Source: Iphinoe sp. HA4291-MV1 (lineage in GTDB: Bacteria; Cyanobacteriota; Cyanobacteriia; Cyanobacteriales; Nostocaceae). From it: 43,774 nt of DNA. The stretch is from assembly GCA_019359415.1 (NCBI GenBank), contig JAHHHH010000066.1:1-43774 (forward strand), written 5' to 3'. Within the stretch, counting starts at the first letter, position 1, and every line of letters starts with the position of its first letter. Made by a program: the position numbers and the translations under genes. The notes under the pieces were generated by a model. That model saw only the letters and a program-made list of their open reading frames with translations. It was not told the origin of the DNA and searched no databases. Below are positions 1-43,774 of the stretch, one piece after another.

Positions 1-55
1 GTAAGGGCTCGATAACTTCCCATTCCTTGTCAGTCACGTCGCTTGAATAGCCCAT
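1..55 (-). mobile_element. IS5-family transposase, N-terminal fragment at window edge
   Basis: Reading leftwards from the ATG at 55-53, the minus strand encodes 18 residues beginning MGYSSDVTDKEWEVIEP and runs off the window. This opening (short Tyr/Ser stretch, then T-D-x-E-W-x-x-I-E-P-L) is the DUF4096-type start of IS5-family transposases common in cyanobacteria. Only the start is present, so subgroup and intactness cannot be judged. The outer end of the element should lie to the right of 55, but I could not identify its terminal repeat with certainty. Confidence 0.7.
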
Positions 56-363
56 TTTCAGCCCCTAATCTTACTTTGCATCAATTTTACTTGATCGCTG
101 AAAAGATCTTAAATGGGTTCTATAAATAGGCTTTTCTCCTCGTGGGAGATGCACAAAGCCATTTGCACCCCTTACTTTTGTGCATCCCTGGCAAACTTTA
201 AGTCAAAATTTCCTTTAGTAATAATATGTTTATCGCTGTACTAAAACAAGTTTTACCACATAGTACGGCAAAATCTCTCTTCAATAAAAAATCATGATAA
301 ATAAATCATTCCATACACGTAGAAACTTAGTACCCTAAAGAAAATACCGGACGAGCACGAGGA
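56..363. other. AT-rich gap with one hairpin
   Basis: No gene is seen here. The stretch holds the probable end of the IS5-type element and a perfect inverted repeat, GATGCACAAA at 148-157 and TTTGTGCATC at 177-186. The repeat could be an IS end or a small terminator-like hairpin. The rest is plain AT-rich sequence downstream of the multicopper oxidase stop. Confidence 0.4.
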
Positions 364-1377
364 TCAGGATGTCATCTTTTGATTGCTCTCGGCTATGACG
401 TCAAATTGACCCATGCACCCGTTTTCTGCGATCGCATCCTGATGAGGATGAAACATATACTTACCCGGGTAGCGAAAGGCAAATTCCAAGATGTGCCGTT
501 CGGCTGTCCCCATTGTGATCACATCACTTTCAAAAGACGGTTTGGTCGTCATTCCTGTAGGATAGACTTTAAAAAAGTTGGCGTGTAGGTGAAACGTCAC
601 TGCTGGATCGTACTCAATAATGTTAAGGACGTACAGTCGAATCAACTGATTTTGGTAAATGCGTATAGGATTGTCCATGTAGTAGTGGGGCAGACCGTTG
701 AAGGCATAATGTTCATTACGGTTATCATCATTCACGTCATACCCAGCCATAATGAGTACAATTTCATCAGCTGGGGGACGTGGAGTGGGAGGATCAATGA
801 TAAACATTCCATATAACCCCTTAGCAACATGACGGGTCACTGGTTCAATGTGACAGTGATACAGGTGAACACCATAGGGTTCCGCATCGAATTCATAGAT
901 AGTTGCTGCACCATGGCGAACTGGACGAACGCCATCCATATCTGAAGGGTGAACGCCATGAAAATGTAGAGAGTGGGAATGTCCCGCTTGGTTGAAGAAC
1001 AAAACCCGCACGCGATCGCCTTGTTTTACCCTGAGTGTTGGTCCCGGTATGCGACCATTTAAATCCCAAATGTTGAAAGAAACAGCACTATTGAGCCGAA
1101 TAGCGGAAGTACCAGCAGTCAATCGAAATTCTCGAATAACACGTCCATTTTCTCGCTTCAGTGTACCATACTCAAACTCTCGTACCATCCTGGAGGGTGT
1201 TGCTAAATCAGAAGTTGTCTGTATCTCTACGGGTGGTACTTTTACCCGTGACTGGCTTTGGGAATTAAGCATTTGCCATAGTGCCACACCAGCCACACCA
1301 CTACTTGCTAAGCCTAACTTCAACAGATTACGGCGGCTCCATAGTTTTTCTTGCTCTAAAACAGAATGATTAGGCAT
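364..1377 (-). CDS. Two-domain multicopper oxidase, Tat-exported
   Basis: Copper enzyme of the laccase/nitrite-reductase superfamily, likely exported to the periplasm through the Tat pathway: the N-terminus has S-R-R-N-L-L-K followed by a hydrophobic stretch. Numbered from the longer start at 1425, the copper motifs are HFH (154-156), HCH (190-192) with H199 downstream, HLH (279-281) and HPH (326-328). In the second domain the Cys of the usual H-C-H is Pro, so that domain cannot hold a type 1 copper. The type 1 site appears to be in domain 1 only, as in 'type C' two-domain oxidases. I prefer the ATG at 1377 because it gives a normal Tat signal; 1425 adds 16 residues. Substrate unknown (a metal or phenolic is possible). 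A Fur-like box lies 117 bp upstream. Confidence 0.85.
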   Translation of the reverse strand: MPNHSVLEQEKLWSRRNLLKLGLASSGVAGVALWQMLNSQSQSRVKVPPVEIQTTSDLATPSRMVREFEYGTLKRENGRVIREFRLTAGTSAIRLNSAVSFNIWDLNGRIPGPTLRVKQGDRVRVLFFNQAGHSHSLHFHGVHPSDMDGVRPVRHGAATIYEFDAEPYGVHLYHCHIEPVTRHVAKGLYGMFIIDPPTPRPPADEIVLIMAGYDVNDDNRNEHYAFNGLPHYYMDNPIRIYQNQLIRLYVLNIIEYDPAVTFHLHANFFKVYPTGMTTKPSFESDVITMGTAERHILEFAFRYPGKYMFHPHQDAIAENGCMGQFDVIAESNQKMTS

Positions 1378-1493
1378 GATTTTATAAATGACTAGCGGCA
1401 ATATGGAATTGCCAAAGATTTTCAATTATTCCATCAGAGAATAGTAAAACAATCAATAATTATTGTCAATGTTTTTTTATATGACAATTAATG

Positions 1494-1508
1494 TGATAAG
1501 AATTATCA
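1494..1508. promoter_or_regulatory. Fur-box-like operator between divergent genes
   Basis: TGATAAGAATTATCA is a perfect inverted repeat (TGATAA-GAA-TTATCA). It differs from the 7-1-7 Fur consensus TGATAATNATTATCA at one position. It lies between the divergent multicopper oxidase and lipoprotein starts, so it could control either or both. A second inverted pair (ATTGTCA / TGACAAT) sits just to its left, around 1463-1488. Confidence 0.5.
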
Positions 1509-1678
1509 ATAAATAAAAGTAACTTGATTTCTCAAAGAAACTGGGTTGGGGAAAACCTGCGGAATCCGCGAACCGTCGCAATTTCGGTAACGAGGGTCTT
1601 ACACGTAAAAATTTTCCGATCCATAACGACTGAATCATTGGTTACTATTGTTTGGGTTTTATTGATGGTAAGGTTTTA

Positions 1679-2155
1679 ATGTCTGTTTTGGGTAAATATA
1701 CCGTTATTATTTCTGTTAGTTTGAGTATGGCTTTGTTAGTGACTGCGTGCAATGACAGCAAAGCCTCTCAATGTCAGCGACTGATTGACGTCATTAACAA
1801 AGGATCTGACTTGATTGATAAGAATAAAGGTCAGCAGGTGACAACCAGCTTGCAACTGTCTAAGGATTTGGAAGCTGTGACTAAAGACATTCAGGGGATG
1901 AAGTTAAAAGACCCCAAACTGCAAGAATTTCAGAGCCGTTTTGCAAAGGTATTTGAGATTTTTAGTCAATCGATCGCTAAAGCAAGTAACGCTCTTAACT
2001 CAGCTAAGACTGCCAAAGCCTCATCAGAGGGTAGGGTAAAAATTCAAAAGGCAAGAGGAGACATCGATACGGCTCTGACAGCAGCAGCAAATGCTGCCAA
2101 GCAGTCTGACGCCTTAGTATCTCAGGTTAACAAGTACTGTAGCCAATCACAATGA
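1679..2155 (+). CDS. Small lipoprotein of unknown function
   Basis: I do not recognise a named family. From the ATG at 1679 the protein is 158 residues; an in-frame start at 1652 would add nine. The N-terminus is a lipoprotein signal: a short positive start, a hydrophobic core (VIISVSLSMALLV) and the lipobox V-T-A-C, so it should be anchored to a membrane after cleavage before Cys. The mature part is rich in Lys, Ser, Ala and Gln and predicted helical, with a late Cys (KYCSQSQ) that could pair with the early Cys. It is divergent from the multicopper oxidase and may share the Fur-like control region. The perfect hairpin at 2171-2190 follows the stop. Confidence 0.75.
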   Translation: MSVLGKYTVIISVSLSMALLVTACNDSKASQCQRLIDVINKGSDLIDKNKGQQVTTSLQLSKDLEAVTKDIQGMKLKDPKLQEFQSRFAKVFEIFSQSIAKASNALNSAKTAKASSEGRVKIQKARGDIDTALTAAANAAKQSDALVSQVNKYCSQSQ

Positions 2156-2170
2156 CATCAACGAAATTGT

Positions 2171-2190
2171 AGTAGCGCATAAGCGCTACT
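2171..2190 (+). terminator. Hairpin after lipoprotein gene
   Basis: AGTAGCGC-ATAA-GCGCTACT is a perfect 8-bp stem 15 bases after the lipoprotein stop. There is no clear T-run, so it may only stabilise the 3' end. A HIP1 octamer follows directly. Confidence 0.4.
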
Positions 2191-2360
2191 GCGATCGCCA
2201 AATTATTTGTGCAGGAGTACAATTTTTATGGCTGAGCCTGCTTGATGACCATTTAGCCAGTAGTCATTTTTACCACCAAATGCAGTTTTGACAGTCAATC
2301 AGCTAGCTTATAACTATACGGAGAAACCAGAATCATTGACATGTCTTCAAGGAAGCAGCT

Positions 2361-3032
2361 ATGAAAGCGGAAATCACTCAATTGATAGTCAAAGTCGTGC
2401 AAGTCCTACAAATGAATGTGGGTTGGATGACTTGGAACTTATTTCTAGCTTTTATCCCTTTGGCTTTGAGTGTTTGGTTGTTTCGCACGAGGTGCGGACG
2501 GTCTTGGGTTTGGTGGTTAGGATTTGTCGTTTTCTATGCTTTTTTGCCAAATGCGCCTTACCTACTAACTGATATCATTCATTTGATAGATGATATTCGT
2601 ACAATTCAGTCTGTATGGATAATAACCCTCGTACTTATCCCGTTGTATGTGGTAGTTATTTTTGCTGGACTAGAAGCCTACGTAATATCTTTAATCAATT
2701 TAAGTTATTACTTACATCGAATTGGTAAAAGCAAATGGATTTTGTGGGTTGAGTTAATGACTCATGCTCTGTGTGCTGTGGGTGTTTATTGGGGACGTTT
2801 CTTACGTTTTAACAGCTGGGATTTTGTGACTCAACCAGATGCTTTGCTCACTAGAGGTGTAGAGGAAACTCTTGGCAAACAGCCCCTGGTGATCATTACT
2901 ATTACCTTTGGCATACTTGTCACTCTACATTGGATTATGAAACGAGTGACTTTGGGTTTTGTTAAACAAGGACAAAACAGCATAACTCACAATTTAAAAC
3001 ATATTAACCCAAATACACCTAATGTAAGATAA
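2361..3032 (+). CDS. DUF1361 integral membrane protein
   Basis: A 223-residue hydrophobic protein with about six membrane segments. Conserved DUF1361 features are visible: an N-L-F-L-A-F-I-P start of the first helix, F-L-P-N-A-P-Y-L-L-T-D-I-I-H in the second/third helix loop, and G-R-F-L-R-F-N-S-W-D in the C-terminal half. The function of DUF1361 proteins is not established. The start is supported by an AAGGAAG ribosome site ten bases upstream. It stands alone; the region to the next gene (3033-3312) is AT-rich and I see no gene in it. Confidence 0.85.
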   Translation: MKAEITQLIVKVVQVLQMNVGWMTWNLFLAFIPLALSVWLFRTRCGRSWVWWLGFVVFYAFLPNAPYLLTDIIHLIDDIRTIQSVWIITLVLIPLYVVVIFAGLEAYVISLINLSYYLHRIGKSKWILWVELMTHALCAVGVYWGRFLRFNSWDFVTQPDALLTRGVEETLGKQPLVIITITFGILVTLHWIMKRVTLGFVKQGQNSITHNLKHINPNTPNVR

Positions 3033-3312
3033 CCAATCTTCTCATGGAGGAAAGGGTATAAGAATGTAAGGGCATAAAGAAATAGTAAATTCGAAATTAT
3101 TTTTTTTTGAATTTTAAATTTTTCTCACTCTTACACTCCATATGAGCAAAAATTCTGCCCAGATTTCCTACCATAAGAAAGATGAAACTTAACCTTCGTT
3201 GACGTGAAATAGATCAAGTTCAAATAGTTTGGGAGACAAATTCCCATAGAACTGTTGAATCCATCAACGGTCTTAGTTGGAAATGTACTCACGTTAATAG
3301 GAGGGATATGGC

Positions 3313-4482
3313 ATGACATTAATTTCTAGAGAGGAAATAAAAACACTCTTAGAACAGCCAAGACAAAATTCTGTTTCAATTTATATGCCAACACAGATAG
3401 CTGGACCAGAAGTTCGACAAAACCCAATTCGCTTTAAGAATTTAATAAAAGAGGCTGAGGCTCGCTTAATTGATGCAGGTCTTGAGCAGAACGATGCTGT
3501 TGAATTACTAGCAAAATCCCACCAACTGGATCATTCATATTTCTGGGAACAAAATGTAGACCAAGGACTGGCAGTTTTTATTTCTAGAGATATTTTTCGT
3601 TACTATACCCTACCTCTCTCATTTGACGAGTTGGCTGTGGTGACAGACCGATTTCATATTAAACCACTCCTGCCGATTTTAAATGGAGATGGGCGTTTCT
3701 ACCTCTTGGCTCTCAGCCAAAAGGATGTTCGTTTCTTTGAGGGAACACGCTATAGCATTCAAGAGGTAGAAGTGGAAAATATGCCTAAAAGTCTGGATGA
3801 AGCTCTCAATTATGATGAAACTGCCAAAGAAGGTCAGTTCCGCATTGCGACATCCAAAGGTGGAGCTGCCAATTCTTCACAGCCAGGTGAGTTTCATGGA
3901 CAGGGTAGTCCTGACAGGGACCAACATCAAAAAGACATCCTCCAATTTTTTCACGCTGTTAATGACGCTCTGGAAGAGAAACTGCGAAACCAAACAGCAC
4001 CTTTGCTATTGGCTGGGGTGGAATACTTGATGCCCCTTTACAGAGAGGCAAATACTTATCAGCATTTAATTGAAGAAGGTATTACTGGGAATCAAGAGAT
4101 TTTAAGTGCACAAGAACTACACGAACGAGCTTGGCCCATTGTTGAACCATACTACTCTAAGTCACAGCAAGAAGTAGTAGAGCGATTTAACGAATTGTTT
4201 GGCGCTAATACTGGCAAAGCATCCAACGAACTCAAAGAAATTATTCCAGCAGCTTATTATCAAAGAATTGATTCATTGTTGGTTGCTACCAGTCAGCAGC
4301 AATGGGGACTGTTTGACCCTACCTCAGAAACTGTTTATTTGCACCAAGAGGAAGAAACTGGTGATGAGGATTTGTTGGATCTCGCGGCAGATCATACCTT
4401 GTTAAACGGTGGTACTGTCTATGCCGTTGAGCCAGAACAAGTGCCATTTAGCACACCGATTGTGGCAATTTTTCGATATTAA
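3313..4482 (+). CDS. baeRF-like (archaeo-eukaryotic release-factor fold) protein
   Basis: A 389-residue soluble protein. Its layout matches bacterial homologues of the archaeal/eukaryotic release-factor fold (baeRF family 3-like): an N-terminal domain with S-I-Y-M-P-T, a flexible middle with H-G-Q-G-S-P-D-R-D-Q-H-Q-K-D, then L-L-L-A-G-V-E-Y-L-M-P-L-Y-R, and a C-terminal domain ending V-A-I-F-R-Y. The middle motif and the 'LLLAGVEYL' strand are typical of this family. Its role in bacteria is unproven; proposals involve ribosome rescue or hibernation. A strong ribosome site (GGAGGG, 7 bases upstream) supports the start. The gene converges with the ferredoxin gene across a shared hairpin terminator. 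Confidence 0.65.
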   Translation: MTLISREEIKTLLEQPRQNSVSIYMPTQIAGPEVRQNPIRFKNLIKEAEARLIDAGLEQNDAVELLAKSHQLDHSYFWEQNVDQGLAVFISRDIFRYYTLPLSFDELAVVTDRFHIKPLLPILNGDGRFYLLALSQKDVRFFEGTRYSIQEVEVENMPKSLDEALNYDETAKEGQFRIATSKGGAANSSQPGEFHGQGSPDRDQHQKDILQFFHAVNDALEEKLRNQTAPLLLAGVEYLMPLYREANTYQHLIEEGITGNQEILSAQELHERAWPIVEPYYSKSQQEVVERFNELFGANTGKASNELKEIIPAAYYQRIDSLLVATSQQQWGLFDPTSETVYLHQEEETGDEDLLDLAADHTLLNGGTVYAVEPEQVPFSTPIVAIFRY

Positions 4483-4488
4483 ATAATG

Positions 4489-4521
4489 AGAAACCCAGTT
4501 TCTTAAAGAAACTGGGTTTCT
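4489..4521. terminator. Bidirectional hairpin terminator (GAAACCCAGTTTC family)
   Basis: Perfect 14-bp stem AGAAACCCAGTTTC / GAAACTGGGTTTCT with a five-base loop, lying between two convergent genes. The same hairpin family recurs at about 5796-5863, 33886-33916 and 39408-39444. Confidence 0.7.
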
Positions 4522-4599
4522 AAATTTATAAAGTTTTGCAAAAAAGATAGTTGAGTAATTAAACACCAATGCCAATAGATTTACTAGTAGATTTTCCTA

Positions 4600-5283
4600 T
4601 TAAATAGTAGTGATGGAACTGTCAGTGTCAGATGAGCTTACTACAGGCAAAGCTACTTCGTTTTCTTTATCTTGCTCATTGTCCATGCTGTTAGGGGCAA
4701 AATGTTTATCCATGAGCGCAGAGACTTGTGTAGCTTTTATCCGACTGTAGCGAGTTTTATCTGGCATCACCAAGTTTGGTCCCGCTTTACAGTTTTTCAT
4801 ACAGCCAGTCCCTTTAATTGTCACCTCTGACTCTAAACCGCGAGCACTCAAAGCAGCTTCCAATGCTTGACAAACCTGTTTACCACCGTGTTTCATGCAA
4901 TCTGACTTTTGACAGACTAATATAGTTGCTTTTTTTGGCTTGGTATGACTAGAAGGAGACGCAGGGAGTGAAGACAATGTCTCTGTGTCAAGGCGTCTGG
5001 GGATTTGTGTGTCTCTGTGCGCCGCCATCACTCGCTGTGCTTTTAATTTCACTTCTCCCGTTTTCTGGTCATACTTTTTCTCGCCGATAACTTGCAGCCA
5101 AGTACCTGGTGGTAACCGTAAGTCAAAAGCAGCACGTAAATGTTTAGCCAGTTTGACGTAACATTCACCGTCAGCAGTTTCCAGTAGTAAGCCCTTGAGC
5201 TTATAACCATCTTTAATGACAAAATCGAGAAACTTTCCCTCAAGGCAGAATTCTGAAACTTCGGTTGTGTAGGATTTACTCAT
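4600..5283 (-). CDS. (2Fe-2S) ferredoxin domain protein, thioredoxin-like fold
   Basis: A 227-residue protein in two parts. Residues ~10-85 are a small beta-rich domain common in cyanobacterial members (F-C-L-E-G-K-F ... P-P-G-T-W-L-Q-V-I-G). Residues ~115-195 are a thioredoxin-like [2Fe-2S] domain: V-C-Q-K-S-D-C, then a Cys in K-Q-V-C, and G-C-M-K-N-C followed by A-G-P-N-L-V. This four-cysteine spacing is that of the NuoE/Aquifex-type ferredoxin. A Ser/Thr-rich linker joins the halves and the acidic tail is probably disordered. It likely carries electrons, but the partner is unknown. The next gene in the same direction (82 aa) lies 53 bases upstream of this start, so they may be cotranscribed. 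Confidence 0.8.
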   Translation of the reverse strand: MSKSYTTEVSEFCLEGKFLDFVIKDGYKLKGLLLETADGECYVKLAKHLRAAFDLRLPPGTWLQVIGEKKYDQKTGEVKLKAQRVMAAHRDTQIPRRLDTETLSSLPASPSSHTKPKKATILVCQKSDCMKHGGKQVCQALEAALSARGLESEVTIKGTGCMKNCKAGPNLVMPDKTRYSRIKATQVSALMDKHFAPNSMDNEQDKENEVALPVVSSSDTDSSITTI

Positions 5284-5336
5284 TTTTTTGACTAATTTTT
5301 GACTAATTTTTAACTAAGCTGTAGCGACACCAAGCT

Positions 5337-5585
5337 TCAAATGCGATGTCGCCAACATTTCTTGAGATTCCTGATCAAGTCTTGGCGGGGAGCCGTAAGT
5401 TGCCGCACGACACTCCAAAGTTGTATAGCTGCTGTAGGATTGCTAATTTCAACTGTCAATGCTTGGTTCGTCTCACACCAACAGGGAATGTCTAGTTCCT
5501 GCAAGCGTCGATATATTTGCCAGCGGTCTGCCCAGTTGACCTCAACGATGTACTTTACTTGCGGTTGTAGAATTAACGGTTTCAA
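5337..5585 (-). CDS. Conserved small cyanobacterial protein, Asr1380-like
   Basis: An 82-residue protein starting MKPLILQPQVKYIVEV. It resembles small proteins found in many filamentous cyanobacteria with the pattern D-R-W-Q-I-Y-x-R-L-x-E-L-D-I-P-C and I-Q-L-W-S-V-V-R-Q-L. There are two adjacent cysteines (P-C-W-C) and no membrane segment. The function is unknown. It lies just upstream of the ferredoxin gene on the same strand. The opposite-strand frame over the same bases is less protein-like and was rejected. Confidence 0.65.
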   Translation of the reverse strand: MKPLILQPQVKYIVEVNWADRWQIYRRLQELDIPCWCETNQALTVEISNPTAAIQLWSVVRQLTAPRQDLIRNLKKCWRHRI

Positions 5586-5781
5586 GACAATCCCCCTAAA
5601 AGTGCAATAGTCTTGCAGTAAGTACGCGCTTTGACTCCCATGATTTTTCTTTTATTGGGAACTTAGCCTCTTACACAAGAATAACTTAAGTGCAAAGTTT
5701 TCTCAGTAATTTTTTGAAAAAAAATAAAATTTACAGCAGAATTCAGAAGTCAGAAGTAAAAAGGGCTTTATATCTAGCTTT

Positions 5782-5885
5782 CAGGACTTACGCAAAGAAA
5801 CCCGGTTTCTACCAAAAATCGTCTGTTTCGTAACCAAATACGAACGAAGAAACCGGGTTTCACAGCAGATGGTGCGTAAGTCCTG
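5782..5885. mobile_element. MITE with 13-bp inverted ends and 5-bp target duplication
   Basis: The ends CAGGACTTACGCA (5782-5794) and TGCGTAAGTCCTG (5873-5885) are perfect inverted repeats. They are flanked by GCTTT at 5777-5781 and again at 5886-5890, a clean 5-bp target-site duplication. The 104-bp body has no coding capacity and carries an inner inverted pair, AAGAAACCCGGTTTCT / AAGAAACCGGGTTTC, of the same family as the terminator hairpins. It looks like a non-autonomous element moved by a transposase elsewhere in the genome. Confidence 0.75.
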
Positions 5886-6143
5886 GCTTTTAGACCTTAC
5901 TCTTTGTACTTCACGCACGAACAATCTGCTGTATATGCATTCTTAAATTATTCCACATTCTAAAATAACACAATTCATATTTATTAAAAATTGTCAATAG
6001 TGTTTATAACATTTTGTGATATTTGTGTGAAAATCTCTCAAAAGGAATGAAAGTTGAGGCTTATTTTTCATAAAAAGGTCAAAAACTTGTGATGTGGATC
6101 GAGCTTACTATCATTTTTAAAATGTTAAGATGTAGGGACTATA

Positions 6144-6164
6144 GCAGTTAGCAACTATAACTGC
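6144..6164. promoter_or_regulatory. Inverted repeat upstream of dps
   Basis: GCAGTTA-GCAACTA-TAACTGC is a perfect 7-bp inverted repeat that ends eight bases before the GAGGAG ribosome site of dps. It could be an operator or a 5'-leader hairpin; the sequence alone does not decide. Confidence 0.45.
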
Positions 6165-6184
6165 CAGAAGCGAGGAGAACCACA

Positions 6185-6739
6185 ATGTCTGAAACGCAAA
6201 CTTTGTTACGAAATTTTGGTCAGGTATATGATAATCCTGTCCTTTTGGACAAAAGTGTAACCGAGCCAATTTGTGAAGGATTTAATGTTGTATTAGCTAG
6301 TTTCCAAGCACTGTACTTACAGTACCAAAAGCATCATTTTGTAGTTGAAGGTGCAGAGTTCTACTCTCTGCATGAGTTTTTTAGCGAAAGCTATGATGAT
6401 GTCCAAGAACATGTCCATGACATTGGAGAACGCTTGGATGGACTGGGCGGAGTACCTGTTGCTAATTTAAGCAAATTGGTAGAATTATGTTGCTTTGAGC
6501 AAGAACCGGATGGTGTCTATTCTTGCCGTCAGATGGTAGAAAATGACCTGGAGGCAGAACAAGCGATTATTGGTGTTATTCGCCGCCAAGCTGCGCAGGC
6601 AGAGAGTTTGGGCGATCGCGCTACTCGTTATTTGTACGAAAAAATCCTGTTAAAAACAGAGGAAAGAGCTTACCACTTGGCTCACTTCCTGGCTAAGGAT
6701 AGCTTAACCTTGGGATTTGTCCAACCCGCTTCAAACTAA
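6185..6739 (+). CDS. dps: Dps-family ferritin-like DNA/iron protein
   Basis: A 184-residue Dps protein: a 12-subunit ferritin-like cage that oxidises and stores iron using peroxide and protects DNA. The Dps signature is clear at residues ~45-85: [20 protein letters not shown], then [14 protein letters not shown]. These supply the His, Asp and Glu ligands of the ferroxidase site shared between subunits. Length is close to that of cyanobacterial DpsA types. The start follows GAGGAGAACC. An upstream inverted repeat and a downstream Rho-independent terminator show it is a single-gene transcript. The ferredoxin and 82-aa genes nearby may also relate to iron or redox. Confidence 0.9.
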
Positions 6740-6814
6740 CACACTCATACATATAGAGTGGTTTAACTAGACTGGAAAAAAGTTGTAAGTACTGTTCTTA
6801 AACAATTATAAAAA

Positions 6815-6855
6815 ATGGCAGAGAGGAAGCTTGTTTATCTCTCTGCTATTTTTTA
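6815..6855 (+). terminator. Rho-independent terminator of dps
   Basis: GGCAGAGAG and CTCTCTGCT form a stem (GCAGAGAG 6818-6825, CTCTCTGC 6839-6846), extended by A-T pairs and followed by a T-run. Confidence 0.8.
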
Positions 6856-7267
6856 TGCAAGTCAACAAAAAAACATAATCTTTAACTTTTAGGATGATTA
6901 TAAAAGACAGTTAACAATTTTTTTTATTTAAAAACATTTCAATGTTAAGAAAAGACTAAATTCTCAATTCGAATATTTGTCAAAACTGCTTATCATCTTC
7001 TTGAGAAAAATCTCCATTCTAAATAGAAAAGAGTTGCAAAAAAAATAGAAATGCTTCATGATAAATGAATCAAATAAAACTTCTAAAAAAGGAGATAAAA
7101 GAACAAGGACTGGAGAGAGGTATAGAGAAAAACCTATAACTTGTAACCTATCCTCTATTTCCTATCTATAAGAGAAATAAGAAAAATTGATAATAAACAA
7201 AGTAACTAACGGGTGAAAACCCTTAGAATAATCAGGATTTATACTTTCTTACTCCAAAGCAACAACT
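6856..7267. other. AT-rich leader region of carB
   Basis: No gene seen. It is very AT-rich, with a small GGGT-GAAA-ACCC hairpin at 7211-7222 in what is probably the carB leader. There is no clear Shine-Dalgarno before the carB ATG and no riboswitch I can recognise. Confidence 0.4.
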
Positions 7268-10200
7268 ATGCCCCGTCGTGACGACATCAGGAAGATTCTG
7301 CTACTCGGGTCTGGTCCAATCGTGATTGGACAAGCCTGCGAGTTTGACTACTCTGGCACCCAAGCTTGTAAGGCGCTGCGAGAAGAAGGTTATGAAGTGG
7401 TGCTGGTCAACTCGAATCCCGCCACAATTATGACCGATCCAGAAACAGCTAATCGTACTTATATCGAACCGCTGACACCGGAATTGGTAGAAAAAGTCAT
7501 TGCGAAAGAACGTCCCGACGCCCTACTACCGACGATGGGAGGGCAAACTGCCTTGAACATTGCCGTGACTTTGGCAAAAAGTGGAGTGCTCCAAAAGTAC
7601 GGTGTTGAGTTAATAGGCGCTAAACTCCCAGCAATTGAGAAAGCTGAAGACAGGAAACTTTTTAACGAAGCAATGGCAAAAATAGGGGTGAGGGTGTGTC
7701 CTAGTGGAACAGCTTCATCTTTAGAAGACGCCAAGGCGATCGCCAAACAAATTGGCACCTATCCCTTGATTATTCGTCCTGCTTTCACTTTGGGTGGTAC
7801 GGGAGGCGGTATTGCCTACAACGAAGAAGAATTTGCCGAAATGGCGCAAGCAGGTATAGATGCGAGTCCAGTTTCACAAATTCTCATCGACCAGTCTTTA
7901 CTTGGCTGGAAAGAATTTGAGTTGGAGGTGATGCGTGATTTGGCAGATAACGTTGTAATTATCTGCTCTATCGAAAACGTTGACCCGATGGGTATTCACA
8001 CTGGTGATTCTATTACCGTTGCCCCATCTCAAACCCTCACCGATAAAGAATACCAACGGTTGCGGGATATGGCAATTAAAATCATCCGCGAGATTGGTGT
8101 GGAAACTGGAGGTTCCAATATCCAGTTTGCTGTCAATCCCGTAGATGGAGACGTGGTTGTCATTGAGATGAATCCTCGTGTCTCTCGTTCTTCGGCTTTG
8201 GCTTCCAAGGCGACGGGTTTCCCCATCGCTAAGATGGCAGCGAAGCTTGCGGTTGGCTACACGCTGGATGAAATTAAAAATGATATCACCAAAAAAACTC
8301 CAGCCTCTTTTGAGCCAACGATTGATTATGTTGTCACAAAAATTCCCCGGTTTGCTTTTGAAAAGTTCCCCGGCGCGGAAGAAGTGCTGACAACGCAAAT
8401 GAAGTCGGTAGGAGAGGCGATGGCGATTGGGCGGACTTTCAACGAGTCCTTCCAAAAGGCGCTGCGTTCCCTGGAAACCGGACGCGCGGGCTGGGGTTGT
8501 GACAAAAAGGAAAAATTACCAAGTGGCGAACAAATTCGCGCCCAACTACGGACACCAAACCCTGACCGCATATTTGCTGTGCGTCATGCCATGCTTCTAG
8601 GAATGACTACTGAGGAAATCTACGAGTTAACGGGTATTGACCCGTGGTTCTTGGATAAGATGCACCAACTGCTAGAAGTGGAGAAGTTTCTGAAACGGAC
8701 ACCATTACAGCAGTTGACAAAAGAGCAAATGTATGCAGTAAAACGCCAAGGATTTAGCGATCGCCAGATTGCTTACGCGACCAAAACCACCGAAGATGAA
8801 GTTCGGCTATATCGCAAACAACTGGATGTGATTCCAGTTTACAAAACGGTGGATACTTGTGCAGCGGAATTTGAGGCATTTACTCCTTATCACTATTCTA
8901 CTTACGAAGAAGAAACGGAGGTTTTGCCAACCCCCAAACCAAAGGTGATGATTTTGGGAGGTGGTCCTAACCGTATTGGGCAAGGTATTGAGTTTGATTA
9001 CTGTTGTTGTCACGCTGCTTTTGCTTTAAAAGACGCGGGATATGAAACAATTATGGTCAACTCTAACCCGGAGACAGTTTCGACCGACTACGATACGAGC
9101 GATCGCTTGTACTTTGAGCCACTGACCAAAGAAGATGTACTCAATATTATTGAAGCAGAAAACCCAGTTGGGGTGATTGTTCAGTTTGGTGGGCAAACTC
9201 CATTAAAGCTTTCCGTTCCCCTACAAAAATTCCTTAACATCCAGGACTCAGAACTCAACACTCGTATTTGGGGAACTTCACCAGATTCTATCGATATAGC
9301 AGAAGACAGAGAGCGGTTTGAGAAGGTTCTCCAGGAGTTGAATATTGCCCAACCGGCAAATGGTATTGCCCGTACTTATGAAGATGCTTTAGTCGTTGCC
9401 AAACGTATTAGTTATCCTGTAGTCGTGCGTCCTAGCTACGTGTTAGGGGGAAGAGCGATGGAAATCGTCTACTCTGATGCTGAATTGGAACGTTACATGA
9501 CTTTTGCGGTGCAAGTGGAACCAGAACATCCAATTCTCATCGATAAGTTTTTGGAAAATGCCATTGAAGTTGATGTAGATGCTATAGCCGATCACACTGG
9601 ACGAGTGGTAATTGGTGGTATTATGGAACACATTGAGCAAGCAGGGATTCACTCAGGTGACTCTGCCTGTACCATACCTTCCATTTCTTTACCAGCAATG
9701 ATCTTGGAGAAAATTCGTGCTTGGACTGTACAGTTAGCAAAGGCACTCAATGTCGTAGGGTTGATGAATATTCAGTTTGCCGTTGTTGGCACTCAAAGTT
9801 ATTCGCCCCAAGTTTACATTTTAGAGGCAAATCCCCGCGCCTCTCGCACTGTACCGTTTGTATCTAAGGCAACTGGCGTGCCACTAGCAAAACTTGCATC
9901 CCTAATTATGTCTGGTAAAACTTTGGAGGAGCTAGGCTTCATCAAAGAAGTGATTCCAGACCACATTGCCGTCAAAGAAGCTGTCTTGCCATTTAACAAA
10001 TTTCCTGGTACTGATATCATTTTGGGACCGGAGATGCGCTCTACTGGTGAGGTGATGGGTATTGACAACGATTTTGGACGCGCCTTTGCTAAGGCAGAAT
10101 TGGGTGCTGGAGAACGTTTACCCTTGTGTGGTATAGTATTCGTCTCGATGAACGATCGCGACAAAGCAGCTGCGGTTCCTGTAGTCAAAGAGTTTATGAA

Positions 10201-10528
10201 TTTGGGCTTTGCTGTGATGGCGACAGATGGTACACGTCGTGTTCTGCAAAACCATGGCTTAGATGTGGAGTTAGTGCTGAAACTGCATGAAGGTCGTCCC
10301 CACGTCTTAGATGCAATTAAGAACCATAGAATTCAATTGATTATCAACACGCCCTCCGGAGAAGAAGCGCAAAGTGATGGTAGACTCATTCGTCGCACGG
10401 CTCTGGCTTATAAAATTCCTATTACTACCACCATTGCTGGAGCAAAAGCCATTGTCGCTGCTATCCATTCTTTGCAAAATACAACCTTAGATGTCAAGGT
10501 CATTCAAGAATACACTGCACTTAGCTAG
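7268..10528 (+). CDS. carB: Carbamoyl-phosphate synthase large subunit
   Basis: At 1086 residues this is full length for CarB. With the small glutaminase subunit (CarA, not in the window) it makes carbamoyl phosphate from bicarbonate, ammonia from glutamine and two ATP, feeding arginine and pyrimidine synthesis. The internal duplication is visible: [19 protein letters not shown] near the start and [17 protein letters not shown] in the second half, each opening an ATP-grasp unit ([11 protein letters not shown] and E-A-N-P-R-A-S-R-T). The last ~150 residues are the MGS-like allosteric domain (M-A-T-D-G-T-R ... I-I-N-T-P-S-G). It stands alone, with a hairpin after the stop. Confidence 0.97.
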
Positions 10529-10531
10529 TAG

Positions 10532-10592
10532 ATGACAGGTTATGGGACACAGATTTTTTTCTGTACCCTGTATCCCATACCCTGTCTCTTTG
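10532..10592 (+). terminator. Hairpin after carB
   Basis: GACAGG, TATGGGA and CACAG on the left pair with CTGT, TCCCATA and CCTGTC on the right, around an AT loop, three bases after the carB stop. A T-rich stretch follows. It is probably a terminator. Confidence 0.55.
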
Positions 10593-11108
10593 TCCTCTTT
10601 GGTTCTTTACGCTACCGACATTAACAGTATGTTGAGATAAAAATTAGACTATGACTATAGATAAACTATTATGGTTATTGTTGATTTATTTTAATAATTA
10701 TTAGAAAGTTTTCTTTTTCCAGATACATTTATTAAAGAGGCTCATAGACAATAGTTGAGGGATATATTAGGCTTGAATGACGCAGAACAGCCATAAAATG
10801 ATGGTCTTAACAACTAGTCAAACAATTCTCACAAATGTTACAATTATTAACAAAAATTTCAATAAAAAAATGTTGGATTGGTTACCTTCTATCTAACCGT
10901 AGATACTTGAGAAAAGGGGAAAATAGCTCTAACCTCTAGCAGTTATGTTATGTACAAAATTCACAGACCATTAGCCGCCCTTGTTTATCGATCGCCTAAG
11001 TTGTGAAACACAGTATGGGTTCCCAGTCTAACTGGGTAGACCCCAACAAGAAGCATCTATCAGCCTTAGACCGTTCTGTCAAACCCGTCAATACCGAAGA
11101 GTAGTGCC
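10593..11108. other. Leader region of sigma factor gene
   Basis: About 500 AT-rich bases with no gene I can support. They probably carry the promoter and a long untranslated leader for the sigma factor gene. No convincing -10/-35 pair or known RNA motif was identified. Confidence 0.35.
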
Positions 11109-12065
11109 ATGAAGACCGCTCAGACAGCCACAGACCTCGTGCGGACTTACCTGCGTGAGATAGGCCGTGTGCCACTTTTATCCCATGAAGAGGAAATACA
11201 TTATGGCAAACAGGTGCAACGTGCAACGACACTGCAGGAGGTGAGGGACTCTCTTGCGATCCAGTTAGGTCGTCAACCAACTCTAGAAGAGTGGGCAAAA
11301 GCGACAGAGCTAGAACCAGCAGAGTTGAATGAAGCAATTGTAGACGGTGAAATTGCCAAGCGTAAGATGGTAGAAGCCAATTTGCGCCTGGTTGTGTCTG
11401 TTGCGAAAAAGTACATTAAGCGCAACGTAGATTTGCTCGACTTGATTCAAGAAGGTAGCATAGGTATGCAGCGGGGTGTAGAAAAGTTTGACCCTACCAA
11501 AGGCTACAGATTCTCAACTTATGCGTACTGGTGGATTCGTCAAGCTATAACTCGAGCGATCGCCGAAAAAGGTCGCACTATCCGCTTGCCTATCCACATA
11601 ACAGAGAAATTGAATAAAATCAAGAAGGCACAGCGACAGCTTTCTCAGAAACTCGGACGAGCTCCCACAGCCTCTGAGTTAGCTCAAGAATTAGAATTGA
11701 CTCCTAGACAAGTGCGAGAATATCTAGAAAAAGCGCGTGTACCCCTGTCTTTGGATTTGCGGTTGGGAGATAATTATGATACAGAACTAGGGGAAATGTT
11801 GGAGGACCAAGGACTTTCTCCAGAAGAATTTGTTGCTCAATCTTCCCTATCATTTGATTTAGAGCGTCTCATGGCGGAACTTACCCCACAGCAGAAGGAA
11901 GTCATATCTTTGCGCTTTGGTTTAAAAGATGGGCAAGCACGTACTCTTGCAAGCATCGGTGAAATCCTTAACATTAGCCGTGAACGAGTGCGGCAAATTG
12001 AGCGGGAAGCCTTGACTAAACTTCGTAAAGTAAAAGCCGATATAAATGAATATCTAGCTAGTTAG
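11109..12065 (+). CDS. Group 2 (RpoD-like, non-essential) RNA polymerase sigma factor
   Basis: A 318-residue sigma-70 protein that lacks the long N-terminal region of the main SigA. Visible regions in order: 1.2 ([16 protein letters not shown]), 2 ([12 protein letters not shown] and the -10 recognition helix [14 protein letters not shown]), 3, and 4 with a helix-turn-helix ending [13 protein letters not shown]. The size and the D-L-V-R-T-Y-L start fit cyanobacterial SigB/SigD-type group 2 factors, used for stress, nitrogen or light responses. I cannot assign the exact letter. A strong hairpin follows the stop. Confidence 0.9.
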
Positions 12066-12080
12066 TCATTTGTGAGCCAG

Positions 12081-12112
12081 CGTCGCCCAGTTGGAAACTA
12101 ACTGGGGGCGAC
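12081..12112 (+). terminator. Hairpin after sigma factor gene
   Basis: CGTCGCCCAGTT (12081-12092) and AACTGGGGGCGAC (12100-12112) form a strong stem sixteen bases after the stop. There is no T-run, so it may act by processing or as an imperfect terminator. Confidence 0.5.
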
Positions 12113-12196
12113 TGGTGAGTCCACCTCCTGTGGAAGCTGAGTCAATACGATTCGGTTAAGCTTCAATTTACAATTACCAGAAAGACAAAACAGGTC

Positions 12197-12760
12197 ATGG
12201 GCAGCAATCAACCACCAGTGAACAATCAGCCACAGGTTATCTTGATTACTGGGAATATGGCTGCCGGAAAATCCAGCGTTGCCCAAGCAGTTGCCGAGCA
12301 ATTGCCGAAAAGCGTGCATCTTCGTGGTGATATCTTCCGTCGCATGATCGTGAATGGGCAAGCACAGATGACGCTTGATCTGTCAGCAGAGGGGTATCAA
12401 CAACTCCGTCTGCGATACCGTCTCGCGGCGATGGCGGCAAAACTTTACCTACAGGCTGGCTTTACGGTAGTCTATCAAGACATCATTATTGGTTCAGAGC
12501 TTAGCGAGGTCATCACCTATTATCACGATACCCCTGTGTCAGTTATTGTCTTATGTCCGAGACCGGATGTTGTGGCGGCGCGGGACACTGCACGTGAAAA
12601 GACTGGCTATGCCAACGAAGAAATGGTGCATGCGTTCGACTACGTCTTACGCACCGAGACACCACGACTCGGCTACTGGTTGGATACGTCCGATCTCACC
12701 GTTGCACAGACGGCTAACCATATCCTCAAACATCTTCCGCAAGCGGCTGTCCCGCTGTAG
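12197..12760 (+). CDS. P-loop small-molecule kinase-like ATPase
   Basis: A 187-residue single-domain P-loop protein. The Walker A loop G-N-M-A-A-G-K-S is at 19-26, followed by H-L-R-G-D-I-F-R-R, as in kinases that bind a small substrate after strand 2, then V-V-Y-Q-D and V-I-V-L-C-P-R-P. This is the layout of chloramphenicol-phosphotransferase/gluconate-kinase-like AAA_33 proteins. The substrate is unknown. The coding sequence, and the ~150 bases after it, are visibly richer in G+C than their neighbours (runs such as CGTCTCGCGGCGATGGCGGC), which suggests transfer from another lineage. No clear Shine-Dalgarno supports the start. Confidence 0.75.
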   Translation: MGSNQPPVNNQPQVILITGNMAAGKSSVAQAVAEQLPKSVHLRGDIFRRMIVNGQAQMTLDLSAEGYQQLRLRYRLAAMAAKLYLQAGFTVVYQDIIIGSELSEVITYYHDTPVSVIVLCPRPDVVAARDTAREKTGYANEEMVHAFDYVLRTETPRLGYWLDTSDLTVAQTANHILKHLPQAAVPL

Positions 12761-13103
12761 CCAAGCAACGAGCAAACGCCACCAACGTTGCCGATGAACA
12801 CCACATTAGAGCGTGTGCTCTGCGCTAACACGCAGTGTCAGCGGTGAAACCAATGCTGCACGAGGATTTTCCACGCCCAGGCAACTCTGTCCATCCCACG
12901 ACAAAAAAGCCCATCGGCTTTTTGCTTTAAGAGTTGTAAAACAATCCGTTGCTTTTGGTACGGTTACACCGACTTCCAGATTGTAACTAAACTGTTACAT
13001 TAATTTGTAAGAATAGAAGAAAGCAAAAGTTTTGTCCTACACACCAAAGGCATTTACAACTCAAGTAACATTGACCGCAGTTGGGTAGTCAAGGAGGTAC
13101 AAC
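12761..13103. other. Gap between kinase and DUF760 genes
   Basis: The GC-rich tail of the probably transferred segment runs to about 12900 and ends in a hairpin (12903-12923). The rest is AT-rich leader of the DUF760 gene. No gene is supported. Confidence 0.4.
12903..12923 (+). terminator. Terminator hairpin
   Basis: AAAAAGCC-CATC-GGCTTTTTG: a short stem with a T-run on its right arm, at the boundary where base composition returns to AT-rich. It probably ends transcription of the kinase gene. Confidence 0.65.
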
Positions 13104-13457
13104 GTGAGTAACCCATCAAATCGAGTCTCAGAATCAGAATTTTTTAACAGTGAGTCAGAAACTGGTAATAATTTGTTATGGCAGTATGTAAAATCATTAA
13201 GTCCTGAAACAATGACCCAATTATCTAAACCCACTTCGCCTGAAGTCTTTCAAGTAATGGAGCGCAATATTGTAGGACTGTTGGGTAACTTACCTTCTGA
13301 ACACTTTGGTATCACTATCACTACCAATAGAGAAAACTTGGGTCGTCTTCTTGCTTCTGCCATGATCAGCGGTTACTTTCTGCGTAATGCTGAACAAAGA
13401 ATGAACTTCGAAATAACATTGGAAGGTTCCCAAACCAACAATACTGATGCTGACTAG
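13104..13457 (+). CDS. DUF760 domain protein
   Basis: A 117-residue protein of the DUF760 family, found in cyanobacteria and plastid-bearing plants. Family features: L-W-Q-Y-V-K-S-L-S-P-E-T-M-T-Q-L-S-K-P near residue 25 and N-R-E-N-L-G-R-L-L-A-S-A-M-I-S-G-Y-F-L-R-N-A-E-Q-R near residue 80. The function is unknown; plant homologues are linked to chloroplast regulation. The start is GTG, well supported by AAGGAGGT six bases upstream. A hairpin at about 13585-13621 follows the gene. Confidence 0.85.
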   Translation: MSNPSNRVSESEFFNSESETGNNLLWQYVKSLSPETMTQLSKPTSPEVFQVMERNIVGLLGNLPSEHFGITITTNRENLGRLLASAMISGYFLRNAEQRMNFEITLEGSQTNNTDAD

Positions 13458-13584
13458 CAATTTGAAATTGCTGTTGAAAATTTCAGATTATTGTATTCAT
13501 GCCCAATAATCATGGTCATGGAGAAACAAATTCAAAACTACTGTACTAAAAAACGAAATAGTTTTGCAATTCATAATACAATAC

Positions 13585-13621
13585 AAACTCGGTAGACACT
13601 GGATATCTTGCCGAGTTTTGT
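13585..13621 (+). terminator. Terminator hairpin after DUF760 gene
   Basis: AAACTCGG and CCGAGTTT form a stem separated by about 18 bases and followed by T-rich sequence. Confidence 0.6.
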
Positions 13622-13680
13622 TATTGGGCGAGGTGTTAGTTTTCGTCCTTCCTCACTCCCTATTATCCTCAAAATAAACC

Positions 13681-14112
13681 ATGAATGAGAATATTATTTT
13701 ACCTCATAAAATCATTGGCGTTGCTGTCATTTGGAACGACAAAGGGCAAATTCTCATTGATCGCCGTCGTTCTGAAAGTTTCATGGGTGGTTTATGGGAA
13801 TTTCCTGGAGGGAAAGTTGAAAGGAGTGAAAGTATCGAAGAGTGTATTAGACGGGAAATTTATGAGGAACTAGCAATAGAAGTTGAAGTGGGAGAGCATC
13901 TGATCACCATCGACCACACATATACGCACTTGCGCGTTACCTTGACAGTACATCATTGCCGCTACATTGTAGGTATTCCTCAACCAGTTGAATGTGAAGA
14001 AATTCGCTGGGTTAGTTTGGATGAGCTAGAGCAGTATACTTTTCCTGAAGCGAATACTCAAATTATTGTGGCTTTGAAGTGTTCACAAGAGTCAAGAAAA
14101 CAATTAAAATAG
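13681..14112 (+). CDS. mutT: MutT/NUDIX hydrolase (8-oxo-dGTP diphosphatase)
   Basis: A 143-residue NUDIX protein. The Nudix box is complete: G-G-K-V-E-R-S-E-S-I-E-E-C-I then R-R-E-I-Y-E-E-L, matching G-x5-E-x7-R-E-U-x-E-E. The motif F-M-G-G-L-W-E-F-P-G-G-K just before it is characteristic of MutT, which removes oxidised dGTP from the nucleotide pool so that it is not built into DNA. The length is typical. There is no strong ribosome site at the ATG. It converges with sasA. Confidence 0.88.
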   Translation: MNENIILPHKIIGVAVIWNDKGQILIDRRRSESFMGGLWEFPGGKVERSESIEECIRREIYEELAIEVEVGEHLITIDHTYTHLRVTLTVHHCRYIVGIPQPVECEEIRWVSLDELEQYTFPEANTQIIVALKCSQESRKQLK

Positions 14113-14171
14113 CCAGGTATTATTCCTCATCAATCAACGCCTGAAAACTCATCATTGATAATTGATAAAAG

Positions 14172-15374
14172 CTAATTTGGATACACTGGTAGTGTAAAAT
14201 GGAACCATGCTCCACCATTGGGAGCTGTATCTACCCAGATTTGACCGTAATGCGCTCGAATAATACGCTGGCATAAACACAGACCAATCCCGTAGCCTTC
14301 TTTACCTTCATCACGCTCTAAGCGGTAATGATTCTCAAAGATGCGATCGCGGTTTTCTTCAGGAATACCAGGACCAGTATCGCCAATACTAAGCTGAACT
14401 TTTTGGGTAGTACGGTGAAGCCCAGAAACACTGATATCTCCGCCTTCAGGTGTGTATTTGATGGCATTATCCAGCAAGTTTATCAGCACCTGGCGTATGC
14501 GTTCTGGATCTGCGTAAACATTGGGTAAATCTTTAGGGACATCTTTTTTTATTTTATGAGATTTGGCGGTGTAGCGATCGCGCAATTCCTCTAAAACTTC
14601 TAGACAAAGTTTGCCGATATTTACCTTTTGCGGTTGAATAGGAAATTCCCTCTCGTCACCACGACCTACCTGCAAAAGGTCAGTTATCATACGGTCTATA
14701 GTCTTAGTTTGGCTGCGGATTTGCTTAAATAAATGCACCGCCATAGTTGGTGTCAAACGCTCAAATTCACCTTTTTGAGTGTTGTAGTTGGATTGCAAGG
14801 TGTCTATAGCTATAGAAGCCGCAGTTAGAGGATTGCGAAGGTCATGGGCTAACATAGCAATTACCCGATCTTTAAACTGGAGCTGCTCCTGGAGTTTCTC
14901 TTTTTCCTGTTTTAGACGAAAGACTTCATCTGAGAGTCTTATAAGTTCAGCTGAAACAGCTACTGAACGAATAGAGGACTTTAGTTCTCTGACACGACCA
15001 TTTTCTTCATTTTCCTGTAAATCACTTTGTAATTGTAAGTAAGCATCTACAGCAGCTTGCCATCGGGGCCACCAAGTTTTCAATTGATCGGTTATATTAC
15101 TACCAGCCAACATTTGCCTAGGCTCTGGATGAATTTTGATTAAGGCTGGTGTTGCTACCAGTTTAAAATGTTCCGCCAAATAGGGTTGTTGACCAACATC
15201 AACAATTTGAAGTTCAAAGTCATAGGCAGCTTGCAACTCTTTTAAGTAAGAGCGAAGTTGCTGTACTTGCTCTTTGGACTTTGGTCGTCCATCGACAAAA
15301 AGTAACAGCTGTAGTGGAGCCTCAGAATAAATAGGCTGATCCTGGGAAACTTGCATGTAATCGTGTTTCAGCAC
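14172..15374 (-). CDS. sasA: SasA, circadian clock output histidine kinase
   Basis: A 400-residue sensor kinase with the SasA layout. Residues ~20-105 are a thioredoxin/KaiB-like domain ([13 protein letters not shown]) that docks on KaiC. A coiled coil (~140-170) follows, then HisKA with the phosphorylated His at 177 (A-H-D-L-R-N-P-L), and a HATPase domain with [14 protein letters not shown] and G-D-T-G-P-G-I-P. SasA passes the KaiABC clock state to the regulator RpaA (neither is in this window). The listed start is GTG; an ATG at 15356 gives MQVSQDQP and may be the true start. It lies next to mutT in the opposite direction. Confidence 0.93.
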
Positions 15375-16411
15375 TGGTAACGAACCGATGATGCTTTACA
15401 GAAAGTAAAAATTGACTGGCGGTTATTGATAGAATAGTCATTGTTGTTTCTTCAATCTTCAATTTAATATCTATTTTAGATTTTTCATACTCCTAACCTA
15501 TATAGGTTTTTGAAATGAGATAAATTGTTTTTAGCCTTTTCCTCCTTTGGAGAAGGAAATTCCTCTAGGAAAGGCACTTACCACCGAATCTAAGTCGCAC
15601 CTCTTCGCCGTCATCCACTCTTTCACCAAGTTCAAGTGAAGTTTGTATACAACTGCTGCTCGACTTATACAAGACTTAGATCAATATTGATTGCTCGCAC
15701 AGAGCAAGCAGTTTCCTCTCCTTATCCCAAATAGATACGAGCAGTTCAATAGCAATTAACTGCCTAGACTAACGCCGCTAACGCCGTAGAAAGTTTTCTA
15801 AACATCAATACAACACTCATAAAGTTTGTGTCATTCATCACCTTCAAAAAAAGAGTTTCTTATGAAGACCAGTTGACTGTAGGGTAAACTCACATTGATT
15901 GACTGCTCTTTGTATGCTTTTATCCAAGAGTTGCTATAGCTGACCCCAGAGAGCTATAGTGATTGTTTTGAAATGGTGAGTTAGCCTTAGTCACAGAGTT
16001 ACCACTTATCTGTGGCGAGCGTTCATCAAACTTAGTGCTTTCCACTGCACCAGTTCAACGTCTCAATCTTGGAAAACCAGCGATATCTTTTTCAACACGA
16101 CAGTCAAATTGACCTTTTTGCTCACCACCCACCATCATCGGTAGAACTGCGAAAAAACCTTGGTTGGTTATTCCGTCAAGTGAAGCAAACAGAGGATTTA
16201 CTTTCAGCTTAGCACTTGGAGGTAGTTGGTGATCACTGGCTAATGTTGCCTTATAGTGTAGATTGAGTATATGTTTTGCATCTGGGGCACCTTGAGTAAG
16301 GAGTGCAAGTGAGGGGTAGGAAGAGGAGGAGTGTCACCGAGTGCTGAGTTGGTGCGTTCTTCGCATAGTCTTTTGCTAGTGTAGGAATTGACACTCGAAT
16401 TGTAATTTCCT
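15375..16411. other. 1-kb gene-poor gap with decayed sequence
   Basis: No intact gene. Around 15532-15584 GCCTTTTCCT and AGGAAAGGC form a long hairpin. Around 16050-16255 a protein-like reading frame with an in-frame stop is described separately. The rest probably contains the sasA upstream region on the left and the SLH lipoprotein upstream region on the right. Confidence 0.4.
16044..16257 (+). pseudogene. Possible decayed coding remnant
   Basis: In one plus-strand frame the sequence reads ...SILENQRYLFQHDSQIDLF..., then LRKNLGWLFRQVKQ and TEDLLSA, a TAG stop at 16210-16212, and continues HLEVVGDHWLMLPYS. It has the composition of a real protein and flows on across the stop. I do not recognise the family. 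The minus strand is also open across part of this region, so the true direction is uncertain. Confidence 0.25.
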
Positions 16412-17827
16412 GTGGTGCACTGTAAACGTCCAGTTTTATTAGTGAGTTTGGCTGTTTTACTCACCTCTTTGACAGCCTGTGCCAACAGTCCAGCTGCCAA
16501 AAACATTGAGCAGTCTTTAGCGGCTGACCCTAAACTCAAGAATAACCCAGCCATCTTTGGCGCTCAAGAGGTACGCAGTAACCAACAACCGCCAACCCCT
16601 CAGACGACGGCTCAATTGCCAACTGATTTTCCCAAAGAGATCCCGTTGTATCCTAATGCCACCCTACAAGAGGTAACACCATCAAGTAACGAGAACCCTA
16701 GTGTATCAACTCGTTGGCTGAGTTCTGATCCCAGCAATTTTATTGCTAGCTATTATCGCCAACAGTTTCAAGCAAACAACTGGCAGATTGCACAAGGTTC
16801 CCCAGATGAGCCAGGAAGCTCCTTTGAGGTGCGGCGCAATGATATACAGCTAAAAGTTTCCATTCAACCGAAAACAGTTACTAACGCTGCACCCAACCAA
16901 CCACAAACATCCACTGAAATACAAATTTCGTACTCACGTAACTCCACTCAAACAGCACAAGCTAACCCAACTCCAACTCCTCAAGCGACTGACGATGCTG
17001 TAGCTGTGCAACCCGGTGATCCGCAGTTTATTGGTCCATTGCCGTCACAAGACTCAACAGCACAAGCAAGTGATACGTTAGATAACAAAAACGCTACACC
17101 CACTCCCAGTCCTCAGCCCAGTTCTCAAGAATTCAGTGATCTAAACAAGGTACCTCAAGAAGTTCGGCAATACATCCAAGATTTGACAGTGTTAAGAGTT
17201 TTCATTGTAGAATCAAATGCGCTCAAAAGCAATGGCAGCACAACCAACCAATTTGAACCTGGTAAAGTTGTGACTCGTCGGCAATTTGCCCATTGGCTAG
17301 TTGCTGCTAACAATGCGATGTATGCCAATGACCCAACAAAACAGATTCGCTTAGCATCAGAAAGCTCTCAAGGAGCATTTCGAGATGTGCCAAAAACTGA
17401 CCCTAATTTTCCAGCAATTCAGGGATTAGCCGAAGCAGGATTGATTCCCAGTTCCCTGTCTGGAGATGCCACTGCTGTTTTGTTTCAACCTAATGCACCC
17501 TTAACACGGGAGCAGTTGATTCTTTGGAAAGTTCCACTTGACACACGCCAAGCTTTACCCTCTGCAAATTTAGAAGCAGTTAAGCAAACTTGGGGTTTTC
17601 AAGATGCTACGAAAATTGACTCTAAAGCATTAAGGGCAGTTCTAGCAGATTTCCAGAATGGTGAAAAATCGAATATTCGTCGAGTATTTGGCTATACAAC
17701 GCTATTTCAACCCAAGAAACCAGTCATTCGGGCTGAAGCTGCTGCCGTTTTATGGTATTTCGGTACTCAAGGCGAAGGAATCTCAGCTCGCGAAGCTTTG
17801 AAGTTAGCACGTCCGCAAAGCCAGTAA
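16412..17827 (+). CDS. SLH-domain lipoprotein
   Basis: A 471-residue envelope protein. The start (GTG at 16412 or 16415) gives a lipoprotein signal with the lipobox L-T-A-C23. The mature N-terminal half has a small domain (F-P-K-E-I-P-L-Y-P-N-A-T-L-Q, then F-I-A-S-Y-Y-R-Q-Q-F) seen in cyanobacterial surface lipoproteins. A Pro/Thr/Gln-rich linker follows, then S-layer homology motifs (F-S-D-L; F-R-D-V-P-K-T-D-P-N-F-P-A-I-Q-G-L-A-E-A-G-L-I; L-T-R-E-Q-L-I-L; I-R-A-E-A-A-A-V-L). SLH motifs bind peptidoglycan-linked polymers, so the protein probably tethers envelope layers. It appears to be a single-gene unit, with a pentapeptide-repeat remnant downstream. Confidence 0.85.
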   Translation: MVHCKRPVLLVSLAVLLTSLTACANSPAAKNIEQSLAADPKLKNNPAIFGAQEVRSNQQPPTPQTTAQLPTDFPKEIPLYPNATLQEVTPSSNENPSVSTRWLSSDPSNFIASYYRQQFQANNWQIAQGSPDEPGSSFEVRRNDIQLKVSIQPKTVTNAAPNQPQTSTEIQISYSRNSTQTAQANPTPTPQATDDAVAVQPGDPQFIGPLPSQDSTAQASDTLDNKNATPTPSPQPSSQEFSDLNKVPQEVRQYIQDLTVLRVFIVESNALKSNGSTTNQFEPGKVVTRRQFAHWLVAANNAMYANDPTKQIRLASESSQGAFRDVPKTDPNFPAIQGLAEAGLIPSSLSGDATAVLFQPNAPLTREQLILWKVPLDTRQALPSANLEAVKQTWGFQDATKIDSKALRAVLADFQNGEKSNIRRVFGYTTLFQPKKPVIRAEAAAVLWYFGTQGEGISAREALKLARPQSQ

Positions 17828-17883
17828 CTTTTTATTGACTTGGAATGGAGGCACAATTAACCTGAAGTTCTCCCCAAGATCAG

Positions 17884-18059
17884 GTAAACTTAACAGGGGT
17901 TGACTTGAGTGATGCTGTTTTAACACAGAGAGTTTCTCTCTCTTGCTCCGCGCTATTTTTGATAATGTGAATATTACTAGCGCAAACTTTACGGATGCAA
18001 TTTCTGGATGGGGTTCAAATCAAAGAACTGTGCTAAAAAGCAAGTGGTGTGAACTCTAA
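17884..18059 (+). pseudogene. Pentapeptide-repeat protein remnant with frameshift
   Basis: From 17884 one frame reads V-N-L-T-G-V-D-L-S-D-A-V-L-T-Q-R-V-S-L-S-C-S-A-L-F, with the five-residue A(N/D)Lxx rhythm. At the run of T's near 17951-17955 the frame shifts by one base and continues F-D-N-V-N-I-T-S-A-N-F-T-D-A-I-S, ending at a TAA at 18057-18059. No start or upstream repeats remain. It is a decayed C-terminal piece of a pentapeptide-repeat gene, 25 bases before purK. Confidence 0.55.
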
Positions 18060-18089
18060 AACTAACGTGGAAACTCATGATTATTTGAG

Positions 18090-19271
18090 ATGTTGTCGAT
18101 GAAGCGTGTTGGTGTCATTGGTGGCGGGCAATTAGCATGGATGATGGCAGGTGCTGCAAAGAAGTTAGGAGTTGAATTAGTGGTGCAAACTCCTAGCCTT
18201 GATGATCCAGCTGTACCCATATCAGCTAAAGATAACGTTTTTGCCCCAATTCATGACGCTAACGCCACAGATGAACTAGCTAAAAGAAGCGATGTCATCA
18301 CCTTTGAGAACGAGTTTGTTGACATTGAAGCTTTATCAAAGTTGGCACAACAAGGCGTTTGCTTCCGCCCTAAACTAGAGGCTTTGGCTCCCCTTTTAGA
18401 TAAATATCACCAACGCTGCTATTTACGCGATTTGGGTTTGCCAGTTCCTCAGTTTATCGCCATAGAACAAGAGTGGAATACAACTGCTGAAATCATCTGT
18501 ACTTCCCAATTTGGTTTTCCAGCAGTTTTAAAAGCTCGTCGCCACGGTTATGATGGTCAAGGGACTTTTATAATACAGGAAATAGAAGATTTAAAGCAAA
18601 AATTAGAATTACAAACCACAAAAAGGGTTGGAAGTCAATCTAATTTTTTATTAGAAGAATTTATTCCTTTTGAACGGGAACTAGCCGTCATTGCGGCGCG
18701 TTCTGTGAGTGGTGAAGTAGTCACTTACTCAGTTGTAGAAACCCAGCAGGAAGAACAGGTGTGTCGGCGAGTTATTGCACCTGCTGATATTTCACTGGAT
18801 GTGACCTTTGAAATAGAAAATATTGCCCACACTTTACTCAATAGTTTGGAAGCAGTGGGAGTTTTTGGCATAGAGTTATTTCTTACGGGTGGTGGCAAGG
18901 TCTTGGTGAATGAAGTAGCGCCTCGCACCCACAATTCCGGGCATTTCTCTATTGATGCTTGCGAAACTTCTCAATTCGAGCAGCACCTACGAGCAGTTTG
19001 CAGTATGCAGTTAGGTAACACAACTATGATCTGTCCTGGAACTGTGATGGTTAACCTTTTGGGGTATGAAATTTCTCAGAATGATTATATAATCAAGCGC
19101 CAACAAATAGAGCAGATTCCCCAAGCGCACGTCCACTGGTACGGAAAAACTGAATCGCGTCCTGGGCGCAAACTAGGACACGTTACCGTTTTGCTGGATA
19201 CTCAAAATCGGTCTGTTGCTATGGCGATCGCCCGAAATATAGAATATATCTGGTATCCCAATTCAACCTGA
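18090..19271 (+). CDS. purK: 5-(carboxyamino)imidazole ribonucleotide synthase
   Basis: A 393-residue ATP-grasp enzyme of purine synthesis that makes N5-CAIR from AIR, bicarbonate and ATP. Diagnostic segments are G-V-I-G-G-G-Q-L-A-W-M-M at the start, D-V-I-T-F-E-N-E-F-V in the N-terminal domain, K-A-R-R-H-G-Y-D-G-Q-G in the ATP-grasp core and N-E-V-A-P-R-T-H-N-S-G-H-F-S-I in the catalytic metal site. Length matches the family. The ATG at 18099 (MKRVGVIGG) is an equally good start. The 6S RNA gene directly downstream is the usual cyanobacterial neighbour. Confidence 0.95.
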   Translation: MLSMKRVGVIGGGQLAWMMAGAAKKLGVELVVQTPSLDDPAVPISAKDNVFAPIHDANATDELAKRSDVITFENEFVDIEALSKLAQQGVCFRPKLEALAPLLDKYHQRCYLRDLGLPVPQFIAIEQEWNTTAEIICTSQFGFPAVLKARRHGYDGQGTFIIQEIEDLKQKLELQTTKRVGSQSNFLLEEFIPFERELAVIAARSVSGEVVTYSVVETQQEEQVCRRVIAPADISLDVTFEIENIAHTLLNSLEAVGVFGIELFLTGGGKVLVNEVAPRTHNSGHFSIDACETSQFEQHLRAVCSMQLGNTTMICPGTVMVNLLGYEISQNDYIIKRQQIEQIPQAHVHWYGKTESRPGRKLGHVTVLLDTQNRSVAMAIARNIEYIWYPNST

Positions 19272-19314
19272 GCGAAACTTTCAATAGGGAACACACAAAA
19301 TCTTTTTTGAAAGC

Positions 19315-19320
19315 TATAAT
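19315..19320 (+). promoter_or_regulatory. -10 box of the 6S RNA promoter
   Basis: A perfect TATAAT, 7-8 bases before the expected RNA start. I see no good -35 hexamer at the right distance. Confidence 0.55.
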
Positions 19321-19326
19321 GGGTTT

Positions 19327-19552
19327 ATAGTACTACAACGTTGGTGACTGCCATAAAGTTTTTTGATCTATGCCCAAAGAATAAGGGAACCTCACAATTC
19401 TCGTGGCAGTAGACCGTGCTCAGTACTCGGAAACTTTAAACGAGAAACCTCGGTACCCACCTGGTTTATCCAGGTCATAAACTTAGGTAAAACGGCGTTG
19501 CGGTACACTAAAATATTTAGCTCCCTTGATCAGTTAGGACATGGGAGCTTTA
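19327..19552 (+). ncRNA. ssaA: 6S RNA (ssaA), beside purK
   Basis: Identified by position and structure. In cyanobacteria the 6S RNA gene is often adjacent to purK. Here a perfect TATAAT box is followed by ~200 bases with many complementary segments (for example ACCTGG-TTTAT-CCAGGT, and CTCGG repeats facing ACCGTG). The end is a hairpin, AGCTCCC ... GGGAGCT (19520-19550), with a T-rich tail. 6S RNA binds the RNA polymerase holoenzyme by mimicking an open promoter. The ends are approximate and no covariance search was run. A 65-codon open frame inside it is not a credible protein. Confidence 0.68.
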
Positions 19553-19795
19553 ATTATTGAAATGAGTTAACTAGCAATTCATTAAAAATTAAAAATTCTA
19601 GATATGGTACATAAACAAACTTCACATGCATTTGTGCAACTCTACACATTGATAAGCCTATTCTAAACGTCATAATTAGTGAAGAACTTTCCCAAAGTGT
19701 AAAAGAAAATCTGTGTAAAGTGATCCTAAATTAAGGTACCAATAAGAGTTAAAATCTCAAAAATTGGGTTATATTCTGGTTAAGGCTGTAAAAAT

Positions 19796-21064
19796 TTGTT
19801 ACAAAAACTGATAAATACTGTGTTTCCAGCCTCGGTTTTCAAATTAGACAACGGTTTAACCTTGATTCATCAAGAAATTGCCACAACCCCGGTTGTTGTA
19901 GCAGATATTTGGGTACGTGCAGGTGCCAACTTGGAGCCAGAACCATGGTTTGGTATGGCTCACTTTCTGGAACACATGATTTTTAAAGGTACTGCAACAT
20001 TACCACCAGGGGTATTTGATCAGAAGATTGAAAATCGTGGTGGGGTAACCAATGCGGCGACAAGCCACGATTATGCCCATTATTCTCTCACCACAGCTTC
20101 CCTTCATCTAGAAGAGACTTTGCCTCACTTGGGGGAGTTGCTGCTAAATGCAGCAATACCAGAGGATGAATTTATCCGTGAACGGGATGTTGTACTAGAG
20201 GAAATTCGTCAAGCACATGATGACCCAGATTGGATAGGATTTCACGCTCTGATCTCTAGTGTCTACCAAGATCATCCTTATGGACGTTCCATACTGGGTA
20301 GTGAGCAAGAATTGATGAGGCAATCTCCAGAAATTATGCGCTGTTTTCACCGCACTCACTATCAACCAGAAAACATGACAGTGGTGATTGTGGGTTCAAT
20401 AGCTACAGAATCTGCTTTAGAATTAGTGAGCCAGACATTTGTTGATTTTGCCGAACGCTGCTATGACTGTCCTCAAATAAAGGAGGTTGCGAAGCCTAAG
20501 TTAGCTGGAATTCGCCGTCACGAACTTTATTTGCCTCGCTTAGAGGTGGCGCGGTTGTTAATGGCTTGGATAGGACCAGGAGTAGAAGAGCTACGCACCT
20601 CTTGTGGGTTGGACTTACTTTCTGTGTTACTAGCGGAAGGACGTACTTCTCGTCTAGTGCGCGATTTGCGAGAAGAGCAGCAATTGGTGCAGGGTATTTG
20701 TAGTCATTTTTCCTTGCAACAAGACTCCAGTTTATTTACAATCTCAGCCTGGTTAGAACCAGAAAATATAGAACGTGTTGAATCTTTAATTCGTCTTCAT
20801 TTGCAAGATTTAATTGACAACGGAATTAGCGAACAGGAAATAGTTCGTTCTCAAAGATTGCTGTGTAATGACTTTGCGTTTTCCACCGAAACACCAAATC
20901 AGCTTGCAGGACTTTATGGATACTACAACACTATTGCCCAAGCTGAATTAGCAGTGACTTATCCGTGTCAAATTCAATTATATAATAGCAAACAACTGCA
21001 AAAATTAGCACAAGAGTATATTTCACCCAATCATTACGCAGTTACAGTACTCAAACCATGTTAG
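19796..21064 (+). CDS. M16 zinc peptidase, catalytic subunit
   Basis: A 422-residue M16B metallopeptidase (processing-peptidase-like). The inverted zinc motif is present: H-F-L-E-H-M-I-F-K-G-T near residue 57, with the distal Glu region E-E-I-R-Q-A-H-D-D-P-D. It would form one half of the two-subunit clam-shell that degrades or processes peptides. No upstream ATG fits, so the start is probably the TTG at 19796, with no obvious Shine-Dalgarno. The next gene encodes the partner half; the two are separated by a heptamer tandem repeat. Confidence 0.88.
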   Translation: MLQKLINTVFPASVFKLDNGLTLIHQEIATTPVVVADIWVRAGANLEPEPWFGMAHFLEHMIFKGTATLPPGVFDQKIENRGGVTNAATSHDYAHYSLTTASLHLEETLPHLGELLLNAAIPEDEFIRERDVVLEEIRQAHDDPDWIGFHALISSVYQDHPYGRSILGSEQELMRQSPEIMRCFHRTHYQPENMTVVIVGSIATESALELVSQTFVDFAERCYDCPQIKEVAKPKLAGIRRHELYLPRLEVARLLMAWIGPGVEELRTSCGLDLLSVLLAEGRTSRLVRDLREEQQLVQGICSHFSLQQDSSLFTISAWLEPENIERVESLIRLHLQDLIDNGISEQEIVRSQRLLCNDFAFSTETPNQLAGLYGYYNTIAQAELAVTYPCQIQLYNSKQLQKLAQEYISPNHYAVTVLKPC

Positions 21065-21088
21065 TTACTAGTCCTTAGATAAAGAACT

Positions 21089-21172
21089 AAGGACTAATAA
21101 CTAATGACCAATGACCAATGACCAATGACCAATGACCAATGACTAATGACTAATGACTAAGGACTAATGACT
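21089..21172 (+). repeat. Twelve-unit heptamer tandem repeat (AATGACY)
   Basis: Twelve 7-bp units with no spacers: AAGGACT, AATAACT, five AATGACC, three AATGACT, AAGGACT, AATGACT. This is a short tandemly repeated repetitive (STRR) sequence of the kind found in heterocyst-forming cyanobacteria. It fills the gap between the two M16 genes. Unit 11 (AAGGACT, 21159-21165) supplies the only Shine-Dalgarno-like sequence before the next start. Confidence 0.9.
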
Positions 21173-21174
21173 AA

Positions 21175-22482
21175 ATGACAACGGTGCAAAAATCGCATAT
21201 CAATCGCACAGTATTGAACAACGGCATTGTCGTGCTAGTGGTAGAAAATCCGGCTGCAGATATTATTGCAGCACGGATTTTTGTCCGCGCTGGTAGCTGT
21301 TATGAGAACCAGGAGCAAGCTGGGTTAGCATATCTGCTATCAGCAGTACTCACAAAAGGCTGCAATGGACTTTCTAGTTTGGACATTGCCGAACAAGTGG
21401 AGTCGGTGGGAGCGAGTTTGAGTGCAGATACTGATGCTGATTATTTTTTGCTTTCGTTGAAGACAGTCACGTCAGATTTTGCAGAAATATTGACTTTGGC
21501 GGGACGAATTTTGCGATCGCCAACATTTCCAGAAGCAGAGGTGGAACTAGAACGACGTATTGCTCTACAAGATATTCGTTCACAACAAGAGCAGCCGTTT
21601 ACCGTTGCTTTTGACCAACTCCGGAATGTCATGTACCAAAACCATCCTTATGCAAGATCGTCATTAGGAAATCAAGCCACTATGAGCTGCTTAACTCGTG
21701 CAGACTTAGTGCAGTATCATCAGACTCATTTCCGTCCAGATAATGTCGTTATTAGTCTTGCTGGACGAATCACACCAGAAAATGCGATCGCTCTTGTGGA
21801 AGAAGTTTTTGGTGATTGGCAAGCACCTTCTATGCAGCCCATCGAAATCACGTTAAATTTACCACAACTCAACGTTGAACCCCAAATCAAGATTACGCCC
21901 CAACAGACACAGCAATCTATCGTCATGCTAGGTTATTTAGGACCATCAGCGCTGTCATTGGAACCATCGGTGCTGTCAGGTGACTACGTTGCATTGAAGT
22001 TGCTGGCTACTTACTTGGGAAATGGTCTTTCTAGTCGCTTGTTTGTGGAATTGCGCGAAAAGCGCGGCTTGGCTTACGAGATTTCAGCATTTTACCCAAC
22101 ACGACTCTCAAGAGCATCATTTGTCGTTTATATGGGTACAGCACCAGAAAATACTCAAGTAGCTCTTTCTAGTTTGCGGAAGGAAGTTGATTTACTATTT
22201 ACCACACAACTAGAGGAAGACGCGCTCCAAGCAACTAAAAACAAGATACTAGGACAGTATGCCTTGGGCAAACAAACCAACGCGCAAATCGCTCATGTAT
22301 ATGGCTGGTATGAAATTTTAAGACTGGGAGTTGATTTTGATAGGGACTTTCAGGAAGCGATCGCATCTTTAAGTGCTACGGATGCAACAGCAGCTGCTTA
22401 CCGATATTTACGGGAACCTTATGTGTCACTAGTTGGTCGAGAAGAAGCGGTGAATAGTGCGGTTTTGTATTTCAATTCTTGA
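21175..22482 (+). CDS. M16 peptidase family protein, non-catalytic partner subunit
   Basis: A 435-residue M16 homologue. Where the zinc motif should be, the sequence reads A-G-L-A-Y-L-L-S-A-V-L-T-K-G, so the H-x-x-E-H ligands are missing. The C-terminal half keeps the substrate-binding Arg/Tyr stretch (L-R-E-K-R-G-L-A-Y-E-I-S-A-F-Y). This split of zinc site on one protein and Arg/Tyr on the other is known for M16B heterodimers, so it very likely pairs with the preceding gene product. Translation seems to rely on the AAGGA of a repeat unit 11 bases upstream of the ATG. Confidence 0.88.
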   Translation: MTTVQKSHINRTVLNNGIVVLVVENPAADIIAARIFVRAGSCYENQEQAGLAYLLSAVLTKGCNGLSSLDIAEQVESVGASLSADTDADYFLLSLKTVTSDFAEILTLAGRILRSPTFPEAEVELERRIALQDIRSQQEQPFTVAFDQLRNVMYQNHPYARSSLGNQATMSCLTRADLVQYHQTHFRPDNVVISLAGRITPENAIALVEEVFGDWQAPSMQPIEITLNLPQLNVEPQIKITPQQTQQSIVMLGYLGPSALSLEPSVLSGDYVALKLLATYLGNGLSSRLFVELREKRGLAYEISAFYPTRLSRASFVVYMGTAPENTQVALSSLRKEVDLLFTTQLEEDALQATKNKILGQYALGKQTNAQIAHVYGWYEILRLGVDFDRDFQEAIASLSATDATAAAYRYLREPYVSLVGREEAVNSAVLYFNS

Positions 22483-22571
22483 AGTGAAATTCAAAATACG
22501 ACTACCTATAATTGCATTATACACCAACTCCCAACACGATATTAGCATGAGATTATCCAGGGGCGATTTCC

Positions 22572-23600
22572 ATGAAAGGCAGCATGAAAACAAGTATCTT
22601 GAGTTACTTAGGGTTTCTCAACCCGTCTGTAAATTGCCGTGGAATAAAATCAGAGCAGAGGTATAAATCCTTATTTGGGATTGAAATACTGCTGTACTGT
22701 GGTGCTTCTGTGCTCCTTAGCTTCTGGGCTACAGCATCAGTTGCAGTTCAACCACAATACGTTGCACAGGTAAATTCCTCTGAAGGCATCAATCGTCCTA
22801 CTCTCCGAGTTGGTAGCAAAGGAGAGCGTGTCACAGAACTTCAAGCAGCTTTAAAACTTTTGGGCTTCTACACAGACACAGTAGACGGGGTTTATAACGA
22901 AAGTACTGCTCAGGCGGTTTCCCGCTTTCAGCAAGCCGCTGGCTTGAAAGCAAATGGCGTTGTTGACGCAACAACATGGCAACGGCTCTTTCCAGGTGAA
23001 CCAATAGTAGCATCATCTGGCTCGTCACCTAACTCTACAAGCAGGTTTCCTGTTCCGTCTGGAACTTCTAACACCAATAAAGTTGTTCCCACTTCTGATT
23101 CAAGAACTGTAATATCAACAACTAACAACACAACAGCTGCTAGTTCCAAACCTGAGCCACGACCTACTACAACACGCAATACAACTGCTAATTCACAGAG
23201 GACATACGTACGACAATCAACATCAACCCGCTCAGACTCAACTCGTTCTGAGCAAACAACTCGTATTCAGCAAAGCGATCGCTCAGGCTCAACTCGTTCT
23301 GAGCAAACAACTCGTACACAACAATCCTCTCGTCCTAGCTCAACAACTCGTACTCAAAAAATCTCTTCAATTCAATACACTCCAAAAGGATTACCGATAT
23401 TACGTTTAGGAATGAGTGGTTCTGAGGTTGTTAAGTTACAAAAAGGACTACAAAGACTCGGTTTTTTGAAAGCAGACAAAGTTGATGGTGATTTTGGCGC
23501 AACAACCGAGGCTGCAGTCATAGCTTTACAAAAGCGCTATGGTTTGGACGCTGACGGTGTTGTTGGAGGAGAAACTTGGGAGATTCTCACAAAACGCTGA
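22572..23600 (+). CDS. Envelope protein with two peptidoglycan-binding domains
   Basis: A 342-residue protein. A hydrophobic segment at ~37-58 acts as signal or anchor. A first PG_binding_1 domain follows (L-R-V-G-S-K-G-E-R-V-T-E-L-Q-A-A-L-K ... V-D-G-V-Y ... G-V-V-D-A-T-T-W). The middle ~120 residues are Ser/Thr/Arg-rich with repeats of T-R-S-E-Q-T-T-R and Q-Q-S, likely unstructured. A second PG_binding_1 domain (L-R-L-G-M-S-G-S-E-V-V-K-L-Q ... V-D-G-D-F-G ... G-V-V-G-G-E-T-W) ends the protein. There is no catalytic domain, so it is probably a wall-binding linker. Confidence 0.85.
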   Translation: MKGSMKTSILSYLGFLNPSVNCRGIKSEQRYKSLFGIEILLYCGASVLLSFWATASVAVQPQYVAQVNSSEGINRPTLRVGSKGERVTELQAALKLLGFYTDTVDGVYNESTAQAVSRFQQAAGLKANGVVDATTWQRLFPGEPIVASSGSSPNSTSRFPVPSGTSNTNKVVPTSDSRTVISTTNNTTAASSKPEPRPTTTRNTTANSQRTYVRQSTSTRSDSTRSEQTTRIQQSDRSGSTRSEQTTRTQQSSRPSSTTRTQKISSIQYTPKGLPILRLGMSGSEVVKLQKGLQRLGFLKADKVDGDFGATTEAAVIALQKRYGLDADGVVGGETWEILTKR

Positions 23601-23685
23601 GGATGCTATGACGGTTGGTGGTGTTGAATACACCATAAGATAGAGGAGCACGGTATGCTCATTGGTGTCAACTTAACTGTGAAAA

Positions 23686-23723
23686 ACAGATCCCCGACAA
23701 CTCTTACGAAGTCGGGGATCTGT
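23686..23723. repeat. Hairpin repeat (GATCCCCGAC family), copy 1
   Basis: ACAGATCCCCGAC (23686-23698) and GTCGGGGATCTGT (23711-23723) with loop AACTCTTACGAA. An almost identical copy, with the same loop, lies at 24601-24646 and a third at 33696-33731. It ends 51 bases before the PIN gene. Confidence 0.8.
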
Positions 23724-23774
23724 GTCTTTCAATTTTCATAAATCAAATAAGATCGCTATAGTAGAGACTGTGGC

Positions 23775-24224
23775 ATGACCAGGGTTTATTTAGATACGAG
23801 TATTTATAACCGCCCCTTTGATGACCAGACACAGCCAAAGATATTTTTGGAAACACAAGCAGTCATTTTAATTTTGCAAATGGTCGAAGCTGAATTAATT
23901 GAGTTAGTCAGTTCCTCAGTTTTAGAATATGAAAATAGTCGTAATCCTTTTGCCATTAATCAACAGGCAATGCAGCGATACTTACAAATGGCTGTTATGA
24001 AACAACAGGTAAACCATACCATAAAAAAAAGAGCAGAACAACTAGAAAAACAAGGAATTCAAGTCGTTGATTCTCTTCACGTAGCTTGTGCAGAAGTATC
24101 CAACAGCGATTATTTTATCACCTGTGATAAACGACTAATTAATCGCAGTCAGGGATTAACACTTCAAGTCATAAACCCAACCGATTTTATTTTGGAGATA
24201 GAAGATGACAATCAAAGTTCTTAA
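23775..24224 (+). CDS. PIN-domain ribonuclease, toxin-like
   Basis: A 149-residue PIN-fold protein. The N-terminal V-Y-L-D-T-S-I-Y-N-R-P-F-D holds the first catalytic Asp (residue 7); later acidic positions are V-V-D-S-L-H-V-A-C-A-E (Asp and Glu) and I-T-C-D-K-R-L. This is the metal-binding set of PIN ribonucleases, many of which are toxins of VapBC-like modules. The following 72-codon gene overlaps it by 20 bases, as toxin-antitoxin partners often do. The usual order (antitoxin first) is reversed here, so the pairing is an inference. The pair is bracketed by two matching hairpin repeats. Confidence 0.8.
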   Translation: MTRVYLDTSIYNRPFDDQTQPKIFLETQAVILILQMVEAELIELVSSSVLEYENSRNPFAINQQAMQRYLQMAVMKQQVNHTIKKRAEQLEKQGIQVVDSLHVACAEVSNSDYFITCDKRLINRSQGLTLQVINPTDFILEIEDDNQSS

Positions 24225-24423
24225 CGAGCAGCAGATTTTACAAGAAGCAATGCTTGTTTTGATGACACATTTAGAACCATCAAAAGTTTTGCGGTTTTGG
24301 GCATCTTGTAGGCTTGGTGAAGGGGATTATCTCAAAATTAAAGAACAACTCTTTGCTACTGAAACCGTTGCCAGTTTGTACGAAAAAATAAAAGAATACG
24401 AGAATTCAGGTTATAATAAGTAG
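24205..24423 (+). CDS. Small partner protein of the PIN gene
   Basis: A 72-residue protein starting MTIKVLNEQQ, overlapping the end of the PIN gene by 20 bases in another frame. I do not recognise a family. The sequence is mostly helical (I-L-Q-E-A-M-L-V-L-M-T-H-L-E-P-S-K-V-L-R-F-W) with a charged C-terminus, and shows no DNA-binding motif. The overlap and size make it the likely antitoxin or accessory partner, translated by coupling from the PIN gene. Confidence 0.65.
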   Translation: MTIKVLNEQQILQEAMLVLMTHLEPSKVLRFWASCRLGEGDYLKIKEQLFATETVASLYEKIKEYENSGYNK

Positions 24424-24439
24424 AATAGCACGATTAATT

Positions 24440-24540
24440 CACACTCTGTCCGCCGCGAGTGGAACGTGGACCCAGACCCCGTTCGCCGTTAGGCGTGGCG
24501 CAAGGCATAGGGGGTTTCTCGCAGGATAGCAATCGCAAAA
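24440..24540. repeat. GC-rich interspersed repeat-like segment
   Basis: A short GC-rich block (CCGCCGCGAGTGGAACG ... GGGGGTTTCTCGC) in AT-rich surroundings, with no coding frame. Its style is that of dispersed cyanobacterial repeats; related GC-rich blocks occur at ~37600-37690 and ~40843-40961. Confidence 0.35.
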
Positions 24541-24600
24541 ATTACAGCGACTTTATATTTTGTTACATATAGCAATCCTATTTGATTTATGAAAATTAAA

Positions 24601-24646
24601 AAACACAGATCCCCGACAACTCTTACGAAGTCGGGGATCTGTGTTT
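24601..24646. repeat. Hairpin repeat (GATCCCCGAC family), copy 2
   Basis: AAACACAGATCCCCGAC and GTCGGGGATCTGTGTTT form a 17-bp stem with a 12-base loop identical to that of copy 1. A T-run follows, so it may also terminate transcription. Confidence 0.8.
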
Positions 24647-24667
24647 TTCACTAATGATTTAGGACTG

Positions 24668-24820
24668 ATATCATGTCCGGTTGATTAGTTGTGATTCCCG
24701 CAATATCTGTACCCCACCCCTTAATCCCCTCCCGTTAGTAAGGGGAGGGGCGGTCTTGGCGCAAGACAAAACCGGGGTGGGGTTGTGCGGGATTTATAAG
24801 CAATTAACCGGACATGATAT
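24668..24820. mobile_element. MITE-like palindromic element beside clpC
   Basis: The outer ends ATATCATGTCCGGTT and AACCGGACATGATAT are perfect inverted repeats; with mismatches the arms extend to about 35 bp (…TTCCCGCA / TGCGGGA…). The centre carries GGGGAGGGGCGGT and AAAACCGGGGTGGGG, a block seen again at 29188-29230. There is no coding capacity. It ends 10 bases past the clpC stop, so it lies in the clpC 3' region. Confidence 0.7.
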
Positions 24821-24829
24821 GATTGAATA

Positions 24830-27283
24830 TTAGCCAAGATTTGCAAGTAACAGCTCTCGCTTCTGGGACTTGTTGACTCTTACTTGACCATCATCGTCCA
24901 CATCCACTATAGCTGTGTCGCCTTCTGCAATTTCTCCAGAGAGCATCGCCTCAGCCAAAGAATCTTCTAGGAGGCGCACAATTGCTCGACGTAAAGGTCT
25001 TGCACCGTAGCTAGGATTATAGCCTTCTTGCAACACACGCTCTTTGAAGCGATCGCTCACCTCCAGAGCAATTCCCTTCTCAGTTAAGCGGCTTGCGACT
25101 TCGCGCAACATTATATCAGCAATTTGCTTGACTTCATCTTTCTTGAGTTGGGTGAAGACGATAATCTCGTCAAGACGGTTGAGGAATTCTGGACGGAAGT
25201 GTACTTTGAGTTCTTCGTTCACCAGCGTTTTGATGCGGTTGTAACTCGCCTGGACTTCATCTTCAGCAAACTGGAAGCCCAAACCACCGCCACCTTTTTC
25301 AATCACCTTAGAACCAATGTTAGAAGTCATGATAATCAGCGTGTTTTTAAAGTCCACTGTTCGACCTTTCGCATCGGTGAGGCGACCGTCATCCAAGATT
25401 TGTAGTAGTATATTGAAGACATCGGGGTGCGCTTTTTCGATTTCGTCGAAGAGCACTACTGTGTAAGGTCTCCGACGTACGGCTTCGGTCAATTGTCCGC
25501 CTTCGTCGTATCCAACGAAACCAGGAGGCGAGCCAACGAGTTTGGAGACGGTATGGCGTTCCATGAATTCGGACATATCCAGACGAATCATCGCATCTTC
25601 GGAACCGAAGAAGTAAGAAGCCAATGCTTTCGTCAATTCTGTCTTACCAACTCCTGTAGGACCAGAGAAGATAAAGCTCGCAATGGGTCGATTGGGATTT
25701 TTTAACCCAACTCTAGCGCGACGGATGGATTTAGAAACTGCAGTCACTGCTTGCTCTTGACCGATGAGACGCTGGTGGAGAGTGTCTTCTAGGTGCAGCA
25801 GCATCTCAGATTCAGATTCAGTCAACTTGTTCACTGGGACACCAGTCCAGGAAGCCACAATCTGAGCAATATCTTCCTCATCTACAATTGCTGTATTGAC
25901 AGATTTATCTTCTTGTGTATCACGCAATTGAGTTTCGAATTCCAACTCTTTATCACGCAGTTGTCCAGCCTTATCAAAATTCTGAGCTTTGACAGCTTCC
26001 TGTTTTTCCTTGGTCACTTGCGCTAATTGACGCTTGAGTTCTCGATCAGCTGACTTGAGAGAGTTTCGCAGACGAACGCGGCTTCCTGCTTCATCAATCA
26101 AGTCAATAGCTTTATCCGGTAAGAAGCGATCGCTAATGTAGCGGTCTGACAATTGAGCTGCAGCAATAACAGCGGCATTAGAGATTTGGACTTTGTGATG
26201 CTGTTCGTAAGCAGAGCGCAAACCATATAATATCTCAATTGTTTCCTCAACCGATGGTTCACCAACCATAATCGGCTGGAAACGACGTTCTAGCGCGGCA
26301 TCACGCTCAATGTGTTGACGATACTCATCAAGGGTAGTTGCACCAATGCACTGGAGTTCACCCTTTGCCAATGCAGGCTTAAGGATGTTAGCTGCATCCA
26401 GACCACCTTCTGTACCACCAGCACCAACCAAAGTGTGAATTTCATCTATCACTAGGATGATATTACCCGCTGTACGGATTTCATCCATAATTTTCTTGAT
26501 GCGTTCTTCAAAATCGCCACGGAAGCGAGTACCAGCCACTAATGACCCCATGTCGAGGCTCATGACTTGCTTGTCTTGTAGAATGTCGGGGACATCTTGG
26601 TTTACAATGCGTTGAGCTAGACCTTCGGCGATCGCGGTTTTACCAACTCCTGGTTCCCCAATTAACACAGGATTATTCTTGGTGCGGCGTCCCAAAATCT
26701 GCACAGCACGCTCAATTTCCTTCTCGCGACCAACAACTGGGTCAAGACTGCCTTCTTGTGCTAGTTTGGTGAGATTTCTACCAAATTCCTCTAAAGTTAG
26801 GTTTTGGCTACGCCTTGAACTACCACCGCGACCAGCCCAAACAGATGTAGTGTCACCCAACTGACGAATAACCGCAGTGCGGACTTGCGACAAATCAAGC
26901 CCCAAGTTTTGCAGAACTTTAGCGGCGACACCTTCACCAGCTTCAGTCAATCCCAAGAGTAAATGTTCAGTACCTATATAATTGTGTCCCAGGCTGCGAG
27001 CTTCCTTAAACGATTGCTCGAACAGATTTTTTACCTTGGGGGTAAAAGGAATTTCTGGGGGTACAAAGCCAGAACCCCGACCAATAATTCTTTCTACTTC
27101 GCGACGTGCGTCTTTGAGGGTAACGCCCAAGTCGGTCAGCACTTTGGCAGCAATCCCTGTTCCTTCTCCCATCAGCCCTAGGAGAATTTGCTCCGTTCCT
27201 ACGAAGTTGTGTCCCAGGCGACGCGCCTCCTCCTGGGCTAACATAATGACTTTAATGGCTTCGGATGTGAAGTGTTCAAACAT
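24830..27283 (-). CDS. clpC: ClpC, AAA+ ATPase of the Clp protease
   Basis: An 817-residue Hsp100 unfoldase that feeds proteins to ClpP-type peptidases; essential in cyanobacteria and plastids. Order of parts: double Clp_N repeats ([28 protein letters not shown]), AAA domain 1 with Walker A G-E-P-G-V-G-K-T, a middle region with a UVR-like segment ([14 protein letters not shown]), AAA domain 2 with G-P-T-G-V-G-K-T and D-E-I-E-K-A-H, and the C-terminal small domain ([13 protein letters not shown]). Length is within the family range. A palindromic element lies just downstream. Confidence 0.97.
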
Positions 27284-27684
27284 ATCGGGTTCTTGCTCCC
27301 TTGCTGCTTGGGCTTTGGGTGATTTCAGTAGTATTGAGTTGGTGAGTTTTTTGAGGTTGGTGAGTATGAAGTGCTGGGTGCTAGGTAAATTCTACTTAGC
27401 ACTCGGTACTCATTACTCAGCACTAAGAAGTACTCATTGCTCATTGCTCATTACTTTTTAGTGATTCACCCTCACCTGAACTTTTGTGTACTTTCTTATG
27501 GACAATGTATCTTTATTAAAAGTCAACTGACAGTAGTGAGAGCCGTAAGAGTTTAGTTGTGTTAGCCGTCAATTGCTTCAGACAGCCAGATAGGCGGAGA
27601 ATGATGAGTAGTAAGTCGTTCGTAGTTAGTGGTACTTTTTTGACAACAAACAACTAATCACTCACGATTTCCAAATTATAGTCT
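27284..27684. other. Upstream region of clpC with heptamer-like repeats
   Basis: No gene. Around 27380-27455 the DNA is made of related short words (TAGCACT, CTCATTG, CTCATTACT), a degenerate STRR block. The remainder probably contains clpC promoters to the left and the DUF3288 promoter to the right. Confidence 0.45.
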
Positions 27685-27984
27685 ATGAATCTTATGAGTA
27701 AAGCAAATAAAGATCAACAGCATCCACTCTACAATCGCGATCGCCCCATCATTGAAAATTTACTGATTGGCGAGGCGACTGATTATAATTTAGCAGAACT
27801 CGCAAGATTGCGAATTCGCTATCAAGGTTTTCCTGGTGCGAGAGACATCCAGAGCAATTTGGATAAAATTTTACAGCAGTGGGGTTTGAGCGAAGCAGAA
27901 CTTTTTGAAAAAACACGCGCCTTACATAGCCGTGGGGGGATTTACAAAAGTCGCGGTAAAAAAGAAGAAGAAGATTGGAATTAG
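27685..27984 (+). CDS. DUF3288 family protein (intact copy)
   Basis: A 99-residue cyanobacterial DUF3288 protein: Q-H-P-L-Y-N-R-D-R, L-L-I-G-E-A-T-D-Y-N-L-A-E-L-A-R-L-R-I-R-Y-x-G-F-P-G-A-R-D-I, L-Q-Q-W-G-L-S-E-A-E-L-F-E-K-T-R. The function is unknown. The tail is a charged K-K-E-E-E-D-W-N. The ATG at 27694 is an alternative start. The two halves of a second, broken copy lie at 28153-28296 and 29237-29360. Confidence 0.85.
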   Translation: MNLMSKANKDQQHPLYNRDRPIIENLLIGEATDYNLAELARLRIRYQGFPGARDIQSNLDKILQQWGLSEAELFEKTRALHSRGGIYKSRGKKEEEDWN

Positions 27985-28152
27985 TGGAGAGCGTTTTTCA
28001 TCTATTTGAACCACAATCTTTCGTAGGGTTGCAAGGCATTCATTGGTGTCAACAATCACGTTCAAACCTTGTTCAACAGCGCAGGATGCGTGATTGAGCA
28101 TAGGCGCATAAGGGACTTCCAAATAAAAAAATACCGGTGCTACTACCTCAGT
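27985..28152 (-). other. Possible minus-strand coding remnant
   Basis: On the minus strand 28122-27990 reads MEVPYAPMLNHASCAVEQ, then GLNVIVDTNECLATLRK and IVVQIDEKR. This is protein-like, but the frame then runs into the DUF3288 gene in antisense. No family recognised. It may be a fragment of a deleted gene. Confidence 0.25.
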
Positions 28153-28296
28153 AATCGCGATCGCGTGATCGCCCCATGGAAAATTTACTTCTTCGACTGC
28201 CTATAATTTAGCAGAACTCGCGCTAATTGCGAATTCGCGCTTCAAGGCTTTCCTGGTGCAAGAAAGATCCAGAGTCATTTAGATAAAATTACAAGC
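28153..28296 (+). pseudogene. 5' half of a broken second DUF3288 gene
   Basis: These bases match the intact gene from about 27734 to 27870: the shared string ATAATTTAGCAGAACTCGC, then GCGAATTCGC and TCCTGGTGC. Several indels destroy the frame. Similarity stops just after TTAGATAAAATT (28279-28290). Confidence 0.8.
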
Positions 28297-28475
28297 TAGA
28301 GTAACGCGATCGCACCCACTGCCCGACAGTTGATTGAACTGGGATGAGTGAGTAAAAATACAGATAATAAAGCGAGAGAAAAATTAGCTTGGTGTTAGGT
28401 AAATATCTTAAAAGACAATATATCGAAAGATAGATAAAATATACTGAAAGAAAAAATAAGATGATTTCTCTATTG

Positions 28476-28481
28476 TATAAT
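28476..28481 (+). promoter_or_regulatory. -10 box before the first leader-peptide gene
   Basis: A perfect TATAAT 29 bases before the ATG at 28510, in AT-rich DNA. There is a GAGG at ~28493-28496. No clear -35. Confidence 0.4.
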
Positions 28482-28509
28482 TACTAACAAACGAGGTTGA
28501 AGAAAACAA

Positions 28510-28710
28510 ATGTCAATCAAAGATTTGCAGTGTAAAGAAAAGCTTGCTCCGCAGGGTGGGTTTGCGTTCGTTGACGGGGAACTCTCGGATGCAGATTTGC
28601 GGGCAGTGGCTGGTGGAGCTGGCAACGGAACGAATGGGAAACCAGCGGACGAAAGCGGATCATTTGGTTTTCTTGTGACGTTTGCGAGGCTGTTGGGTTT
28701 AATAGAGTAG
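28510..28710 (+). CDS. Double-glycine-leader precursor peptide 1 (bacteriocin/RiPP-like)
   Basis: A 66-residue peptide. The leader ends E-L-S-D-A-D-L-R-A-V-A-G-G, fitting the L-S-x-x-(E/D)-L-x-x-(V/I)-x-G-G rule for leaders cut by C39 peptidase/ABC exporters. The predicted core after Gly-Gly is 27-28 residues: polar A-G-N-G-T-N-G-K-P-A-D-E-S-G-S, then hydrophobic F-G-F-L-V-T-F-A-R-L-L-G-L-I-E. There is no Cys in the core, so lanthionine or disulfide rings are unlikely. No modification enzyme or exporter is in the window. A TATAAT box lies upstream and a strong terminator is at 28916-28959. Confidence 0.6.
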   Translation: MSIKDLQCKEKLAPQGGFAFVDGELSDADLRAVAGGAGNGTNGKPADESGSFGFLVTFARLLGLIE

Positions 28711-29160
28711 CAGTCGCAGTTTTTAAAACTAGTGTATTGAGTCCTCCTATCATATCCTGGTGGTGCGCATCAAATACATACGGTTAGTTTGTCTTGGATA
28801 AACTTCTCTACTACAGTAGCCACTTCGAGGCGTTCCGATATCTGGCACAACCCCCAAGGCAATGTCAGTTGACCAGGTAAGTGTTTTTTCTTGTCCTTTT
28901 TGATAACTATTAGACCAGCCAGCAGCTGACTTCCCCAGTAGGACTTGCTGGCTGTTTTTGGTTTTGGTTTATACTATAGCGATTATAATTACTGCGCCCT
29001 TGCAAATCGGATCTGTGTTTGTGTCACTACGATAAAGTTGTTAGTTGTTAGGTAGTTGCTGGTGAATGCGTTTCCAACAATTGCTGCAACGTGCTGACTT
29101 TATTGGCAGTTCGTTCATTTTCAAGACGGAGAAGAATAACGCTTAACTCCCGTAAAGCTA
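28711..29160. other. Gap after precursor peptide 1
   Basis: No coding gene supported. It holds the terminator at 28916-28959; the 28740-28960 segment could be a long 3' untranslated region or a small RNA. Confidence 0.35.
28916..28959 (+). terminator. Rho-independent terminator
   Basis: CAGCCAGCA (28916-28924) pairs with TGCTGGCTG (28946-28954), followed by TTTTT. It is 206 bases downstream of precursor gene 1, in the same direction. Confidence 0.75.
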
Positions 29161-29236
29161 CGCTTCATCTCCCCTAAGCGCGAACTCGGGGAGGGGCAGT
29201 TTTGGCACGAGACAAAACCGGGGTGGGATTGAAGCG
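29161..29236. repeat. Palindromic repeat sharing a core with the clpC-side element
   Basis: The ends CGCTTCA (29161-29167) and TGAAGCG (29230-29236) are inverted. The inside holds GGGGAGGGGCAGTTTTGGC ... ACAAAACCGGGGTGGG, nearly the same as the core at 24741-24785. It abuts the 3' half of the broken DUF3288 gene. Confidence 0.65.
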
Positions 29237-29360
29237 AACTTGATATTAGATAAGGTTTTACAGCAGTGGAGTCTGGTGGAAGCAGAACTTTTTGAGAAAA
29301 CACCGTTGTAAAGGTATTTACTTTAGTCGCTGTAAAAAAGAAGAAGAAGATTGGAATGAG
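29237..29360 (+). pseudogene. 3' half of a broken second DUF3288 gene
   Basis: Matches the intact gene from about 27863 to 27982: TTTTACAGCAGTGG, GAAGCAGAACTTTTTGA and AAAGAAGAAGAAGATTGGAA are shared. The frame is broken (TTGTAA after the ENCAP-like position, small deletions). The match begins at TTAGATAAGGTT, the same word at which the 5' half ends. Confidence 0.8.
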
Positions 29361-29525
29361 TACTGAGGTGGAGTTTGGTGAGTGAGAAAAATGAGAGTTA
29401 GACGGCAGCGGAGTAATTGACGGCGCTTAGTTCCACTTGCCACGTATTTTAGTTCTTGCAATCGGCTATTTTCATTGGGAACGTTTCAGGTATAGAATGT
29501 TTCTTGTTGAGTTCTGGAAAAAATA

Positions 29526-29759
29526 ATGAGCGGAAATTCATTGCAGAGTATAAGAGTAAGCGCGAAAGTGACTGCCCAAACGGAGAGTGAGTCATCGTCG
29601 AAACTCTCGGATGCCGAGTTAGAGTGGTTGGTTGGTGGTGCAGGAGGTGATGATATTACTGATACTTTAGCGCCTACTTTTATTGGAGTGGTTAGTGGAT
29701 TGTCAGGTAGCTTGGCAGTCTTAGCTAGCAAGCTTAAGGGAAATGGTGCTGGTGGGTAG
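29526..29759 (+). CDS. Double-glycine-leader precursor peptide 2 (bacteriocin/RiPP-like)
   Basis: A 77-residue peptide. The leader (Ser/Thr/Glu-rich) ends K-L-S-D-A-E-L-E-W-L-V-G-G, again a double-glycine motif. The predicted core of about 37 residues is A-G-G-D-D-I-T-D-T-L-A-P-T-F-I, then G-V-V-S-G-L-S-G-S-L-A-V-L, and an A-S-K-L-K-G-N-G-A-G-G tail: a Gly-rich amphipathic/hydrophobic helix like class II bacteriocins. No Cys. A GGAA lies 10 bases upstream of the ATG. The shared L-S-D-A-(D/E)-L motif suggests it and peptide 1 use the same exporter. Confidence 0.6.
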   Translation: MSGNSLQSIRVSAKVTAQTESESSSKLSDAELEWLVGGAGGDDITDTLAPTFIGVVSGLSGSLAVLASKLKGNGAGG

Positions 29760-29828
29760 TGAGGGGAGCGGCGGTGGGGGTGGCTGGTGTGGAGGAGAAC
29801 CCCTCCTATTTAGAATGAAACAACCCTG

Positions 29829-31454
29829 CTACTTCCCCTGCTCACGCTGCTCCCTCAATTTCCTCAAGAGGTTTTCTTGAGCTAAGGAGGGAGTTATCTG
29901 ACGACTAGTAGGTTGAGATTGTTTACTAGCACTCTTAGTCTCAACTGACTGTTGATAGTAACTTGAGGTAGAATTTGTCAAGGTAATAGCGGTAGGTTGA
30001 AATATTTTGTCAGCACTTTTAGCAGTAGTAGGTGAGAGATTGAACATCATCGGCTGTTGACGAGTGCTTGAGGTAGGAGAAGTCAAGGTAATGGCGGTAG
30101 GTTGAAACGTTTTATCAGCACTGTTAGCAGCAGTGAATGGGAGACTAAATGACATCTGCTGTTGGTTTGTATTGGGTGCGGAAATTGCAGTGTTAGAGTT
30201 GTGAGCAGCAGCTTTTACCGAATCTAGAGTATTAGCAATTTGCACTTGCTGCTGCATCTGCTGAGTGGAAGATACCAAGCTACTTAAACCATTAACCAGT
30301 TGCCGTAGATTTTGCCGAAAAGTTGGATCTCCGGTCAACTCATCCAAATCAGATGTAATCTTTTGGGTGTTCTCAAATGTCACTCGTGCAGAATCTAAAG
30401 TTTGTTGCAGAACCAACACGTTATTGGGATTGTTGAGGGAGTTGGAAACTTCGCGCAAATTAGCAGAAGCCTGCGCAGCATTTGCAGACAGAGTTTCTAA
30501 ATTTTTGATTAATTCTCCTTGGGTAACACGATTGACAGTAGGTGATAGGCTACTAACTGTCTTGCGCAGTTGGTTGCTAGTTTCGGTGATATTGTTTAAC
30601 GCTGCAACAAGTGAAGAGCGGTTGCTAGTGACCAGACTATCAAGATTATTAATCAGCTTACTGACTTGACTGGTCGTTAAACGAACATCTTTAGCGGTAG
30701 CACTAAATTGGTCTGCGGTATTACCGAGTTGATTCAAAGTTTTGGTAGTGGATGTACTGAGTTGAGTTGTTGCTTGTTGAACTGTATTGCTTGTAGTAGA
30801 AACAGTGTTCAGTTGTTGTTGAAAGCTTTTGCTTAAAACACTGAGATTGCGACTTAATTCAGCAACATTTGTTGCAGCAACACCAGTATTTTCCACAGCC
30901 TTATTGACGTTTCTATAGAATGTGGGATCACTGTATATAGTTGTCAATTGAGTTGTTGTGCGAATAAGTTCATCAAGACTGATGCCGATTTGACCTTTTA
31001 ACCGAGAACCATTACAAATGATAATTTCGCGGTTGCAATTTTTTTCTAACGGTTTGGCTACCACAATCCCAGAAGGTAGCTGCGTTTTTGGTGTGATGTC
31101 AATAATGCTTTCGCTAATGAGTCCGGACTGATTCGCTTCAACTGTAACATTGCTGGGAATGATGAGCTTGGGGTTAGTAATTTCAATTTCCACCTCAATG
31201 TTGTTTGGTCCTGGTCGAATAGCAGAAATATTGCCTACCTTCACACCACGATACCGAACCACCGCTCCTTTTTGCATACCGCCTGCATTAGCAAATTCAA
31301 CAAAAGCTTTGTATGAACTGCGAGCAGCATTGAATCTAGTTAACCACAAAATGATTAACCCAAATACTCCCAGTCCCAGCAGAAGCAACAACCCGACAGA
31401 ACCTTCTCGAAATGTTCGCGCAGACGCGAAGCGGTTTGTCAATAGACCTCGCAT
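29829..31454 (-). CDS. MCE/MlaD-family lipid-transport protein
   Basis: About 541 residues. One N-terminal membrane helix (G-L-L-L-L-L-G-L-G-V-F-G-L-I-I-L-W-L) is followed by a single MCE domain (F-V-E-F-A-N-A-G-G-M-Q-K-G-A-V-V-R-Y-R-G-V-K-V-G). A long helical region follows (~170-430) rich in Thr/Gln/Asn. MCE proteins form hexameric rings that carry lipids between membranes with an ABC ATPase/permease. The C-terminus has two ~36-residue repeats around S-A-D-K-x-F-Q-P-T-A-I-T-L-T. I take the ATG at 31454, which has GAGGA nine bases upstream; a GTG at 31469 adds five codons. The ATPase gene lies upstream in the same operon; no MlaE permease is in the window. Confidence 0.88.
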   Translation of the reverse strand: MRGLLTNRFASARTFREGSVGLLLLLGLGVFGLIILWLTRFNAARSSYKAFVEFANAGGMQKGAVVRYRGVKVGNISAIRPGPNNIEVEIEITNPKLIIPSNVTVEANQSGLISESIIDITPKTQLPSGIVVAKPLEKNCNREIIICNGSRLKGQIGISLDELIRTTTQLTTIYSDPTFYRNVNKAVENTGVAATNVAELSRNLSVLSKSFQQQLNTVSTTSNTVQQATTQLSTSTTKTLNQLGNTADQFSATAKDVRLTTSQVSKLINNLDSLVTSNRSSLVAALNNITETSNQLRKTVSSLSPTVNRVTQGELIKNLETLSANAAQASANLREVSNSLNNPNNVLVLQQTLDSARVTFENTQKITSDLDELTGDPTFRQNLRQLVNGLSSLVSSTQQMQQQVQIANTLDSVKAAAHNSNTAISAPNTNQQQMSFSLPFTAANSADKTFQPTAITLTSPTSSTRQQPMMFNLSPTTAKSADKIFQPTAITLTNSTSSYYQQSVETKSASKQSQPTSRQITPSLAQENLLRKLREQREQGK

Positions 31455-31469
31455 TTTAATTTTCCTCAC

Positions 31470-31541
31470 CTACGGATTTTAGATTTTAGATTTTAGATTG
31501 TAGATTTTGCTTCTATCTGAAATCCAAAATCCAAAATTATC
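31470..31541 (-). repeat. Degenerate heptamer repeat between Mla genes
   Basis: Repeats of ATTTTAG (31476-31505) followed by AATCCAAAATCC words: a short STRR-like block in the 72-base gap between the ATPase and MCE genes. Confidence 0.6.
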
Positions 31542-32324
31542 CTAACCAACAACCTGAATTGGTCCAGAAACACTTCCACTGACAAATTGTCGAATCAAAG
31601 GATGATCTGTAGTATCTATTTCACTAACATTACCTTGCCATTGCACTTTACCTTGGTAAAGAAACACCACCCTGTCAGCCGTGCGACGAATGGTGCTTTC
31701 TTGGTGAGTCACAATGGCGTAAGTGCTACAAGCTCCTTGCGTACATTGCAAATGTCGAATTAAATCTTCTATCACAGTGGAAGCAATTGGATCAAGTCCG
31801 GCTGTTGGTTCATCGTACAGTAAAACGTCCGGAGTGTCTTTGGGGTTATCGGGGTTAGACATAATTGCACGAGCAAAGCTGACTCGTTTTCGCATACCCC
31901 CAGAAAGTTCGGCTGGGTAGCGATCGCCTATTCTTGATAACCCCACCATCTCCAATTTTTCATTCACCAGTTCTCGAATCCGAGAACGCGGTAGTGTTGA
32001 GTGTTGATAAAGTGAAAAACCCACATTCTCCTCCACCGTTAGTGAATCAAATAACGCCGCCTGCTGAAACACCATACCAATACCAACCGGATCTGTACCA
32101 TCCTCAATCAACCCCTCTCGCCGCACCCCTCTGATATAAATTTCTCCAGAATCAGGAGCAATCAACCCAGCAACCACCCGTAAAATAGTTGATTTACCAG
32201 TACCACTAGGACCAATGATTCCTAATGCTTCTCCTCGGTAAATCACCAAGTCCACGTTATCTAAAACCTTATTGCTACCGAAGGATTTAGAAACGCCTTT
32301 GAGTTCAATCAACGGTTCACTCAT
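31542..32324 (-). CDS. ABC transporter ATPase, MlaF-type
   Basis: A 260-residue ABC ATPase. Walker A is G-P-S-G-T-G-K-S-T, the signature L-S-G-G-M-R-K-R-V-S-F-A-R-A-I and Walker B L-L-Y-D-E-P-T-A-G-L-D-P. The L-S-G-G-M-R-K-R variant and the MCE gene directly downstream mark it as the MlaF-type ATPase that powers lipid trafficking across the envelope. It is first of the two-gene unit. The insertion C-T-Q-G-A-C-S in the helix after Walker B is unusual but in a variable spot. Confidence 0.9.
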   Translation of the reverse strand: MSEPLIELKGVSKSFGSNKVLDNVDLVIYRGEALGIIGPSGTGKSTILRVVAGLIAPDSGEIYIRGVRREGLIEDGTDPVGIGMVFQQAALFDSLTVEENVGFSLYQHSTLPRSRIRELVNEKLEMVGLSRIGDRYPAELSGGMRKRVSFARAIMSNPDNPKDTPDVLLYDEPTAGLDPIASTVIEDLIRHLQCTQGACSTYAIVTHQESTIRRTADRVVFLYQGKVQWQGNVSEIDTTDHPLIRQFVSGSVSGPIQVVG

Positions 32325-32489
32325 TGTTCAGGAGTCAAAACTCAGGAGTCAAGAGTCAAAATAAGTTACCTCAAATTTTGCACCATAATGTTCGTCCGCC
32401 AAAAAAATAAACTTCTTGACTCAAAGTTCAAGTTCGTTAAAATTTACATCTTGTTTACATCTTGCACTACAATCAAGAACGCTATTTTT

Positions 32490-32553
32490 GTAGGGTGGGC
32501 ACTGCTCACCGAAACTGTAGACTCTTATTTTAACGTTGGTGTGCCCACCCTAC
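32490..32553. repeat. Palindromic repeat GTAGGGTGGGCA
   Basis: GTAGGGTGGGCA (32490-32501) and TGCCCACCCTAC (32542-32553) are perfect inverted repeats, with inner GCTCACC / GGTG. This is a MITE-like dispersed repeat of cyanobacterial type. It abuts the broken end of the oxidoreductase fragment. Confidence 0.7.
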
Positions 32554-32564
32554 GTTTATAGCAA

Positions 32565-32757
32565 CGCTAAGCTAACCCATGAAGAATTAGCAAAAATAAC
32601 GCCTCAAGGTGCAAAGGAATTCAAACGTTTTGAGGAACGCTTGTTACCATTATACGAGGCGATGAAAGGGATTCCTACCTTGGCTTTGCGGGTAGATTGG
32701 CGGGTGATTCCTGTGTTAATTGGACGTTATTTACCATCTTTGTTAGAGATGCAGTAG
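32565..32757 (+). pseudogene. FAD-dependent oxidoreductase (CrtO/phytoene-desaturase-like) fragment
   Basis: Residues read N-A-K-L-T-H-E-E-L-A-K-I-T-P-Q-G-A-K-E-F-K-R-F-E-E-R, then L-P-L-Y-E-A-M-K and I-P-V-L-I-G-R-Y-L-P-S-L-L-E-M-Q and a stop. The 'E-E-L-A-K-x-x-P-x-x-A-K' helix and following segment resemble an internal part of NAD(P)/FAD-dependent oxidoreductases of the CrtO group, which are ~500 residues. Only ~63 residues remain. Its left edge lies at the palindromic repeat. Confidence 0.45.
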
Positions 32758-33084
32758 CAGCGTCTGGTATTGTGTGCGAATACATTAGTATACATTGGTG
32801 AGGCGATCGCTCGTTTTTTGATAATGCTTCTTCTGTATGGTTACGGGTATTTACAGGTTATCTTGCTTTTTGAATGACAATCAATTTTTGGAATTTGGTG
32901 AGAGAACAGATTTTAATTATGAGACAATTGTTTAGCTTTAGACTGCAAATATAAATTTGCGTCATGTTGTTTGAGGCGATCGCTTCTCATTTTTTGTTGC
33001 TATTCTTGGTGCGATCTGCGCTTTGCACAGCAATGTATGTCCGGAGAACAGGCTCCTTCATGTGCACAGCGTCTCGTAGAGAAG
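32758..33084. other. Gap with no supported gene
   Basis: AT-rich DNA with two GCGATCGC octamers and a GC-richer patch at ~33010-33085. I see no coding or RNA feature. Confidence 0.35.
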
Positions 33085-33588
33085 CTATTGCTCGTTTGAT
33101 GTCTCTTCTGGACTGGGAGTTGTAGGTTCTTCAATTATCAAGGTGACTTTGTATTCTCCTGGTGCAATTTCATCATAATTATCAGTATCAAGTTGTGCTG
33201 TCAGTTTGCCATCTGATGTCACAGTAGCTTCTGCCTTAAAGGTTTTGATTGTCACTTCCTGCTCATTCTCTTCACCTGGAATCAATTCTTCAGAAATCAG
33301 ATTTACTGGTTCTTTAATGAGTAGAGTAACCAGATGTTCTCCTGGTAAAATATCAGAGGGAACAAGTGTAATTATCTGGCTGTTTGATATAACAGTAGCT
33401 TGTGCTTCCAGCCACCTCAGTGTCACATATCTCACACCCTCTTCGCTTGTGATTTTTACTATAGGCTTTCTATCTTTGGGATAGCGATTGTAATATTTTC
33501 CCCTCACGGCTCGACTCCAGTTTTTCTCTAGCATCTCTGAGTAGTCATCGAGCATTTCATCATCTTGGGAATTAAATACCTTGTTCAT
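33085..33588 (-). CDS. Hypothetical protein with an internal beta repeat
   Basis: 167 residues from the ATG at 33588 (a GTG at 33603 adds five codons). I do not recognise the family. The N-terminus is helical and mixed-charge (D-D-E-M-L-D-D-Y-S-E-M-L-E-K-N-W). It is followed by two similar ~55-residue units with matching pieces: A-Q-A-T-V-I-S-N ... I-L-P-G-E-H-L-V-T-L-L-I-K-E-P, and A-E-A-T-V-T-S-D ... I-A-P-G-E-Y-K-V-T-L-I-I-E-E-P. These look like duplicated beta-sandwich strands. No signal peptide. It is a single gene among repeats. Confidence 0.7.
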   Translation of the reverse strand: MNKVFNSQDDEMLDDYSEMLEKNWSRAVRGKYYNRYPKDRKPIVKITSEEGVRYVTLRWLEAQATVISNSQIITLVPSDILPGEHLVTLLIKEPVNLISEELIPGEENEQEVTIKTFKAEATVTSDGKLTAQLDTDNYDEIAPGEYKVTLIIEEPTTPSPEETSNEQ

Positions 33589-33695
33589 ATAATTTTCTTT
33601 CACTATTTGTCACAAGCCTAGCACTAATAATTCGAGTCTTGTCTCCTCTGTCTGTATGAATCACCAATAAGTAGGTCAACATAAATAAACTAAAA

Positions 33696-33731
33696 ACACA
33701 GATCCCCGACTTCTGAAAGAAGTCGGGGATC
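33696..33731. repeat. Hairpin repeat (GATCCCCGAC family), copy 3
   Basis: GATCCCCGACTTCT and AGAAGTCGGGGATC form a near-perfect stem. The loop differs from that of copies 1 and 2, and the flanking ACACA is on one side only. Confidence 0.75.
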
Positions 33732-33885
33732 TTACAACGTGCATGTTACGTTTAATTTAGTTGTTCTACTTAGCAGCCGTTGATTCTGAGAATAGCCTAT
33801 AGTTATAAAACGTAATTCTTCAATAGAGTGTTGCTCATCATCAAGAGTCATGCAGAATGCAATACTGCTCGGATAAGCAAAAATT

Positions 33886-33916
33886 AGAAACCCGGTTTCT
33901 TTAAGAAACCGGGTTT
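33886..33916. terminator. Hairpin terminator (GAAACCCGGTTTC family)
   Basis: AGAAACCCGGTTTCTT and AAGAAACCGGGTTT form a 14-16 bp stem. It lies 12 bases downstream of the UPF0175 stop (minus strand) and probably ends that transcript. Confidence 0.65.
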
Positions 33917-33928
33917 ATTTTATCTGTA

Positions 33929-34198
33929 TCAGGCATTCTCTAAATCGCTAAGCAGTTCTTCTTCTGTTAAATCAATCATTGGGACTCCATAGCGATGCAA
34001 ATTGAGCAAGAAAGAAACTCGATCTATACCTGCTAATTGTGCTGCTACGCCTGAGGAAATGCGTTTCATTTCAAACAGCTTCACCGCCATTGCCATTTTG
34101 GCTTCTTGTTCAAACTGTTTTCGAGTCTGTTGCAGGGCGTCTGGTAGAGTTTCTGGGTAGTCAATTTTCAGTTGTAATGACATATTATTGTGAGACAT
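33929..34198 (-). CDS. UPF0175 family protein, antitoxin-like
   Basis: An 89-residue protein: Y-P-E-T-L-P-D-A-L-Q-Q-T-R-K-Q-F-E-Q-E-A-K-M-A-M-A-V-K-L-F-E, then I-S-S-G-V-A-A-Q-L-A-G-I-D-R-V-S-F-L-L-N-L-H-R-Y-G-V. This is the UPF0175 pattern, small helix-turn-helix proteins often paired with DUF3368 PIN toxins. No DUF3368 gene is next to it here, so it is an orphan or acts elsewhere. It lies 137 bases downstream of (not in line with) the three-gene STAND operon. An internal ATG at 34183 is possible. Confidence 0.8.
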   Translation of the reverse strand: MSHNNMSLQLKIDYPETLPDALQQTRKQFEQEAKMAMAVKLFEMKRISSGVAAQLAGIDRVSFLLNLHRYGVPMIDLTEEELLSDLENA

Positions 34199-34335
34199 TC
34201 TTGACTTTATACCAATTTTAGAATTGCGATGAGCAACATCGCACGTTTAAAATAACTTTACTCACATTTTGCGTCTGCGTTTTCGTCCACCAAGAAATTT
34301 ATTTCTTGGCTCAAAGTCAAGTAAGCTAAAGCTCA

Positions 34336-35541
34336 CTAAATATAGCAATCAAGCTTGGCGTAAATGTTCTTCAAGTGCTTTTTGACAGTGTTGATGGTAA
34401 TGTAAAGCTGAGTCGCAATCTCTTTATAAGAAAGGTTAGCTCGACGCAATAGCCAAATTTCTGCTTCTCGTGGAGTCAGATCATATTTTTGAGCTTCCGC
34501 AAGCGCTAGATTTTGGTTTGAATGAGAATGATTGACAGCTTTCTCACCTAGCTTTCTGACTTGTGCAATGAGTTCTGTTGTTGGTGTATCTTTTTTACAA
34601 AAAGCATCCAAGCTGTCTACTTCCCTCGTTTCTTGACACTTAGTGTCTTCCACTGAGAAATAAGCAATGATTTGGGTATTTGGAGCAATAGCTTTGATAT
34701 GACTAGAGGCACTCCAACCGTCCATAACTGGCATATGTAAATCTAGTACTATCACGTCAGGGTGATAGCGTTTAACCATTTCTACCGCTTCTTGACCATT
34801 ACTGGCTAAACCGACAACTTGAATATTTTTCTGCCTAGAAAAGGCTAATTTTAGGGTTAAACGAGTCAGTTCGTGGTCGTCAACCACTAGAACACGTAAA
34901 ACACTTGGCTGGTCCTTATAAAGTCCTAAACTTCCCAACGCCTTATCCCGGTTTTTCCAGGCTTTATCTTTGTCTGATTGAATTTTAAAGGCTTGGTTGT
35001 AAGATGCGATTGCCTTCTCTTCGCAACCCAATTCATCTAACGCCTTTCCTCGGTAATACCAAGCTTTAGCATAATCAGGTTTTAACTCAATGGCTTTGTC
35101 GTAGCTAACAATTGCCTCTTCGTAAAAGTCCAAGCCATACAACGCATTGCCACGAGCATACCAAGCTTTGTAATAATCAAGTTTGATTTCTAGGGCTTTG
35201 TCTAAGCTGGCGATCGCTTCTTCGTAGCTGCCTAAATTCTTCAGCACAACCCCGCGACCGTACCATGCTTTGTAGTCATTGGGGTTAATTTCTAAGAGTT
35301 TGTCGTAATCTTCATAAGTATAAATCTGCCGATTTTGCTCATCAGATGCTTTTGATTCATCTGCATTTACCAAGAAAGAAGCGAGTGCTTCTTCAACAGT
35401 TGCTGACAGCAAGTCTGAGTCAGAACCAGAGCGAAACTTAAGTTGATTGTACAGTTCTAGTGGAAGAGAGAATTTGAGCCTAACCTTTTCCACGTTAAGC
35501 TTAACCGTTTGCCAGTCAATTATCTTCTCTGGATTACTCAT
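34336..35541 (-). CDS. TPR-receiver-LuxR HTH regulator with N-terminal RHH-like segment
   Basis: A 401-residue fusion. Residues ~17-57 (V-R-L-K-F-S-L-P-L-E-L-Y-N-Q-L-K-F-R ... V-E-E-A-L-A-S-F-L) look like a ribbon-helix-helix unit. Residues ~77-205 hold four TPR repeats (A-W-Y-x-R-G, Y-E-E-A-I). Residues 215-332 are a response-regulator receiver with acidic D221/D222, phosphoacceptor D267 (V-L-D-L-H-M-P) and K316/K317. Residues 353-398 are a LuxR-type helix-turn-helix (L-T-P-R-E-A-E-I-W-L-L). It overlaps the preceding gene by 8 bases and is third in the operon. No sensor kinase is next to it; the STAND proteins upstream may take that role. It is probably the transcriptional output. Confidence 0.88.
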   Translation of the reverse strand: MSNPEKIIDWQTVKLNVEKVRLKFSLPLELYNQLKFRSGSDSDLLSATVEEALASFLVNADESKASDEQNRQIYTYEDYDKLLEINPNDYKAWYGRGVVLKNLGSYEEAIASLDKALEIKLDYYKAWYARGNALYGLDFYEEAIVSYDKAIELKPDYAKAWYYRGKALDELGCEEKAIASYNQAFKIQSDKDKAWKNRDKALGSLGLYKDQPSVLRVLVVDDHELTRLTLKLAFSRQKNIQVVGLASNGQEAVEMVKRYHPDVIVLDLHMPVMDGWSASSHIKAIAPNTQIIAYFSVEDTKCQETREVDSLDAFCKKDTPTTELIAQVRKLGEKAVNHSHSNQNLALAEAQKYDLTPREAEIWLLRRANLSYKEIATQLYITINTVKKHLKNIYAKLDCYI

Positions 35542-36202
35542 CTTCCACCTCTAAATGAGCTAGGTAGAGTGCAACTGCTTGCCTTGCAATTGCTGATATG
35601 TGCTCGGAGTCAGCTTCTACTCGATGTTTTAACTGCTGGTACAGTTTTGGCTGGGTATCTATTTCTATTGTAGGTGTAACCTTTTCTTGACCAAATTCAA
35701 ATTCTCCAGAGCGCCAGTCATAAAAATCTGGAGCACGCTGAATGAAGTATTTAAGACCAAACAGCCGTACAATGAATATAAAGCAAATCTTAAGGTCATC
35801 TCTGAACCGCTCTCGCTGTTGGTTTAAATGATTTAAAATTCGCGGAACAGAATCCACTTTATAAAAGTTACCTTGACCCCCATATCCCGTTTTAATATAT
35901 TCAACAAAAGACTTTTCGATACCTGTTATAAAAAGAACATCAATTTTATTTTTATTTGAAGTTTTCTCCACAACAATATTATATAAATTTTCAATCGGTT
36001 CATCTAGCTGCAAAACCTTAATTTGTTTTTGAGGCAGCTCCTCCTGGACTCTCGAAATCAACCGCTTACTTTCAGCAGGAGAACACCGGACAAACAATAA
36101 GCGAAAGCCTTCTGTCCGCTTTAGAGTACGAACAAAGGTTTGATATTCTTCCTCCGGGTCAGAGGGTAAATCATCATCCCAATCACTTAAATCTGGGTTC
36201 AT
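35534..36202 (-). CDS. Inactive STAND-like protein with C-terminal RHH-like segment
   Basis: A 222-residue protein. Residues ~31-170 follow the N-terminal NTPase layout of cyanobacterial STAND/TPR proteins: a strand (G-F-R-L-L-F-V-R-C) where a P-loop would sit, I-D-V-L-F-I-T-G-I in the Walker B position, L-N-H-L-N-Q-Q-R-E-R-F, and the diagnostic A-P-D-F-Y-D-W-R-S-G-E-F-E-F. The P-loop Gly-Lys-Ser/Thr is missing (S-P-A-E-S-K-R-L), so it should not hydrolyse NTP. Residues ~177-216 (T-Q-P-K-L-Y-Q-Q-L-K-H-R ... I-A-R-Q-A-V-A-L-Y-L) resemble a ribbon-helix-helix unit. It overlaps both neighbours (4 and 8 bases), indicating coupled translation. Confidence 0.72.
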   Translation of the reverse strand: MNPDLSDWDDDLPSDPEEEYQTFVRTLKRTEGFRLLFVRCSPAESKRLISRVQEELPQKQIKVLQLDEPIENLYNIVVEKTSNKNKIDVLFITGIEKSFVEYIKTGYGGQGNFYKVDSVPRILNHLNQQRERFRDDLKICFIFIVRLFGLKYFIQRAPDFYDWRSGEFEFGQEKVTPTIEIDTQPKLYQQLKHRVEADSEHISAIARQAVALYLAHLEVEDE

Positions 36203-37524
36203 GGAAGTTTCGCCACAGCTTCTTTAAATTCGGAAATCCCTTGAATCAATGGGTGAATATCATACCAACGCTGCATTTCTCCATCATCATCCAAATAGCG
36301 ATATTCTAAAAGACAGCGGTTATACATCAAACTGCGATACTGGTCATCATTAATAATACGCTTAGAACGCGAGACTTCCGCCAGCAGACACCATTGATGA
36401 TTTTCCACTGCACGATGATAGTCATCTCTAGCTTGAGTGATTGCTCGTCGCACTGCTTTTTCAGAAATTGGTAACTCTTCTGTGCGTCCAATGGCATTTT
36501 GAGTTAACAATAGCAAATTTCTGACATGACCTCCACTCATCAAACACAATCTTTCTAAGGTTTGCTGACTATCAAAAATTCCTTTTTCCAAAGGGAGTTC
36601 TTGTTCAATTTGCCGGACTCGCTTCTTAATGACTTCTTTGACTTTATTGAGTCCTGGTTCGTAAATTTCTCCTGTGTGAGTTTTGACCATAATCATAGGT
36701 AAAATCAAGCATTCACCGTAAATATCCCTGATGTCTGTTGCCCGTTTAGAATACAACATAGAAATGGGAGCAGTATAAATTAAATGGCAATTCAAAGCTT
36801 TGAGTTGTTCACTGCGGTCTAAAAAAACTTCTTCATGGTTCGTGTTTTCCCCATCTTTAACTAATACCATCCGGTCTAAGTTATCGACAATCACCGCCAG
36901 TTGAGTATAGCCGTTTGGTAGTTTGCTTTTTGCATCTGCAAGGAATTCATTCAACACCTTAATTAAGGTGACAGTGTGGGGATTGATTTTTTGGCGAATC
37001 TGATGGCGTAATTCGGGAACAGCTCTTAAATTAGCTGTCAGTTTAGCAAATTGAGCGATTTGTGCTTCTACTTTCATGTTGTCAAACTCTATCGAAGTTT
37101 GCGCCAAATCTTTCAATTCTTGCCAGCGTTCTTTGAGCCAGTTTAGCACTGGACTCGTATCGCCAAATTTTTGTAAATCTTTGAGCAATCGGCGGGTACA
37201 AGCGAGGAGTATATCTGTATATTGGGCGTCTTCTGAGTCAATATCTTCTTCATCAGCAGCAAAATAAACAACATAGAATTTGCGATTTTCTAAATATTGT
37301 TTCAATCTAAGTAATTCTGTAGACTTCCCCGCCCCCCGATGTCCAGAGTACAATTGGCAAGTATTTCTATTTGCTCGTTGTATGCGATTTCCCAACTCAT
37401 TTAAAATATCCGCATCTCCGCGCACATCCTGACAATCAACATACCTGAGATCATCTGCGGGTAAAGGTTCAAATGGGTTAAAGGCATTGTATAGATTTGT
37501 GAGTAATTCTTGACTATCAAGCAT
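36199..37524 (-). CDS. AAA/STAND-like ATPase, first gene of a three-gene operon
   Basis: A 441-residue P-loop ATPase. Walker A is G-H-R-G-A-G-K-S-T (61-69), Walker B-like A-V-I-V-D-N-L-D-R-M (210-219), a sensor-like L-I-Y-T-A-P strand, and a winged-helix-like C-terminus (L-C-L-M-S-G-G-H-V-R-N-L-L-L-L-T-Q, then Y-R-Y-L-D-D-D-G). This is close to ORC/Cdc6-STAND-type NTPases that act as switches. No transmembrane segment. It begins the operon and its stop overlaps the next ATG. The 14-unit repeat array lies 239 bases upstream of its start. Its job in the system is inferred to be sensing or signal assembly. Confidence 0.82.
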   Translation of the reverse strand: MLDSQELLTNLYNAFNPFEPLPADDLRYVDCQDVRGDADILNELGNRIQRANRNTCQLYSGHRGAGKSTELLRLKQYLENRKFYVVYFAADEEDIDSEDAQYTDILLACTRRLLKDLQKFGDTSPVLNWLKERWQELKDLAQTSIEFDNMKVEAQIAQFAKLTANLRAVPELRHQIRQKINPHTVTLIKVLNEFLADAKSKLPNGYTQLAVIVDNLDRMVLVKDGENTNHEEVFLDRSEQLKALNCHLIYTAPISMLYSKRATDIRDIYGECLILPMIMVKTHTGEIYEPGLNKVKEVIKKRVRQIEQELPLEKGIFDSQQTLERLCLMSGGHVRNLLLLTQNAIGRTEELPISEKAVRRAITQARDDYHRAVENHQWCLLAEVSRSKRIINDDQYRSLMYNRCLLEYRYLDDDGEMQRWYDIHPLIQGISEFKEAVAKLP

Positions 37525-37762
37525 GGGTAAGAAATGTTGCCATCTTTTTCAGACTAAGTACATAATTACATAAGTTCATAGCGAAAACTAGAACGAATAC
37601 TCTGCGTACCTACCCTGCGGGAAGGCGAACGCGAGTGCGTGTCGCTTTGCGACTCAGCGCCTATGCGTTTACCGAGCGCGCTCCTCTGCGTTTAAAAACG
37701 TTACGAATTAATGAAATGCTGTACTAAGTCCAATACTGTTTAGTTAAGGATTGTTTTTGGGG
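37525..37762. other. Upstream region of STAND operon
   Basis: No gene. A GC-rich repeat-like block (GCGGGAAGGCGAACGCG ... GCGCGCTCCTCTGCG) at ~37605-37690 separates the operon start from the tandem array. The operon promoter should lie here but was not identified. Confidence 0.4.
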
Positions 37763-38056
37763 AAACACTCATCCACGAGTTCCAAACACTCTCCGACGAG
37801 TTCCAAACACTCTCCGACGAGTTCCAAACACTCTCCGATGAGTTCCAAACACTCTCCGATGAGTTATAAACACTCTCCGACGAGTTCCAAACACTCTCCG
37901 ACGAGTTCCAAACACTCTCCGATGAGTTATAAACACTCTCCGATGAGTTATAAACACTTTCCGATGAGTTATAAACACTCTCCGACGAGTTCCAAACACT
38001 CTCCGACGAGTTCCAAACACTCTCCGACGAGTTCCAAACACTCTCCGACGAGTTAT
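37763..38056. repeat. Fourteen 21-bp direct repeats
   Basis: Fourteen perfect-length units with no spacers. Each begins AAACACTCTCCGA and ends either CGAGTTCC or TGAGTTAT. Variants by unit: 1 is divergent (…CATCCACGAGTTCC); 2, 3, 6, 7, 11, 12 and 13 are the CGAG/TTCC form; 5, 8, 9 and 10 the TGAG/TTAT form (10 with one change); 4 and 14 are hybrids. Each unit contains ACTC-N6-GAGT, a small inverted repeat. The period is two helical turns. The array is open in frame on both strands but has no credible protein context. It lies between the nuclease-like gene and the STAND operon. Confidence 0.95.
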
Positions 38057-38076
38057 AAACGTATTTTGAATACTTC

Positions 38077-38712
38077 CTACAACTGACAAATTGCTTTCAA
38101 AGCTTGTAACAACAGAATTGAACGCTGTCTTTCCATCAAATTTAATTCTGGCATCAGGTGATAAGTGGGAGCATGTCCCGGTTGGATATTGACAAACTGA
38201 TAACTTCTTCCATTCGTTGTCAAACCCCAAACTGATTTTTGATGCTCTAAACTTTTATGAGCGTATGTCAGCAGTTGAGGCAATCCTGTTAATACATCAA
38301 TCTGACTATTTTTAGATTCAATTAATAATACCCAAAAAAATGCATTAACTTTTGTACGTTTCGCTTTAGTAACAGCTAAAATATCGAATCTGCCTTTAAT
38401 TTTTGTATCTTCATCTTCAATTTCTATATCAGCTATATCTTCTTCCAGAAGAATCTCTATAGGGTAGCGGTAAAAACCAGCCAACCTCATCAAAGGAGCA
38501 AGTACAAGAAACTTCACCTGCCCTTCGGAAACTGTACCAGTTGTCAGGTATCTATTAAAGTCATCCCGTATTTGCACAAGTTCTTGCTGTTCCACTTCTG
38601 TCAGTGGCTCCAAGGATAACAAGGGTGTGAACGAGTCACTGTAATATTCTTGGAAGCCTAAAAGACGCTGAACGTCTTCTAGAGATAAATTACTAGCCTT
38701 GAGGATTGTCAT
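38077..38712 (-). CDS. PD-(D/E)XK nuclease-like protein (type I R N-terminal-like)
   Basis: A 211-residue protein similar to small cyanobacterial proteins annotated as restriction-endonuclease subunits. Possible catalytic residues of the PD-(D/E)XK fold are visible: G-R-F-D110-I-L-A-V, then W-V-L-L-I-E132-S-K134-N-S (an E-x-K). The preceding Q-V-K-F-L-V-L-A-P-L-M-R-L-A-G-F is the usual N-terminal helix of this group. There are no helicase or methylase genes nearby, so it is not part of a standard restriction system here. It stops 21 bases before the tandem array and points the same way as the STAND operon, 552 bases upstream of it. Confidence 0.7.
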   Translation of the reverse strand: MTILKASNLSLEDVQRLLGFQEYYSDSFTPLLSLEPLTEVEQQELVQIRDDFNRYLTTGTVSEGQVKFLVLAPLMRLAGFYRYPIEILLEEDIADIEIEDEDTKIKGRFDILAVTKAKRTKVNAFFWVLLIESKNSQIDVLTGLPQLLTYAHKSLEHQKSVWGLTTNGRSYQFVNIQPGHAPTYHLMPELNLMERQRSILLLQALKAICQL

Positions 38713-38873
38713 AGTTGTGTTTTGTGTATTTTTAATACTTATTTTCTTATAAATCTCATACCAATAAGACTTTTAAGCAATTTTAAGGCAAATTTCTCAA
38801 TTTCATGATTTTTCTTGCGGAATAGGCTGATCACACAGTGATTCTAAAGGTACAAACACATTGAGGAATAACA

Positions 38874-39395
38874 ATGACCTTTACAAATCAAGAAAGCCTC
38901 GCTGCTCAACTTAACAAGCCTGTTCTTAAGGAAGGTTCCAAAGGTGAAGCAGTTAAAGAACTGCAAAAACTGCTGTTAAAATGGGGTGCTTTTGTATATC
39001 TCGATAACAATGGTGCTTGTGTATTTCCTGGTGAAGAAGTCATTGACGGCGTATTTGGTCCAAAGACAAAAAATGCGGTTCTACTCTTCCAAGGTAAGAA
39101 GTTTCTTGTACAAGATGGGATTGTGGGAGATAAAACTTGGCGATCGCTTTTTCTGAATGCGCCAGTTGATATGCCTATCCTAAAGAAAGGTAGCAAGGAA
39201 GAAGAACTCGTTAAAAAGGTTCAAGAAAGACTAGCGATCGCTGACTACTACAAGGGTAGAATTGATGGTGACTTTAATCACCGTACAGAAAACGCAGTCA
39301 AAGCTTTGCAGAAGCACACAGGGTTACCTGTAGATGGAATTATTGAAGATCGCACTTGGTTTGAGTTAAGCCAGATCAATACAGTTTTCTGTTAA
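38874..39395 (+). CDS. Protein of two peptidoglycan-binding domains
   Basis: A 173-residue protein made almost only of two PG_binding_1 units: L-K-E-G-S-K-G-E-A-V-K-E-L-Q-K-L-L ... I-D-G-V-F-G-P-K-T-K-N-A-V ... G-I-V-G-D-K-T-W, and L-K-K-G-S-K-E-E-E-L-V-K-K-V-Q ... I-D-G-D-F-N-H-R-T-E-N-A-V ... G-I-I-E-D-R-T-W. There is no signal peptide and no enzyme domain, which is unusual for a wall-binding protein, so it may be exported by another route or bind something else. A GAGGA lies 8 bases before the ATG. It shares a hairpin terminator with pyrC. Confidence 0.85.
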   Translation: MTFTNQESLAAQLNKPVLKEGSKGEAVKELQKLLLKWGAFVYLDNNGACVFPGEEVIDGVFGPKTKNAVLLFQGKKFLVQDGIVGDKTWRSLFLNAPVDMPILKKGSKEEELVKKVQERLAIADYYKGRIDGDFNHRTENAVKALQKHTGLPVDGIIEDRTWFELSQINTVFC

Positions 39396-39407
39396 CTCCT
39401 TTGCTTC

Positions 39408-39444
39408 AAAAAAACCCGGTTTCTCTTAGAAACTGGGTTTTTTT
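39408..39444. terminator. Bidirectional terminator (GAAACCCGGTTTC family)
   Basis: AAAAACCCGGTTTCT and AGAAACTGGGTTTTT around a short loop with A- and T-runs on both sides, between convergent genes. One G:T-type mismatch. Confidence 0.7.
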
Positions 39445-39464
39445 GATTGTTGAATTTCTATGAA

Positions 39465-40766
39465 CTAACACCAAGTTTGCACAACCCGACCTGTTAATTG
39501 CTGTCCCAGCCAAAATGTATTACTAGAACGTGTATACAGATTTTGCTTTTCCACTTTCCAGTTTTGCTGCGGATCAAACAAAGTGAGTTCCGCTTTTTGA
39601 TCAGGTGCGATCGCATTTATTTTCTGTTGTAAACACTCTGCTGGACGAGTACTCAGAGCCTTCCACAATTCCAAAGCTGTAAACTCCCCACTTTCTACCA
39701 AATGCTGCCATAACAGGGGTAATGCTAACTCGTAACCAATTGCTCCGCTTGGAGCTTCGGCAAAGGCAACGGTTTTTTCTTCATAGGTGTATGGTCTGTG
39801 ATCTATGGCTATGGCATCTATAACACTTGTCCGTACTGCCTCTCGTAACGCTGCTACGTCACCAGGATTACCCAAAGGTGGTTCTAAACGAAGGCTTGTA
39901 TTATAGCTTTTAACTGCTTGCGTGTCAAATAAAAGATGCATCCAAGTTGTACTAACGGTAATAGGCATACCTCTAGCTTTGGCTGATGCAATCAGTTCGA
40001 CACTGCGGGCAGTGGAGACACGCATGATATGTACTGGTGTACTTGTGGCGGTGACCAATTCCAACAAAGCAGCGATCGCAGAGGTTTCTGCACTAGTCGG
40101 TACAAAAGGCAACCCAAAACGGATAGCATCTGGACCTTCACGGATCACACCATTTCCCATCAATTCGCGATCGCAACACCAAAATGCGACTGGTTTCCTC
40201 AAAGGCTGGATGTATTCTAACACCCGACGCACCAATCCAAAATTTTCCCAAGGCTGACCATCAGTAAAGCCAACCACCCCAACTGCTGCCAAGTCTACCA
40301 ATTCAGTCATCTGCTTACCAGCAGCATCTAGACTGATTGCACCCCAAATGTTGAGCAGGGGAGCAGGGGAGCAGGGGAGCAGGGGAGAAGAATTTACGTT
40401 CTCTCTCTCCCTCATCTCCCCTCCTCGCTTCTGCAACTGTATTGCCACAGATGGATTATCAATCGCTGGGGACGTATCAGGTAAGATACTAATTCGTGTA
40501 AAGCCGCCAGCAGCAGCGGCTTGTAAGAGAGACAAGAGGGTTTCGCGTTCTTCAAACCCTGGTTCTCCAGAGTGGCTATACAAATCTACTAACCCTGGTC
40601 CTAAAACCAATCCATGACAATCTCTGTAGGAAGTGTTATTTGGCACATCAGAAATGTTATGATTCACAGACCTGATATAGCCGTCATCAATGAGCACGTC
40701 AGCAATTCGGTCAGTTCCAGAAACAGGGTCGATCACCCTTACTTGTTGTAGCAGTTCACTTATCAT
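39465..40766 (-). CDS. pyrC: Dihydroorotase homologue (PyrC-like), altered metal site
   Basis: 433 residues from the ATG at 40766; a TTG at 40778 adds four codons. It is an amidohydrolase-fold protein matching cyanobacterial dihydroorotases over its whole length (S-I-L-P-D-T-S-P-A-I-D, H-I-M-R-V-S-T-A-R, L-R-L-E-P-P-L-G-N, S-T-R-P-A-E-C). The metal motif that is normally D-x-H-x-H reads D-L-Y-S-H, so the first His is Tyr (residue 67 from the TTG). The later D-H-A-P-H-type motif reads D-H-R-P-Y. It may be a structural, PyrX-like partner or an enzyme with changed chemistry. Residues ~121-142 are a repeat-derived insert. Confidence 0.8.
   Translation of the reverse strand: MISELLQQVRVIDPVSGTDRIADVLIDDGYIRSVNHNISDVPNNTSYRDCHGLVLGPGLVDLYSHSGEPGFEERETLLSLLQAAAAGGFTRISILPDTSPAIDNPSVAIQLQKRGGEMRERENVNSSPLLPCSPAPLLNIWGAISLDAAGKQMTELVDLAAVGVVGFTDGQPWENFGLVRRVLEYIQPLRKPVAFWCCDRELMGNGVIREGPDAIRFGLPFVPTSAETSAIAALLELVTATSTPVHIMRVSTARSVELIASAKARGMPITVSTTWMHLLFDTQAVKSYNTSLRLEPPLGNPGDVAALREAVRTSVIDAIAIDHRPYTYEEKTVAFAEAPSGAIGYELALPLLWQHLVESGEFTALELWKALSTRPAECLQQKINAIAPDQKAELTLFDPQQNWKVEKQNLYTRSSNTFWLGQQLTGRVVQTWC
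40359..40392 (-). repeat. 8-bp repeat insert inside the dihydroorotase gene
   Basis: Four to five copies of GGGGAGCA-type units (AGCAGGGG) sit in frame within the gene and encode S-P-A-P-L/S-P-L-L-P-C residues, next to a CTCTCTCTCCCTC stretch. It looks like a tandem-repeat expansion tolerated in a surface loop. Confidence 0.75.
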
Positions 40767-40842
40767 TTTAGCTACCAACTATCAGCTATTAGCTATCAGC
40801 TTTTTAACTTTTCTAAGGACGGCTGGCTGAAAACTCTGCGCA

Positions 40843-40961
40843 ATCACACGCTGGAGGATGCCAGTCCCCTACGGTTCGCGTAGCGTCTCCCTTAGGAGAG
40901 GGAGACCCTCCTGCAGGGCTGGCTTATGAAAGCCGCTTTACAGCCTCAAGGCTGGTGTGAT
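40843..40961. repeat. Nested palindromic repeat
   Basis: The outer ends ATCACAC (40843-40849) and GTGTGAT (40955-40961) are inverted. Inside, CTGGAGG/CCTCAAG-type and CCAGTCC/GGGCTGG arms pair around a GC-rich centre (GGTTCGCGTAGCGTCTCCC). A MITE-like dispersed repeat with no coding capacity. Confidence 0.5.
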
Positions 40962-41095
40962 ATAATACTAAACAATAAATAGGCAACGTAAAAAGTACTT
41001 CAGAGTCAAGGTACTAGGTAAACCAATTCTTAGATTGAGTAGCCTATGGAACTCATAAAAAATGGGAAAAATTGATTGAAAAGAGAAACCAATAA

Positions 41096-41269
41096 GGCGC
41101 TTGGTTTGTCGGAATTAACGCTTGGGGACATGAATCCTCTACTCTAGCTGGATAGATCCTGTTAGGACAAGATTTGTGGAAGAGCCAAAAATCTCCTAGC
41201 CTTGATAGCTGGAGAGCGTCAAATGTTGTTAACCGTGGGTTTGTGTTAAATTTACTTAGAATCAACTAG
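41096..41269 (+). pseudogene. Probable C-terminal remnant of an IS200/IS605 TnpB
   Basis: In the plus frame this reads G-A-W-F-V-G-I-N-A-W-G-H-E-S-S-T-L-A-G, a stop at 41153-41155, then I-L-L-G-Q-D-L-W-K-S-Q-K-S-P-S-L-D-S-W-R. The 'GINAWG' turn followed by a Ser-rich tail resembles the end of cyanobacterial TnpB/OrfB proteins. It is short and broken; the assignment is from memory of the family only. Confidence 0.35.
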
Positions 41270-41302
41270 CGGTTCAAGGCTGACAGTTCAAACAGCTAAA
41301 TA

Positions 41303-42685
41303 CTACAATGCCCCTGCTGCTGTTTTATCGAGTACGCCGCCACCTAAGTGAGTGGTGATGTTCATTGCTTGCAGTACTGGAAAACCACTCGCTTCTAAGG
41401 GATAGTCGATAACAGTGATAGCACCGTTACCTTGACGGAAATTCCAAAAATGTTCTGACGACAAACCCAGAACGTGACAAAGCAATGCTTTGTTAGTAGC
41501 ATCATGAGCAACGATTAATCCGGTTTTGAGTTGTTTTGCCAATGCAGTTTGGACAATTGACTCCCATGCTACGACACTACGTTCCCACACTTGCTGTAAA
41601 TTTTCTCCTTCTGGCATTTGGACTTGTGCTGGAACTGTTCGCCACAGATGCAACTCTGTTGGGAATTCCTGCTCTATTTCTTTTTCTAATTTTCCTTCCC
41701 AAAGTCCGTGACCAATTTCCCTTAAACCATCTTGTAGTTCCAAATTGATATTAGTATGGTACTCCAAAATGATTTCTGCTGTTTCTTTAGGACGCAGCAT
41801 TGGGCTTGTGAGTGCAAAATCAATTGCTACGTCTTTGAGAAATTGAGCAGCTTTTTGTGATTGCTGTCTGCCATTATCGTTGAGGGGGACATCAATTTGT
41901 CCCTGAAATCTGGTTTGGCGGTTCCACTCGGTTTCTCCGTGACGCACCAGCAACAATCTTACACCTTTGTGATTTGGGCGCAAGGAGGGCAGAATGTCTC
42001 CAAGATGTTGTGTCTGATTGAGAGATTCTAGTTGGACTGGTTCTCCTAATCCTCCAGAAAAATTGAGTACACTGACGCTACAGTTAGATTGTTGTATGGA
42101 ATGGTAGCGTTCTGGAGAAATTAAGAGTGCCGTACTCAAAAGAGCACGATTAATGCCATTATGCCCTACGATAAGTATTGTTTCGCCTTGATGGCGAGGT
42201 AAAACTTCTTGCCAAAAGTGCCGCGCCTGTGCGTACAAAGCTAGAACAGGATAATGTTCTGTTGTGTGCTCACCGTCTTTCACAGACATCTGCAAGAGAT
42301 GAGGACTTTCATGCCAAGTGCGGTAGTCTTCAGGAAACTTCTCCTTCACTTCAGTAGACAGCATTCCCTGCCATAAAGGGAGATCAACCTCCATTAACTT
42401 ATCAGAAGTTTGAGGAACAGCAGATTGTTCAGCATGAATTGCCAGTTCATGGTGGATAATTTCTACTGTATCTTTCGCACGTTGCAAAGGACTGCTGTAT
42501 ATTGCGTTAAATAGGATGTTACTGAGGGCTTTGCCTACTTTACTAGAATCACTACGACCTTTTTCTGTTAACTTGGAAGCATCAGAGCGTCCTTGTATGC
42601 GCTTTTCGGTATTATAGGTACTTTGACCATGGCGCACGATAATCACACGAGTCACGTTTTGCCCTCCTGTATCTAAAGGACTCAT
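41303..42685 (-). CDS. Double-domain histidine phosphatase (phosphoglycerate mutase-like)
   Basis: A 460-residue tandem of two histidine-phosphatase domains. Each begins with the R-H-G motif (V-R-H-G-Q-S-T-Y-N at 17-25; V-R-H-G-E-T-E-W-N near 248) and contains the later catalytic His (V-G-H-N-G-I-N-R-A-L-L and V-A-H-D-A-T-N-K-A-L-L). Both sites look intact. Such fused proteins in cyanobacteria are annotated as phosphoglycerate mutase or alpha-ribazole-phosphatase-like; the true substrate is not clear from sequence. A single gene with no operon partner in view. Confidence 0.88.
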   Translation of the reverse strand: MSPLDTGGQNVTRVIIVRHGQSTYNTEKRIQGRSDASKLTEKGRSDSSKVGKALSNILFNAIYSSPLQRAKDTVEIIHHELAIHAEQSAVPQTSDKLMEVDLPLWQGMLSTEVKEKFPEDYRTWHESPHLLQMSVKDGEHTTEHYPVLALYAQARHFWQEVLPRHQGETILIVGHNGINRALLSTALLISPERYHSIQQSNCSVSVLNFSGGLGEPVQLESLNQTQHLGDILPSLRPNHKGVRLLLVRHGETEWNRQTRFQGQIDVPLNDNGRQQSQKAAQFLKDVAIDFALTSPMLRPKETAEIILEYHTNINLELQDGLREIGHGLWEGKLEKEIEQEFPTELHLWRTVPAQVQMPEGENLQQVWERSVVAWESIVQTALAKQLKTGLIVAHDATNKALLCHVLGLSSEHFWNFRQGNGAITVIDYPLEASGFPVLQAMNITTHLGGGVLDKTAAGAL

Positions 42686-42784
42686 TCTACTGCAAAGTGT
42701 AGGCAGAATAATCTCTTGATATTTTGTCAGATTGTTGCTAAGCGAGCAATAGTTTGGTCTTTAGATCAATAGTAGAACTCAGTA

Positions 42785-43480
42785 TTACTCTGAGCGTAGA
42801 GCTTTGACTGGGTCGATCTGACTAGCTCGCACAGCAGGGGGCAAACTAGCTCCCACTCCCACCAGTAGCGCTGAACCCAACGCCAGTGTAGCGATAGAGC
42901 TGTCAAACTGATAGGGCAAGTTAAAGGTATCGGTGACCATAACTGTCAATCCATGCACCACCCCAAGACCGACTGTTCCTCCAATGAGACTCAAAAGCGT
43001 AGCTTCCAGAATAAACTGCAGCATAATTTCCTGCTGGGTTGCTCCGACTGCCCGTCTCAAACCAATTTCAGCGGTTCGTTCCGCCACCGAGGCAATCATG
43101 ATATTCGCAATCCCGACACCGCCAACCAAGAGGGCGATCGCTCCCACCACTGTCAGTCCTTGGGATGCCATCTCCAGGTTTTTCTGCTGCTGTAGGATGT
43201 CTGACACATTGTTCCAAAACTTAAATTTTTGACCTGGGAATCTCTGCTGTAGCAGTTCCTCAGCTTGATGGCTCAAGTCTTCCACATCTTCGAGTTTGTA
43301 GGGACGCATTTGGATCCTACCAATGTCGCGGCTACCAGTCAGAGCATTGTAAACAGACATCGGTACATACAGTTGACCCGTAGGAGGTGCATTTTCATCT
43401 AGACTAGTCGCCACCACCCCCACAACAACATAAGGTCTGTCTCCAACATAAATCATCTTACCCAGAGCTGTTCGTTCAGG
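42785..43480 (-). pseudogene. MacB/FtsX-type ABC permease, 5'-truncated
   Basis: The frame runs from a TGA next to 43480 with E-R-T-A-L-G-K-M-I-Y-V-G-D-R-P-Y-V-V-V-G-V, which is the middle of a MacB-type periplasmic domain. It continues through a coiled segment and three C-terminal membrane helices with I-A-N-I-M-I-A-S-V-A-E-R-T-A-E-I-G-L-R-R-A-V-G-A, the FtsX/MacB signature, ending P-V-K-A-L-R-S-E. Full proteins are ~400 residues with another N-terminal helix and more periplasmic domain; ~180 residues are missing. The first ATG (43456) would make a 223-residue protein that is unlikely to work. The cut at ~43480 joins unrelated DNA. Confidence 0.8.
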
Positions 43481-43652
43481 TCAAAGGTTCAAAGCAATCG
43501 AGGAATACTTAGAAGGAGAAGAGGTTTTTTTAGCAAATTATAGTGATAGCTTAACAGATTTACATCTACCTGATATCATCGAAGACTTTTATAGACATAA
43601 TAAAACAGCTAGTTTTCTGTGCGTAAAACCCTCGCACAGTTTCCATTTATAG
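43479..43652 (+). pseudogene. Sugar nucleotidyltransferase (glucose-1-phosphate cytidylyltransferase-like) fragment
   Basis: The plus strand reads G-Q-R-F-K-A-I-E-E-Y-L-E-G-E-E-V-F-L-A-N-Y-S-D-S-L-T-D-L, then H-L-P-D-I-I-E-D-F-Y and A-S-F-L-C-V-K-P-S-H-S-F-H-L and a stop. This is an internal piece of RfbF-like/NDP-sugar nucleotidyltransferases, where the L-A-N-Y-S-D-G-x-x-D metal motif is expected; here the Gly is Ser. It has neither its start nor its end. The IS630-type element follows at its right edge. Confidence 0.65.
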
Positions 43653-43774
43653 CGGTTCTCAGTTGGGTGCAATATAGTAGCAACAGTGGGTAAACCATCC
43701 AATAATGTCTTGATGAGTCACTGTTAAGAGTGCATTTGTAATGGCACAATCTAATTCTTCATAGGTTCTAGCGG
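43651..43774 (-). mobile_element. IS630-family element, transposase C-terminus at window edge
   Basis: From the edge the minus strand encodes ARTYEELDCAITNALL, then TVTHQDIIGWFTHCCYY and IAPN, with a stop (TGA) at 43661-43659. The E-E-L-x-x-A-I ... G-W-F-x-H-C-x-Y end is typical of IS630-family transposases in cyanobacteria. The element end is probably at ~43651 (TAGCGGTTCTCAGTTGGGTGC), with the TA before it as the expected target. Confidence 0.75.

Follow-up and report, generated by a model that had tools for sequence, protein, structure and literature searches.

As described in parts of Kaur et al. 2021 (PMC8195603), the nSTAND2 two-gene counter-invader system consists of paired NTPase genes in one operon, one of them with eroded NTP-binding motifs. 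The inactive NTPase of this mobile system bears a variable cargo, most commonly GT4 or HEPN, and an arginine finger conserved in both NTPases also characterises the system (PMC8195603, same parts). Excerpts of Kaur et al. 2020 (PMC7159879) describe a ternary iSTAND system with MoxR and vWA, in which a constant inactive NTPase carries variable cargo from cellular subsystems; some of its holders are cyanobacteria. These excerpts also suggest that enzyme copies lacking activity serve as decoys in certain other NTPase systems, and they contain the EAD principle, by which one adaptor domain occurs on both a core part and an effector part (PMC7159879). The term ribbon-helix-helix (RHH) has no occurrence in PMC7159879. 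A third relevant system is the Synechocystis stress operon slr0373-slr0374-slr0376, in which slr0374 is Ycf46 according to the portion of PMC7496141 consulted.

The locus analysed here lies in a window of 43,774 nucleotides (the whole stretch of DNA that was analysed) from Iphinoe sp. HA4291-MV1. Its genes A, B and C appear to represent a new form of the pairs of active and inactive STAND proteins that have been predicted. As in nSTAND2, at the level of the partial published description, an active and an inactive NTPase gene are adjacent (76 of 81 cases) and variable cargo sits on the inactive one. In contrast to the nSTAND2 cargoes named there, those of the trio family are TPR, HEAT, NACHT or HetZ-type, or copied regulators attached via an RHH on the third gene. 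The family shares with iSTAND, as excerpted, the inactive NTPase as the constant part, the variable cargo and the presence in cyanobacteria, but MoxR and vWA had no match among the 16 Pfam-scanned ORFs of the window. The EAD principle, as given in the excerpts, recurs in the RHH carried by both B and C of five trios. In the Synechocystis operon a slr0373-family protein is encoded with slr0374, and the RHH of B and those of the relatives of C match the slr0373 model, whereas a pseudo-ATPase, TPRs and cargo are not mentioned in that portion of PMC7496141. Neither this trio nor regulator cargo on such a pair is described in the titles and abstract openings of the open-access papers that the searches listed. 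Plant NLRs with integrated decoys join a copy of a host protein to an NTPase-based device; they are built from other proteins, and an immune role of the trio is putative.

The gene trio and its NTPase pair

The three minus-strand ORFs were confirmed where the original prediction had placed them, end to end, with A and B sharing 4 bases (36199-36202) and B and C sharing 8 (35534-35541). The Pfam scan of the window covered 16 ORFs, namely 15 of the 35 ORFs of at least 120 aa plus one of 89 aa, and these take in every ORF of at least 120 aa on either side of the trio between 29829 and 43456, minus a repeat ORF at 37769. The scanned neighbours are mostly of housekeeping type. Shuffled sequences gave as background 12.2 promoter-like and 3.4 terminator-like sites, as against 9 and 4 found.

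Table 1. Features of the trio and of its homology borders, in window coordinates.
Feature	Position	Strand	Remarks
Gene A	36199..37524	-	441 aa; ATPase
Gene B	35534..36202	-	222 aa; P-loop-less AAA+-type core (~residues 11-173) + C-terminal RHH
Gene C	34336..35541	-	401 aa; RHH + TPRs + receiver + LuxR-type HTH
RHH (slr0373-like), C-end of B, residues 173-222	35537..35686	-	slr0373 model, E 5.4e-05
RHH, N-end of C, residues 17-65	35347..35493	-	alignment with C of B. angustatum
TPRs of C, ~residues 79-193	34963..35307	-	constant arm common to five trios; Pfam TPR families
Receiver cargo, ~residues 215-331	34549..34899	-	DNA identity 86.7-89.8% to standalone receiver gene
LuxR-type HTH cargo	34339..34516	-	DNA identity 81% over 163 bases to own-genome LuxR-type gene
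Homology drop vs fused A-B locus of Brasilonema sp. UFV-L1 (B start)	36160..36202	.	
End of homology to B. angustatum trio	35020..35080	.	cargo differs
Edge where UFV-L1-shared flank resumes	34336..34342	.	contains C stop codon

Gene A encodes an ORC/TnsC/STAND-like ATPase, in line with the P-loop STAND-like ATPase that had been predicted. Its single Walker A motif, GHRGAGKS (residues 61-68), is present in all 32 aligned A rows, and the Walker B-like VIVDNLD (residues 211-217) contains D214, which is invariant in both A alignments. These two motifs and an AAA+ fold of the ORC/STAND side are features of STAND NTPases, and A has all of them. STAND NTPases also bear sensor repeats or an effector domain on the same chain, and Pfam detected no repeat or effector family on the 441 aa of A. 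The sequence SGGHVR occupies residues 330-335, and residues 377-423, where the C-terminal winged helix of a STAND NTPase might lie, are predicted to form helices and two strands. By sequence, A matches solved structures only weakly. On plasmids, A was found in nine records (best identity 35%) and B in one (28%).

For B, the predicted lack of a P-loop held up: no Walker A occurs in any of 46 aligned B rows, which rules out a hidden P-loop. Within APDFYDWRSGEFEF (residues 157-170), P158, D159, F160, D162 and W163 are identical in all 46 rows, as are the arginines R130 and R156 of B. The RHH at the end of B had been overlooked. B has an NTPase core lacking Walker A, as expected of an inactive STAND; its fold matches are to AAA+ in general, and the core has no fitting Pfam family and no PDB relative by sequence beyond weak matches. 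Descent as a decayed copy of A is ruled out at the level of sequence (hhalign probability <1%, no profile match). A 138-kb IMG/VR contig, which may be a virus or a misbinned host, carries a B-TPR stretch with no A within its 3-kb flanks.

A and B recur as a pair in cyanobacteria. An A ORF, either complete or partial, lies upstream of 76 of the 81 B genes at 80 named loci, a count that includes partial ORFs and two at distances of 630 and 2,432 bases, and the overlap is exactly 4 bases in 51 of the 81. Five B genes have no A; the space available for one was 1,300 bases or more at three of them and less at two. B was found at E 1e-30 in 136 of 388 sampled genomes, with at most seven candidates scored per genome. 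In its usual form B is fused to TPRs on one chain. No stretch of at least 75 aa beyond the core and TPRs is present in 98 of 112 fetched B ORFs, a set in which several genes occur twice and some ORFs are truncated at a contig end. Regulator cargo is therefore not a general feature.

RHH domains and cargoes of five trios

The split, RHH-bearing trio is present in the window and in four other genomes with differing cargo, so the gene trio does recur outside the window. The four come from the nearest 80 of 235 relatives, and this share (4/80) is biased upward because the nearest were taken. Among the best matches listed for the 388 sampled genomes, three reach the RHH end of the model, the window included. 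MAGs account for three of the four named trio records. At L092, A is seen as two ORFs (205 and 234 aa), and at L095 only as a 145-aa piece adjoining B; these A genes may be broken, or the MAG sequence may be faulty.

All three parts predicted for C, the TPRs, receiver and LuxR HTH, were recovered by Pfam, and what the prediction had missed is an RHH at the N-end. This end is an 81% match to C of B. angustatum, whose match to the slr0373 model has an E of 2.4e-08. The RHH of B is poorly predicted as a structure (pLDDT <50 across most of 174-222). An RHH profile was built from the trios and compared with all ORFs of loci L038-L069 and L090-L169. It matched the B and C genes at the trio loci plus a single standalone gene of the own genome (E <=2.4e-20), the next best being 0.05; the trio rows match by construction, and the informative part is that no other B does. 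An RHH on both B and C is found in the window, L090, L091, L092 and L095, and no other fetched B carries one.

Each trio has its own cargo after the TPRs: a receiver and LuxR HTH in the window (Pfam), GAF-SpoIIE in L091, a HetZ-related protein in L092 (E 6.3e-166), a second, slr0373-like RHH in L095 and an unnamed family in L090. Neither Pfam nor NCBIfam gave an informative family for the L090 cargo or for L199, its relative in the same genome. For every cargo, the genome that carries it also encodes a standalone relative (73-95% identity; RHH 88% over 66 aa). Identity is 95% for both the SpoIIE and L090 cargoes, and 81% and 77% for the receiver and HTH of the window. It is 73% for HetZ, and for the slr0373-like cargo 88% over 66 aa and 68% over 99 codons, neither of these two being a near-copy. 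A standalone receiver gene related to the window cargo is found in all eight genomes of the genus code. Pairwise Ka/Ks, to which past changes in the standalone gene also contribute (standalone receivers compared with one another give 0.11-0.15), is 0.07-0.16 for the receiver against eight standalone genes, 0.07 for SpoIIE, 0.24 for HetZ, 0.26 for the slr0373-like cargo and 0.49 for the L090 cargo (20 changes). Ka/Ks is low in A and B as well, and the SpoIIE cargo retains GDVMGKG, DDMTLV and RVGGDYYD.

C could be an ordinary NarL-like response regulator of an orphan kinase that gained TPRs, with A and B as accessories. It does combine a receiver (Response_reg, E 2.7e-18) with a LuxR HTH (GerE, E 2.6e-08), as in the NarL/FixJ class, and it keeps the acidic pair D221/D222, D267, S296 and K316/K317, which we take to be the usual receiver residues. 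A histidine kinase is absent from the 16 scanned ORFs, as predicted, but orphan kinase-regulator pairs exist, so the missing adjacent kinase weighs little. Pfam shows no receiver in the four other trios, which argues against this explanation, and so does the rarity of its receiver-HTH unit. Among 388 sampled genomes of the order (118 with matches at E <=1e-40), the window's own match was the only one to cover the HTH; the longest outside match runs to residue 173 of 196, through stops, and most end at about 130-150. Transfer of a known receiver-HTH gene as a whole is unsupported in this sample, in which rare fusions may be missed because eight candidates were scored per genome. We consider an ordinary regulator very unlikely. 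The HTH of C matches only positions 3-47 of the 57 of GerE. Recent loss of its end as the sole cause of this shortness is rejected, since two own-genome LuxR-type genes with the nearest HTHs also stop shortly past that helix.

Origin of the B-C cassette

The B-C cassette has taken the place of a fused B gene, while the A gene above it is the resident one. Against Brasilonema UFV-L1, homology stays at 88-98% along A, falls at the B start and returns near the C stop (Table 1). The A tree and the B tree conflict, and Ks between the window and B. angustatum is 0.283 for A, 0.097 for B and 0.185 for C residues 1-165. An inactive partner and its adaptor gene swapped jointly under a resident ATPase gene offer a direct view of how such a system diversifies.

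TPR-rich genes recombine often and acquire other coding sequence, and the trio could be a transient recombination product with no selected function. Its rarity, the fragmented A of two of the five trios and the decayed remains of an A-B pair at another place in the own genome all point this way. This is rather improbable, however, given that the junctions lie at gene borders, the fusions are in-frame, several trios carry near-whole host proteins as cargo, and Ka/Ks is low in A, B and two cargoes.

A possible platform for copied regulators

The reading to which we give nearly an even chance is that an NTPase and a pseudo-NTPase form a platform for a copied regulator that can be exchanged. A and B would be co-translated subunits of one ATP-switched platform, in which A binds and hydrolyses ATP and B is a catalytically dead AAA+-type partner. 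RHH folds are dimers. As B ends in an RHH and C starts with one, the two would pair and hold the TPR arm on B with no covalent link. The arm would bear cargo copied from the cell's own regulators, which in the window is a receiver fused to a LuxR-type HTH. A signal would lead to ATP-driven assembly of A and B, by which the cargo would be clustered or released and its regulatory activity switched. For an HTH without the end of the GerE model, the dimer could come from clustering. We infer ATP hydrolysis, the A-B and RHH-RHH contacts, the type of assembly, a triggering signal and an output by clustering. Relatives with another copied regulator on the same adaptor suggest a swappable ATP-driven device for control or surveillance.

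The copied regulator on the TPR arm might instead be a bait in an integrated-decoy immune sensor: invader proteins that attack host regulators would bind it and so trigger the A-B platform. The cargo is related to host regulators and varies between close strains, and the excerpts of PMC8195603 and PMC7159879 predict a role in conflict for pairs of an active and an inactive NTPase whose cargo varies. A also matches the phage-defence candidate PDC-S20 weakly (in 30 of the 32 A rows, with E 2.4e-06 at best). We regard a decoy as unlikely, in view of the strong constraint on the two best-measured cargoes, the retained SpoIIE motifs and the mostly housekeeping neighbours. Moreover, no nuclease or other killing domain is among the Pfam matches of the trio, and A is unmatched at E 1e-5 in 50,697 phage records. 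The original interpretation of the trio, as resembling NTP-dependent conflict or stress-sensing systems, is partly supported.

Returning to the platform, we tentatively propose, as less likely than not, that the device captures copies of host regulators on a constant RHH-TPR adaptor docked on the active/inactive NTPase pair, with cargo swapped between close strains. Such a device could act as a regulator that can be programmed or as a sensor with an integrated decoy, and would be the bacterial equivalent of plant NLRs that have integrated domains. One adaptor with five natural cargoes makes the idea testable by domain exchange. If true, multicellular cyanobacteria would put copied regulators of their own, a developmental one of HetZ type among them, under an ATP-switched platform, or would use them as bait for invaders.

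Gene order and partners across relatives

Three overlapping open reading frames (ORFs) occupy the positions given in the original prediction; all are on the minus strand, and they overlap by 4 and by 8 bases. They encode an ATPase (A), an ATPase-like core without a Walker A motif (B) and a regulator (C), and their contig, C81, belongs to a 7.36-Mb genome assembled in 140 contigs. B matches at E 0.001 or better occur in 34 of 60 relatives; where the match is strong, it mostly forms the N-terminal section of a longer TPR-bearing frame. Scanning one genome per species yielded 235 relatives, and in the best 80 of these 235 loci a same-strand A lies upstream of 76 of 81 B genes, a count that includes partial A ORFs and two A at distances of 630 and 2,432 bases. 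The A/B overlap is exactly 4 bases in 51 of these 81, and three of the five B genes lacking A had room for one. Among 112 fetched B ORFs, 98 have no stretch of at least 75 aa outside the core and TPRs, and 13 lack a TPR match; other B carry HEAT (Pfam) or NACHT-HEAT (judged by eye).

More distant A-B-like pairs are present in the window's own genome on contigs C60 and C127 (on C127 the A match crosses one stop), and contig C76 encodes a B-like nSTAND1-WD40 protein. A 138-kb IMG/VR contig filed as viral carries a B-TPR stretch with no A within its 3-kb flanks.

The three genes had been regarded as one set with a receiver-LuxR output. The set recurs in four further loci (4 of the best 80). What follows the TPRs, here called the cargo, is different in all five trios. 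In these split trios, a B of about 220 aa with a terminal ribbon-helix-helix (RHH) domain precedes an overlapping gene that starts with RHH and TPRs. An RHH profile built from the trios matched, among the fetched ORFs, solely the trio loci and one standalone gene of the window's own genome (next match E 0.05). A single ORF makes up A in the window, L090 and L091; in L092 the gene is divided between two ORFs, and in L095 a piece of 145 aa is present.

Features of the trio, its surroundings and related loci
Feature	Position	Description
A	36199-37524, minus	ORC/TnsC/STAND-like
B	35534-36202, minus	AAA+-type core
C	34336-35541, minus	RHH, TPRs, receiver, HTH
C, RHH	residues 17-65	assigned because of an 81% match to C of Brasilonema angustatum, itself matching the slr0373 model (E 2.4e-08)
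C, TPRs	residues about 79-193	
C, receiver	residues 217-328	
C, LuxR-type HTH	residues 355-401	match to GerE ends at model position 47 of 57
Repeats upstream of A	37763-38054	about 14 tandem copies of 21-base unit AAACACTCTCCGACGAGTTCC; similar repeats upstream of A in UFV-L1
ORF	38077-38712, minus	weak match to HSDR_N_2 (N-terminus of restriction enzymes), under the cut-off at E 0.013
UPF0175 protein, downstream of C	33929-34198, minus	PF03683, E 4.8e-28
Two strong stem-loops, downstream of trio	33700-33732; 33888-33916	15 and 13 pairs
Cargo, window		receiver+LuxR
Cargo, B. angustatum (L090)		unnamed family
Cargo, Iningainema tapete (L091)		GAF-SpoIIE; GAF below its cut-off
Cargo, UBA11371 (L092)		HetZ-related (NF037964, E 6.3e-166, 552 bits vs cut-off 612)
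Cargo, Pleurocapsa MO_192.B19 (L095)		second slr0373-like RHH
Fusion, Calothrix NIES-4101	L105, 6001-8481	B-TPR directly fused to HetZ-related-2 domain (E 1.3e-110, 370 bits vs cut-off 400)
Decayed second A-B locus, own genome	C52, 60210-60629	A residues 1-58 adjoin 395-440, then B residues 1-37

The Calothrix fusion is a second, separate tie of HetZ kin to the A-B platform. In UFV-L1, G004 and Scytonema hyalinum the UPF0175 DNA adjoining the A-B locus is 92-97% conserved; for Tolypothrix the figure is 85%.

Exchange of the B-C cassette

Brasilonema sp. UFV-L1 has a fused B, with TPRs on the same chain. Its DNA identity to the window, taken in steps of 60 bases, stays at 88-98% across A as far as 36161 and falls to 42-71% at 36160 and beyond, just inside B. 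The two share an upstream flank (37777-40361) and a downstream flank from about 34342, which places the stop codon of C at the border of the resident DNA. B. angustatum and the window are 86-100% identical over A, B and the part of C down to 35081, after which the values are 76%, 51% and 35-52%. B appears to have moved after A diverged, since between these two Ks is lower in B (0.097) than in A (0.283); it is 0.185 in C residues 1-165.

Trees of A and B used 35 rows picked from the loci. A branch with support 92/87 (not starred) sets the five RHH-type B apart, and a grouping of the window and B. angustatum B with fused Brasilonema B is rejected (p 7e-63). The A of the five trios need four label changes, and a single clade for them is rejected (p 5e-05), with two of the five A rows partial. 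UFV-L1 has the A that forms a pair with the window's (97/94); in the quick tree, the A of B. angustatum and of the comparison genome CT11 form another (92). The B. angustatum upstream flank is common to CT11, G003, G004 and in part Iningainema, and is not shared by the window or UFV-L1. The B-C cassette thus came into two or more resident loci, or came in earlier and was replaced in sisters.

Origin of the cargo and constraint

Cargoes have standalone relatives in their own genomes. The best are 81% (protein) and 89% (DNA) for the window receiver, 77% for its HTH, 95% over 248 aa for L090 (contig ends cut both copies), 95% over 455 aa for the L091 SpoIIE, 73% for the L092 HetZ (two more copies at 67-68%), and 88% over 66 aa and 68% over 99 codons for L095. 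All eight genomes of the genus code (own genome and seven others) carry the receiver as a standalone gene, and of 388 genomes sampled from the order, 118 match it at E 1e-40 or better. Across those 388, with eight candidates per genome scored, no receiver match except the window's own covers the HTH. The window C thus seems to join two captured pieces. In four loci (L102, L121, L099 and L118) an A ORF is preceded, at about 1.6-2.0 kb, by a gene of 213-229 aa with the same kind of HTH as C, from which the HTH cargo may have come. A standalone slr0373-like RHH frame adjoins an AAA-protein frame (by eye) in Pleurocapsa MO_192.B19 (L244), as in the slr0373-slr0374 operon.

That cargo is copied from the host and exchanged also points to decoys, a role that seems less likely than that of a regulator; most scanned neighbouring ORFs are of housekeeping type, and the analysis found no link of the locus to phage. 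Receiver Ka/Ks is 0.07-0.16 in eight pairwise comparisons and 0.11-0.15 among standalone receivers. It is 0.07 for SpoIIE, 0.24 for HetZ, 0.26 for the slr0373-like cargo and 0.49, on 20 changes, for the L090 family. To judge by these ratios, the two best-measured cargoes, receiver and SpoIIE, look functional, and the remaining cargoes are less clear.

Known systems and proposed function

The trio is not an iSTAND ternary system, since MoxR and vWA, which that system has, are missing among the scanned ORFs. In its way of working it would resemble the predicted nSTAND2 two-gene systems. Kaur et al. 2021 (PMC8195603) propose that nSTAND2 pairs act as one complex, and mention, for other systems, receiver domains that serve as effectors with no kinase and an ECF-like HTH as transcriptional output. 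An RHH adaptor with regulator cargo was not found described in the literature searched, including the accessible parts of PMC7159879, PMC8195603 and PMC7496141.

A, predicted to be active, and B, predicted to be dead, overlap by 4 bases, and the best reading makes them subunits of a single complex, as proposed for nSTAND2 pairs. In the fused form, the TPR arm is bound covalently to B; in the split form, B and C each have an RHH in place of that link. RHH domains are dimers, so RHH-RHH docking of B with C is the simplest reading. The constraint on the cargo points to a regulated output, and we tentatively regard the cargo as a regulator, a role that is quite possible.
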